NCBI GenBank assembly: GCA_017506865.1 | Contig: JAFCMP010000087.1 | Coordinates: 1 to 64,000 of the forward strand | Direction of reading: 5' to 3' | From: Tribonema minus | Taxonomy: Eukaryota; Sar; Xanthophyceae; Tribonematales; Tribonemataceae | DNA: 64,000 nt | Notes under the pieces: generated by a model | The model's input: the letters and a program-made list of their open reading frames with translations, nothing else | Told to the model about the DNA's origin: nothing | Database searches by the model: none | Program-made: the position numbers and the translations under genes | In this document: positions 1 to 64,000 of the stretch, one piece after another | Layout of the letters: each line of letters begins with the position of its first letter | How positions within the stretch are numbered: position 1 is the first letter of the stretch

Positions 1-3000
1 TTTCACCTGTTGCTGCACGTAGAGATGTGGCAGCTGTGGCGATCGTCCGCATGAGGGGCAGGCGCGCCACCTCTGCTGCTGCTGCGCCTTGTAGCATTGC
101 TGGTGTGGAACGCGCAGCGCCTGCATTGACGGCTGCCGCTGCTGCGTGCGCTGGTGCTGCAGCTGTGCCGCCTGCCGTTGCTGCTGCTGCCAGTGGTGTT
201 GCTGCTGCCGCAGGTGTTGGTGCAGCACCTGCCGCATTGGCCGCTGCCACCGCCATTGCCGCTGTCGCAGCCGGCACGGTTGCGGCGCCGCCTGCCGACG
301 CTGCTCCTGTTGCAGGTGCTGCAGCAGCCCTTAGGCTAGTAGGGCCTGTAGCAGCTGTATTGCCTATGCCCGCAGCCGCTGCTGTTGATGCTGCAGTTAG
401 TGATGCCGCCGAGGCCACTTGAGGTGCAACATGTGCTGCCGCTGCTGCAGCAGCCTCTGATGCTGGAGCAGCTGCTGCTGCCGCCGCTGCTGCTGCCGCC
501 GGAGTAGTTGCGCCGTGCGCCGCCGCTGCTGCTGCTGCCGCTGGTGCCGCCTGTGCTGCCGCCGCGGCCCCTGATCCAGCGGCAGCTGCGTCGTGTGTTG
601 CCGGAATGGCTGCGCCATAAGCGCGGCCAGCCGCTGATGCAGTTGCCGCTGCCGGAGCGGTCGCGCCTCCACTGGCAACCGCCGCTGCCGCTGTAACAGT
701 TGCCGCTGCTGATGCTGCTGGTGCTGGTGCTGCTGCCGCTGCTGCCGGTGTCGCTTGTGTTGCCGCATCCTCAGCAGCGTTGTCTGCAGCCGCTTGAGGA
801 GCCGCCTGCTGCAGCACCCCCGCCCATCCAGAGAGTGCTGGTTGCAGCGCTTGCAACGTGCCCGCCACATACGCAGCATCAGCGATGTCGCAGGCGCTGG
901 TAATGCCAAGGCCGCCATGCCGTGTTGGGAGTCGCGCTTGCTGTAAGGCTGGGCCGTGCGCTGCCAGATGGAAGTGGGCCCCACTTTGCTCAAACTGGCG
1001 CCAGGTCTGGCCTGGTGGCTGCAGGCCCATTGAGTGCTCAAGCACCCACTGCGTGACCCGATCCCACTCCTTGGCGGCTGGCGCTGTCTGCGTAGTGGGA
1101 ATGGTGCGCAGGCAGTACGTCATGCGAGGCACCACGCAGTAGCGCAGTAACCTGAACATAGCCCTCGGAGATGTCAGGCGCGCGCATCGCTCTGCAAATC
1201 GAGCCCCTGCCCCGCCTGCACCCGCTTCCCTGCGCAGCCATGCGTCCACAAAGCTGCTGTGGCCCACCGGCACCCCCAGCAACACAGCTCCACGGTTCTG
1301 ATTTTCATCCGTATCCCCCACTAGCTGAACGCCCAGCTGCTGCAGCAGTTGCCGCTCGTGGTCCGTCACCACATGCCCCCTGCCAGGCAGCGCGCGTGAC
1401 TTGGTGAGGTTTAGCTCCAGCCCCACCTCCGCAAAGTGTTGTTTGAGCTGCGCCACCGCCTGTATGTCATCCTGAGTCAGCGTGCAAGCGCCTGTTCGGA
1501 CGTTGGCATCGTCCATGTAGGCGCCCATCCGCCTCCGCGCGCGCTGCGCAGCCGCCGCCTCATTGAACCGTTTCAAGCACTGAGCAATGGCGCCGCAGAA
1601 GAGCATCGGTGCCGCGGGGTCCCCCTGCTTAAACCCGCGCTGAGACATGATGATGCGCGTGGAGCCGTCAACGTGCTGGAACAGCAGGCGTGGCCGAGTG
1701 CGAACGTATGTGCCGATGAAGTAGTCGAGGAAGTCCGGCAGCTGTGCTGCTACCCATTCCGCTGCCGCCAGGACGAACACCATGTTGAAGGCATTCTTGA
1801 GGTCCAGCATGAACTGCCAGTGACCGAGCTCATACGCGAGTTTGCCGGCCATGGCCGCTTTCTCCGCTCCTGCTGAGACGGCTACCCCATACTGCCCGTC
1901 TGGCTCAAGGAGCTCCGCCAGGAAGTCTTTGCGGTCTGCCACGTACACCGAAGTGCATAGTCGCTGCAGCACCTCGCCGCAAACGATGGGCCGCTGCTTA
2001 GCTGTACCATCTTCCTGTTGTTCTGCAAGTGGCGTCAGGCGCCCCGCGCCATGCAACTGCCAGAAGGCATCCGGCAGCCGCGCAGCCTCCCGCATAACGG
2101 TCTGAAGCCACCGTGTGAGGACAGCAGCAAACTCATGCCGTCCCCAGCTTGTGCGTAGCGCATCCTGCAGGTGGCTGTAGCGCAGCCCCGATGGGCCTGC
2201 TCCACTGTAAGGGCTTGCTCGCTGGATGAGCTTGGCAACCGTCTCTGGCTCAATTCCCTCCCCCTGTAACAGGCTGAGTTCTGCTGGCATGTCGGCTGCT
2301 TTCGCCGCAAGCTGATCCACCATGCCGGATAGCTCATGGAGTTGTTCCCCTGGCGCAGCGGGGGGTGTTTGGACTGCATGGCGGCAAAGCAGTCATCATC
2401 AGGTATCGCCACCGTTTTGGGCTGAAGGAAACGCGCTGCCTGCTGTAGCCCCCCCCGTGTGCCCATGCACTGTAGGACGTAGGCGTTGATCGCTGCCTCC
2501 GTTTGCTGGCGCGCGCGCCAGCGCCGGTGCGCACGCGCGTGTGCGAGGAGCGCTGGCACCAATCGGTCAAGCTCACCGCGTGCCAACATTCTGATTCTGC
2601 CCCACCTGCTGCGCCTGCAGGGCCTGGCGCTGCCGCTGCTGTCGCCGCGCCTGCCGCTCTGGGGCCCCCTCCGCCGCCGCCGCGGCCGCCACGACCACAG
2701 CCTCGTCCGCCGCTGTCGCTGCTGCGACCGCTGCCACGGCCACCGCGGCCGTTTTGAGTTCGCGCGCCACTGCCGCTGTTGCTAGCACCGCCGCTGCGGC
2801 TGCTGGCATCACTGCTGCGGCCGTTGCCAGCGCCGCTGTCCTTAGTACCGGCTGCACTGCCGCCGCCGGCACCGCTGCTGCTGCCGCCTCCGGTTCTGCT
2901 GCCGCTAGTCGCTCTGCTACTGCTGATGTCTGCATCATTGCTGCCGCTGCGAACGCGTCCTCCATTGCCACGTCCGCGCCCTCCACTGCGACCCCGACCC

Positions 3001-3899
3001 CCTCGTGTAGCACTGCTGCCCCCGCGTTCCGGCCTCTTTGAGCTGCCGGAGGAGCTGCTGCCACCAGCCTGAGCAGCAGGTGCCTGCTGCGCGTGCGCTG
3101 GTCCCTTTGCGTAGGGGTTGCCGATGGGTGTGCAAGCCGGTTGCTGCTGTGGCAGCGACGTGGTAGCTGTTGCCGTCGATGCATCAGGTGCTAGCGGTGC
3201 TGCTGATGCTGTTGTTGACAATGTTGCCGCCACTGCAGCGGGTGAAGTGATAGGCCTGCATTTGCGGCAGTGCTTGCCCGCGCTGGCATCGCTGCTGTCC
3301 ACTCTGAATGTCTTGTTGGCATGAAACAGGTTTTTGCACAAGGCACACTCGGTGTAGATGGTTTGCAAGTGCGACGTGCTGAGGTCGGAGCGCTCCAGGA
3401 ACGTTGTTGCTGTCCCACTGTGGTGTTTGCGCTGGTGCTTCGCCGCGATGTGGGCGTTTAACCTCTGCTGTAACGAGAGCAGCGACATGCCCTTCTTCAC
3501 CACGAGGTCGCATAAGTTGCACTTGTACTCCGGGTCCGCACTGCCTCCACCTCCAGCTTCGTCGTCTAGCATCAGACGTTGCTGTTCCAGACTGTTATGA
3601 CCTGTTCTAGAGCGCTTGACTGCACTTTGCCCGCCCGTGTGCTCCCCTTCGCCTGTTTGATCGGAAATTGACCAACCGTCATTCTGTACCCTCTTGCGTT
3701 TGTGCGCTGCGCGTCCGTCTCCAGTTGCTCTGCTGCTGCCACTCGTGCCATCGTCCTGTTGACAAGCGCCATTGCCATCTGCAGCACTGGTGCTAATATC
3801 CTGCGCTTGTGCGCACGCTAGATCGGATTCCTTGCATTTCTGCGCTGATTCAGAGTTGGCAATACGGGCCTCCCGCCGCCGCCATGATATTCTTTTCAT
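1..3899 (-). pseudogene. Non-LTR (LINE) retrotransposon ORF, partial and frameshifted
   Basis: Minus-strand retrotransposon protein that reverse-transcribes its own RNA at the target. The N-terminus (ATG at 3,899) is basic, then has zinc-finger-like pairs: CNLC...HIAAKH near residues 125-155 and CALC...CRKC near 185-215. A Gly/Arg/Ser-rich stretch follows. RT motifs then appear in other frames: LDLKNAFN near 1,800, QRGFKQGDPAAP near 1,620, the catalytic box GAYMDDA at about 1,507-1,528, and the thumb motif GGLGIT near 905. An open alanine-rich tail runs from about 830 off the left edge. The reading frame shifts near 2,590 and again near 2,370; the latter is in a C-run, where one extra base would give KHPPAAPGEQL. 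N-terminal zinc fingers before an RT suggest an R2-like, restriction-endonuclease LINE, but the C-terminus lies outside the window. RT identity is sure; the subfamily is inference. Confidence 0.88.
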
Positions 3900-4510
3900 G
3901 ATCTCTGCTACGCCATGGTGCTACATGCTACAGCTACATACATATATATGTACTTGTTGGGTTTTTGCACGGGCGCCGAAATCAAACAAAAATACATTTC
4001 AAGCTTGCTTAACGGTTCAGTCAGACCCGCTCTTGTTTTGCGAGTGGTTTTGCAAGCCGACCCACCCTTGGAATGGTTACGCGCTTCAGAGCATGGTGCG
4101 GACGAGGTCAACTCGCAGCAACCCTCGTTTTTTCTTCTCTTTGAAAAAACATGTCGGTGCAGCCTCATTTTTTGTTTTCGTTTGATTTTTGATTCACGTG
4201 CGACACTTGTTGTCATTCTTCCTCAAAGTTTACCGTATATATGAAAACGAATCAAAAGATTGTAGTGCTCTAAGTGATATAATGTATGTGTATGATATAT
4301 TATACGTTATACGCATTGTAGACTATAGATTTCTATACACTATGTAGTACGCTGGTCGGCAACCCTACATGTTCATAACATTATGCTGCGCAAAAGTAGT
4401 AAACATATAGTCTAAGTCTCAGAACACAGAGCTGCTGAGTATGAATGTTCAAACTTTGACACTTTGCACTAGAAATCAATGAATCAGATGTATATCATCG
4501 TGATACTCAC
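3900..4510. other. Non-coding, AT-rich stretch
   Basis: No supported gene. It should hold the 5' end of the LINE and intron sequence of the beta-helix gene after the donor at 4,510. From about 4,240 to 4,400 the composition turns AT-rich, with TATA/ATAT palindromic runs like those at 9,190-9,310. That may mark a small decayed element. Confidence 0.5.
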
Positions 4511-7500
4511 ATGGCCCCATGTAGCCAGTTGCGCAATACTCGTTAGCTTTGGCCGCATCCGCAGTGGCGTTTGTAAGTGGCCACACCTGGGGCAGCGCCA
4601 CCGCCCCTCCTCTGCAAGCACCTGCATTCCAGCACTCGTGAGTGACTGCCTCTACCTGGGTACCAGTCTGTTCCACCACGGCATTGCCACGCCAATAGCC
4701 CTGTGAAAGGTTCAGCGACTCCACTACGGTGCACTCGCGCGGGCACACAAATCCGGCGCTGTTGCAGATGGCGCAGCGCCACTCGCCGTGCTGGCACTTG
4801 TCGTCAAGAATGGCGCTACCGTTCACGGTCACCATGGGTGAATCGCAGAAAGCGTAGAACCCAGCGGCGCAGCAAGGGAAGGCGGGTGCATTGGCGGCAA
4901 AGTAGACATCACCCAGCACCATCATGCTACTACTTTGGGTACCGGTGAAATTGGTGCGCTCCAGCGTGGGCATTGCATCTGCATCTGCGCAGGTATGGTT
5001 AGCTATCCACGCCGGTTGCGAGCCAAACCCGCCCAGGAAGCAGGTTGAGGCTGAGTTGTTGTAGAAGGTCCAGGTGCCGTACATGCTCTCTGCACAATCA
5101 TGCACGCGCAAAGATGAAACAATCGTCACAGTGGTGTCAGCGTCACATACACTGTTGCACTGCCAGTTATCAGTGTCACCTGGGGCAGCATGAGAGTGGT
5201 TTAATTTCCTGTACGACCCCCAGGCCGCAAGTGCCTGACTCAGTCACAGACGGGGCCAGTTGGTAGCGCTGGCTTGTCAAATCACGACTTGAACTACGGC
5301 TTCGAATGCCTCATCAACAAGCCAGAGCACCCTCAGGCTGGCAAATTAAATGCTATTTTTGCTGAAAATCAAGTCAAACAGCGTGGCGGTCTGACAGGGT
5401 GAATGACTACAAGGCATTCTTCAAGTTGTGAGTACTATCCACAGAGCTGTATCTTGCACTGTGTGACACTGTTTGACTCATAGTATCACCTGGGTAGAAA
5501 GCAGGCAGTGGTGCTGCCGCAAGCATGCCACCTCCGCTGGCTGCCTTGTTGCCGCCAAACACCACGCCCGTGATGTCCAAGTTGGTCCCCAAGTTTGGCA
5601 GGTCAGCATCTAGGTGGACAGCTCCACCCAGCTCCAGCGCCTCATTACCTTCGAACGCGCAGCCGCGCATGCGCAGCAGCGCCACGCCAAAGCTGCCATC
5701 TGCACGTATCGTGGGACCCGGTGGTGACGAGTACGCTAGCGCGCCACCGCTGGAGGCACGGTTGCTGAAAAACGCAGGCCCTGCAGAGCCGCTGTTGTAC
5801 TGGTGGTCGCACAGCACCTCAACCACCGCTGCATCAGAGGTGAACACCGCGCCCCCGCGCTCTGTCGCCATGTTGTTCCGGAATGTGCTGTTCATGACGG
5901 TGACCCTACCGGGAGCACCGTTTGAGGCCTGGTGGCACAGGGCACCGCCCAGCGCAGACGCGTTCTCCGTGAAGGCACAGCTGTCTACAGTGACAGGAGC
6001 TTGGGACGTCACGTAAATGGCACCGCCCTTGCTGATAGACCGGCAGCCGGAGAAGTCTGAATCCTTCACTGTAAGGACGAAGGTTGCAGGGTCCGAATTG
6101 CTGAAACCGCCAGATCCGTCGCTGAAGATGCAGCCGCCCGCGCCTCCAGTAGAGAGGCCACCTGTGAATGATGAGCTGGCGACATGTATATCTGCAATGC
6201 CGCCAAACAGTGTGCCACCATCTCCTCTGTGCGCTGCAGGCGCACAAGCATGGAGGCGGAACTGCATAGTGATGCGGCGTGCAACATTATTCACTTTGCC
6301 CCAGTGACTGTCACGGACACAGACGGTCGACTGTCTGTCAGGCCCTGGGAGGTGTCACCGCAAATGTACCGTAACAGTTGTACGGTGCAATTTTGGTTGT
6401 GGTTTGTGTACTTTGTGCACAGAGAGGCCTGAAGTCAATCAGTGAAGCGGGGTGAAAGTGACTTTAATGCTAAAAAAGCGAAAATACTGATCAACCCCCA
6501 ACAATGCAGGTGGTGTATTTGCACAATGTTGAAGCCACCAGAGCTTCTGACTTATAGTATGCCAGTTACAATTGTCGATTAATACTCCGAGATAGCGCGT
6601 ACACACACCCGTGACATGGGTACCAGTTCGAGTTCTTGACGCGCATTCGAACTCGTACGTGGCCGCGGAACAAACCGTCCACCACCCGCGTAGCCTGCCG
6701 TGTAAGGCAACAAGTAGTCACTATACTGGCCCATAGCTGATTACTCGCGGTACGAGTGAAAACTCCACATTACCGCTTGTGCACGCTGCGCGGTCTCCTC
6801 AAGCATAAATGTCCTTAATATTGGGTTGAGCCGGGCAGTGTTTCTCTGACACAGCATAGCGAGCGTTGCGAGCAAGCACCATGACTGCCAGTGATGAGAG
6901 AACAGGTCATCTATCGCTGCAAATAGCTGAGACTGTAGCGGCTCGGGCGCGGTGGCATCCCATAGCGAGCGCTCCTTTTCATCTCAAGCTTCAATGCCAA
7001 CTATGCACATGTGCAGAGCATTCGGTCAACGAGATGTGCATGTGAGTGAGCTGCGTGCATGCCAGCTATTGAGTTATACTGGATCATTATAGAGTCAGCT
7101 GCTGTAAGCCTACCTGCGTGCTGACGCTTTCTACGCACGCCGTTTGAGCCTTGAGAGAAGATGTTCGCAGGGCAAATTCAAGCATCTAAGCAATACGCTT
7201 TGAGGTACAAAACAATGAACACTGCTGCCAACAATCTGGCACAACGGCTCAAACTTTGTTGATGCAGGCAACAACCTGTGGGATTAGCAACAAGTTGCTT
7301 CACAACTATTCAAAGCGGTACCATTGTCACAGAGCACAAGTGAAACTGTACTCATGGTGGCGCTCTCACCGGTATATCAATACTTGTACGCGTCCTCGTT
7401 GAAGTTTTTTTTGCCGCTATGCGCAACCTGTCGAACAATGGCCCTGCGCTAAACCTGTGAACCTGGTTGACAATCAGATGTTGAGCTTACTGATATTTCA

Positions 7501-10500
7501 CAATTTTGGACAGATGAATATCATATGCTTAACTTCAAATATACTTGTGGATGAAATACTGAGCAGTATTTGATACATATTCTGTTGCAGTCACCTAACT
7601 TCTGTGTACCACGTTCAATATGAACATGAAGTATATCATTTGAATTCCTGCATTATCTCTGAATGCAACACCCGGTGAATTTACATTAGCATACATCATC
7701 AGGGAGGCAATTTTGCCCCCTCATCGCTTTTCAGCGTCCGCGTTCAAATTGTTTTGACGTCAGTTGCGGCCTAAAGTTGCTGGCAGTACAGTAACTGTGC
7801 CTCAGCGCCATCAGCAGGGAAATGCTGGCAATACAGTGACTGTGTCTCAGCGCCACCGGTAGGGAAATGCACCCAGCTTCTTATGCAAAACACAGGAAAC
7901 ACCCGTATACCATGTCTGCAGACATGACACTAGGTCTTGATGCTCCACTGAAGATTGCGCAGCATAGTGTAGACTCTGAGGATGGGACAGACTGGACATC
8001 AACTCTCAACACTTGGTCAGTCGCACCGGCAGGCTTAGCGAGCCTCACCCATATTGTCGTCAAAGGTGCAATTGATGAAGCTGGCCCTGAGCACCTCGCC
8101 ATCAAGACCATACAGGAACACAGCGCCACCTTCCGCTGCTGAGTTGTCCCGGAAGGTTGTGGAAGTGACTTGCACGTGATATGGTGCTGTGGTTGCCGCA
8201 GCGCCCTTGCTCCGGACGTCGTAGTTCAGAGACATGTACACAGCTCCGCCATACAAAGCGTCTGCACGGAACGACAATGCAGGCAGAGACATCAACTGCA
8301 AACTGGCAGCTGCATGAACAATTTTCCAACGCGGCATCCTACGAAGGGCGCAAGCGCCTCTAGAGCAAATCCACACTGTGGCAACACTTGACGCCAAAAC
8401 AACTGAACAACAAAACCAACAGCCAGTCGACTACAGTTACTTTAGTTAAGTGCTGCAGTGGAGTTCACAAGAAGTAGAATTTGGTATTACTTGAGTCAGC
8501 ACAATTGTGCCCCAGACACCTGCCGACAGTGGGTACAGGCTGCGCTTTGATTCCGTCCATGATTGTGTGTGCACCGCACGCCCTGCACGGGCATGGAATA
8601 GCCCCAGCAACAGCATGAGAGACAGTCACTGTGCTCATGATACGATTAGAGCGACGCAGTGCCTGCCAGTTTGCCAGCACCCATCCTGCCTTTTTGTGCT
8701 CACCATTGTATTGAAAGTTGGATTTGTCGATGTACAGCACAGGAGCAGCTGGGTGGAGTAATTTGGTGCCGCTTCCAAGTTGGACATCCATGTAAATGGC
8801 GCTGCCTGCGGCGCGAGGTGCAAGCATCCCGTGAGACAGACTGAGTGAGTGGTATTGAGGCTGAAACAGTTGCTTTCTGCAACGAGCTTCAGACATACTT
8901 CCCATGTGAAAGTAATGGCATAATGGCAGAAGGACAAGAACAACACCAACGTAGACTACGTGGCTGTGTGATGGCAGGCCGCACAATGCGCCCATGACTT
9001 GAAAAACTTGCTGTACTCCACTGCGTCTGTGCAGCAGACTCTCTGCGGTCAGCACTTGCAGATCGGTCATTTGCATTCTTATTGTGTGCGCTTTTGACCC
9101 TTTATCTAAGTGAGACTTGACGAAATATATAAATAAAATGCTTTGTGAATGCATGTTAAGTCACAGCACTGCACCAAATGAATCAAATACCGTCATGGCC
9201 ATGGTGTGTACTACATACCATGATATATTGTAGTTCTATGTAGTACTTGAACAATATACTATTTGTCATATATGCTTATTAGTCATATATGCTTGAATTA
9301 TGTACTAGACTGATTCAGATCATCTGCAGTGTTTGCAGCCTCAGAGTGTGTTGAGTAGACCTAGCAGTGCAGGAGGACGAAGACGCCGTGCGTGAAGGCG
9401 AATGCAACAAGGGAGCAACCTTCCACGCCTCTGTGGAACACGTCCGACTAGCCTAAGACGCGCTGGGAGCTAGTCCCCTTGGACAGAGTAACAATTTTGT
9501 AGGGCTACTGGTAGGCCGCTGCACGCGCGACTTCCGGCAGCTGTCGACACATTGTCCAACAGGAGCTTGCCAAAGATGCTCTACTAGCTTGGCAGAGGAC
9601 CCCAGGTATGCCACCCCATAACATTTTGCGGCGAGCTATGACAGTGCATGCAGCGAAGCAGATGTCTCGCGAACTGCCGGCCGGTGGCGCAGGGCGTACT
9701 AATTTGCGTGCGCAAGTTCAACATCAACAAGTTGTGGTGACTCTTAGAAGCACCAATCGGCAGATTTCCTAACTTGCCCAGCGCCACTTCTCAGTGTGCC
9801 GTCGGCGAGTCCCAATCGGCAAGACTTGTTGGCTCAGAGTCATCAGCCTTAGACCAGGAGGTTTGAACTGCAAAAAACGAACCCTGAATTTAAAACGGGA
9901 CCCACAGGTGTGAACTCTGCAAATGGGCTTCTCTCAATTATGACATGATGGGGGTGTAATAGAATAGTCATATCCATGAAATTCTAATTATTACAAAAGG
10001 GGTAGCAATCATAATTTTTCCAACACTTAAAAGATCTTTGAAATACCAAATGTTGAACTTAGACTTGAACATAACCGCAAATGCGAACTTTTGCAAAGAA
10101 CAGAAGTTCAACTGCACTTTGAAGTTTTGAGAAATACTCAGTGCTCATCATGGAATCTTAACCAATTTCAACATTCAATCGAACTTCACTGTGGTACCTT
10201 ACCTAATAACCTTTGACATAATAATATCAAGTTAAGATTCAGCAGCGATTGCTGGCAGGGTTAAACCAGACTTAGCCAATTTGAGTGGTTTTATGCTGGA
10301 TCCCGTTTGCCCAATTCAAGTCCTGTTTTCGCAGTTCAACCTGCACTTACTGTAGCGATCTCGTGCAGACTCTATCGGATCCTTGTGCGCCATACCACTA
10401 GAGAGTCCACTTTAGTGCGGATTTGCATACCCAAGGCTCTCCGTGACCAGCTTGAAATCCTAGAAACCTTTCATGGCAAGCTGCAGCGCATGGGCTGGCC

Positions 10501-13500
10501 ACCCATGGCGTCAAGCGCACTGGCAGTGCCAGCCTCGAATGCGCCCATGCTCATTGCTAGTGGCCCGCCGCATTTTGATGAGCCCGTAGAATGCATGTTG
10601 GGATATCAACTTGAACTGCTAGTAGCCGAGCCTACAAAGGCATCAGCAAGGTCGCCCGCAATCACCCAGCGGCACCCTGGCAGTGCCCTTTTTATACAAT
10701 TATTGCCCTCGACCATAATGATTTTGGCCCGTTACATCAGAGTCTTAGCATGGACCAGGTGGTCTCCCATCACGGTGACACTGAGTTGAGATGGACATGT
10801 ACTGCGGGAACCATAAATTGGTGCCACAGTGGAAAGCCAGCGGACTGTTAATCGATTAATCAGTTCTGCCGGCCCCCGTGGCCATCCACGTAATTGACCA
10901 AAACATCTGGACCACCCTTCACGGTGCACTGGCCATTAGCAGGCTCCTTCAAGTTGGCGACCGTGGCAGCATATTCCTCGCGACGGCTTTAGCTCACTCA
11001 GGCTGACGTCAGCTGACAAGCCATCTCATATATACTATAGTATCAGCACATACTAATTAAGGCTCGAGCCTCTGCAGAGCAAACTACAGTATCCACCTCG
11101 GCATACAACCCCATATGCAACGGCAGGTGCGAGAGCCTTACGCAAGAGCTAGCCTGTGCAAATGCTAGCAATCATGATGAACATGGTAGTAGTACTAATG
11201 CACCCACTGGCAGGTGTTGTCGATACAAAGCATCTAGGCTAAGCCTAATGTACTTTTATTATATTCCAATTGTGGCTGTGGAACTTGTGCAAGTGTTGTA
11301 CCGTAGATCATAAAGTATAAAATCCCCCTTTAAGACTTGTAGAAGACCCCCCCATCGTATACTCAGTCAGTCTCTTACATTGTAGTATAAGACCCGGTCC
11401 CCCCGTTTCCCTAGGGAGGTGCGTGCCACAGTGTGTATGCGCGAGACCGGGGGTATGCTGTATAAGACTGGGTGAGCACGACGTGTCGTATGAGACCGGG
11501 GTTGTACACAACTTGAATGAAACATGGTAGTTGCGAACTTCTAGTCGTTTCGGCATAATTCAGCGCGAGGGGGACAAGTTGACAACTTGAATGTCACACT
11601 GTCACAGTGGTGCAGCGCAAAAGCAGGTGGTGCGAGCTGCCAGTGTGTGTCTGCGCAATGCCTCTGCAGCCGTGAGTTTGCAGTTCGAAGGCGTATCTGA
11701 ACCAGGCGTCACGGTGCTAGAATCATAGTATAGGAGCTGCAGCACGTTCATTTGTGGCCTGCTGCTTGCAGTAGCTGTGTGCTTCATTCACTGTACATAT
11801 CATGCGATACAATGTCATGCTATTGCAGCCACTCACGCGCGTGCAAGACGGGGGGTACGTTGTATAAGACACCCCCCCCCCCCCCCCGGCATAAGACCCC
11901 CCGCCTTCCGAACACGGCCTCGCAGCGTGAGAAGACCGGGGGGGGTTTATACTCCGTGATCTACGGCACAGGTACCTAGATGCGTTGTATCAACAACACC
12001 TGGGCACACGTACCAACTGTTACAGTGCAGATGCAGTGGTGACTGGCCACTAACTGACGGTCTGGCAGACCGGCTCGGAGTCCCTCACATCAGCTTCCAG
12101 ATCCGATTCGCCCACAACACTGCCTACAACATAGCCACAGAACCAGTGGCGGGTGCCACTCCGTCCTTCAAGGGCCTTGCAGCCACCGGTCATGTAGCCC
12201 ACTACGCCCTCCGTTGATACTGTAACATTGTCAAGACACAATTCTGTGAGGGCACCCCGAAGTTTCAATAGGCGGACACAGTGTATTACCAACACCCTGC
12301 GAAATGGGTTAGGGCATGATACATGTTCAAAGTTCAAACCACGACATCCGCAATTGAATCAGTCACTCGCCAATCAGGTAGTTTTTGACAGGATGCGGTG
12401 ATGCAACAAATAACGAATGACGTCATCTCTGAAGGCAGTTCATTATTTGAAAATTTAATTCACGTGTTGCCACAAACGTGCCGCAGAGTCTGAAGCCTGT
12501 TGTCCAACTTGTAATGTGGTGTAGACAGTGCTGACTGCATGCGTGAATGTCACACACATCGGATGTCGCGCTGACATATGCCAGCAGGAGCAGCACCTGC
12601 ACAACCAGCACATCGCCATCACTAAACGCCGCCTTCGGACAGATTCTCGTCAAAACCTCGCGCACTGCAGGTAGCAGCGCATAAAGGCTTTTAGTGCTTC
12701 GAATTGCTTCATCATGATGCTGGTTGGCAGCACACCTCCAAGCCTTCATGACACTGACATTCAGACTTGCGACTCCGCTTGCAGTGTTTGTTCAAGCTCT
12801 CGCACAAAATCGCCTCGTCCGCGTGCTCATGTGCGCATTAGCAGTTACGTTAAGTGGCAGTATGCCGCTTGTAGCTGGTTGTGCACCATATTGTGCACAT
12901 TAATGACTGCAGCTGCTGCAGCGGCGACCACGGTTATCGGTCAACAAGTCTAAGAGCCCTATGACCTTTTGATGTGTTTCCATACTACTTGGTAACAACA
13001 AACTGAATGACATGACGTATTTCATATTGACATTTGTGCTGCTGTACAATTGTTGTAGCTATTGTAACAGCTGTTGTTCAACAGGGTGAACAGCACCGTG
13101 ACCCCATGGAGCATGTGTGCAGGTATGAAAACATTGCATATACCTAGAGTATGTGTATGACTACATGGCTGGCACTTTTGACCTTGGTTCAGCGATACAT
13201 CATGGTGCTGTAGTCAACGTTGAACACATGCGCTCACACACTGCAGATTTATCGCTGTTCATAAGCTCACCCAATACTCAGTCTTCCTTTACTAGTAGTG
13301 TCGCAACAGCGATCATCATGGCAGGAGCTGCTGCACATGAATGTACACTGTCAGCACAGCTCACCGGCACTGCCACTTTGGCAGGCAACGCGCTCTCCCT
13401 CTGCATTCTGGTAAAGATCCTAGCAGATACATCGTGCTCCTTTGCCACCGCTGCTAACGCACTACGAGGCAGCCAGTGTGCTCCAAAAAATGCTAGCTGC

Positions 13501-14874
13501 ACTGTAACAGAGATAGAACATTTCTGCTTGAGCCTGTCATCGCTTTGATGGCCCATAGCGCTTGCGGTGCTAGAGTATCCATACTGGTCAAATCGAGGAA
13601 CACCTAGTTCAAATTTGCGGTTGTGCAGACTTTTTCTGTCGCCCAAACCCTAACTCTCGCGTTTGCAGATTGATGGCTTCCTAGTTCATGAACCAATTCA
13701 AAAAATGATGGGTGCATAAGAAAGCCCTTGAAACTGTCTGTTGCTGACACAAGGGTGATGTGTGCCACTGCAGCTGGTTTGCTCCTCGAATATTCTGTGC
13801 AAGCTGAACACTGTCAGCCTAATAAATTGCAACGGATGAGGTATAGCATCGAGAAAAAAATAGATTAGCGCAACCACAGCATCTTATGGAAGACCGACAG
13901 GAAAAGCCGCTCTACCACCCTTGATGTGGAGAGAAGTAAAAATCATTAACAAAAACATCAACAACGGTGACATCAGGAATCATATACACACTAGCGAACA
14001 ACCAACAAATAACTAACAATAGTTAATGGTTCAGCACGCATATTGAATCAGTGACTACAGCAATAGTTGTGCAGCTCCAATACTACCCATTCGATGATTT
14101 ATGTATTTTACGGTGGACTTCAGCACGGCAACATTGTCCACCAGGAGGCGCCTTTAAGATAGAGGGCAACAGCTGGAAGCAGAGCTGGCACAATTGAGCT
14201 ACGCCCCATGGCACCAAGGGGCCGTACCACTTGGTCTCTCTCCTATTAGGTAGTTGCAATACTACCCCTTCTTGACACTCACCTACGCTTTCTGTGAACT
14301 CGCAGTCGTGCACGGCCAGCTGGCCAGCGCGCACGTCGACTGTAGACGCTGAACCTCCGCCAGTATCAAAGTAGGCGGAAGAAAGCCTCAGACCTTTTAA
14401 AGTCAGCGCCGCCCCAAGCGCAGGAGCCAACATGCTGGCGCCGCCTAGCTGAGTGCTGTGAGTGGGCCCCACCAGGAAAACGCGCTTCCAGTTGCCGTCG
14501 AGAAGAGGCAAATCGCTCGAATAGCTGCTGCTGCTGCCGGACCCAGATTGAGACATGCCAGGACTCCATTGCGTGCTGGTGATGGTGAGGCTGATGCCCG
14601 CAGCCACCACGATCGTTTGCACAATCTGCAGCTCTCCGCTCCACGCCGCCGTCGCATTGACTGTGACGACCCTGTCGCATTGCAGCCCGACAACCTCGCG
14701 CAGCGCCTCCAGGTCCTTGCGAGTTTTTATGACAAGAGTAAGATCGTCTTTCGTCAGACTGTCGCACGTCCTCTGTATTGCGGGAGCTGCAGCTGCCTTC
14801 TTTGCCGCTGCTGCTGCTGCCAGCGCTGGTGGTAGCAGCAGCAATTGCAACCACAGAGAGGCAGGTGCACGCAT
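4511..14874 (-). CDS. Secreted Pmp-like parallel beta-helix protein, multi-exon, 3' end not found
   Basis: Likely extracellular or cell-wall protein. The first exon (14,874-14,283) starts with Met-Arg and a hydrophobic leader (LWLQLLLLPPALAAAAA), a good signal peptide; Met at 14,922 is an alternative. Other exons with GT-AG borders are 13,501-13,365, 8,805-8,704, 8,582-8,491, 8,295-8,049, 6,233-5,490 and 5,179-4,511. Phases agree from the first exon to the second, and across all joins from 8,805 to 4,511. The body repeats the Pmp signature (GGAV/GGAI with FxxN), e.g. FRDNSAAEGGAVF, FTENASALGGAL and FRNNMATERGGAVF, typical of right-handed beta-helices. The last exon is Cys-rich and ends in CATGYMGP, an EGF-like lead-in. 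Exons between 13.36 and 8.8 kb are unresolved (candidate at about 12,245-12,090). A Harbinger element abuts the 5' end and a LINE lies past the last exon. Function unknown. Confidence 0.8.
6234..8048. other. Large intron of the beta-helix gene
   Basis: Flanking exons join in phase across this 1.8 kb interval, giving DNM-A-HRGDGGTLFGG. No ORF with recognisable similarity lies inside. The stretch is AT-richer and has a short local duplication near 7,770-7,870 (two copies of a ctggcar-acagt-actgtg-ctcagcgcca phrase). Confidence 0.6.
8806..13364. other. Intronic interval with repeats
   Basis: It lies between two groups of beta-helix exons. A minus-strand candidate exon at about 12,245-12,090 has AG and GT borders and encodes LCLDNVTVSTEGVVGY..., but it cannot be phased to its neighbours. 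AT-rich palindromic sequence occurs at 9,190-9,310 and an inverted-repeat element at 11,211-12,009. A plus-strand open frame at 10,307-10,789 has no recognisable similarity. Confidence 0.4.
11211..12009. mobile_element. Inverted-repeat (MITE-like) element
   Basis: The ends carry inverted copies of the CAGGTGTTGT-GATAC motif (11,211-11,238 and 12,009-11,971). Inside these is a second inverted pair, CCGTAGATCA followed by AGTATAAA: 11,301-11,320 against the complement of 11,948-11,966. The interior repeats short units of the form TATAAGAC(C)CCCCC / GAGACCGGGGG on both strands, ending in a long C-run at about 11,873-11,888. There is no ORF. The size of ~0.8 kb fits a non-autonomous DNA transposon; the superfamily is unclear. 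Confidence 0.6.
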
Positions 14875-14943
14875 GCTTAGACAAATGGAGGTCGGACGAC
14901 AATACCTCGCAGGACCAAGCAAATGATGCCAAATTTTAGCTAC

Positions 14944-14974
14944 TACTAGAGTGTTTGCGCAAACGTTTTTTCGT
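14944..14974 (+). repeat. Harbinger left terminal inverted repeat
   Basis: It matches the complement of about 33,505-33,535. The first 18 bases are identical, followed by a T-rich block with mismatches. It lies about 70 bp upstream of the beta-helix gene's start codon, within that gene's presumed promoter. Confidence 0.75.
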
Positions 14975-15115
14975 CACATTTTTTCGCCTCGGTTTTGACG
15001 CGAGCGGTTGGCGGAACAACAAGTTGCGCAGCAGCAAAACTATTTTCACGGCAAGGACTGGCGCCAAACAGTTTGTTTAGAAAACTCTGCCAGACACACA
15101 CACAGTGCGTTTGCC

Positions 15116-15939
15116 ATGCCTGACGGCATGGCGCAGCCCAATCCGGTTGTGGAGCCCAACGCTAAAGGCGCGGCAGCAGACACTTCCAGTGACAGCTCCG
15201 ATGAGCGTGAGGAGGCGGCGGGGGGGCCAAAACACTTCGCACTCTGTCCATCTCGCAGCGGATGGCGCTTCTTACCCAAGTCGAGGCTGCAGGAGCCCAT
15301 ATCGCCGGCCACAATTCGAAGGGCTCCACATGGAATGCTGTTCGCGACGCCTTGAGCAAGCATCCATCCTTTGAGGGCTACAACTGCGTCGTGGCCACGC
15401 TCAAGCGAAAGTTCGACAAGATTGTCGAGGAACACAAGAACGTAGTGGACCAGCGCGCCGTGGAGTCCAGGAGCGGCACTGACGATGAGAAAGTAGATCC
15501 AGAGGTGAGGCTATTGGACGGCATCGTAGAAAAGATGGGCTGCGCTGCCAGTCAGAAAGCCGAGGCTGCGGTTGTGAAGACAGCAAAGAGCGAGAAGCAG
15601 ATCCAGCAAGGTCTTCTTGTGAAGGAGGCCAGCATGTCTGGTGCACCTAAGCGTAAGAAGAAAAAGGGTGCACCTGCTGCAGCTGATTCAGACACTATTG
15701 ATGTAGACGGTGATAGCTCTGAGGGGTCCACAAAGCAGGATTTGGAAGGGGCTGTGCAGGAATTCTTGACCGCCAACACCATGAGTGCAGAGGAGAAGGC
15801 AGACCTCATGAATCTCAGGAAGGAGGAGGTTGCGATCAGGAAGGCAGAGGTTGAGCAGCGCAAATTGGAAGCCGATCAACGCCACCAGCAGATGATGGCT
15901 ATGCTTGCTATGGTACAGGCCCGTGTCCTGCAGGCTTAG
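15116..15939 (+). CDS. Myb/SANT-like DNA-binding protein of the Harbinger element
   Basis: The second Harbinger protein, which in this superfamily binds DNA and helps import or load the transposase. From residue 262 of this stretch in one open frame the sequence TLSISQRMALLTQVEAAGAH begins a Myb/SANT-like trihelix (W in STWNAVRDAL, then VVATLKRKFDKIVEEHK). A KRKKKK nuclear-localisation motif follows, then an acidic patch and a C-terminal Glu/Lys/Gln-rich helix. The natural start appears to be ATG at 15,116 (MPDGMAQ...SDEREEAAGG), in a different frame. The switch falls in a run of seven G at about 15,220-15,226, so a one-base indel breaks the gene. The single open frame from 15,262 alone gives 225 residues. 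Confidence 0.75.
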
Positions 15940-16651
15940 TGCCACTGTGTGAGAAGTAATACTAGGTGCTGTGTAGTTTTGCACCATGCTTCAGCAGCCC
16001 ATAAAGGCTGAAGGCACCTCTGATCATGCGCGCGCTGCACACAGTACAGGAAATAACAAGCCTGAAAAATATCAAGAGGAATTCACGAGACTCTGCCGGG
16101 CTGCTCACGTTGATGCTTTGCTCTTTGCTATTTCCAATGCACAACTTGCTCACATGCTACCACGGCAATTAGTCTGCGCATTGTACTGTCAGCTGTCTGC
16201 AGTGGCGGAGACTGATATCACTTGCAATGGCTTTGGGTGCTGCGGTGCATATGACAATTTGAAACCTACATGCATGCACCTCGTTCAATTTTTCTGCGAC
16301 AGACACTGTCATGGCCACATGTGCATTTCAACATGCAGCCTGGCAAGTTTGCCATGCTCACTATTCCTACAAGACTACCCTAAATTGCCACAGGAGTGTA
16401 TTCACATGTGTGCAAGCCTGATTACATCTCATATGCTAGTGATGATTTTCAAGCTTCACTGTATTATACTGAGGCACATTTAGCTTTCAGCAAACTTTCA
16501 CACATGTCACGCTGCACCGCACGCAAAGCATGCAAACAGCAATGCAACATAGCACAAGCAATTGCGTAATGCAACAGCCAGCATAGCAATCAGAAAGCCT
16601 GGCTAAGCTGTCAGTGTCATGTCAGAAAAAGCACTCTATTACTTCACTACA
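15940..16651. other. Harbinger spacer between convergent genes
   Basis: Lies between the stop of the Myb-like gene and the stop of the transposase. No supported gene; an open frame at 15,986-16,483 shows no domain. It probably holds both 3' untranslated regions. Confidence 0.5.
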
Positions 16652-16756
16652 TTACAGGCGGTCCACAAGGTTGCAGTAGTCCTCCAGGGTGGGAGGATTG
16701 ATGTTGAAGTACTCGTTGGTTTGTGAACCGTACAGGCAGGTGTGGCAGTTTGTGAG

Positions 16757-17167
16757 TGAAGCAGCTTACCTTGTGATGCTGTCATGGATGCAAACAAGCA
16801 AGCTGGAAGAGCAAAACAAGTAGACACGCTTCAGAGAACTCAAATGAATGTTGTGCGAAAGGAAACGCGATGCGCTCACCGGATGTCTTATTCTGCTGCT
16901 GAGAGAAAGAAGGCTTGGGCTGGACGATGGCCGGCACAGCAAGGTTCGGGCTTGCTGCTTGCAGGGGAGGTTCTGATGCTGTGCATACTACTTTGATGTG
17001 TCCTTTGGCATGTGACCCAACTAGTTGCACCTGCCTTCAACTAAGGTCAGGCCAGCTCTCAATCACATGTCAAGGTCTACACCGACTACACAGGTCTACT
17101 GAGACCTGTGCCAACCTGTGAGGTGTAACTGCCTGTAACTGTCTGAATACACCCCCAAGCCGTATCA
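16757..17167 (-). repeat. 3' LTR of the gypsy element
   Basis: 411 bp, 99.8% identical by eye to 31,770-32,180. On the minus strand it starts TGATACGGCTTGG and ends GCTGCTTCA. Confidence 0.92.
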
Positions 17168-17186
17168 GATCCCCCTTCTTTGCTGA
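17168..17186 (-). other. Polypurine tract of the gypsy element
   Basis: Immediately inside the 3' LTR the minus strand reads CAGCAAAGAAGGGGGATC, a purine run suited to plus-strand priming. Confidence 0.7.
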
Positions 17187-17409
17187 GCATCGCCCTCGAT
17201 GCGGACTTGAACTCGAAGCAGCAGATCGCGGTCCCTAGTGTAGTTGCAGCATGCTCGCACTAAGTGCACTACTAAGCATGGAGGCCAATATAGAACTGGT
17301 TGGAAACCCCATTAAAAACCTGGGAGGCAAACCTGCTAGTCAGGGAAATCCTCTCTGCAGGAAAAGGGAGTCGCCGGCCTCAGCTTTGACTCAACTTGAG
17401 TCCCCACAA
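17187..17409. other. 3' untranslated region of the gypsy element
   Basis: About 220 bp between the last stop codon and the polypurine tract. No ORF or repeat is evident. Confidence 0.5.
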
Positions 17410-17892
17410 CTACTTCGCACTCTCCTCTGAGGATATACTGCGAGCGGCGAGCACGTTCCATGATGAGTATGGGCTGTCTTTTGGTGTGCGGTAGTCACCC
17501 GGACGTAAGCGCATACGCCTGACAGTCTTCTCACCGTCGAATAGTACATCAAACGTGAACTGCGACCTGGCGGGGTAAAACTCACCCAGGACGCCGCGGC
17601 TCCAGCCTGTTGGAAAGTGATACCAGATCACTTCACCCTCAAAGTCTGATCCGAAATCAGATGGCAGTTTGGGCAGCCTTACCAGCGAGATCTGCGGCTG
17701 AGCAGAATCTTGGGCTGAGCTTGCCTCAGAACTAGTTTGGGAAGATGGCAGACCTCGCGTGACCTGAGAGTTGGGACTTGCACTACTCGCGCTGTCCGGC
17801 GCGCTTTGCGCCTGCAACCTCTTGGCTTTGTCACGCACTGCCTCTGCCAACTGTATGGCAGACTTGACCTGTGTACGGGTCATCTGTTCCAC
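17410..17892 (-). CDS. C-terminal Tudor-like module of the gypsy polyprotein
   Basis: About 160 codons overlapping the end of the RNase H/integrase ORF by 13 bases. It is probably the same polyprotein displaced by one base: the upstream frame ends RIRYEDGEWNR-stop, whereas the joined reading gives YEDGE-VEQMTRTQV, natural for a Tudor/Agenet fold. A Ser/Gln-rich linker follows. A second Tudor-like unit (EVIWYHFPTGWSRGVLG..., FTFDVLFDGEKTVRRMRL) then carries aromatic and acidic positions typical of chromatin-reader barrels. The likely role is steering integration or the complex to chromatin; this is inference from fold-like pattern only. Confidence 0.6.
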   Translation of the reverse strand: MEQMTRTQVKSAIQLAEAVRDKAKRLQAQSAPDSASSASPNSQVTRGLPSSQTSSEASSAQDSAQPQISLVRLPKLPSDFGSDFEGEVIWYHFPTGWSRGVLGEFYPARSQFTFDVLFDGEKTVRRMRLRPGDYRTPKDSPYSSWNVLAARSISSEESAK

Positions 17893-20800
17893 TCACCATC
17901 CTCATATCTGATCCTCCAGTATGGTGACACAAAGTTCTTAACGGCCCCCCACACGTAAGTGATCGGGCCGCCCACTACCGTTCTGTGCTCCCTGACCAGC
18001 GCTGTGCCGATGGGATAGAGTTGCAGCGCGCTCTCTCGGCGCATGCCAGCATCCTCCTTAGGTGTGGGCCTGATGGCATATGCCGGCAACCTTCCTTCGT
18101 TGCGCAGCTCATAGAGCGCGTGAAAAGCGTCTAAGGTCCATGGCGTCACTTCTTGCAGCATGTCATCTTCTGACACCCACGCATGTGACTTGCCATCTAT
18201 GGACTGCCATTTGTACTGCCACGAGCTATTGGGGCCCGCTTGGCGGTCTAGAACTCTGTATAACTTCTCACCATCTGCTAGCTCCTCCACCTGTCGGGGG
18301 CTTAGCATGGCGTGCACACCTGCCAGTGGTTCCAACATGGCACTAGGCCTCATGTGGAAGGGCTTCATGTTCTCAACATGAGCTGTGGTGTGTCTAACTC
18401 TTCTGCCCATCATCCTGCAGGTGAATGAGAGACCTGATTCGCCCGTGCGAGCCTCGATCTGCCAAGGCCCCACATACCTGGCATCAAGAGCAGCCGACCT
18501 GTCTCTTTGCCTGGGCAGCCGTATCATGACATAGTCACCGACGGCGAACTTCACCGCGCGCTTAATAGCTTCATTGCGCTTGGTGATCTTCTGGGCGCGC
18601 ACTTGCAGCGCCTTTGACACCACTTTGTCTGCAAGCTCAAGCATATCTAACTTGTGCTCAATCTCCTCGTGCAGGTCAAACTTCCTGCTGCCATCCTCGT
18701 GCATAAATGCATCATGTGGCAGTGAAGCTTCCCGACCGTACACACAGAAAAAGGGTGTTAAACCTGTTTCACCTCTGGGCGTTGTCCTCAGCACGAACTG
18801 CACAAGCTCTAAGCCTTCGTGCCAGTTGGTCTGCTGAGCGCTGACCCAGGACGCTAGTGCCTTCTTGGCACGACCATTTGCATGTTCCGCCACACCATTG
18901 GTCTGGGGGTGGTAGGCACTGGTTTCTATGCGTTTCACTTTGAACGCTTTGCAAAGGTCCGTGACCACATTGCCTAGGAAGACCTTGCCTTTGTCAGAGC
19001 ACAGCTCCTCCACTAGTGCTCCAATCTCAAGGAACACCGTCATGAGGTGCGGGGTAACGTCGCGCGCTCCCTGGCCGCGCATGGCCGAGAGCTCCACGAA
19101 GCCCGACCTCGCTTCCACTATGGTCAGGACATACTTGTGCCCTGCCGTAGATTGTATACCAGGCTCTGTGATATCTATGTTGAGCCGCTGCCACATACGC
19201 ACGGGCTCAGCCAACCACTGTCTGTACTGAGTGGAGCTGGCGCGTTTGCGCTCTAGGCACGTCATGCAGCTCTGCACGTATGTTCGTATGTCCGCGCCCA
19301 TCCCAGGCCAGAAATATCTCTCAAATATACGCGTGTGCGTAGCGCCTATGCCGCAATGCATAGCGCTCGCGTCATCATGCCCTAAACGCATGACTAGGGT
19401 TCGTAGCACCACTGGCACGACCCACTGCACCAACACCATACCTCTCTTGGGGTGGCTTGTTGAACTGTGCACTAAGAGGCCATCTTCCTCGATGGTATAC
19501 TGTTCTCTCTGTGCTAAGACATGAGCGGCTAGCTCCGCGCCTTCGGGTATGTCACCCTCAATGAGCATCTTGCTCACTGCTTGACAGAAGCCGTCCGCTT
19601 TCTGAACTTCAAGAAATGCGGCTCTGCTGAGCATTGCTGGCGTGGCAGGCGAGTCTCCCTCGGCCACCCGTTTCAGCAACTGCACTACTTCTGGCCTTGG
19701 TAGCGTCTTCTTGCGCTTGCCTAAAACAGCTTCGCCATCCGGTGGCTCGTCTGCCTCATCTGCATCAGCAGCAGCTTCTACCTCTGGAATTTCTCCTTCT
19801 TCCAATGAGTCTGCCGCCGGCTGAGCCGTGGTGACGCCGCACTTGGCCCTCTTTGAGCTAATGCTGCGTCGCCTGTCGCATGCGATCTGCCTTAAGAGTC
19901 GCTGCGCTTGGGACTGCTCCCACGAGCCGGTGTACTTATTGACTGGCTCTGCGTAAGCTGTGTTGATCTCAACATCAACCTCAGCTTCCTCCACCGTGGA
20001 GTCATCTAGCCTTCTGTCCAACAACTGCGCTAGCTCCACAGCTGTCAGAGCGGCTGACCTAGCGGCCACTACGCCTGATATGGCGACGGCCTCGTTGAAC
20101 TTGAACGCTGGCCCGTAACATGCATCCGCCGTGTACCCACGACAGCTGTTCACGTCGGCCACCTTGTGCGTTCTCGTGGCCTCGTCCGCAAAGCGCACAC
20201 CTGACGGCGGTGCGTCCATGCTCGGGACTGCGTCTGGCCACAGTTCGTCTGCTGGCTCCGTAGAGCGCTCAGCATCTAACTCTGCCTGCTGCGGCAGTCT
20301 GGATGGGGCATCAGCATTGGCATTTCTTTTTCCAGGCCTGTGCTGAATGGTAACGTCATACTCCTGTATGCGCATGGCCCATCTTAGTAGCTTGCCGTTG
20401 TAGTCTTGCAACGTCAACAGCCACCTGAGCGCTGCGGCATCTGTGACCACTGTGACAGGGTTACCCCAAATGTAAGGCCTGAAGTGGTTGAGCGCCAGCA
20501 CTACTGCCAGACACTCTACTGCCGTCGCTCCTAACTTCGCGTCAGGTTCAGAGTTCAGCTTGCTGAAGTAGCCAACGACTACTTCTCTGACCTCCTCGCC
20601 TTCAGCTATGCGGCGCCTGCCCGTGTGAGCATATGGCTGTCCCGCTGTTGCCCTTTCGACCTCACTCACAGGTCTAAACTGTGTAAGCACACCTGCCGTC
20701 GCCGTCTTGGAGGCGTCGGTGTACAATACGAAAGGCAAACTGAAATCTGGGTGCATCACTATGCGACTGTCGCACATGGCACTCTTCAGCCGCTTGAAAG

Positions 20801-21116
20801 CCCGCTCCTGCGCAGACCCCCAAACCATGACTGCTTTGTTCTTGGTCAGGGCTACTATAGGCTCTGATATCGCCCCAAAGTCGGGTACATACCGCCTGTA
20901 ATAGTTGAACACTCCCATAACCACTTGTACCAACTGCTTGTCGGGTACCCCGCCTTTCAGTGGGGGGCTCATGTCAAGCATGGCTTTGACCTTGTCAGGG
21001 TCTGGTCTTGTTCCAGCAGCGCCAACTATATGGCCCAGGAACTTGACTTCAGCTTGGAACAGCTGACACTTCGGGCGAGACACGCTCATGCCCGCCGCGC
21101 CTATGCGGCCAAGCAC
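17880..21116 (-). CDS. Gypsy pol, second part: RT thumb, RNase H, integrase, chromo-like domain
   Basis: Retrotransposon polymerase section, 1,078 codons. It opens with the RT connection (KCQLFQAEVKFLGHIV, near residue 20). RNase H follows (YTDAS near 135, ECLAVV, TDAAALRWLL, ending HRPGKRNANADAPSRLP). An acidic spacer leads to integrase: an HHCC zinc motif (H-x-H...CMTCLERK near 580-620), then catalytic D in NIDITEPG (~643), D in SDKGKVF (~707) and E in NGVAEHANG (~740). After a GDYVMIRLPRQRDR / YVGPW barrel comes a chromodomain-like stretch (EKLYRVLDRQ...YKWQSIDGKSHAWV near 965-1,000), then a Tudor-like unit. RT is split from the preceding ORF by a one-base shift at about 21,110, since EEHIEQL should continue into SDVLGRIGAAG. 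Confidence 0.93.
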   Translation of the reverse strand: MLGRIGAAGMSVSRPKCQLFQAEVKFLGHIVGAAGTRPDPDKVKAMLDMSPPLKGGVPDKQLVQVVMGVFNYYRRYVPDFGAISEPIVALTKNKAVMVWGSAQERAFKRLKSAMCDSRIVMHPDFSLPFVLYTDASKTATAGVLTQFRPVSEVERATAGQPYAHTGRRRIAEGEEVREVVVGYFSKLNSEPDAKLGATAVECLAVVLALNHFRPYIWGNPVTVVTDAAALRWLLTLQDYNGKLLRWAMRIQEYDVTIQHRPGKRNANADAPSRLPQQAELDAERSTEPADELWPDAVPSMDAPPSGVRFADEATRTHKVADVNSCRGYTADACYGPAFKFNEAVAISGVVAARSAALTAVELAQLLDRRLDDSTVEEAEVDVEINTAYAEPVNKYTGSWEQSQAQRLLRQIACDRRRSISSKRAKCGVTTAQPAADSLEEGEIPEVEAAADADEADEPPDGEAVLGKRKKTLPRPEVVQLLKRVAEGDSPATPAMLSRAAFLEVQKADGFCQAVSKMLIEGDIPEGAELAAHVLAQREQYTIEEDGLLVHSSTSHPKRGMVLVQWVVPVVLRTLVMRLGHDDASAMHCGIGATHTRIFERYFWPGMGADIRTYVQSCMTCLERKRASSTQYRQWLAEPVRMWQRLNIDITEPGIQSTAGHKYVLTIVEARSGFVELSAMRGQGARDVTPHLMTVFLEIGALVEELCSDKGKVFLGNVVTDLCKAFKVKRIETSAYHPQTNGVAEHANGRAKKALASWVSAQQTNWHEGLELVQFVLRTTPRGETGLTPFFCVYGREASLPHDAFMHEDGSRKFDLHEEIEHKLDMLELADKVVSKALQVRAQKITKRNEAIKRAVKFAVGDYVMIRLPRQRDRSAALDARYVGPWQIEARTGESGLSFTCRMMGRRVRHTTAHVENMKPFHMRPSAMLEPLAGVHAMLSPRQVEELADGEKLYRVLDRQAGPNSSWQYKWQSIDGKSHAWVSEDDMLQEVTPWTLDAFHALYELRNEGRLPAYAIRPTPKEDAGMRRESALQLYPIGTALVREHRTVVGGPITYVWGAVKNFVSPYWRIRYEDGEWNR

Positions 21117-24100
21117 ATCACTAACTGCTCGATGTGCTCCTCGATGTCCGTGCCATACACTAACACGTCATCAATGTATACTAGTGCGTGGGAGCCTAAG
21201 GCATCCCCAAGCACTTGGTGCATCAACCTTGTGAACTGCGCTGGCAGATTCACTAGCCCGAATGGCGCCACCTTGTAGTGCCACAACGAGCCGTCTGGGG
21301 CTCTGAAGGCCGTCTTGGCCTTAGCCGTCTTGGCCAGTGGGATCTGATGGTAACCCGCTGCCAGATCTAACGAAGATAAAATCCTCGCACCTTGCACAGC
21401 CCGCATCATGTCGTCCATGTTGCCTAAGCCATGACTATCACGCTTCGTGACTGCATTCAACTTCCTAAAGTCTATGCAGAAGCGGATCTTGTCGCCTTGA
21501 ACCACTAGCACTGGGTTGCTTGCCCAAGCACTGTCTGATGGCTCAATCTGTTGGCGCTTTGCCATCATCTGAATCTGTTTCATGATGTACTCGGCCTCTT
21601 TGAAAGCCCAATGGCGTGCCTTGTCCGCCACCGGCTCGGCCGTCTGAGTGTCAACATCAATTTCAAAATGCTGAGTGACTCGAGGGTTTTTAGGGTCCTT
21701 AGCAAAGACATTTCTGTGCTTTTTGAGCATGTAAAGTGCTTTTGTTTTTAAAAGTACCCCATCTTTCCCCCTTCCTTGCAAATGAGGCGCAAGCTTGCCA
21801 TCTTTCACAAGGATTTCCTCCAGCTCTGCATCTGTGCAGTTTTCTAGCTGGTCATTGTGGCGCTGGCTGAGGTCTGCCAGCCGTTGCACTTCTTGTGCAA
21901 CCTCTTTGGCAGTCTTGCCTATGCTAGCAGCTAATTCTGCCACTAACTTAGCATTTTCAGAGTGCCTTCTGGCTGCTATTACTAGCAGTTTGGCTTCTAG
22001 AGCCCGCTGAGTAGCCGTCTGCACTTCTAGCAGATCATCAGCATTAATTGGAGTTACTTTTCCCCAATACGTGTTGCGGCGCACGTACACCGGGTACATT
22101 GAAGTATTGCTCAATGTAGCGTATATTGTGCCGCTGGCATTTACAGTGAGAGCGGTGATATTTGCCTTAACACCTTTGCCTCTCATCATATCTGTGGTCA
22201 CTGTTTCTTCTGGTATGAGCAATGCCTCATAGGGCTGCACGCGCTTTGGCTTTGGTAGCAGCGTGAGCTCCACAATCGTCTCCGACGATGGTGCCAGTAC
22301 AGTGTTATATGCCATCCTGGCTGAGCACTGCTGAGGCTTGTCTGGTGCCTCAGTGCTCTCAGCGCTGCCATTGCCCTTGCAACTGGCTAGTGCTGCCGCA
22401 CGCGCGTTCGCGTTGTCTGCGCGATTCTTGTCGTGCATGGGGCGTATGGCCACACCTTTGAGTCCCCCTGGGAAGAAGGCTGGGCTACCGCCGTGATACG
22501 AGATGACTGAGCCATGCGGGGCAAAGAAATCTGTACCTAAGAGCACGTCCATGGGTGCGTTCACCACATAGAACTTGTGCAAGAACATCTTGTTCTTAAA
22601 CCGCAGCCATGCATTGACCACACCACTGATCTGCAGCGACGTCTTGCCGTCTGCCAAGAGGATCTCGGTGTAGTCACCTTGTTGAGGTGCACATACATAG
22701 CTGTTGGGGAGCTTGTCCGCAATGCGCTTGCCCATGATGGTTACGGTTGCACCGCAGTCTACCATCGCGCGCACATAGAGCTCTTTGGGCGTCCGTGAGT
22801 TGCTTTGTACACGTAACGACGCGGACACAAACATCTGCCCTGGAGGTACAACACCGGCTACTGGGCGTATGTACTCCACGTGAGCCTCCGACTTGGAGCG
22901 CTCTACCGAGCTAGGCTCGCTGGACCCTACTGCAAGGTCCACATGAGGTAACTTGACTGGTTCCCTCTGCTTTGCGATCTCTTCTGTGAGATTCTTAATG
23001 GTCTCTGCCACACTCACTGGTGGGGCTGTGTCTAACTTACTGACACCTGGCACATGGTCTAATATGCCTAGAGACTGAGCATCAAGGCCAGCGCGCCTGA
23101 GCGCTGCCTTCAGCTCACCTGGAGCCAGGCGCGGGTCTGTACCGCCGCCGAGCTTCTTGCGCGCCGCTGCGGCCGCAATGGGTGGAGCACTGATTTCTGT
23201 GTCAATGTCCATGTCGTCTGCGCTACTGCAAACGCTCACAACTGACTGCGAGTCCCACTCAGAGCCAGAACCTGAGTCAGAGTCATCAACTTCTATGATG
23301 TCAGCCATGCCGGGCTGCACCACAGCCAAGTCTACCTCTGGCTCTTCCCATGCACTGCGCATTGGAATTATGGGTACCTCTGCATACCCTGCATCATGCG
23401 CCTTTGCATGTATGCTACGCGCCACTGCTGCTGAGCAGTGTGCACTTGACGTGGGCGCTGCGTGTACCGCGGTAGCGGCCTGTACCAGCGAACCACTCTG
23501 ACCAGCCAACCAAGACGGGGGTGGGCAGTCAACTGAATGCCTCAACGTAGAGTCTGACCTACGCGGCAAACGTACCTGTTGTTCTGGCAGTGTGCACAGG
23601 CCCGAGGCCTCTATTGCCACGAACAAGTGAAATGCCATCTCTGGGATGAACAAGTCTGCAATGTAACGCCGTACATCACTACTGCATGCACTCGCTGGTA
23701 ATTCATGATGATAAGTCATGAGCACTGCCATTTCCGCAAGCGACAGCAAGCGGGCAGATGCCACTGGACCAGCGTCCTTTGCATGTGCAACATAACTTGC
23801 AGTGGGCCTACCAGGCAGTCTGCGCACTGGACTAGGCAACAAACCATCAGCATCTAAAACACCAGGGTGCTGAGCACTGCGCGGTTGCAAGAAGAATGTG
23901 CGTTCGGGGCAGCGCAAGCGAGAGCGAACAGATGTGGGTCTGTTTTGTAAACGCTTGGTATTTATTACCGCACCGAACCTCTGGAGTGCTTCACGTGAGG
24001 CCACCCCTGCTGGTACTATGACAATGTACACCCTCTGCCTCCTGCAAGGTACTTCAAACTCAGAAGCCTTTAACTTGGCGATGTACAGCATGTAACCAGC

Positions 24101-24319
24101 TGACTTGAGAATGCGTACTGCGCGTGCAAACGCGCGTGACACTAGCACTCCTGGCACATTCTCGTACAACACCACCCGAAGCTTGGCCCGCACGATGAGC
24201 CGCGCACTCGGCAGCTTCGCCCTCGGCCCTCTTGCCCTCTGCTGAAAACTCTGTGCAGGGCGGGGAGATAGTGGTGATGTCAGGTTTCTCGTCAAGAAGA
24301 CGTGCAACAACTTTCGCAT
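21101..24319 (-). CDS. Gypsy pol, first part: methyltransferase C-half, aspartic protease, reverse transcriptase
   Basis: 1,072 codons in three parts. Residues about 35-240 carry the second half of a cytosine-5 DNA methyltransferase: VVLYENVPGVL (motif VI, ENV), CRRQRVYIVIV (motif VIII) and a C-terminal SLAEMAVLMTYH...DLFIPEMAFHLFVAI resembling motifs IX-X. Residues about 490-610 are a retropepsin-like protease with active site AMVDCGATVTIMG and the later VLLGTDFF flap partner. Residues about 840-1,070 are RT: DFRKLNAVT, SSLDLAAGYHQIPL, FGLVNLPAQFTRLM and the catalytic YIDDVLVYG (21,163-21,189). The first ATG lies in sequence shared with the upstream ORF. This frame is best read as downstream of a +1 shift near 24,215 within the methyltransferase, not as an independent start. 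Confidence 0.92.
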   Translation of the reverse strand: MRKLLHVFLTRNLTSPLSPRPAQSFQQRARGPRAKLPSARLIVRAKLRVVLYENVPGVLVSRAFARAVRILKSAGYMLYIAKLKASEFEVPCRRQRVYIVIVPAGVASREALQRFGAVINTKRLQNRPTSVRSRLRCPERTFFLQPRSAQHPGVLDADGLLPSPVRRLPGRPTASYVAHAKDAGPVASARLLSLAEMAVLMTYHHELPASACSSDVRRYIADLFIPEMAFHLFVAIEASGLCTLPEQQVRLPRRSDSTLRHSVDCPPPSWLAGQSGSLVQAATAVHAAPTSSAHCSAAVARSIHAKAHDAGYAEVPIIPMRSAWEEPEVDLAVVQPGMADIIEVDDSDSGSGSEWDSQSVVSVCSSADDMDIDTEISAPPIAAAAARKKLGGGTDPRLAPGELKAALRRAGLDAQSLGILDHVPGVSKLDTAPPVSVAETIKNLTEEIAKQREPVKLPHVDLAVGSSEPSSVERSKSEAHVEYIRPVAGVVPPGQMFVSASLRVQSNSRTPKELYVRAMVDCGATVTIMGKRIADKLPNSYVCAPQQGDYTEILLADGKTSLQISGVVNAWLRFKNKMFLHKFYVVNAPMDVLLGTDFFAPHGSVISYHGGSPAFFPGGLKGVAIRPMHDKNRADNANARAAALASCKGNGSAESTEAPDKPQQCSARMAYNTVLAPSSETIVELTLLPKPKRVQPYEALLIPEETVTTDMMRGKGVKANITALTVNASGTIYATLSNTSMYPVYVRRNTYWGKVTPINADDLLEVQTATQRALEAKLLVIAARRHSENAKLVAELAASIGKTAKEVAQEVQRLADLSQRHNDQLENCTDAELEEILVKDGKLAPHLQGRGKDGVLLKTKALYMLKKHRNVFAKDPKNPRVTQHFEIDVDTQTAEPVADKARHWAFKEAEYIMKQIQMMAKRQQIEPSDSAWASNPVLVVQGDKIRFCIDFRKLNAVTKRDSHGLGNMDDMMRAVQGARILSSLDLAAGYHQIPLAKTAKAKTAFRAPDGSLWHYKVAPFGLVNLPAQFTRLMHQVLGDALGSHALVYIDDVLVYGTDIEEHIEQLVMCLAA

Positions 24320-24500
24320 CAGTCATGCATGCAGTCATTGTGGGCACTTCTGAATGAACTTCATGCAGAGCCTCAATTGCTTTGACGTTCTTGTCAACTG
24401 CAAGCACTGTGCGTGTCACAAAACCTGCTCTGGAGGTCAACTTACCCCCAGCTATGGCGCCTCCTAGCGCCCCACAGCAGATTGACGCGTGTGTCATGAC
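23600..24500 (-). CDS. DNA cytosine-5 methyltransferase domain embedded in the gypsy polyprotein
   Basis: The enzyme family transfers methyl from AdoMet to C5 of cytosine in DNA. Motif order on the minus strand: I (HASICCGALGGAIAG, AdoMet binding, 24,490-24,445); a GFVTRTVLAVDKNVKAIEAL strand resembling motif II; DITTISPPCTEFS with the catalytic Cys of motif IV (PPC, 24,263-24,255); VLYENVP (VI, about 24,163-24,152); RRQRVYIV (VIII, about 24,045-24,020); and a C-terminal IX/X-like helix (to about 23,600). Spacing is compact (about 290 residues) with a short target-recognition region. Motifs I-IV are in the gag frame and VI-X in the pol frame, so one base separates two halves of one enzyme. 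The key catalytic residues are present in what I can see. Activity is unproven. Confidence 0.85.
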
Positions 24501-27355
24501 CCTGGGTGGTGGCTCCGGCCCACCCTCAGTTGCCGCTACCTGCGCGTGCAAAGGGACTTCATTGACAGCGTCATTTACATGTTCAGCGCTCTGTGCTGCA
24601 CATGCATCTGCTATAACTACACCAAGCAATTCACTGGTTGCTGATGTTGAACTTGCGGCAGGCAAGTCACTTTCTACCGAGGCAGCAGACAACTGCAAGT
24701 GTGACTCACCGTTGCGGCGCTTGTCCCTGTGCTCGATGCACTTCTGGCAGGACTTCTTGTGACGCATGAGGTCTTCCCAGTTACCCTGGTCAACCCCACA
24801 ACCACGACACTTGTAGTTCTTGGGCTTGCCGCCGCCGCCGTTGCCGCCGCCAGAGCTTGAACTGCCCTGCGGCGCGCTAGAGTTGAACCCAAGCTCGCGA
24901 CGCTCGTCTGTAGACAGCCCCGCCAACATTGCGCGCGCTGCTGCGAGCTTGCCCTTCTTGGGGCGCCGTTCGGTGCTGACAACGCTCCACCCGTCCCTGT
25001 TCGGACGCTTGCCTGCGTCAGAGCGGGAGGGCGGTGAGATGTATGTTGCAGCCATAGCTGACACAACAGTCCTGATCTCACGTTCGCCGACCGGCGCCGC
25101 CTGCCACCTCTGCTGGGCAGTGGCTACCACCTTGGGAAAAGCTATATTCTGCAAATCCCATGTGTCATGCATGCCATTGACTTCTTGGCGGCAACACAGT
25201 GGCAACTCATGCACGAACTTCATGCGAACAATCTGCTGGTTGTCCGCGCAGCCTGCATCATGTGCAGCTGCCACCACCTCTCTGCCCCACACTTCGGGAC
25301 TGGTGCCAGAGGCACGGGTGAGCTCGTGATACCTCTGTAGCGCGATCTGCCTGGCCGATGTACTGTCATACGCTGCTGTAAGACACTGTACCATCTGCTC
25401 ATACGTCAGGTCACTGAACGAACGGGTCTCCAGAACCCCTGTACGCTCATTTTTGATCATGCTAGTCAAGTCAGAGTACTGACCCCTGGTAAGACTCTGC
25501 AGAAGCGCTTCCGCGTACGCCGACTTAGGCACACCGCGAGTGTTGCAACTGCGCTCAAAGGCCCTCACTGAGGCCTCGAGTCTCCCGACTTGTGTCACTA
25601 TGACCACGCCAGTGCCGCCAAAACCCCTAAGGTCTACCTTGGGTTTGCGTGCTGACATAGCGACTGAGGAGTACGAAGGTGTGAGTGCCCCCGCATCCTT
25701 CACTGACTCACCTAGAATCGATGCGCGTGCGAGCGCAGCCGCGTCGGCCACGTCATCGCTCACGCGCACCCCAAAAGCCAGAGTCGGCGGCCTGACCGCC
25801 TCGTCCGAACTGGACTCGCAGCCGCCGATGAGCTCCTCCACCTCCGGCATGGGGTGGGAGATCAGCCTGCGCGGGTAGCTGTCCGAAGCTTTGCGAGCCT
25901 CCTCGGTGACGAGCGGAGTGCGCTCGATGTCCTTCGTCATCTTGCTTAACTCGGACTCATCACCGCTGTCATCTCCAAAGGCAAAGTGACACCAGCTGCG
26001 CGAAGAAAAGCGCCTGGCACCCACTGTCAGCAAGTCACCGTACTTGCCGGCCTTGAAGTCGTGACCTCTCTTCTCGAGGAGCGCTAAGTTCTGATCGCGC
26101 GCCTCTTGGGCCTGCTGCGCCGCATGAGCCCGAGCCACTGGCAACAGCCGAGACCTGATCTCGTGCTTGTCGCCCCTGCTGAGGGCCTCGGTGATGCGCC
26201 GCTTTGTATTGCCGAGGTACTTATGGCTATCGCGCTCGGCAGCTCCCGCTGCTTTGGCTGCGCGCCTAGCCTTGTCGGCAGCTCTGCTGTGCTCAGTGAT
26301 GAGGTTTTCGATACCCTCTTTCCACTGCACATACATCTCTTCCGTGCCTACCGGGTCAAAGGGTATGCCACCCTCGCCCTCGGACGACTCGGAAGTGTCA
26401 GGCAACGCACGTGCCACCTGACGCTGCTTGCCGCTTCGCACAACTGGCGATGACGGCGCAACTGGCGCCTCGCGTGGCATAACTGGCTCACGCAGCGCGG
26501 CCGCAACAACCGCACCCTTGCGCGGCAACGTCAACAGTGACGAAGCCATGGCCTTCGCTGGAGCCTTAGCAATTGCAGTGGGGTAGGCTGGAGCCTTCTG
26601 CTTAACCGGCAGCTTCGGGCTCTTCGACGTACTGACCACCGGTGACACCTCAGGTGCACTCGGGGCTTGCGCACTGCGCTCAACTGACGTCTCGGTCGGC
26701 TTACTGCGCGCGACCTGCTGTGGGGTCACCCCTGGGGCAACAACTGGGGCTGCCGCGACCGCCGCGGGCACTGCCGGCTCAACTGGCTCGGCTACTGGCG
26801 CAACTTGCGCGGGTGTTGCCACAAGTGGTGTCTTACGGGGGAGGGTGGACTGTGCGAGTGTGCTAGCTATGGCTGCTTGCGAACTGGCTGCCTCTACCTC
26901 GGCGATCTGGGCTATCGTGGTGGTGATGCCCGCCAGAGCAAACAACTCAACCATCCTCTGCCTACGCAGGTGTCCCGCTACCAAGGACTCTGCCGCCGTG
27001 CCACCACCCTTGGCATCGTCGGAGAAGTCAGCGAAACTGCGTATGATAGGGGGCGCGGCACCAACAACTACTGCTGGTTCTGGGGACCGTGCCGCCGCGG
27101 ATGGCGCTGGGGAGTCGGACGCACTGGCACCGACCTGCTGGCTGGGTCTGCGACAACTGCTGCCGCGGGCCGTGGAGGGGGGCTTGACGGCGTGTCGCCC
27201 GAACTTGACTCAGGCGCGGTACGCTTGGTGAGGCGCTTACCGCCCTTGTCAGCCGAAGCAGCAGCGCGGCCACTAGGCCTAGCGCCACCACTAGCACCTC
27301 CAGTGCGGCTTGACCCACTTGGTTTGGCTTTGGAGCCATGGCCTGTCTTGGCCAT
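24060..27355 (-). CDS. Gypsy gag with zinc finger, running into the methyltransferase N-half
   Basis: Capsid-type protein. Translation probably starts at ATG 27,355 (MAKTGHGSKAKPSGSS..., Ser/Pro/Arg-rich). A frame change near 27,140 then leads into the long open frame (IRSFADFSDDAKGGG...VAGHLRRQR) that runs to 24,060. An Ala/Pro/Val-rich region and a Lys/Arg-rich helix precede a retrotransposon gag domain (YAEALLQSLTRGQYSDL... to FVHELPLCCRQEV). A Gly-rich linker and a Cys/His finger follow (YKCRGCGVDQGNW, HKKSCQKCIEHRDKR), a nucleocapsid counterpart. The C-terminal ~100 residues carry motifs I and IV of a cytosine methyltransferase. The final ~60 residues after PPCTEFSAEGKRAEGE look out of frame. 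Confidence 0.88.
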
Positions 27356-27374
27356 ATGGTGTATCCTGCATCTT

Positions 27375-27433
27375 GTGCGTCCAGGTGTTGTCGACACTTG
27401 TGCCATGCACGTGTCTCGGTACCTGTACGACAT
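27375..27433 (+). repeat. Hairpin motif, copy a
   Basis: Consensus GTGCGYCCAGGTGTTGTCGA...TCTCGGTACCTGTACGACAT. In this copy the inner stem is GACAC/GTGTC and the outer stem AGGT/ACCT. Confidence 0.75.
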
Positions 27434-27709
27434 CATCATAAGCATGAGTTGCCTCACTGCTGTGTTTATGAACTACGCTAGAAACTACACACCTTACGAC
27501 TCCTGAGACCTCAGTTCCACATGCCCATGTGCTGTGTGCAAACCCATATCAAATGAGAGCATAGCCAGCGGCCAAAGGCAGTGGAGAGAAGTCCTGTCAG
27601 GAAGTCATGGTGTTGGGTATCTTGTATAGAGCACAAAAGGCATGTCGTGTACCAAGCGGTTACACAACCCTACTTCAACAACGGCTCCACCTAGGGTCGC
27701 CTCACCACA
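27434..27709 (-). repeat. 276-bp LTR-like repeat, downstream copy
   Basis: Nearly identical to 30,537-30,812. It directly abuts the hairpin motif ending GTACGACAT at 27,433. Confidence 0.85.
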
Positions 27710-28191
27710 CACGCCCCCTGCATGGCGCTTCTGCTCCGCAAGTGGAAAGACATGCACACATGTGAGGTGCCCTAGGTGCTACACACTCAGTATCTCTACG
27801 AATGCAAGAACAGCAGCCCTCCGCTACCGCCGAAACTCTCGAAGAGAACGCGGGCGTCTGGCATATACCACTAACCCTCCGCTACCACCAAGTCTCAGAA
27901 AGACTGCAGCGCGTCTGGCCGGAGTAGTACCTGCGTTGCTGCAAACAATACAATCTTACTGCTGCAGCACAAAAACAAGTTTGAGCAAGCAACTTGCTCC
28001 GCTGCTATATGCGCCCCCGACATGTTGGCACTGCGCAATCAACGCAAGCAAACACACCACCATTCTACTTCAACGTACGCCCCCGACATGTTGGCACTGC
28101 GCACTAATCCCCCCCCAGCGTTTGTGTCGAACACACGCGCAAAACAAGTGCGCGGTGGCCGAAACAATCTTTAGGGTGGGCGGGTGGGTTT

Positions 28192-28250
28192 GTGCGTCCA
28201 GGTGTTGTCGACACTTGTGCCATGCACGTGTCTCGGTACCTGTACGACAT
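28192..28250 (+). repeat. Hairpin motif, copy b
   Basis: Same 59-bp sequence as copy a, in the 3' flank of the coiled-coil ORF. The following bases (CGCCCCCAGACACTACACTG) match the flank of copy d. Confidence 0.75.
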
Positions 28251-28427
28251 CGCCCCCAGACACTACACTGCTGAGCCTATACCGAAGTAGTGTGGTGTCT
28301 AAAACGTACAGGCCCAGAGATAGACCTGCAAAACGCCTCCTGTCACGTCATTGCTAACGTGCAATATGCCAAGCGCTGTCATGTGTAACTGACCGAGCTG
28401 AGCAGGCCTAGCTACTCCGAGTAGTAC

Positions 28428-30230
28428 TCAAGGTGTATCTGTAAGACACATGGCACAGAGAAGAGCTGCTGCTGTGTGTGTCTCACAAACATCAGCGCAA
28501 TATGCGCTATGATGAGGAGCCTGATTGCTGCGGAGCGCCACAGCTGCGCTTGAGTGTGCGCCGCTGTGCGCACCTGCTGCTGCCAAGTCTGGCGGCAGCT
28601 GCGCGCCATCGCTGCCTCCCGCCTTGCTGACGCAGCGCGTGAGCATCACCTTGCGCCTCGCCTGGCGATCGCGCAGATGCTGCTGCTCCTCAGGCGTGTA
28701 AGCCGCCCAATACTCCCTCCTTTTCTGCTGCCGCCGTGTGAGCGGCCGCCCGACACTGCCGCCGGCCGCCGCGCTGTACGCCCGCCTGATGCCGCGTCCT
28801 CCCGCGTGCGCCGGAACGTGCAGCGCTGGCGTGCCGCTGTTGCGCGGAGCGCTGCTACCGCGCATGCAGCTGCTGCTGCTGTTGCCGATCGCGCCGCCGC
28901 CGCTGCCGCTGCTGCCGCTGCCGCCGCGCGTGCTGCCGCCAGTACCGCCGTGCCCGCCGCTGCCGCACACGCTTCCGCCGCTAGCACCGCTGCCGTGTGC
29001 ATCGCCGCGCGCGTCGTTGCAGCGAGCATCGCTGTGGCTGCTATTGCTGCGCGCGCCGTCGCTGCTGTTGCATGCGCCGCTGCTGCTGGGAGTGTCGCCG
29101 CTGCCCCCGCACATGACTGATGTAAGCGCCGCCATGGGCGCTAATGTTAGCGCCGCCGTGGGCGCTGATGTTGCAGCGATATCAACACCGCTGATAGCAT
29201 CTCCACCGTTAGCACCCGTGTTTGTGGGCACACGCGCTGCCGCAGCGGCCGCCTGCGCACAAGCAAGCTGCTCACGCAACGCCGCGCTCGCACGCGCTCC
29301 CGCATCGCACACCATGTGTAGGTGCACGCTTTGAGCGTCAGCTGCAGCAAGCCGCTGCTGCAGACCTTCCGCAAACGCTCTGCTGCTAGCAGCATCCTGC
29401 TCCAGCTCCGACACCCGCCTCCGCATTTGCGAAAGCAATGCTGAATCGTCAGCTGCTGCACCCTGTTGCTCACGCTGACGAGCGGGTGCTGGGATGCTGC
29501 TGGCCGCTGGTGTCACGGTGCTGGCTGATGAAGTGGTAAGCGACGCAGCCTGCACTGCAGCACGCAGGCCAGCATTCTGCGCTTCCAAACGCTGAACCTG
29601 CTGCTGCAGCTCCACTGCAAGCATAGCTGCTGCAGACGACTCCAGCTCCAGCACTCGCGCCTCCAGCGTACCTCGACGCGCTGAGCCCTCTGCTAGCTCC
29701 TGCTCCAAGTGCGCTTCCCCCTGCTCTAGCGCCTTGATGCGAGCCCACAGTCGGCCCTCTCGCCCGTCCGCCTCCTCCATCCGCTGCTCTAGGCGCTCGT
29801 TTACGCCTGTAAGCTGCTGCTGCAGTTGTTGCTGTTGCTGCTGGTGTAACTGCTGCTGTTGCTGTAGCCGCTCTTGCATCTGCTGCTGCATGTGTAGCTC
29901 CGCCAGCCTTGCCGCTACCGCTGCCTCCTGGCTGCTCACTGTACGATCTTGCAGCTGCAATACCCTCAGGTTTTCCTCAGCGACCCTTTCTTCTGTCTCC
30001 GCTAGACGCGTTTTGAGTCGTCGCTGAACACCAATTAGGCGCTCGCTGTCTGTATAGAAGTGCTCCAATGCATCGCATACACTCCAGAACTGCGGCTCAA
30101 TCTGCGATCCCTTCATTTCCTCCATTCGCTGCCAGCTGCTGTATGGATTTCGTCCAACTGTGACAAGCCAGTTGTGAATTTCCAATGCCTCCTCACGACT
30201 TATAGCAGCACGTTCCTCCCCCCACACCAT
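28428..30230 (-). CDS. Coiled-coil protein with conserved C-terminal module (element-borne, function unknown)
   Basis: About 600 residues from ATG 30,230 (MVWGEERAAISREEALEIHN); the open frame extends slightly upstream, and an AG at 30,235 would suit an acceptor. Long coiled-coil heptads and a poly-Gln patch occupy roughly residues 75-320. A Ser/Gly-rich low-complexity region follows. The C-terminal module (GRPLTRRQQKRREYWAAYTP, then EEQQHLRDRQARRKV) is basic and helical, and the tail ends SAYCADVCETHTAAALLCAM-CLT. The plus-strand ORF at 40.9-42.8 kb shares this module, tail and 3' flank but not the N-terminus. A coiled coil followed by a basic module could be gag-like (assembly plus nucleic-acid binding); that is a guess. 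I do not recognise a named family. Confidence 0.65.
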   Translation of the reverse strand: MVWGEERAAISREEALEIHNWLVTVGRNPYSSWQRMEEMKGSQIEPQFWSVCDALEHFYTDSERLIGVQRRLKTRLAETEERVAEENLRVLQLQDRTVSSQEAAVAARLAELHMQQQMQERLQQQQQLHQQQQQQLQQQLTGVNERLEQRMEEADGREGRLWARIKALEQGEAHLEQELAEGSARRGTLEARVLELESSAAAMLAVELQQQVQRLEAQNAGLRAAVQAASLTTSSASTVTPAASSIPAPARQREQQGAAADDSALLSQMRRRVSELEQDAASSRAFAEGLQQRLAAADAQSVHLHMVCDAGARASAALREQLACAQAAAAAARVPTNTGANGGDAISGVDIAATSAPTAALTLAPMAALTSVMCGGSGDTPSSSGACNSSDGARSNSSHSDARCNDARGDAHGSGASGGSVCGSGGHGGTGGSTRGGSGSSGSGGGAIGNSSSSCMRGSSAPRNSGTPALHVPAHAGGRGIRRAYSAAAGGSVGRPLTRRQQKRREYWAAYTPEEQQHLRDRQARRKVMLTRCVSKAGGSDGAQLPPDLAAAGAHSGAHSSAAVALRSNQAPHHSAYCADVCETHTAAALLCAMCLTDTP

Positions 30231-30536
30231 TTTGCTGCAAGCAAGAAGGCGTGCACGTGCTGTTGTTGAACCGATGCCGGCGTGCACCTACGGTTAGGCA
30301 CGTCGCTGCACGCCAAAGCAGCGTTGCTGCTGCTGTTGCTGAACTGAAGGTGGCGCAGTAGTGTCGCTGTAGCTCGCCACAACTAGCACACGCCCCCAGC
30401 TGTTGAAATCCCGAAGCTCCGCCGACTGCCCCTGCTTGATGCTGCAGCACGAGCTCAACGGAGCTTGGCGCCGCGTACTGCTGCGCTAAGCCTTCCCAGC
30501 GTGTCTCCTGGCTGGCTAAAGACTGCCGAGATCTGC

Positions 30537-30812
30537 CATCATAAGCATGAGTTGCCTCACTGCTGTGTTTATGAACTACGCTAGAAACTACACACCTTAC
30601 GACTCCTGAGACCTCAGTTCCACATGCCCATGTGCTGTGTGCAAACCCATATCAAATGAGAGCATAGCCAGCGGCCAAAGGCAGTGGAGAGAAGTCCTGT
30701 CAGGAAGTCATGGTGTTGGGTATCTTGTATAGAGCACAAAAGGCATGTCGTGTACCAAGCGGTTACACAACCCTACTTCAACAACGGCTCCACCTAGGGT
30801 CGCCTCACCACA
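30537..30812 (-). repeat. 276-bp LTR-like repeat, upstream copy
   Basis: Direct copy of 27,434-27,709. Confidence 0.85.
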
Positions 30813-31747
30813 ATCTCATTGACGCGCATGAAGCTGAGAACGCTGACAAGCCGCATCTTAAGAAAGTCAGCGCAGAGCCGTCTATGCCCGCACACTTGTG
30901 CTACTAGGCACTCTGAACCGTAAGCCAGCCAGTTTGACATACAGTTGTACAGATCGACCGCGTTGTCAAAATTGCGACACAATTGCGGCCAACAATCATG
31001 AGGCAAAATTGCATCGCTTTGCTCTAAAGCTAGAACTCCTCTCCCCCTTCTTTGCAAAAAAGCTAGTCATATCAGCTTTAGAGCATTACTAAAGGAGAGC
31101 ATGGCGTAGGGAATAAACTAACGTCATAGGCAATTCGTTACAGCCAGAAAGTGACAGCGCATACCCCTCTTGCGCTTGTGCCCGACCTGTTCGGGCTTAA
31201 ATCACTTGCACTGTCTATGACTAGTCGTATACTGAACGACTACTTTGCGCTTTCTACCACGTGCCTCTCCCCAAGGCGTCGCTGTCCTCCCAGGAGGCTC
31301 CTGTTGCGAATCGTGATAGTGTACGGCGCGTAGGTGGCGCACGCAGCTCGCTACCGTACAATACTGCCCTTGATGACCTTCTATGAGTCCACATGACTAC
31401 GTTCATCAACCATAGATGAGCCGCAGAATAAGGTCGGCTTGATGAAAGTTGCACAATCAACGCCGTTTAGACTCGTGCAGCACGCACTGCGGTGTTCATG
31501 ACATCAAGGGGGCGGGTCACGGCGTGACGCTGCAGCACTACGTTGCCCCGTCGTATAGACACTCTTATGCAGGAATACGGGCGTGATTGACCTTCTAAAC
31601 TCGCGGCCCCCCGGCTTTCTTCACGTAATTCTTTGTTCTTTACGTGATTGGGCATCTCGAAAGGGTTTGACACGATTCGAGTGGTGATACATTAACAGCT
31701 ATCACCGCACTGTTGCCCTTGCGAGCGGGGTTAGTACGAGGTAATAA
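30813..31747. other. Leader of the gypsy element with a perfect inverted repeat
   Basis: About 0.9 kb between the nested element and the primer-binding site. No supported ORF. GCTCTAAAGCT (31,021-31,031) and AGCTTTAGAGC (31,074-31,084) can form an 11-bp stem, possibly a packaging or dimerisation structure in the RNA; this role is inference. Confidence 0.5.
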
Positions 31748-31766
31748 GGACTGCCTACGGGTGCCA
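31748..31766 (-). other. Primer-binding site of the gypsy element
   Basis: Three bases inside the 5' LTR the minus strand reads TGGCACCCGTAGGCAGTCC. The leading TGG pairs with a tRNA CCA end, as expected for minus-strand priming. The tRNA is not identified. Confidence 0.65.
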
Positions 31767-31769
31767 AGT

Positions 31770-32180
31770 TGAAGCAGCTTACCTTGTGATGCTGTCATGG
31801 ATGCAAACAAGCAAGCTGGAAGAGCAAAACAAGTAGACACGCTTCAGAGAACTCAAATGAATGTTGTGCGAAAGGAAACGCGATGCGCTCACCGGATGTC
31901 TTATTCTGCTGCTGAGAGAAAGAAGGCTTGGGCTGGACGATGGCTGGCACAGCAAGGTTCGGGCTTGCTGCTTGCAGGGGAGGTTCTGATGCTGTGCATA
32001 CTACTTTGATGTGTCCTTTGGCATGTGACCCAACTAGTTGCACCTGCCTTCAACTAAGGTCAGGCCAGCTCTCAATCACATGTCAAGGTCTACACCGACT
32101 ACACAGGTCTACTGAGACCTGTGCCAACCTGTGAGGTGTAACTGCCTGTAACTGTCTGAATACACCCCCAAGCCGTATCA
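31770..32180 (-). repeat. 5' LTR of the gypsy element
   Basis: Direct repeat of 16,757-17,167 with one visible difference in 411 bp. Promoter and polyadenylation signals are expected here, but I could not place them confidently. Confidence 0.92.
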
Positions 32181-33504
32181 TGAGGAAGGCCGCTACTATG
32201 TATAGCTTTGCAACAGGCACCTGGAACAGCTTCATCTTCTTCTTAGCGTCGAGCAGCGGGAAAAGGCTTAACTTAACACCAGCCCAAACACCCACTCAAT
32301 ACAGATGCGAGCCTTAGCCATATGCAAATTATCCCTCTGCTGCTGTGGAGTCAGCACTGCATCCCTCCAACCCCTCCTAACATGGCTGAGCAGCGCATAG
32401 GCCTTGTCACCAAACACTTTGAACTGCCTGGCACGATTTGACTGAGCCTGAGCTAAGCGCTCGTTTAACTGCGACTCTGTCATGATATACGAATCATGGC
32501 GTCGTCCAGATTCTGGGCCAAACAAATCCACTATAAGGCCATTTGGCATCTTCAATCCCTGGAATTTAATGCCATGCACGCGCTTGTGACCTGAGTACAC
32601 TTCGCGCTGGATATCCTCATGGCCCTCAAGTCGACAACAGGGTCTGACCTCTCCATCCACAAACCCTACAACGTCAGCAAAGGCCTGAGGTACCTGACAT
32701 TTGGTGGCAATTTTTGCTGCATACCGAGGAAAATCGTCGACCCAAACCTTCAGGCTAACTCGCAAGACAGGCCCAAACTTCTCAAAGATATAAGCCACCA
32801 TCCACTTGACGACACGACTGATCTGAGTGTGATCCCTACCCCAAAACTCGATGAGATCGGTGAGGCGTGACGGGGTGGTCAACCGTGATAGGAATATCAT
32901 GAGAGCTTCATCCGTCGGATAAACGCTGCGGTTCTCGGTGACTATGAAGTCTTCCGGCAGCCGCAAGGCTTTTTTTAAACGAGCAAAGTCGGGCCTGCGC
33001 AGCCGCAACCAATTGTAGCACTGTGTGTCGTCCAGGTCGGCAAGTGTGCGACTGTAATGCACACGGGGAGCCAGGTACAGCGGGAGCGCATGGTACAGCT
33101 TACTGCGCATCGCCAGCAGCCCGATCGCAGCGAGAGCCAGCGGCCGCACCTGGAAATCGCGTCGATAGTCCTGCATGTAGTAGCGCTCTCCGGGGCGTTC
33201 TCGCTGGTGCTCCGCTACATCTGCTGCCAGCAGCACCGCTGCGCAGAGAAGAAGCCGCCTGCTCTGCACTCTTTCCCGAGCACATATCGCGCCAGCTCGC
33301 AACCTTAGGGATGTACGCCTAATGGTGTTGCGGTATTGGACCATGCCTGATGCTACGGCCTGCCAATCTCACAACGTGGTGCCATCCACCACGCGCTTGT
33401 GTGTGCAATTTTTGATTTCACGTCAAAAGCCCTGCCCGAGGCCTTTTGACGCGAATCTGTAGCCGTAATTTTGGCGAGCGGCAATTTTGCCGCAAAAACG
33501 TTGG

Positions 33505-33535
33505 CAAAAAAATGTCTGCGCAAACACTCTAGTAG
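33505..33535 (-). repeat. Harbinger right terminal inverted repeat
   Basis: Inverted partner of the repeat at 14,944. It reads TACTAGAGTGTTTGCGCA on the minus strand and then a T-rich block. Confidence 0.75.
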
Positions 33536-33899
33536 ACTACTGCTACTCACCCTCCTGCAAACACACACACGGCCGGTTCACCACTTCAACAGTGACTTGA
33601 ACTTCGAAATTCCTCCCGGGCGAGCCAGCATCGGTCATACTCAAGGTGAAAGCCTTGTGCAAACAACTGTGGCCCAACACATCGAGCTATGTCGCAAGGA
33701 AGAAGCATTAATGCAGAACTTGTCCTCTCTGCAGAGTCTGCACAGTCCAGGTTCACCGACTTCAACTTGGATAGTGACTTGAACTACGAGCGTGAGTAGT
33801 AAAGTCAGGACACCGTGGCGGACGTTGGGTCTCCTTTCTTTCTTCTATGCTTACAGTGGAATAGCCAGAGGCCTGGAGGATGTTAAGACCCATTCCTTC

Positions 33900-34240
33900 C
33901 TTCTCTAAAGTCCGCTCGCTTGCTCGTTGCGCGCGGCGAGGCCTGGTGCGCGCGCAGGGCGTTGCAAAAGCCTCTTGTCATATCCATCGCGCACTGCGCC
34001 CAAAGATCATGTTGGCAGCAGTCACAAGCAGCATATTGCAGTGGGCGGTGACCTTCCGCCTCTCCTGGGACGAACGCGCGTCTTATCACGTGCTCCCGTT
34101 CTCAGATCACCCGTGGCGTTCTAGGCATGGCGTGCGCTCGGTGTCAGCTGGGTGCCTTTCCCAACGTCGGCGGAGCGATATGCTTGGAGGTACCGTTGTA
34201 TCTGCACGGCGGGCGCCCTGGCCTGAGCTTTTCAGGTAAT
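33900..34240 (+). repeat. Dispersed repeat, inverted copy at 48,410-48,720
   Basis: About 300 bp is shared in opposite orientation. The best-conserved block includes CAGTGGGCGGTGACCTTCCG and ACGTCGGCGGAGCGATATGC. Aligned translations differ at many residues, so this looks like a repeat and not a conserved coding region. Confidence 0.65.
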
Positions 34241-36025
34241 CAAGTTTAGAGCATTATCATCAGCACTTGCCACTAGCTGTCATGGTTCTAGGCGTGATGC
34301 AGCCAGCATTGTCTATTCACGTCTGCGGCGCTAGGTTTGCGCATCTCGCTCAGCAAGCACGTCCTCCGTGACTGCGTAGCATTTGCCGAGACTGTCGCGC
34401 TCCACTACGGCATCACTGTTTAAACTCTTGTTCACACATCAGAGAGACGGTCAAATGGAGTGCCCCGTCCTTTGCGCGCACGCTGGGTCTCACCGCCCGC
34501 TTTCTCCCTACCTTCTTCCCCCTTACACGCCACGCAATCGGCGAGGAGAGATTTGATGTCATCATGAGTCATGGTGAGCGGACCGCGCGCGTGTACGCGG
34601 ACAGCCTGGTTGGGGGCTCGGCCAGGGACTCCTCGGAGGTCGCAACAGTTACTCCAGAAATTGAGCCAGTGGGTGCATTGTATTGTTGCTCTCGAGATGT
34701 CTCAACGTATTGCCTTCTCGTTTCTGCATGGCTACATATGTGCACAAGTAAGAATTTGTTTCACTGGCGCAGTCCGTCTAGCATACCTATGTGGTTGCGG
34801 GTGATGCAGGAGCCCCCCCAGCTGAGCCCCCCCCAAAACAGTGATTTTATAGGCGAAGGATCCCAGAGAGGGCCCAGCGTCCGACCGGAGGTCGGCGCTG
34901 GGACCGTGGTCCCGAGCCTCATAGATTGTGACGCGTGCATACTTACGCAGTAGTAAAATTATTAAATTTTTTTTTGTTGCAGGGGGGGTTCAACCCCGAG
35001 AGTCTCAGGCCATCGGGTCGATGGTGTGCCTCTGTAAGTTTGAAGCCTTCAACTTATGAAATGCTGATCGCTCAGAAAAATAAGCTCGTGCTCGCTACAC
35101 AGGGCACCTCAGACCGCGCTGGTGGTCGGAGCCGCACCGCTGCTGCTGTCGCCGACTGCCCCTACCATACCGCCGTCATATGGATATCCATGTGGTGGCT
35201 GGCGAGAACGAAGCCTCAATCAGTTTGATGGGGGCTGACACGCTCAGGGGCGTGTCACTTGACTTAAGTATGCCGTACAGCGTTGCGCAGTAGTAAGTGC
35301 AGCCATTCACCATGATGTCACTGTTTCGAATCCGAAGATTTTGATGAGAGCTTTTTTTATTGCGAGCGATCCCCTGGGGGGACAAGTAAAATTTAAAAAT
35401 CACCCTGCGCATCCTACATAAATCAAAATCCAGTGTGAGTAAGTGTGGAGTGCTGCATGCACATAACGCTTTGAGCGCAGCTTATCTTTGGACTGAGACC
35501 CGTTCTGCACAGCCAGTTTTGCGCCGTGAATCCGAGCGTGAATTCTGCACCGCGTTCTGTACAGCGCCCAAGTTTTCACTTACGTGGCGAACGCGACGTC
35601 ACTCGCAGCGCTAGCGACCAGCGCAGGTACAGCCCTTCAGCACACCGCTCTGTGGCGCAGGCAGCAGCGGCTCGGTAATTAGTAGTCATGGCGCAGCACA
35701 ACCACTCTCGCCATGCCTGGGCGTGCTGAGTGACGCACCGCCAGCGACCCTCATCACTAGCTGCGCGCGATCTGATTGGCTGGTTTACTATTCATTCACT
35801 TAAGTGTTCTTCACGGCCCTCCAAAGGGCGCTGTGAATCCATCTGCAATATGCCACAACATTCACGTGTTTTCCATGCATGTTCACGCAAAAAGCCTCAG
35901 CGCAGAACGGCCCTGCCCATGATGAACATAAACATAAATGCAATTGCAAAGATATGTCACGGGTAGCTGCATAAAAGCAATTGCTAAGATTGTAATGGGC
36001 AGCTGGATGCGCCGAAGATCCCGAG

Positions 36026-36060
36026 CCCACCCCCCTCTGGGGGGGGGGGGTGGGGGGTCC
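36026..36060. repeat. C-run/G-run hairpin
   Basis: CCCACCCCCCTCT is followed at once by eleven G, T and six G. It can fold as a strong hairpin or G-quadruplex. Confidence 0.6.
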
Positions 36061-36610
36061 TGCTGGTTTCTGTGCATGCTTCGTGTACATGACAGCAACC
36101 GCCAACCTGCACAGATTGTCAATGCACGTGTCATCAAACGTTCGGCACAAATATGGTGCCTTTGTCTATCTCTTGACTATCCCTACTGCTGAGCTGTATT
36201 GCATCTGACCGACTGAAAAGTGACTGTGTGCGTGCGTGTGTGACACTGTGTGCACATGTGTGTGCGCGGCCATGCGATGTTGTGTATTTGAAGTTTTCCG
36301 GCACAATGCAGAATCACGCCTGTGCGACTGCTGCTCTGCACTGTTGAGTGCAGTCAAAAACTGTAACCACGTGCGCCTCCACTGCCCCACAATTGCTCAA
36401 CGTTGCTTGCATTTCTGTCGTCCGCTTCCTGCTACTGTTGGCCAAGTGGAAAGAACCCCTGGAGGAATAGCGGCCACGCTCAGCAGAGAGTGAGGACCCT
36501 TGTATCATAATGGTGTTTGAAGTTCACAGCATGAAGGTCAATGCTTTGATACACACTGCTTGCCGCCCGAGGATCAAAGTTTGCTGAGCAAGGCCGCCCT
36601 GCTCACATCT

Positions 36611-36640
36611 GTGCACCCAGGTGTTATTACAACAACGTAC
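36611..36640 (+). repeat. Hairpin motif, degenerate copy g
   Basis: It keeps GTGCACCCAGGTGTT but diverges afterwards. It lies close to an inverted LTR-like fragment at 36,694-36,751. Confidence 0.35.
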
Positions 36641-36693
36641 TTCCGAAGTATTTGTTTTCTCGCTGCAGGTATCTAGACTATATTCATCTACTA

Positions 36694-36751
36694 GCATGAA
36701 GCTTGAGGCAGAACATGGCTATGGCCCCCTAACCATAGAGTCGCCTCACAA
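36694..36751 (-). repeat. Inverted LTR-like fragment
   Basis: The minus strand reads TTGTGAGGCGACTCTATGGT and then TAGGGGGCCATAGCC, related to the starts at 38,647 and 43,320. Confidence 0.55.
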
Positions 36752-37002
36752 TAAAGAAGACAGTCCTCCTGCCCAGAAGTATGAAGTATAAGGGGGGGCA
36801 GATGGACCAGGACTTGCAGGGGGGGGAGATGCCATGTGGCGATGTTAGTTCAAAAATGATCGGCAATGTGCATTGAGACCTTTTTAAACGACCGGGTACA
36901 CGTGTCACAAAGACACGTGCAGATTCTGGTTGCAAGTCCATGGACATCCACCATCTGGGCTGTTTTGCGCCCTGAGCGAGCATTAATAAAAAGTACATTC
37001 GA

Positions 37003-37208
37003 AGACGGGAAAAGTGCGCCTGACGGCTCGGCAATCCTAAGTAGGATTTGGTTGTGGGTGGTTGGTGGTAGTGTGAGGAGAAAGAAGCCTGTTTGCTTCT
37101 GAGTCTCCCTTCGAAGAAGCAATGTTGCGTAGAGTGCACATTAAAAGAGAGGGCTTATCGCGCCCCTAGCGAAGCGAATTAATTATTTAAATCAAAGTAC
37201 ATGGTACG
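37003..37208 (+). repeat. Direct repeat, copy 1
   Basis: About 200 bp similar to 44,129-44,325 (both end AGTACATGGT-CG; both contain GGTTTGGTTGTGG-like and GAGAGGGCTT-TCGCGCCCC blocks). It brackets the 37-44 kb mosaic with its partner. Confidence 0.7.
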
Positions 37209-37505
37209 TTTTGCTCCCCCCGGGCCAGCTCGCCAACATCGAAAGGTGTGGCAGCGCCATGAAGTGGAGGGTGGGGGCTGCTTGTCTGGCACGCCTAGCA
37301 TGTTTCACCAGCCATGGTGCATCTGGCGCACCGCAGCAGCACCTGCCACGTTTCAGCCGCACATTTGGAGCCCCTTATCACACAGCACCAGCAGGCCAGA
37401 GGAGCATTACGTTCGAGCTCGCGGCATCGGCAAGGACATGGAAAGCTTTGCAGTTCGCCTCCCAAGCAGCACGAGCAGCTACTTCCCTCCCCTCACGCCA
37501 CCCAA

Positions 37506-37569
37506 GGATACTATCTTCGGGCCTTTTGGCACCGTTGATTGTCATACCAATTGCTCTTCGAGCTGATCC
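37506..37569 (+). repeat. Structured unit A
   Basis: 64 nt. Closing stem GGAT/ATCC; inner stem CGGGCC-TTTT-GGC(A)CCG; second stem GCTC-TTC-GAGC. Confidence 0.65.
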
Positions 37570-37708
37570 GTGGCTGAAGCAGAAGGAGTGGGGCTCATGC
37601 AGCTGTGCGCAGCTGCTGCAGACTACGCCTGCTCGGCCGTCGCCAGGGCTCGTGCCTTTTCCGCCATGTGCCGAGTCGGACCAACCTGCGCTTGAAGTTC
37701 GCCACCAA

Positions 37709-37772
37709 GGACACTATCCCGGGGCTTCACGGCACCCTGGATTGTTGACCCTACTCCTATGGAGTGTTGTTC
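37709..37772 (+). repeat. Structured unit B
   Basis: 64 nt. Closing stem GGACA/TGTTC with one G-T pair; inner stem GGGGCT-TCAC-GGC(A)CCC; second stem ACTCC-TAT-GGAGT. Confidence 0.65.
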
Positions 37773-37910
37773 GTGTGGCGGCAAACCGCAGCTTCTGCTG
37801 GCACCTCTGGCCCCGACTGCTGCATCGGCGACTGAGGACATCGGACCTGCGCTGCCTCCACCAGCACTTGCCGCCGTACACCGCATTTGCTGCCCCAGCA
37901 CCTCACATCT

Positions 37911-37977
37911 GGACACTATCTTGGGACCTAGCGGTACCCTTGATTGTTGTTACACGCACTCTTTCAGAGTCTTGTCC
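37911..37977 (+). repeat. Structured unit C
   Basis: 67 nt. Closing stem GGAC/GTCC; inner stem GGGACC-TAGC-GGT(A)CCC; second stem ACTCT-TTC-AGAGT. Confidence 0.65.
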
Positions 37978-38207
37978 GTCACGGTGGGGAGGGTCAGCGA
38001 TGCGGCGACGGCGCAGGCAGGTGGCGGCTTCGCCTGCTTGGTGGCCTACGCCGACGCAGCGACCGAGTGTCAAGCCTGCTGCCTGCTGCGCCAAGATCAT
38101 CAACGCGAACACCAACACCTGCAACCACACCGTCGAAGACCGGAGCCTATCCGCCGCCGTCCCTGCCGCCGGCGATAACGCACGCCTTCAACCCACAACC
38201 GACACAA

Positions 38208-38273
38208 GGACACTATCTTGGGGCCTCGCGGCACCGTTGATTGTTAGTCATACAACTCTGCGGAGTGTTGTCC
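38208..38273 (+). repeat. Structured unit D
   Basis: 66 nt. Closing stem GGACA/TGTCC; inner stem GGGCC-TCGC-GGC(A)CC; second stem ACTC-TGCG-GAGT. Confidence 0.65.
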
Positions 38274-38596
38274 AAGGCATGTGGTTAGAGAGCGGCGCCT
38301 GTGCGCGGCGACGGGGCAGGCGGCGGCAGCTGCTTGGCGGGAGCGGCGCGGAGGAGCAGGAGCAGGAGCAGCAGGAGGAAGGAGTTCGCAGCAGGGGTTC
38401 CAGTGTGCGGCCGGGGACACCGGGGGGGGTAACGCTAGCAAATAGAAGGGCGGGTTTCAGTAGATATGCTTGCTGGAGTGACAGCATCAGCCTTTGCAGC
38501 ACCAGTGCCTGGCACTTAGTGATCCATGACCATTGTCCTCAGTTCTGGGCGCTGCTACCAGTAGCCCAGGCCTGCACAAAACTGTTCACGGTTAGT

Positions 38597-38645
38597 GTGC
38601 GCCCAGGTGTTGTCGATGCAACGCATCTCGGTACCTGTACGACAT
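38597..38645 (+). repeat. Hairpin motif, copy c
   Basis: 49 bp. The inner stem is GATGC-AAC-GCATC, replacing GACAC/GTGTC of copies a and b. The LTR-like sequence starts right after its terminal GACAT. Confidence 0.75.
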
Positions 38646-38800
38646 TTTGTGAGGCAACCCTAGGGTTAGAGGGGGCTATTTAGCCATATTCTGCCACACT
38701 GGCTTTATGCCGTATTCTGCCATTGCAGATGCTTCATGCTAATCACTTCGACACCTGTAAAACCATGCTATAAGCCTTAGCGCCTTGCTCTGCTTGTACT

Positions 38801-39832
38801 CGCCGGCGCGGTCACTTCACGCACGGACTACAAGCCGGCCTTTCAAATGTTCTTCGACGTCAATACGAGGACTGCCTGGTGGAGGACCTAGAGGCTGCCT
38901 CGGCTGGTGCCGTGGGCAAGCCGACGCAGGCTACACTTATTGGTGACTCGCGTGACACCAGCCGCCGCCGCCAACAGGCTAGCGCGCGGGTCCTGGCGCA
39001 GCTGCGCAGCCAGCGTGCGTCCGGGGCAATGGCGTGGATGAGCGTGCCGCCCGCTGCCAATGACCGCCCGGGTGCGGCGCCCATGTCCAGTATGGCAGCA
39101 GCCACGATGATTTTGGTTGCGATCTTTATAGACGGGTGGGGCATACAGGGCGAGGTGTGCCCATGGCGGTGCAGTGACGTGAGCCCCACCTCCACGCATG
39201 CGATCAGCTGCCCCAGCCAGCACATACGGGGGCACAACGCGACACACACTGCCCAAAAGCGGTGCCTACAGCGCATCTTGAGACAGCACCATGTCTCTAT
39301 TGTCCGCAATGAGGACGCTAGCGTCTTCAAGGTACCGGGGTATCGGGCGGACACAGTCATTGACCCAGGGTGTCTGCACTTTAGCAGTGCATACCGTAAC
39401 AAGGGGATAGTGCTAGACACAAGTGTGCGCGCGCCCACAGCGAGCTCGTACCTGACAGGCAAAACAAATGCCTCGAACACGGACGGCTATGCTGCTGGGG
39501 TGGGGGAGGACGCGAAGGTCAAGCACCACACCGGCACCTTGACGTCATCTTGGGCTTTCGTGCCATTCGTGCAGGAGTCGTACGGACGGCTGGGCAAGCA
39601 GACAAGCCTTTTTGTTAAGGAGTTGGCAATGCACTCAGCACTGTGCTCAGGGGGGGGGAAGGCAGATGTGTTACGCAAGGCCGGGTTAGCTAAGCGTCAG
39701 ATCCACATTGAGCTGAGCATATCGCTGGCGCGGGAGTTGGCGGAGCGCGTCATGGCATACACACGTGGAGCGCGAATGCTGGGCTGTGTTGCGGCGCCGG
39801 TATCCAAACTCCTAGGGCACAGCGCAGACTAG
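38801..39832 (+). CDS. LINE C-terminus: zinc knuckle and restriction-like endonuclease
   Basis: The frame is open from the insertion border (RRRGHFTHGLQAGLS...) for 343 codons to TAG; the 5' part of the protein was lost on insertion. It holds the C-terminal block of RLE-type LINEs: a thumb-like segment ending ASGAMAWMSVPP, a Cys/His knuckle (CPWRC...HAISC...HIRGHN), then a restriction-like endonuclease core with GYRADTVIDPG, KGIVLDTSVRAPT and a later Lys (DAKVKHH), matching a PD-(D/E)xK layout. WAFVPFVQESYGRLG follows, typical of this region. In the family this nuclease nicks the target to prime reverse transcription. It may derive from the LINE family at 1-3,899, whose own C-terminus lies outside the window. 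Confidence 0.75.
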   Translation, partial: RRRGHFTHGLQAGLSNVLRRQYEDCLVEDLEAASAGAVGKPTQATLIGDSRDTSRRRQQASARVLAQLRSQRASGAMAWMSVPPAANDRPGAAPMSSMAAATMILVAIFIDGWGIQGEVCPWRCSDVSPTSTHAISCPSQHIRGHNATHTAQKRCLQRILRQHHVSIVRNEDASVFKVPGYRADTVIDPGCLHFSSAYRNKGIVLDTSVRAPTASSYLTGKTNASNTDGYAAGVGEDAKVKHHTGTLTSSWAFVPFVQESYGRLGKQTSLFVKELAMHSALCSGGGKADVLRKAGLAKRQIHIELSISLARELAERVMAYTRGARMLGCVAAPVSKLLGHSAD

Positions 39833-39910
39833 GCTGCTGCGTTGACGCAAGCTTTTCGATTGCATAGGCAACCCGGCCTCCCTTGGGCCTTTATAAATAC
39901 AAGTCCATAC
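38801..39910 (+). mobile_element. 5'-truncated LINE insertion with target-site duplication
   Basis: GTACT precedes (38,796-38,800) and follows (39,911-39,915) the insert. An uninterrupted copy of the site exists in inverted orientation at about 43,690-43,705 (on the minus strand CTGCTTGTACTTGCCAACCA), which proves the insertion borders. The insert is 1,110 bp, mostly one open frame plus ~78 bp of 3' sequence. Confidence 0.88.
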
Positions 39911-40333
39911 GTACTTGCCAACCATGGTGGCCTACTTGGGTTATTATGGGAGTTAGGGGGCACACCCTTTCTCACGGCACAAGGGTCATTGCTGGGTCGA
40001 GGTAGGAGCGGGTCAGGTAGTCAACAGCGACTGGTAGCTACACACACGGCATACACACACACAGGAGACTGGCGCGCCCCAGTTTCCACATTGGCAACCG
40101 AAGCAGGACAGGTGCTAGAGCCTGTTCCAGCTTTCGCCTGTACGAGCAGGGGCGGAGGAGCGTCCGAGGTTTTCGGCATATCTTGGAAAGCAGATTCCGC
40201 TTTGCCACAGCTCGCTGGATGAGGACCTTGTGCTGGTAAAGCGCAGTTGCCTCGCTCATCGAGCTTCCATAGTCGACCTGGAGCTTTCCTGGTTGGCTCG
40301 GCTTCTCGTGGAGCTTCGCATTTCAGCTGGCGT

Positions 40334-40775
40334 CACGAGGATCCGCTCCGCCCATCCGCGACCCTGAAACCCAAAAAGCAACCGAGCACTTATGCTATAG
40401 TGAGGTCAGTCAAGACCCTCAAACTGTTGAAGTTAGATAATAGTAGGTTGTTGGCCTCACTCAGACGCACCAGAAGAGCTCTTGGTTGTTGAAGTTGAGA
40501 TGGGTGGAGCCGTGCTATTGCACGTTGAGCAGTGACATGACAGTTGAAGTTGGCATGAAGTTGAAGTTTGAATATCACCGTTGAAGTTCAATATCACATC
40601 AGGATCAATATCAACTTCAACAAGTGAGTAGTCAGCAGATGCCCCTGACATAGGGCTACAGCATGCCATAACCCAACTTCAATATCAGTTCTGCCCTGGA
40701 GACTTTACTACTGGACAAGGGCCTCGGTTGCTTCTTGGCTTTCAGGGTCGCGGATGAGCGGAGCGGATCCTCGTG
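40334..40775. mobile_element. Foldback/MITE-like insertion
   Basis: Terminal inverted repeats of about 55 bp (CACGAGGATCCGCTCCGC... at 40,334-40,388 against the complement of 40,720-40,775) enclose ~330 bp. The interior is rich in GTTGAAGTT and its complement. No ORF. Confidence 0.7.
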
Positions 40776-40895
40776 CTACTTCAAGCCAGCAGCAGCACCA
40801 AAAAGAGCTCGGCTTCCCTCTGACGGTCGCTGCTTTTCAACAGGAGTGAACCTTCGCAGCTCGTCTCTTGTTAGCAGCTCGTTCTGCTCTCGACT

Positions 40896-40910
40896 TTGGC
40901 TGCAGCACCA

Positions 40911-40956
<46 letters not shown>

Positions 40957-42770
40957 GCAGCCTGCTAGCTTCGTGGCAGCATGGACGCCACCACCCTCAA
41001 GCTGCGCTCGAGAATGGAGGCGGGGGGGAGAGTTCGCGCGACCACTGCCACTATAGCGCTACTGCGGAGTCACAGCACCAGAGGGACGCTGTGAACAGGC
41101 GTGCTCTAACGCACTTTCAACTGCAACAGTGGGGAGAGGAGCTGCTTCACTTGCTCAAGCTGGCTGATTGCAGTGACGTATCCGTCACGCAAATGCTGGA
41201 CATGAGCAACGTGCAACTGCGCACCAAGTTGCGCGAGGCAGCTACAGCTTTCGCAGCTGCCAAGTGTCAAGGAGATCAGCTGGAGGTAGCTCTGGAAGCT
41301 GCGCAGAGCAACGAACAGCGGCTTCAGGCGTGGATTGCTGAGCTGGAGAGTGAGCTTCAGCAGGCTCAGCAGCTGCCGCAGCGGGAGTTGGCGACAGCTT
41401 CAACGCAGGTTGAGCTGGCTTCGGTGCGCTCAGCGTCCACGCAGGTCGAGCTTGCGCCGGTATGCTCGGTGTCGACTCAGGTACAGCTGCATGAGGCGCT
41501 CACCGCAGCACCAGCGGCGGCGCCTTCATCTACGCGCGCTGGCGACAAGGGCGCGCGCGGCGGCGGCCACATGTCAGCTGCACTTCCAGCGCTAGAAGCA
41601 GCGGCCCATCCATCTATGTGCACTTGCGACAGGCGCGCGCACGGCAGCGGCGACATGTCAGCCGCGGTTTCAGCGCCGACAGCAGCGGCGTTTCCATCTG
41701 TGCGCGTTTGCGACATGCGCGCACACGGCAGCAGCGGCAGCTCAGCCGCGCTTTCAACGCCAGCAGCAGCAGCGCTTTCATCTACGTGCGCTGGCAACGG
41801 GGGCGCGCAGGACAGCACCAGCACTGCAGCTGCGCTCTCGGCACCAGCAGCGGCGGCAGTTTCAGCAGTGCGCGTGCGCGATGGGGGCGCGCACGACAGC
41901 CATCGCACTTGAGCTGTGCGCACCACGCGCGCTTGCAGGAAGGACGCGCACGGCAACGGCGGCATGTCAGCAGCTGCGCTTTCGGCGGCAGAAGCAGCGG
42001 CACCTTCATCTGCGCGCGCTTGCGGCAGGGGCGCGCATAGCGGTGACATGCCAGCGCGTTCAGCTACAAGCGCTTGCGGCAAGGGCGTGCATGACAGCGG
42101 TGACGTGTCAGCTGCGCTTTCAGCGCCAGCAGCAGCGGCACTTCCATCTGTGCGCGCTTGCAACAGGGGCGCGCACGACAGCAGCGGCGATTCAGCCGCA
42201 TGTTCAGCGCCAGCAGCGGCGGCGCTTCCATTCAGGCGCGCGCGCGCTGGAGGCGCGCACACCCGTTTCACTTCGGCTGCGCGCACTGCGCGGTCTACAG
42301 CGCTTACATCAGCACGCAGCGGCAGTAGCGACGCATGCTACAAGGGCGGCGGCGCTGGTGCGGCGAGCTCGGCGACTGCGGCGGCAGCGGCGCCTGCGCG
42401 ACCGCGCGCCGGCATTAGCGCTGCACGGCGCAGCATGCGCGCCGCAGGCCGCAGCTTTGGGCGGCCGCTCTCGCGGCGGCAGCAGAAGAGGCGGGAGTAC
42501 TGGGCGGCGCACACGCCCGAGGAGCAGCAGCGCCTCCGCGACTGGCAGGCGCGGCATAAGGCGCTGCACAGGCGGCGCTCAAGCAAGGAGAGGCGTGGCG
42601 ATGGTGCGCAGCCGCCGGACGCAGCGGAGATGCGCGGCGGTGCTTACACTAGCACAGCACTGTCTCCCACCAGCAATCAGGCTGTGCTTAGCGCATATTG
42701 CGCTGACATTTGTGAGACACAGACGGCAGCAGCTCTCTTATGCGCCATGTGTCTCACCAGCGCAGCTTGA
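40896..42770 (+). pseudogene. Coiled-coil protein paralogue with one in-frame stop and a 28-residue repeat
   Basis: One reading frame of ~625 codons broken only by TGA at 41,910-41,912, so close in length to the minus-strand relative at 28.4-30.2 kb. The start is uncertain; MLDMSNVQLRTK near 41,190 is the first clear Met. Residues about 115-175 form a Gln/Glu-rich coiled coil. From about 41,540 to 42,240 an 84-nt unit is repeated some eight times (protein consensus RGAH-SG--SAALSAPAAAAL, then PSVRAC). The C-terminal module FGRPLSRRQQKRREYWAAHT / PEEQQRLRDWQARHK and the tail SAYCADICETQTAAALLCAM-CLT match the other copy closely. The conserved C-terminus and divergent N-terminus suggest selection on the former. 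Function unknown. Confidence 0.65.
40908..40955 (+). repeat. CAG/GCA microsatellite
   Basis: An almost pure CAG run of ~45 bp. A shorter version recurs at 43,482-43,508 after the same flanking sequence. Confidence 0.9.
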
Positions 42771-42942
42771 GTAGCTTCGCTCATGGGGGCGCTTTCAGCT
42801 GTGTCTATTGCACATGGCAGCGCTCAGCCCATTGTTGTATTGGGCTGTGCACAGTAGCGTGTTTGCAGGTTCATTGTTGGGCCTGTACGCTTTAGACACC
42901 ACACTGCTTGGATAGCATCAGCAGTGCAGTGTCTGGGGGCGA

Positions 42943-42991
42943 ATGTCGTACAGGTACCGAGATGCGTTGCATCGACAACACCTGGGCGCAC
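42943..42991 (-). repeat. Hairpin motif, copy d
   Basis: 49 bp, inverted relative to copy c and almost identical. It sits in the 3' flank of the ORF in the same relative place as copy b. Confidence 0.75.
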
Positions 42992-43507
42992 AAACCCACC
43001 CGCCCACCCTATTGCTTTGTTAGTACAATGTCATGCGCATTTTTTCAGCACGTGTGACACAAGCGCTGGGGGGGGAGACAAATTGCGCAGTGCCATCATG
43101 TCGGGGGCGCATACAACGGAGATGCTGCGCAGCACCATGATGTTGGGGGCGCATACATATGTACTGTAGCGGTAGCTGCATAGCGCCATCATGTCGGGTG
43201 TGCAGCCAGCACGTATTCAAGTTCTTTGCAGCCACAGTGTAGCTGATAGATGCCAGGGCGCCTCAAACTTGTACATGGCTTACCACTTGTGCGTGGATGC
43301 GCCATGCAGGGGGCGTGTGTTGTGAGGCGACCCTAGGGTTAGAGGGGGCTATTTAGCCATATTCTGCCACACTGGCTTTATGCCGTATTCTGCCATTGCA
43401 GATGCTTCATGCTCATCACTTCGACACCTGTAAAACTTGTTAGCAGCAGCTCGTCCTGCTCTCGACTTTGGCTGCAGCACCAGCAACAGCAGCAGCAGCA
43501 GCAGCAG

Positions 43508-43847
43508 CCAATGTGGAAACTGGGGTGCGCCAGTCTCCTGTGTGTGTGTATGCCGTGTGTGTAGCTACCAGTCGCTGTTGACTACCTGACCCGCTCCTAC
43601 CTCGACCCAGCAATGACCCGTGTGCCGTGAGAAAGGGTGTGCCCCTTAACTCCCATAATACCCCAAGTAGGCCACCATGGTTGGCAAGTACAAGCAGAGC
43701 AAGGCGCTAAGGCTTATAGCATGGTTTTACAGGTGTCGAAGTGATTAGCATGAAGCATCTGCAATGGCAGAATACGGCATAAAGCCAGTGTGGCAGAATA
43801 TGGCTAAATAGCCCCCTCTAACCCTAGGGTCGCCTCACAACATTAGG
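43508..43847 (-). repeat. Inverted LTR-region fragment (empty-site copy)
   Basis: It matches in reverse 38,647-38,800 joined to 39,911-40,090, i.e. the same sequence without the LINE. It ends with the complement of the LTR-like start. Together with 43,320-43,506 it makes a ~530 bp near-palindromic unit. Confidence 0.8.
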
Positions 43848-44128
43848 AGCATTTTGGCAGAGACACGGGAGGCCTCATAGTGGGTCTGGTCGTGTAGAGG
43901 CAGTAGCCTAGGCACTTTGGTGCAGCATGATAGTGGGGACCGATCGGGGTTCGGGTGGGGTTTGTTGGGGTTGGGTTGGACTCTTCGTAGCAACAGCGTT
44001 GATACCCTTAGCACCAGTGCCTGGTGCCTAGTGATCATTTGCCTCGAGGCGTGATTCAGACGTGTCAGCATGGTCCTCAGTTCTGGGCGCTGTCAAAGGC
44101 GACCCAGGCCTGCATAAACCTTTTTCAA

Positions 44129-44325
44129 GACGGGACAAGTGTGCCTCACGGCTGGGCAACCCTAAGTAGGGTTTGGTTGTGGGGTGTTGGTGGTAGTGTG
44201 AAGAGGGGGAAGCCTGTTTGCGTTTGAGTCTCTCTTCGGAGAAGGAATGTTGCATTGAGTGCACATCCAAAGAGAGGGCTTTTCGCGCCCCTTGCGAAGC
44301 GAAATTAATAGAAGTACATGGTGCG
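44129..44325 (+). repeat. Direct repeat, copy 2
   Basis: Partner of 37,003-37,208, same orientation and about 80% similar by eye. The upstream 90 bp also resembles 38,510-38,600 (CCTCAGTTCTGGGCGCTG). Confidence 0.7.
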
Positions 44326-44329
44326 TCAG

Positions 44330-44535
44330 AAACCGAAGAACGCCACACTTTGGCATCTGACATGGTTTAAACAATTATAATTTCTCGGTTTGAGACCACT
44401 CGCGTACCCATAACCGCCGTACTCGTCAGTGCGCCTGCCATGGTGCACCGCGCGCTGTGCCACCACCTGTGCCCTGCCGCGTCCGCCGCCGCCGTCGTGC
44501 AGCGTGCGCTGAGACTATCAGAATGCCCGCAAGTA
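44330..44535. other. Short non-coding interval
   Basis: No gene or repeat recognised. Confidence 0.4.
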
Positions 44536-44557
44536 CCCTAACCCTAACCCTAACCCT
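44536..44557 (+). repeat. Interstitial telomere-like repeat
   Basis: CCCTAA three times plus CCCT, 22 bp. A G-run follows at 44,599-44,613. Confidence 0.7.
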
Positions 44558-44749
44558 CTGCGCGCCGGCACGCCGCTCCCTGGTGGCGACTGCCGGAGGT
44601 GGGGGGGGGGGGGGCAGCGAAGGTAACTGTATGCTAGTGCTCTGAAAGATTGGTCACCTCCTGCGCTTCCTCCTCGGCGCCTGAGGGATAGTGATCCCTT
44701 TAAACAATTGTGGAGGGTAAAAAACCCACCACTCACCCCAATGCAAACT

Positions 44750-45352
44750 TCAACCGTGGCTGTCATCATCATCGTAAACTATGACGGTGACGTACCACAT
44801 CTTTTCCTCATGCCAGTGCGCCCCCTGCACGTGCCCGTTTCTCAAATAGCCCACTGAGTCTAATAAGAGTTGGAACTGGTTTACAGTGCAGACGCCACTG
44901 CCGCAAGATGTTGCGCCCTTCTGAGTGCCGTCATCAGCACTCACTGCGCCCACTGCTACGCCCCCAAGCAACTGCGAGTTCGTTGTCGCCACGCGCAAAA
45001 GCGGGACGCGCGCGCGTTGTCCCCCTGTGTTGGTGATTACGCCACTGTCGAGGTGAGACAGCGCATGAATGCGGTCGCGGGCATGCTCTGGAGCACGCCG
45101 TTGGTGCCAGTGGTGCCGGCAAGGAAGGCGCGCGAAGCGCAGCCGCGGTCGTGCGATGATGACAATTGTCAACTGAATGCAGCTCATGAGTTCAATGCCA
45201 GTGGCAATCCACAGCATGCGTGAAGCAACGTTGGGAGCATGCAGCATAGCTCTAAGTCTGTTCAGCTTGAAGCTTCGAATACGCACAGCAAACATGCGTG
45301 ACGTCGCATCGCAGGCAAGCATGCGTGTTATAAGTAATCCTGCATAATGCAA
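44750..45352 (-). other. Unrecognised open frame
   Basis: Up to 200 codons on the minus strand. The last ~90 residues (RVPLLRVATTNSQLLGGVAV ... HWHEEKMWYVTVIVYDDDD) look more protein-like than the rest and might be an exon, but no domain or splice structure supports it. Confidence 0.2.
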
Positions 45353-45386
45353 AAGAATTCATCAAGTACATAGTGCGCCGGGTGTC

Positions 45387-45404
45387 CACACACACACACA
45401 CACA

Positions 45405-45456
<52 letters not shown>

Positions 45457-45458
45457 CA
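45387..45458. repeat. CA/TG dinucleotide microsatellite
   Basis: About 70 bp of nearly pure CA with a few interruptions. Confidence 0.95.
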
Positions 45459-48409
45459 TTGACACAGCCACAGTGACTGCGCAGTCAATCAGATGCAGAT
45501 GAACCGGGCAATCAACCGCGGCAGCTCAGCAGCAGGGGAAGAAGCGACAGTCAGAAAAACCATATTTGTGCTGAAACTTTGTTCCTATGTCCATTGAAAT
45601 GTCCGCAAGTTGGCGGTTGACTGACAGTCATGTACACGAAGCACGAACGGAAAACAAAAAGACCAACTCAGGCTGGCTGACTAGGGAGGGGAGGCAGGAC
45701 TTCTGCACCGCACTAGACTTTGCTGATTAACCTGCTGCCAGTTGTACAGATTTATCCCTGTGCACGCAGCCTTTGCAAATATAAAAGCAATGCTTTGATC
45801 CAGGTTGCAAGATGATGCAAAGCATTTACTCGTTCAACTACTCCAGCTGCACACTCCCATCCCTCTCACTCTACGTGACATCAATGGAGGGAATGCAAGG
45901 GGGGAGAAAGGTGAAAATAGAGGGGTGTTGGGGCTGCAGCGCTCGCGCCAAGAGGGGGATTTCCTCTTGCCTCCTCTTGGCTCTCTGCTGCACCAATAAG
46001 CCAGTGTGCCATAGTGAAACACCCAAAGGCAGCGTCAGCATCGCTTCAAACTCCACGAGCCCCGGCCGCGCATTGCCATCGCGGCAGCAGCGGCGCCGCC
46101 TGCTAACGCGCAGAGCAGCGGTAGTCGCCACGTACGGTAGCCTGGTAGCTATTGGCAGTAAATGACGTGTGAGTTATCGTGCAAAAGGGTGATTAAGCGG
46201 GCCGTGTGTTAGATCTGCACAGGCGGATACGAAAGTCAGTGCGTAGCGGGTCACAGGAAAGTTTTACTCCACAGGTGCTATGAGTACTGGGTTTATTCAA
46301 GTTGTTTTGAAAGCAAGGGAATGTCAGGCCGCCGTACTCAGTATGGGTGCGAGTGGGTAAGCGTGTCAGAAGGTCACAGGAGAAGTCTATGTATGGGTCT
46401 GCATCTATAGGCATGATGTTTCACGCCTGCGCAGGTGCAGTAGATGTAGGTTAGACGGTAAGTGGGTGAACGGGTATACCATACAGGGATACGTGGGAGC
46501 GGACAAGAAGTCAGCGGGTCACATGAGATATGAACATAAGCATCTCATGAGTAAGCAAGCCACTACTGTAGGTCACATTATACTTAAAAAAGTGGCACTC
46601 ACAGACTGGATGCGTAGAAGTAGGCAATCAAGTCAATAGTTCGCAGGGAAACTCCACATGTAGGCATGATCAGCACCTGCACAGGTCCTGGAAATGTATT
46701 TGTTGGGTCAGAGAGTAAGTGCGTGATCAGACGGGCCATATGCGATATGATCGATAGTATGTACATGAATACAATCATACACACAACAAAAATCAGAAGG
46801 CGAATTCACCCCCCCCCGCCCCCCCAACCCTCCACCCCCCACTCCGTGGGTCCGCTCAGGGGCGGGGAAGGATGGAAGGGGAGGGGGGAAGTCTCGTGTG
46901 CCTGCGAGCGCAGCATAGTGTGGCAGCACGTTGTTAAGTTGGGATAAGCTGCATTTATGTCTTACTACGCTGTCAAACACGCATATCGTTATGGTCTGTC
47001 TTAGTTGGACACCAACTTCTGTGTCGAGGCCCCCACACCACGCCAAGGTGCAGACCATTCGCAGGGGAACTCTTACGAAAGCTACGTAAACGGTTCGTCG
47101 AGAATATGGATGCTTACACTTGTTTTGAAGGTAGGGTGGGGGTGAGTCTGAGACTACAATTACTGAGCGTTGATGGGTATGTATTGGTAATCGTGTTGTA
47201 TTGTGAGCATCGATTGTTTGTGTAAGGTCAGTGAAATCGAGTTTTAGGGATTGATTGACGGGTGTACTTGCTTTTATTATGTTAGCATCACGTTTGTCGA
47301 TACGCTGCTGCTTTGGTGCTGTATCAGAAATGTACAGCACATGAACTGCTACGCTGCAATCGCAGCAAAAAATGTGAAGGCATTTGGACATGAGGGACGG
47401 CCCTGGAAGGCAGGGGGCGGCGGCTCCCCCAGCCCCCCAGAAAAGGACACACGCGCATCGTGACCTCCGGCTCACAGTGACTGTTTCTGATTACCGGCCA
47501 CCGGCAGTACCCCAGATTTGTCTGTAGACAGATCACGGCCTGAAGTCAATACAGGTTGCGCTGCGCAGTAGGTCGACTGAGGGTTCATTGGCGCAAAACA
47601 AATGCCTCCCGCAACAGTCTTCACCACTGCAATCACCAGGCCAGGCAATTACAATTGCCTGGCACTCTCAATGTCCAAATGCCCGCGCGAAAGACAGCGT
47701 GTCAGTCAGCAGCCTGCCAATTACTATAATTCTGGGCATGGGTAGGGCTGTACTTTGGCCACTTTCCATGTGTGCTGCACAAATGAGCTAATGGCCATCA
47801 GCACGCTTCTCCGTCGTGGGCAGCATTACCTCGGCACTGGCATCATGACAGCGCGTCCATTGTGTGATGCTGTGCCGCTAACACCTTCATCACAGTCTTA
47901 CTGCAAACAGGTCATGTTTGGAAGACAGGCCAAGACACAGCCAGTGCTTAAACCAGCCGCAGGCTATGCTGCATAAGCACGATGGTCATGTTGATGACCC
48001 CATGTTCAATCTGTGAGGCAGGGAGTCCCTGCCCCTTGACAGCTATATGCGACTGCTGACACGCATGTCGGCAGTCGCAACGGCACCGTAAATATAGCAT
48101 TTGCGATTTACGGGCGAAGGTGCTCGCAGTAATGCAGTACGTTGCCGCAGCAGTGGTGTGACGGATGGTCGACACGTGCAACGTGCATGCACTTGCGGAG
48201 TGGCTGCAGCTAAGAGGAAACTGCAACACTTGCTCCCGCCATGATGTGCCATCAGTCTCGGTATTGCGGCGCTGTCAGGAGACATGAGTTTGCTGGAAGA
48301 CATCCGCACGCCTGCGCAGACACAACATAGTGCCGGTACAATACCTCCTGGATCACGTCTTGAAGCACGATAACTGTTAGTTGCTGACTGATACGCCCTC
48401 AGTTGATTA
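45459..48409. other. Interval without a supported gene
   Basis: A plus-strand frame at 45,812-46,165 ends in an Arg-rich, Ser-rich stretch (RRRLLTRRAAVVATYG) that could be a transit-peptide exon, but no downstream exon is evident. Weakly related units (GTTTTGAA-G-A-GG, GGTCACA-GA) at 46,250-47,170 suggest an old, diverged tandem repeat. A C-rich tract lies at 46,810-46,850. Confidence 0.3.
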
Positions 48410-48720
48410 CCTGCAGAGCCCAGGCCAGGGCGCCCGCTGTTTCAGACGCAATGGTACCTCCAAGCATATCGCTCCGCCGACGCTGGGAAAGGGCACCCAG
48501 CAGACACCGAGCGCACCACGCCTAGAATGCCAGGGGTGATCTGAGAACGGGAGCACGCAATAAGACGCGCTTTCGTCCCTGGAGAGGCGGAAGGGCACCG
48601 CCCACTGCAACCATTTGCTGCTTATGGTTGCCCTATCACCTCTAGTGCGCGCAGGCTGTTTGCAGCGCCCTGCACACGCACCAGCCTTGCCCCGCGCAGC
48701 GAGCAGGCAAGATGGACCTT
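48410..48720 (-). repeat. Dispersed repeat, inverted copy of 33,900-34,240
   Basis: See the partner entry. Directly downstream, 48,797-48,824 carries another copy of the AGTTCAAGTCAC-like motif, as at 33.6-33.8 kb. Confidence 0.65.
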
Positions 48721-49313
48721 GGAGAGGGTAGGGAAGGTAGCCCAACATCCTCCAAGGCCTCCTGGCTTTCCACTGAGGGGGCCAGTTGAAAAGTGTGCAA
48801 GTCACTATTGAAGTGAATGAACCGCGCTCTCGTGGGGTACTGCACAGCGGTTCACCAGTGAGTACTTTTAGATATCTTGGAGTTTCTGCTCCTGCGATGC
48901 ATGCACTTCGTACTGCAAGATGGTCCCCAATCCGTAAACGGGAGCTTCTGTTGCCCGAAGGTGAGACATGGCATGGGGCAATCTGCAACATCTTCTTGAA
49001 CCTTTGTTGAAGCAGGACATCAGCGTTGCAGTCACAGAGCGTGATAACGTGGACGCTTGATACTTGCAGGGCGTACGCATTATTTCAGGAGCATGACATG
49101 AGCCTGACACTGCGTCTCTTGTCCCCCCATCATATTGTTTTGTGAGCAAAACACAATCTACTACGTATTCCACAGCTCTACAGCCTGCGTATTTCCTTTT
49201 TTAAGCATGAGCACTTCGACAGTGACAGTGACAATGACAGTAGTGTTTATTCTTCGGAGAGTAGTATTTATTCTTCGGAGTTCCTCTTCCTGCGATGATG
49301 CGTGCGCTCAACC

Positions 49314-50219
49314 TTACACCTTAGACGACAGAGCAACGTAGACGACGGAGTCGCGACGGTCCGTCGCGACAGCCCTATTGAAAACTCTGTCGCGACAGTG
49401 TCGCAACGAGTGCCGCACTGGCTGTCATCTGCACGACACCGTCGTGCAAGGATGCTGCACTTTCCGTCGTCTGCACGACGTCTGTTGCGCATGGTTGCCG
49501 CCAGCACCGTTCCGTTTCGTCGTGCACCGTCGTGAACCGTCGTGCAACCACTTCCCTTCAAGCAGCACCACCTGTTGCCGTGCTGATTTCACTTCCACTA
49601 TTGCGAGCGCGTTGCGGCAGCAGCTGTGGCCAAAGGCACCTACCCAACTACCTTACGCTACCTATGGGAGCTGCGCTGCTGTTTGTTTGGGGTTCCGCAG
49701 TAGTACAGACACTCAATGTTGGTGGGTGCCAGAGCCTGCTGTGCCGTATGCTATAAAGCGCCAGGCCTGGGGCTGCAGCATGCGAAGTAGTACGCTGCAA
49801 GGAGCTGCATGGGTGCTCGTTTCGCATCAGGAACGTTCTGAAGAAGTGTCCGGTTCCGAGAACCGAAAACTGATATTTTTGTTGCAACGCTGCTCGTTGC
49901 AACGCTGCTCGTGCAAGGCGTTGGCTACGAAGTGACCGCGCTATGCGGGAAAGTGCTTCACGGTGCCATAGCTAACCTCAACAACATGTTCAACTCAGTC
50001 GACGGTTTGCGACTGTCTGTTGCTGTCGGAGCTTGGGATCTCTGTCGTCTGCACGACTCCGTCGACCTGCCGCTGCTCGATATGCTGTTGCCGTTGTCAG
50101 CACCGTCGCGCACAGTCACACCATAGTCTGTCGTCTCTACGACTCCGTCATTACACCTTGGTCAGATTGGCTGTTGTGCTGCTCGACTCCGTCACGACGG
50201 ACCGTCGTCTAAGGTGTGC
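49314..50219. mobile_element. Palindrome-rich non-autonomous element
   Basis: Inverted ends ACACCTTAGACGAC (49,317-49,330 and complement of 50,206-50,219) are followed by GTC/GAC-rich palindromes such as GTCGCGAC, CGTCGTGCA/TGCACGACG and GACGGAGTCG on both strands. No convincing ORF. Size and structure fit a MITE; the superfamily is unknown. Confidence 0.6.
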
Positions 50220-51799
50220 CCAACTGTGTGCAGTTCAAGTCACTGTTGAAGTGGATGAATCGCGTACATCGGGGGGGAGCACTTTTTTTTTTTTCCTGCA
50301 CATTATTGATGTCTTCCTTTACAAAGTTGAGGCAATGAACTGATGAAGCCGTTGGTTTGGTGGTGGGTAGTTCGTCAAACGTTATCACCCACAATGCAGT
50401 TTCGATGGCCTTGACTGCGCAAATTGCGTGTGCTGCCAGTGTGTGCTGCCTAGTGAGTGGTTGTCTCCCACTCCCCCTCCTCCCCCGGCTACGGCGAGAA
50501 CAACTGAACCATCGCGAACTCACATGATTTTGTATGAACTGGTATGAACCTTCATGAATTCATGTAACATGTAATGTCACCCGATGCGTTTCAGCAACGA
50601 ATCACTTGGTCACTTTGATGCGAATTGCTCCACTGCAGCATCTCGTTCCTTAGGTGTAGTGGGCACTGACGCCAGCGTACACAGCAGACATGGCGCGAGA
50701 ACGGCCTACTACTAGTACTTTACTACTTGGAGGTTGCGCTCAAGAAGTGGCTCTTTCATATTTAATCTTGTGTTGTAGGTAACCTTAAGGGAGCCTGCAG
50801 GGCGCGCATGTTCTTATCTTGCTGCGTACACACGATTCCCATTACCGTTGCATCCGGGCGTGCTAGGTTTTGCGGTGTATACGTCCACGAGCACGAGTTG
50901 ACGACAAAGCGCTCTTGATGTGGTGACAGAGCAGGCGACGAGTTCCAGACCAAAACATCTGTGAGAACGCATCATAGCAAGGGTGCGGAAGGATGAGCTC
51001 AGAGCACGCCCATCATATGACTTTCAACAAATTCTCTTGCGCAGCAGAGTAGTCACACATGGTGCTGGAGACACTGCAGAACCTTGACTTGTGCAGGGAC
51101 ATGAATTATTTACTGATTGTGGCACTGCCACATTTGTGCATGGGCGAAAGTGTGATGATGTTCGCTGCTGATCATTCTGCCAAAGAGCTGGCCAATTCAC
51201 GCGCATCCTCATTGTCGGGCTCGATGCTGAGCACTGTTTCTAAGCACCTGCAGCAACATCAACGAGGATGCCAGCACATGAGTATTTGCACCATTAGGGC
51301 CTGCCTCTGCAGTGAACGTTTTTATTAGCAAAAGTGAGACATCGGTATCTATGCTGCTCATCAAGGCCTTGCTATTACCGCTCAGCGCGCAGGTGCTGAG
51401 CAACCAGTGCTCTGAGATAGACGGCATATACGAACCTAATTGGCTACACGGTGTGCCTGTAGGGGCACTTGTGAGTGCCAGCGAGCAGCAGCAACGCAGC
51501 TGAAACACGGGCGGTTGCAGCTGCCCATTGATGCTCGTACGACGGTAAAGCATTGGCTGGGACAACAGCACACGCATGCAAACTGTGCAATGAATTCATA
51601 GTGGGCATACAGATATGGGTGGGAAAAAATACTCCGCCTGCTAGTGCTGAGGCAGACGTTTCATGATGCTTGATTGCTGCCCCAAAACACTCAGATGATC
51701 AATGAACCGGTTGCTGATGGGTTGTGGGACTTGACGCTCACTTACACAATGCTCTAGCACCCTAAATAACATTGCCATGCGGTGTTGGAAAGTGTGTAC
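50220..51799. other. Interval without a supported gene
   Basis: It should contain the 3' exons or untranslated region of the TPR gene, but none could be phased to the last clear exon (ends 51,800). One copy of the AGTTCAAGTCACTGTTGAAG motif lies at 50,231-50,260. Confidence 0.4.
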
Positions 51800-54700
51800 C
51801 TGATGGCAAGGGCGGCATCGCCTGCTGCCAACAGCTCAATGCCGAGGTTGAAGTGCGCATCGGCACAGAGCGGATCGATCTCGGTAGCGCGCCGGAAATG
51901 TTCAGTGGCGCCTTCGCCGTCGCCGCGCGCCTGCGTAGAGGGCATCGATGTGAAGTGCTTTGTTTCTGCAGATCAAGTGTGACGTCACACTAGGAGAAAT
52001 GTGTACCTGAAGTTGTGTTCGGGAAATGTATGCATGTATGTATGCATACGTGCACAGCGGTAGAAAGCAGTGGGCTGTGGTGCGGACATGTCATCCAGGG
52101 TACAAGTGCAGCCTCACATCATCTTGTTGATGATGGCGAAACAACTTCCTGTTTCGTGCTGTCATGACCCTTGAGGCTCCACGGCCATTGACGCATATGA
52201 ACGTACAGTTGGATGGAGGTACTGAAGGCAGTGCCAACTTGGCGACCTTGACAGCAAAAATGTGTGTGCATCATTGTGTGTGGATGCGGCAAAGGTGGCA
52301 TACGTACCATCCCTGGAGACCCGTGGAAGTCATCAGCAGCACGACAATGATGTGTCGCACCATACCTTCACAAATAAGCGACGTGTGATCAAAACAACCG
52401 TTACTGGCTAGTAGCCACTTGTGCTGCCCGCGTGCAAGCCCTTTATAGTGGTGGTGGCATCCACTGACGTGCACAGGTACGCAACAAAAGGACAGCCGCG
52501 ATGCGCAAGCAAAGCAACAGTCATTGAGAATGTACGAACCTGAAGGAGAGCGCCCATGTTGTACCTGGCCTCCACGCTAGATGGGTCCAGCTCCAACGCT
52601 AGTGCATAGCACGTGTGAGCACTGTCGTCATGGCCCAGAGACTGTGCATGCACAGACCATGGCAATAGGCCGCAGAACTGTAAGTGATAAATGCGCGTTT
52701 TTCAAGAAGTATGACAAGCAACTACTGAGCACTGACACTGTCATCACGGCGTAGGGACTGTTTGTGGGGCACCATGGCACTCAGCAGCATGGGCGTCAAC
52801 GCAGTCAAGGCGCGGTGGCATGAGAGGCGGGGTAGTCTTGACTTTCTTTGCCAAATTTGCATTAAAAAACATTTAGTTGAAGATATTGGCAGTCTCTGGA
52901 TTCAGCACTTTTGTTTCTGCGGTGACACAGATGCATTCAGCGCAGACAAGTATTGAGCTTCTTATGAACCAGATCTGGATTGTGTCTCCTGCCAATCTGT
53001 TGTCATTTTGCTGAAACATGAAGCAGCAGTCTGGAGTGCGTAAGCCTGAGGTAGGCTGCGGATGTACTGCACGCAATTCAACCAAGCCACCACTGTTCTG
53101 CTTCGCTGCATAGCAGCAATGCTGTGGCCTGGGTCAGTGTTGCTTAGTCTGTTGGGTGAGCGTTGTGGCAGCAGACTGCATGGAAGAGTGACACAAGCAC
53201 GACAGCGCTTGTACAGTTACATCTACAGAGCATGCGTTAGCATTTACGCAGAGGCAGTATTTCATTAGAGTGTGTTAGGGGTTGGGTTAAGGGCTGCCAG
53301 CTGCAAACCACAATGACGGCACCAACACATCTGTGTCAACGGCTCTTCGCATCACGCAGGCCTTGTCCCGCACCCTGCACGCACGCTCATCAAAGCATGA
53401 CTACATGACGCTCACAGGGGTGCTCATGGTAGCTTCTTTCATATGAAAAGCCCCTGAAACGGTGCTCACAGCCTGTGATTCATCCTCGCCACAACACTAG
53501 CCCTAGTATCAGCTTTCTACTCCCTCAGAAGTACTACACTGCAGCAACCAGCAGGACGCAGTACACTGCATCCGCCGCAGGCGGTGTTGACGGCAGCACG
53601 GAGGTGCAGGCTACGCAGGCTTGCACTTCAGGAGGCCAGCGAGTGCGGGCCTGCGCTCATGCTAATGAATTGTCCTCTTCGTCAGGATGCATGTGAGCAG
53701 TTCTGGTACTGAACACTCAAGCATATAGAAGTAATATTTTTGTGTTGAGAGCACTGCCCAGCTGCAGCTTCGCAGCCACGCTAAAGTCAGAGTTCAACAT
53801 CGATACAACCCTTGTCACAGGCATGAGGTTTTGCTTGCCTGCCTCACATTTCCAGGCCGAAGTTTTGTGGACGGCGCACTGCTCTCACCTTGTAAGCGTT
53901 GCCCAGGTGCACTCTGCAGGCGGCATCTGCTGGGCTGAGCTCTGCTGCATGCGTGAAACACTCTATCGCCGCCACCTGTCGCGCAGGCAGCAGCACCAGC
54001 ATACATTAGCGTTGTAATTATTGGTATACATGTAGCTGCTGCAGTTTCATTCGCAACCTGGGGAAATCATGGCGCAAGTCACATATGTTGGAAACAACGA
54101 GATTTCGCAGGAGGCGCGTTCAGTGTGGTTCTATAGGAAGGCGACAGCAGAACCTCACAGTTCATCTAGAACTACAAATATCCATCATGATCCACAAGAA
54201 CCTCTCACATATGCACCACCTCGCAGCATATCTTTGCCAGTTCTAACCGTGGCCCTCACCCTAGCGATGACCGCAAGATTAGCATAATTGCTTGGATCTT
54301 CACAAGTTTCACCCATCAGGGAGCCTGGGACAATGCTGCAAGATTGTGAGGGCCAAGGCCACGCCAATGATTCTAGCGCTACATATTTGTCCTCAAACGG
54401 AAAACGAAGCATGGTTGCCTGCCATACGCCAGGAGGTTTTTAATATGTAGTTGAAGTAGGTTGGGATCAGGTGGGCCAGTACCTGTGTACCCGATGATCC
54501 AGCAATAGGTGAGCCTGGGGGGACCTGAAGCCGCGCCAAAGGGACCTAACAGCCGCAACTGGGGCGCGATCCCCAATTGCCGAATTTTATTTTGAAGTTG
54601 CCTTAGAGCATGTGGTAGCAGCACAAATAGAAGTGTACATGAGACTTGTACGCACCTGGTCATCTAGTTCAGCTTTCAGGTACCCAAGGTTGTACCAGGC

Positions 54701-57700
54701 CTTGGAGTGCGATGGCTGAGCCTCGATGACCTTGGCGTAGCACGCGCAGGCAGCGTCTACTTCGCCGAGCTGAGGAGAAGCAGTGCACAGAGCATAGGGC
54801 GGAAAGAATGAGGCAAGTCACCGATAGCGTGGCGTACAAATGAGCAGAACGCTTGATAACCTGCAGAGTTCAAGTTGAAGTCGCCGCATGTCGGCAAGCC
54901 TCGATGGCGTACATTATGCAGGAAGCGTCCACGTCGCCAGACAAGGGTATTTTGCGACATCAGCGGAGAATGGTGCAACCATATGTACCTGTCAAGCACA
55001 CACATGTACAGCCATCCATACTGCATGCATGAGTAGCACTCCGCCAAAGATACATTGCTGTTTAAAATGCAGACCGTTAGCATGCCAAAGTCTACGTTGA
55101 CGTACTTCTGAAGTATATAGTTCCATGATGACCGACCCCTTGTCGAGTCTGCAATACACACGGGCCTGGTCTGCTGCGCGGCAGCGGTGCATGCGTCATA
55201 ATGCCAAGGGATCTCAGCACACGCCCTGCATGCGCGCCATTACTGCAAGAAGTACTTCACCGCATCTACCTGCACCTGCCCTTGCCGTCATCTCACCCTG
55301 TGCAACGCGTATGCCTTTGAGAACAGCGCCTCGGTCAGACGTGGCTCCAGGCCCCATGCCTCTCCCCAGCAAACGGCGGCTTCGCGCAGCGCCTGCGTAT
55401 CGCCTGCAGCAGTGCTCTGATCGAGCACACGCCCCATATTCAGCAGCACCTGCCCGGCATGAAGGTTGCCACGTGAAATACAGGTTGTTTTTAACATATG
55501 TACACATCATTCAAAAATGCACCATTAGTATTGTGTATCAATAAACAAGACCATATGCATGAAAAAATGTGGGTACTAGTATGGTCAGCGTTTAGGTGGC
55601 ACTTGACATGTTTAGAAAAAAACACGGGTCTCCAGGTGCGGACTGTCGGCAGCAGCAAGGGTAGGTATGTACAGGCGTGAGGTAAGCAGACGGACACATG
55701 GCACCAAATAATGAGTGGCTCAGTGTCATGGCGCCAAATAATGAGTGGCTCAGTGTGTGCTGGTAGGACAACAGGACACCGTGGTTGCGATGCCGAGGGC
55801 TTAGGTCAAAGGTGGAGCGCGCCCAACGCAGCAAGCGCGCGTTTGCGCCTGAGATGCATGCCCGGCATGACAGCCTGCCAGTTATGATGAAGCGCGTCTT
55901 GTACAGGCGTGCAATCAGGAGAGCATGCACGGCGCTCGGCAACGGGGAAGGTCCTTCCCGCATCCACACTCACCTATTCATACCCACGCCTACCCATATC
56001 GCCTCAGAGCTTACTTCAAAGTGTACACACATACACACTCCGAGGTAGGGACATGGCATATTTCGTCTTATATACATAATGCGCACGGACGGGTAAAGCA
56101 TTACCCGCTGTGAGATTTTATGTGTCACTTCTTGTTGACTCCCACACCGCTTCACTCAAAGGTGGACGAGCTTCACACATCCAGATACAAAATGTGAAGC
56201 GTGTGCACGCAGCCACGAAGCATGCAAACCTTTATGGGGTACATGCACCTACTTCAAAGAGTTCACATATACCTGATGCCTACCTTGGCATAAGCAGTGG
56301 TCTTTGAAGTGTATGCACACAGCCACGCGGGACGCAGCCCTTAATGGGGCACACGCACCTATACTTCAAAGAGCTTAGCACATGCCTATACCTACCTTTG
56401 CGTGCGCAGTGGGGTCGTCAATGGCGGCGCGCAGCGGCACTAGCGCGTCATTCACTGCGGCCTGCAGGCGGCCAGCGGTGGCAGTGCCCAGCTGATTGGC
56501 GGCCAGGGCATTCAGTTGCGGCGCCTGCGACACGGGTACATTGAGGAGTCGCGCTCAGAGTCAGAGTCTTTGTCAGCCTTCAAGAGACTATGTGTGAGCA
56601 AGAGCACAACCTCAACAGCACGCAGCTACGCTCAGCAGTTCAGCACTGTAACCGCGGTACAGGTACTTGAGAGTGCTGCAGGCTGAAGCACGGGTTCAAG
56701 CCACAGCACCGCATCGGAGTGCCGTTCAAAGGCTGTGGTGCCTGCACTGCGGACAAATTGGAGTCGCGCTCAGAGTCAGAGTCAGGATCTGTCAGCGCTC
56801 AATGGTTTGCATGCGAGAGCGCAAGTGCAGCAGTCCACAGTCACGATTGGCAGTTCAGCGCTGTGCAGGCCGCGTTCAGCATTGTACGCTGAAGAAAGAG
56901 GTGAAAGAGCTGCTTGCCGTACTGCCGTTCTTACTGTGCAAAGCAGCAGCACACGCTGCGGACTAGCTCTACCTGTGACACGCAGCAGATCTCTACAGCG
57001 CCCGCAGGCGGTGCAAACCTCGTGGCCGTTGTCGTAGACCACTTGCAGAGAACTTTGACTTCAACAAAGAGAGTATATATGTGTGGAAAGCTCTGAGGTT
57101 AGGGCAGGGCAGGTAGGATCACTTGGCGCAGGTTGCAGCCAGAATCACCATTAAGTTTTCCTCACATTTTGTTGAAGACTCCCTCACCTGCTGCACGAGA
57201 GCGGCGAGCACCTCCTCCCTGAGGCGGGCCAGCGTGCACGGAAGGTCGTGCCACAGCGGCGGCGGCTCTTCTTCGCCGTTGTTGCCATCGCCGCCACCGC
57301 TGACGTCGCTCGCGTCCGCGGCGGCGTGCGTGTGCGGCAGAAAGGCGCGCAGGTACTCCTGCTCCCACCTGGGCGCGGCTCATGGGGAGTAGCAACGATT
57401 GCAAGGGTTAGGGTGCCAGGGCTAGATTGTTGAAGTCGGTTTGATGAAGTTCGGGGAGGGTGTAAGGCTAGGAGAAGCGCGCACGTACACCTGCCCCACT
57501 TGTACAGCAGCGTAGGGCGGGCGTATTGATGGTTAGTAAGGTCAGTGAGGTAGGGCTGACGGAACCAGGGTTGCGGACCAGGCTTCCGCGGTCTGCAGAC
57601 AAATCATGCGCGAGTTTGAGGTTCCGTTCTTCAAGTTGCCGAGTCTCACACCTGCGCCTGCGCACTCTGTCGTGTACTCTCAAGTTCCAATTCAACAACA

Positions 57701-60700
57701 GGAAAGCACGTGCATGATATCGTGTCACGCGTAACGCGGCCCGTATTCAGCAGGCATATCTGTGTATGGTGCCGTATGACATTGCTCACCCGAACACACA
57801 GGCATTGGCACATCTGCAGTAGGTACATTGCACAGGGCTCATCTGCCTACACAGGCAAGGACATGACAACGACAAGTATACCAACAGTATCAAATCACAT
57901 GATGCTCACCTGAATACGCAGGCGATGACGTCATCTGCCATCTCGTCCTCTGCGTCGGGCACGTCGGTGCCTGGCTCACTGTCCCGGCCTGTGGCACAAC
58001 AAGAGCAGCGGGGTTACACCGTTAAGCAGTTGAACGACACGTTGTTCATTGTCTTGCGCAAGTGACGCACAAAGCTCACACTTGAAAGTATACGCAAGTA
58101 ATCTTGCGAAGTAGAAACTTGGTATGCATGTGGCCTGACGCACAACAAGTGCACGGGGCCGCCATCACGCACCTGTATAACGCATTGCCTTGCACGAGTG
58201 AACCATACAAACCCCATATTTAACGTTTCAAAGTAGATACTTGGGTGTGTACAAGGAGAGCAAGGGCCCGCCATCACCGTTCCTTATTGACTGACAAGTA
58301 CATTGCTTTCCGTAAATGACACAAATAGCACATGCACAGTGCATATGTACACACAAAAATCTAATCACTTCAGGCACACTTTTCTGCTTTGAATCAAGAG
58401 CTCAAAGAGTTTATGATTGCTCATGGAAACCGGGACCTTCAAGGCAGGCCCTTTGTGAAGTGCTTCTGTGTACAGTGCTGCCATATTCTTGCCACATGAG
58501 CACCAAAAGGGACGCACAGGACCGCTTGAATCACTACAACGCCCGCACATTTAGAGCTGCTGTGCGTACACACCGTGTGTGCAGCACATCGAGCTGCCTG
58601 CTGAACTGCCAGTGGAAGTCAGGGTAATTCACATGACACAGTGCTCATCTGCACCGCTCACGCTCTGTGTGCTGTTTCAGTGCTCTTAAAGCTACAGGCA
58701 ACGGGGGCCAGCTTTGATGCTGTTGCAAACCTTTGTCGATCCTCAGCCCTTGCTCTGCTGCCACACCCCAATCCCGACCCTTCACCAGAGGTGGCCGTCC
58801 ACAGGTCACATTTTGCTGATGACTTAAGGAATCCACTAACTCAACTGAGATCATGAGATCATTAGGTGTGATTGTCCCCATTCACACGTTCATTCATGTT
58901 TACCTGAGGAAGAGCTGGGGCTATGAGGCTGGGCGCTGTTGGCGTCCGCATGAGCAGGGGACCTGGAAAATGTATAGTTCGGAAAGAGTGGGCGTGGGGA
59001 GGGAAGGGTGGGAGGGGAGTGTGGTCAGAAAGGCAATGGCGGCGCAGAAAATGTTTCGCTGGACTGAGCCAGGTGCAGAAACACGCACACCCAACTGAGC
59101 TGTATGGGTTCTTGATTCTTGCGCTTGGACTCTCGCCGCCATCCACATGTCTGCATTAGAAAGAGAGGTGTGCGCAAGCTCCTGGCAAAAGCACCATTGT
59201 ATTCATTCATAGAGCAGTATGAGTGAAGCAACCTGGCGCACAGGACCCCACTTTATCACCAACACCTATTCCTGAGCGCTGCTGCTACTGCTGCTGCTGC
59301 TGCTGCTACAACCTTGGAGACACAGCTTTTGTTTGGCAAGACGCTATTCTGCTGCCGTAATCTACAAATGCTGACACACTTGCATGAAGCAAGCACCGCT
59401 AACAACAGCACGGCATGACTCACCCCGGCCGGCTGCCGCCACGCCCCCCCTCACTCCCCACGCCATCTTTACGCTGCTGCTGCCGTGCCGGCGAGCGCTG
59501 CCGCCGCCGCCCCCACGGCGAACCCCCAAACACCCCCCCTGCCCCTCCCCCCTCCCCTGCCGTCACCAGTATCGACGGTCGCGCAGCCTGAGGGGACAAG
59601 TGGCGTCGCCCCCCCCGCCCCCCCGGGCTCCCTCTGCTCAGCCCTCTGCGGCCCCCACGCGTCTCATCAGGTGGGGTCTGGCTACGCCGCCTCCGATTGG
59701 CCGGGCTCAACGACGGCCTCTGCTGATTGGTCGACGAAGGGCTGCGGCTGCGGCGCCGCTGACTGGCCGGACTCGCCATCGCTGCCATCTGATTGGTGGA
59801 CGCTTGTATGGAGAGGCGGCGCTCCGCGGCGGGCGTCGCGCTGGCCGCGGCTGCGAGTGCCAGCGCGTGCGCCGTGAGGCTGCCGCGCGGCGCGCCGGGG
59901 AGGGGCGGCGGCGTCGTCGACAGCGCTGCGCCGTGATGCGCTGCTGAGGTATGGTGCCGCGGCGGCGGCGATGGCGGCGCGTTGTACATGCCTCGAACTG
60001 CGGAGGGGGAGAATTCGACGCGAGAAGGTCCTACTGTAGTGAGTCAGTGCTCAGCATGCGTGTGTGTGCAGCGCCGCGCGCTGAGCTGTGCTGCAGGCCG
60101 TGCAGCTCCCGCCGCCGTGCGAGGCATAGATGGAAGCAGCGTGTGATGCGCGGGGGTGGGGTCGAGTGCTGAGGCGCCCGGCATTGAGCGCTGGTGCATG
60201 TTGGAAGCGCGTTTGGGGGCGAGCACAAGCACACTGGAGGCCAAAGGTAGTACAATAAAATACACACGTAGGCAATCAATTTGAGATTGAGAGGTGCGGC
60301 GGGTTAGAGGTGTTGTGCTCAGAGCGTAGTGTGCTGGCCTTCGCCTTTTCTTCTGCTTGCCATGCCCCAGACCAAACAACGCGCAGGCATGCACGCATCA
60401 TGAAACGATTTCATCATCGTAGATCTCGCGAATCGTACCCACATATTTCGCAACAGGCGTGTCGGTCGTGTGCCTTGCCTATGCTTTTTCTCAATCATTG
60501 CAACGGCGCAGTGCAACACTTCATGCTGCTAGGCATGGCGTCCTCATCAAAAGATCCTTTTTTCTACAGGCTGTGGGTCTCAGCCGCCGTCATATGCCTC
60601 ACACCCAGAAGTACTTGCCCTAGGCTTCACTTGATTCCGAGAGGAGTGCAAGCCTGCACAAGGTGGGTTGCCCTTGACAAGGTCGAAATGGCATTCAAAA

Positions 60701-63700
60701 ACAAACAGTCATGCGGAGTCACTGATAGAACCTGCGGTGCGCAAAGGACGCAGCACATTTACCTGAAGCACGCTGAGACACCGCCACTCTCGCGACCACC
60801 TGACACCCTCTGCGCATACGTCATACCCACACGTGCTTGTAGCAAGTGACCACAACGCATTGCCACTATTGCACCCGAAACTCAAAAACAGAAAAAAACG
60901 TAGCGCTGCAACTCTTACCATCAAGGCTCGTTGGGCTGGGCGACTCTGGCGTATGCGCATGCGTATGCAGTGGCAGCTCAGCAGCGCGTGCTGCGGCGCC
61001 CGGCGAAACGTTGAAGTTCGGTGGCGATTCTTTGAAGTTTGGTTGTGGCGTGTCCATATGATGAGCTGGTGCGCCGTTGCTGTGCGTTGAGGCAGCAGCG
61101 CTCGACATGGTCAGCGCGCTGCCGGCGGAGTGGCTGCGCTGGTCACCGGATGCCGTGCTGCAATCAGGCACGAAGGATGTGGGCGTTAGAACACGAGAAA
61201 GCGATGCTCAACACAAACAGGACAGCACCCTGGATGCTCCACGCAGTGGCATTTGGAGTCTACGGCACACAGCTTGAGGAGATATGTTCATTACAACTTG
61301 AGATATATTCATTCACAAGCCGCCGCTGGCAGCAAAAACAAAGAATCGAGGGTACATCCACAGCATCAGGAAGGGATCGTCACTTGGTGTAAGCCTGCCA
61401 TGAGCAGGGACTGGGACTTGAGTGAAGCAAATGACCATTAAGGGGCTTTTGTCATCACACGATCGAAAGTGAGTTTTGCATCGTCAGGATGAATGATGCA
61501 GTGGAGTTGCCATGGCATACACTACCATGCATACTGTATGTATCCGTGCATTCATGCATACCCGACTACACTGACCCTGCGTATGATTAATCCCAAATCA
61601 AAACAAAACAAGTGCGACAACGTGCCATCCCCAAAGGCTTTTGACGCTGGTTTGAACAAACCCCAAGCTGCGCTCAGATACCAGGATAAACTGATGCATC
61701 ACCAACAGAAGCCTGCGCATCTGGGTTAGGGGTACAGGGAACGATTCAGGTTCTGGTAGCTTGCAGTGCGCTGAGTGATGATGCCTCGTGCCAATGCTCC
61801 TCTCAACAATGCACAAGCACCACGGTCGCCCTGTGGACAAAAGACTCTGTCTCGCCCTCTGCAGCCAGCAACGCGCGCTGTTGCAATGAGATGACCTGCA
61901 CTCACCCATTTGCGCGATGCCGTTGAGGCACAGGGGTCTGCACGTGCCCGTTCGCCTGAGCGTTGCTGTAACTGTCATCGGGGGTGGCCTCTAATGGCAC
62001 GTCGCTGCTGTCACTGCTTTGTTGAGGTCGCTGAGCGCTGCTGTGTTGAGGTTGCTGAGCGTTGCTGTCCGAGGTTTCGTAGTCCACGGACAAGCCTTTT
62101 CGACGCGCATCGCAGGCCTGAGGGGAGAGCACGCATGTGTGGTTGAACACTGCCGTGCAAGCTCAAAAGCACTGTTGTGTGGAAGTTTTGCGGGTCAACT
62201 TCAGGTCTAGTGACAGCACAGCTCGCCTTTCAGTGCTGAATGTGGACTAGCAAACAGGTCAGCTAAGGATAACGGCACGCTATGCTAGAGCAGGGCATGT
62301 AGCGATCATAAACTAACTAGGTTAGAGTTGAGCCAATCCCGCATCACAATGTGGAAAATATATACCTCTATATGCCTCTCGGGCGCTGGTGCTAATTAGG
62401 GTTTAAGTTGAGCCATTCTGTACACTGCAAATGCGCAAACATACACACCCTAAAGGGGAGAAAAAAATACCTCCTCGCCAGGGCTGTGGTCGGTGCCCCC
62501 GATGCTGTCACCCTCGGGCCAGGTGGCAGTTAAGCCATTGCCCTGAGCACTGCCACAGTCGTGGATGCTGACGCCGTCACCTACCGCTGCTGCGGCACTC
62601 GTGAAGGTCACCATTGCCGCATACAAGAGCTGCGGAGATGGCAGCAATCAGCGCATGCGTGCAGAGAGCAGCAACGCTCAGACACATGTAGGTCTAGGGT
62701 TTTGCCTTAAATGTAATGTGCCCGCCATCGCGCTTGACATTATGTGCTGCTGCTACATTGCAAGGTGTTTGAAGTGGCACATATGGTTGCATTAGAGACT
62801 GGCGTGTATCGTGTTTAGCATTGTACTATTTCTGGGCTTGCCATCCCCATTTGCATGACTCTTGCCATCATAGGTGCATGAAATATTGACATAACATAAT
62901 AGCATGCATTATTCCGTGATATAGGCATTTATGGCACGGCAGCAGATGTGCAACGGCGCCACATGATGTGCATTCATTTATTGTCGCCTAAGGCGCGGGA
63001 GTGCCAAATAATGTGCTTCTCACATGTATGTCAAGATGCGTACATAAGCTTATTTATAATAGTTTTGACCAAATTGTATACATATATACTTTTGAATGTA
63101 CTTTCCCTTTTCCGTAAAGGTATTGAGCACTGTACGCTTTGATTTCCGGTGCTGCGCACCGAATGCTTTTGCGTGACTTCTGATACCATGAATGCGCAGA
63201 TATTGACATGATGACGTGCATTGCTTTGCAGAATTGGCAAACTGTACAACTGCATCAGGAAATGGGCACCGGCGCCACACACATGTCCTTCCCACTGCTA
63301 CTAGCAGTTCAACATGTGTCTTGCCTGCGAAACTGATGTCCGTCGTGTGTCGGGCGCCATGGAATTGCGTGGTCTCGCACCTGTGGCCACATCATCCAGA
63401 GCCAGCTCATACTCCTGCAATTGAAGGGACAAGGGGGGTCAGACCGGGGTCGCGCCATCATCATACGCCTTCCCATTGAATCTAGAAGGCTACTGTGGTT
63501 GCAGAAACACTTCAAAAACTGTTTCTTGCATTTGGTCTGTGCTTGTGTCAGGTCGCTTCTCAGTTTCCAAAATCGACACTTGAGTAAACAAGTCACAAGC
63601 GGCGTTCACCCCAGCAGTTATCGTGCTGTGCATCCCCTTCAGGATTTTCCAGGCAGGGCTGTCTGAACCTACATGTCAGCGTCGCTGCATGCTTCGCCTC

Positions 63701-63978
63701 TTTTGCGCGCTCTGTCACTATGCAATTGCGCCTTGTTTTACTACTTCGAAGTATTATTTATCATGTCATTTATTTATTTATACTCAACAGAGCAGAGTGG
63801 CAAGATTGACCAACATGAGCTACTTCAGGTACCAGTTTCTGAGGATCTCAGCAGATATATATGTACCGTGATTTTGCAGGCTGGGACCACTCACAGTCAC
63901 AATTATTGCATGCGGTAGACAGGAGCCTACTACTTGATGCTAGCGCCACCTCACCTTGATGAGCGCTGCCCCATACAC
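51800..63978 (-). CDS. Intron-rich TPR-repeat protein, partial at both ends
   Basis: Exons (5' to 3', GT-AG): 63,978-63,955 and 63,414-63,381 (both tentative), 62,629-62,471, 62,117-61,906, 61,157-60,919, 59,943-59,424, 57,988-57,910, 57,368-57,188, 56,524-56,396, 55,449-55,297, 54,769-54,656, 53,975-53,889, 52,641-52,540, 51,930-51,800. Phases agree from 62,629 to 59,424 and from 57,988 to 51,800; the join between these groups does not phase, so an exon or an indel is missing. The N-terminal half is disordered: Ser/Gln-rich, then Arg/Ser/Gly-rich (SQRRRSRSPSSTNQQR). Next come acidic (DVPDAEDEMADD) and helical parts. The C-terminal part is at least four TPRs (e.g. AWYNLGYLKAELDDQ, ARYNMGALLQ, AHFNLGIELLAAGD). 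TPRs bind peptide partners. No catalytic domain is seen; a TPR-bearing glycosyltransferase or scaffold is possible. Function unknown. Confidence 0.85.
57989..59423. other. Intron interval of the TPR gene, possibly hiding an exon
   Basis: The flanking exons do not join in phase. The interval ends with a short CTG/GCT microsatellite (59,280-59,307). No exon could be chosen confidently. Confidence 0.4.
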
Positions 63979-64000
63979 CTCCCCCTACAAAATTGTTACA

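Follow-up and report, generated by a model that had tools for sequence, protein, structure and literature searches.

A cytosine-5 (C5) DNA methyltransferase domain is fused into the Gag-Pol polyprotein of a 15.4-kb Ty3/gypsy element on the minus strand of the window, the 64-kb stretch of Tribonema minus DNA that was analysed. The element belongs to a young, multicopy family in which the methyltransferase is built into this polyprotein. Cytosine methylation is the usual means by which retrotransposons are silenced, which makes elements with such an enzyme of their own a paradox. Across this genome, a bacterial-type C5 methyltransferase may well be a standard Gag-Pol part, captured at least twice at different polyprotein positions, found in the majority of high-scoring gypsy elements and conserved in one lineage as a pseudoenzyme without the catalytic loop. 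If this is true, most of the genome's methyltransferase genes would belong to retrotransposons rather than to the host, and the elements could shape the methylome.

The element and its methyltransferase domain

The protease, RT, RNase H and integrase follow one another in the Ty3/gypsy order, both in the window ORFs and in L051, another copy of the element. Direct TG..CA LTRs and a 4-bp target-site duplication were found in the window copy (Table 1). The ORF between the 5' LTR and gag is probably a separate insert. Rfam and tRNA scans of the 64-kb window gave no matches.

Table 1. Features of the element in the window
Feature	Position	Strand	Basis or remark
5' LTR	31770..32180	-	TG...CA, 411 nt; 410/411 identical to 16757-17167
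3' LTR	16757..17167	-	pairs with 31770..32180
Target-site duplication TGAG, right copy	32181..32184		same letters as 16753-16756
Target-site duplication TGAG, left copy	16753..16756		same letters as 32181-32184
Candidate polypurine tract	17168..17181	-	purine-rich, adjoins 3' LTR; read by eye
Gln-rich, coiled-coil-like ORF, 619 aa, internal to the element, between 5' LTR and gag	28428..30287	-	ORF list
Gag-frame ORF, 974 aa, TTG start as listed: zinc finger, first part of methyltransferase	24060..26984	-	ORF list, Pfam; zinc finger by eye
Methyltransferase motifs I to IV, gag frame	24225..24485	-	PF00145 profile positions 5-81
Pol-frame ORF, 1072 aa: remaining methyltransferase, linker, protease, RT	21101..24319	-	ORF list, Pfam
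Methyltransferase motifs VI to X, pol frame	23590..24205	-	PF00145 positions 95-160 over 24017-24205; C-terminal end from copy comparison
Retropepsin-like protease	22523..22774	-	PF13975 E 1.1e-4, below curated cut-off
Reverse transcriptase	21113..21493	-	PF00078 E 2.3e-18
Third ORF: RNase H, integrase H2C2 and core, weak SH3-like	17880..21116	-	Pfam

The sequence-only reading had placed a C5 methyltransferase inside a Ty3/gypsy gag-pol, between the gag zinc finger and the protease, and both the domain and its place held up in the order of the ORFs and Pfam matches. Its span was corrected from 23600..24500 to about 23590-24485, on the minus strand. The DNA_methylase profile (PF00145), which that reading had proposed as a check, matched both halves: residues 834-920 of the gag-frame ORF (E 0.0051, 16.7 bits, below the curated cut-off) and residues 39-101 of the pol-frame ORF (E 2.7e-7, 30.8 bits against a cut-off of 22). 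Read directly, the motifs are SICCGALGG (I), SPPCTEF (IV; SPPCTDF in other copies), ENVP (VI), RRQRVY (VIII) and an IX/X-like SPVRR..GRP plus ADLFIPEM.

The window copy itself is broken in this domain. It is 14 nt shorter here than both of its nearest copies, and the loss of these 14 nt splits the methyltransferase across two frames. The frame changes again between RT and RNase H: the pol-frame ORF and the third ORF share 16 nt, each read in a different frame.

Intact copies and purifying selection

A search of the genome for further copies, also proposed beforehand, found many. In L051, PF00145 matched with E 1.5e-16 within a 3224-aa open frame that also matched protease, RT, RNase H and integrase; because the domain lies in one frame there, chance similarity is excluded without joining the frames of the window. 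Overall, the domain shared a single open frame with RT, RNase H and integrase in all five long polyproteins scanned (E 1e-14 to 3e-18). We rejected chance similarity on these E-values, which reach 3e-18 in the same frame as RT, and a host gene adjoining a transposon on the recurrence of the same open frame in many copies.

The sample of the window's own family (family A) comprised 31 loci at 28 distinct places, three loci being second loci of one place. The domain was open throughout in 24 of the 28 places and broken in four, the window among them. The 25 open copies gave a median pairwise dN/dS of 0.17 (253 of 300 pairs with dS>0.02), indicating purifying selection. Codons 1-150 of the pol-frame part gave 0.11, similar to the protease, RT and integrase segments; the part that lies in the gag frame in the window gave a higher value, 0.45 over 65 codons. 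The features used by de Mendoza et al. 2018, namely a methyltransferase in the coding region, intronless, with key residues conserved and under purifying selection, are all found here.

Distribution among reverse transcriptase lineages

The 158-Mb genome contains 378 PF00145 candidates; 123 were scored, and all 123 exceeded the cut-off. Ten loci from families A, B, B2, C, D, E, F, G, H and I scored 43-78 bits, and family J only 21.9 bits (cut-off 22). A related domain lies 1-7 kb upstream of RT at 127 of the 149 top-ranked RT places. At the other 22 no domain was found among the matches listed; some of these places score like B2 and some lie near contig ends. In a set of 53 RT places taken from 97 listed (50 at 92% identity or more, three at 72-73%), 43 had the domain upstream.

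Three RT lineages, with RTs only 25-36% identical, carry the domain. In lineage I it precedes the protease. In lineage II it lies upstream of RT, and a chromodomain (PF00385) follows the integrase C-terminally, the chromovirus arrangement, which we saw in this lineage only: the match scored 28.9 bits in L055, above the cut-off, and 24.0 bits in L053, just below the cut-off of 25.1. No chromodomain was found in the lineage I copies L051, L052 and L054. Lineage III, with a degenerate motif IV, accounts for 52 of the 127 domain-bearing places (25 J, 27 J2-like). The single capture assumed beforehand stood as a capture and fell short in extent: three RT lineages and probably at least two captures are involved.

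Origin of the domain

The domain is very probably of bacterial type and not of Dnmt3 origin. A bacterial dcm-type family, P0012, forms the sister group of the lineage I domains with support 98/92; relatives of this family are encoded by at least 569 of 592 candidate stretches. The two share VEG after the catalytic loop and SP(T/V)xR...RP before motif IX, whereas the P0012 enzymes are free-standing and only 25-26% identical to lineage I. A Dnmt3 origin was judged unlikely: no Dnmt3 label occurs among the 28 (A1) and 43 (A2) PDB matches at E<=0.001. The trees, which contain no Dnmt3 row, do not bear on this.

We favour descent from a bacterial dcm-type enzyme that two or more of this host's gypsy lineages acquired separately, and consider more than one capture probable. 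The bacterial family separates lineage I from lineage II, which is placed apart from it, and the different polyprotein positions and the low RT identity point the same way. That a single methyltransferase entered one gypsy element, spread by recombination and then diverged seems the less likely history. It would fit the larger, weakly supported group (89/50) that unites the retroelement domains with the bacterial P0012-like family, and the AU test, in which a single retroelement clade gave p 0.041 with 29 rows but was not rejected with 62 rows (p 0.10).

Metagenome relatives were found at 57-68% identity (P0002, P0004, P0121, P0122). The model of P0121, a lineage I fragment, is poor (pLDDT 57), and its C5 methylase matches carry little weight. 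P0001, a relative of lineage II, has a predicted methyltransferase fold (mean pLDDT 76) with best matches to MET1, DNMT1 and a prophage methylase (TM to best 0.46). Viral contigs yielded distant matches only, at 22-36% identity, and the whole polyprotein scored no match against a set of 5.8 billion proteins.

Possible function

Our overall explanation, to which we assign a probability of about 0.5, is that a bacterial-type methyltransferase carried in Gag-Pol acts on the element's own cDNA or insertion site. The enzyme would be packaged with RT as a part of Gag-Pol and freed by the protease; its most likely substrate would be the double-stranded cDNA, perhaps together with the insertion site, methylated no later than integration. 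A new copy might thereby not look foreign, or be set into a chosen chromatin state. Own cDNA or target DNA as the substrate is a tentative proposal, made with slightly less confidence.

Composition gave no clear methylation footprint in CpG observed/expected ratios or transition singletons. No CpG depletion was found, the observed/expected ratio being 0.81 both in the element and in the rest of the window and similar at the light-harvesting gene loci; CpG transition singletons numbered 26/562 against 54/1819 at other C/G (p 0.06). By raw 4-mer counts, no palindrome was far below background in lineage I (largest drop TCGA, 0.98 against 1.19), and in lineage II GGCC stood at 0.64 against 0.90, a drop to which we give no weight. 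The even CpG ratios speak against a domain whose main target is the DNA of the host or of rival elements, with silencing of competitors or of the insertion neighbourhood as the outcome. We consider such a target unlikely, though the lineage II chromodomain could bring the enzyme to chromatin and the high copy number would suit it.

The catalytic residues bear on whether the domain is an enzyme at all. PPC, ENV and the motif VIII arginines are kept in the copies read of families A, C, D, E, E2, F, G and I, except that L038 and L040 within family A lack the exact RRQR string; family B has APC, which counts as conserved. Single copies read of H, B2 and J2 have LC for PC, SC and RC, respectively, that of H in a 3129-aa frame. 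Subfamily J lacks the entire catalytic loop and conserves the remainder, with dN/dS of about 0.15 against J2 (319 codons; dS 1.5, near saturation), and is represented by about 29 rows at 97% identity or more with frames up to 3455 aa. Since H, B2, J2 and J have long open frames with altered or missing motifs, catalysis is not required in every lineage. Together with the large share of lineage III among domain-bearing places, this is what one would expect if Gag-Pol kept the domain for binding nucleic acid or SAM; the motifs retained in the eight families speak against that reading, which we consider improbable. One genome thus offers natural comparisons able to separate a need for the enzyme from a need for the fold.

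RNA methylation in the manner of DNMT2, on primer tRNA or genomic RNA, is very unlikely: the lineage I profile finds its best solved-structure matches in DNMT2 tRNA methyltransferases (E 3e-10) and the domain adjoins the gag zinc finger in that lineage, but in the trees DNMT2 forms a long branch of its own (100/100), farther away than the dcm-type methylases.

Relation to described elements and to the host

Among the open-licence PMC papers found, methyltransferase retrotransposons are described from dinoflagellates and a charophyte, beside a vague statement on stramenopiles and other algae. The statement, in a passage of PMC6338049 that cites others, is that stramenopiles, charophytes and both red and green algae have Ty3/gypsy and DIRS elements with a methylase. 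Elements and hosts of the present kind would fall under it, but adenine (DAM) and cytosine (DCM) methylases are treated there together, and no individual element of this sort is described.

KnitGypsy-Dnmt3 of Klebsormidium nitens, as described by de Mendoza et al. 2018 (PMC5890265), is likewise a case of an intronless C5 methyltransferase under purifying selection, there in the Pol polyprotein of an LTR retrotransposon of the Gypsy type. It is of Dnmt3 class with a DIRS-like repeat structure, whereas the Tribonema elements are dcm-type, have ordinary direct LTRs, belong to another host group and comprise several lineages. The capture looks independent of that in Klebsormidium, as had been suggested, given the Dnmt3 class there and its absence from our PDB matches. 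SymbioDIRS-Dnmt3 and SymbioLINE-Dnmt of Symbiodinium, in the same source, also amount to hundreds of retrotransposon-borne methyltransferases in one algal genome, and SymbioDIRS-Dnmt3 performed de novo CG methylation in yeast; they are DIRS and LINE elements with Dnmt3 or orphan class enzymes, not Ty3/gypsy. Orchid Ty3/gypsy elements are also reported to have an accessory enzyme in Gag-Pol, a different one, an m6A demethylase (PMC9289625). The elements of T. minus differ from the described cases in enzyme class and polyprotein position, with probably repeated capture and a conserved, catalytically dead version. Such elements might mark their own DNA or that of their host.

The 18S end of this genome is one that we take to be ochrophyte-like. 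The chlorophyte host considered in the sequence-only reading was not borne out and is unlikely, as the antenna proteins argue against it: one light-harvesting protein of the genome best matched FCP chains (chlorophyll a/c), and another the LHCI chains of 9vfj, followed by ACP/CAC chains.

The methyltransferase element and its other copies

The methyltransferase domain in the window is hosted by an LTR element of 15.4 kb on the minus strand, which is bordered by TGAG on either side and whose two LTRs differ at a single position. Over its three ORFs the domain order is zinc finger, C5 methyltransferase, protease, RT, RNase H and integrase, as the sequence-only reading had proposed in placing a C5 methyltransferase within a Ty3/gypsy gag-pol, between the gag zinc finger and the protease. 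Both methyltransferase halves matched PF00145, each at the expected profile region; against the curated cut-off, the N-terminal half alone fell below and the second half above.

Features of the LTR element in the window
Feature	Position	Strand	Content
LTR	31770-32180	-	411 nt, TG start, CA end
LTR	16757-17167	-	411 nt, TG start, CA end
ORF	24060-26984	-	zinc finger (read by eye), first part of methyltransferase
ORF	21101-24319	-	second part of methyltransferase, then protease, RT
ORF	17880-21116	-	RNase H, integrase

A DDE_Tnp_4 transposase ORF adjoins the 5' LTR (window 32268-33344, minus strand, E 6.4e-16). A direct repeat at 27373-27709 reappears as 28190-28251 plus 30537-30812 (window 27373-30812), and these two pieces are separated by ~2.3 kb with a 619-aa Gln-rich ORF.

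The window copy is 14 nt shorter in the methyltransferase than both of its nearest copies (contigs C93 and C78, 98% over the query). The split of the domain is thus a defect of the window copy. Other copies of this family (family A), in which the sequence-only reading had proposed to look for the domain, do carry it: the 31 loci sampled represent 28 distinct places (3 loci being second loci of one place), and 24 of the 28 are open through the methyltransferase, with 4 broken, including the window. Locus L051 has a 3224-aa open frame in the fetched stretch, and one frame holds methyltransferase (PF00145 E 1.5e-16), protease, RT, RNase H and integrase. Its motif I has R in place of G, and its RT contains an in-frame tandem duplication of 38 residues. 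A 6208-aa open frame of about two element lengths, with an H-type methyltransferase and RT, was seen elsewhere (G000:C311 3913-7197).

Abundance and RT lineages

Searching the 158-Mb genome with PF00145 gave 378 candidates; 123 were scored, all 123 above the cut-off. Of 30 loci fetched from these candidates, four did not look retroelement-like in the sequence examined, namely a DNMT2-like locus (L004) and free dcm-like ORFs (L001-L003). The latter (C223 ~937.9 kb, C223 ~702.7 kb and C181 ~40 kb) are intronless free-standing methyltransferases, and L001 and L002 cluster with a bacterial protein (support 97/91, 29-row tree); possibly, as a guess, all three derive from an endogenous large virus.

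With the family A RT as query, the domain lay upstream in at least 43 of the 53 RT places taken among 97 listed (50 at >=92% identity, 3 at 72-73%). The RT profile RVT_1 reported 151 matches from 1416 candidates, of which 149 places were listed and taken, the second row of one element being left out and one match being absent from the listing. At least 127 of these 149 places had a same-strand methyltransferase-type match at 1-7 kb upstream. The places are top-ranked ones, and the RVT_1 ranking favours certain lineages; of the 127, 89 came from the first comparison and 38 from further domain queries and loci L067 and L068.

RT identity was 55-91% among families A, B, B2 and F, 65-86% among C, D and E, and 25-36% between the groups. 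Lineage I comprises the former, with H and I added by RT identity to A (71% and 67%), and its methyltransferase sits between the gag zinc finger and the protease in the two elements that gave a protease match (window, L051). Lineage II comprises C and D, which carry a chromodomain, and E, assigned by RT; its methyltransferase lies upstream of RT, and in locus L053 after a weak protease match (E 0.0023). In lineage III, subfamily J (contig C33) has an RT 37% identical to that of D, with RT and a methyltransferase relic within one 3452-aa frame. J lacks 25 residues, the catalytic cysteine among them, but retains a motif I-like stretch and ENAP, and J2 reads STRC in the single copy read. The J query also matches loci of family G, at 24-25% identity; G has GPPCTDF intact.

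Selection on the domain

For the family A methyltransferase, the median dN/dS was 0.17 over the 253 of 300 pairs with dS >0.02 (25 open copies; pairs not independent). Between the window and L051, dN/dS was 0.11 for pol-part codons 1-150 (methyltransferase), 0.07 for the following 150 codons (about one third methyltransferase), 0.06 for the protease-bearing segment, 0.00-0.26 for RT-region and third-ORF segments and 0.25 for linkers. The short gag-frame methyltransferase part (65 codons) gave 0.45 and the segment preceding it 0.41. Deeper methyltransferase pairs gave 0.19 (B/B2), 0.23 (C/D), 0.19 (E/E2), 0.26 (A/I), 0.24 (G/G2) and 0.57 (F/F2, where F2 carries a duplicated segment and stops early). 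The J/J2 comparison covered 319 codons and gave 0.15, at a dS (1.5) close to saturation. Constraint was stronger on RT than on the methyltransferase (C/D: 0.09 vs 0.23).

The window element itself looks mosaic, because its gag N-terminus is far more diverged from L051 (window 24800-26984; ~720 codons, dS 0.8-1.7) than the methyltransferase-pol part (dS ~0.1).

Origin of the domain

The lineage I and II profiles matched solved structures of DNMT2, HhaI, a prophage-type methylase, HaeIII and DNMT1, and none of their 28 and 43 matches, respectively, was labelled Dnmt3. In a 62-row tree (164 columns), lineage I, G and a metagenome protein were sister, with 98/92 support, to a bacterial family consisting of P0012 and 23 of the 80 loci fetched, and lineage II (100/99) fell outside this group; G is a long branch of unsure placement. 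Since tree, polyprotein position and RT lineage agree, we favour two captures by gypsy lineages. A single capture, with lineages I and II forced into one clade, gave AU p 0.041 with 29 rows and is not rejected with 62 rows (p 0.10).

Metagenome proteins resembling lineage II (P0001-P0006, E 5e-147 to 1.5e-67) and lineage I (P0121-P0123) were 32-68% identical to the first query sequence over the matched parts, indicating that related sequences occur beyond the Tribonema minus genome. P0122 additionally has a stretch resembling the linker downstream of the domain. The predicted model of P0001 (mean pLDDT 76) matched MET1 best (TM 0.46), with DNMT1, a prophage methylase and Dnmt2 also among the top matches.

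Host and precedents

The genome gave 92 light-harvesting matches. One protein matched FCP chains (chlorophyll a/c) best, and another the LHCI chains of 9vfj (multi-repeat proteins), followed by ACP and CAC chains. Given these matches and the 18S, which we take to be ochrophyte-like in appearance, the host is very probably not the chlorophyte that the sequence-only reading had considered.

PMC5890265 cites two earlier reports of RT-linked methyltransferases, and PMC12344493 mentions Dnmt3 embedded in retrotransposons of streptophytes and dinoflagellates, as well as orphan classes. An Ectocarpus DNA transposon with an adenine or N4-cytosine methyltransferase is reported in PMC12477816. PMC6338049, citing others, counts stramenopiles among the groups with Ty3/gypsy and DIRS elements encoding DAM (adenine type) and DCM (cytosine type); that statement may partly cover the elements described here, which weakens any claim to a new host group. 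Among the passages covered by an open-licence PMC search, none described Ty3/gypsy elements that encode a dcm-type enzyme in an alga with chlorophyll a/c.

Possible function

With the domain, its fusion, copy number and selection established, we propose that the methyltransferase would be packaged as part of the element's polyprotein, set free by the protease, and would act on cDNA or on target DNA. Some families carry altered catalytic motifs, which counts against a methylation role, and the domain might instead be retained for binding nucleic acid or SAM. We consider binding without catalysis unlikely, but its odds are raised slightly by degenerate lineage III, which accounts for 52 of the 127 RT places with the domain (25 of loop-less type J, 27 J2-like). 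According to PMC5890265, Dnmt3 domains of Symbiodinium DIRS elements gave de novo CG methylation in yeast, and the outcome for a Klebsormidium gypsy domain was negative and inconclusive.

Methylation footprints were sought in the sequence. CpG was not depleted (observed/expected 0.81 in the element and 0.81 in the remaining window; 0.79-0.99 in other elements, 0.73-0.95 in light-harvesting loci), and the 1.56-fold excess of CpG transition singletons was not significant (26/562 vs 54/1819, p 0.06). By 4-mer counts, no palindromic 4-mer was well under background in lineage I. GGCC was scarce in lineage II loci L053, L055 and L057 (observed/expected 0.64 vs 0.90 in background), which could reflect codon bias or the trace of a GGCC-specific methylase.
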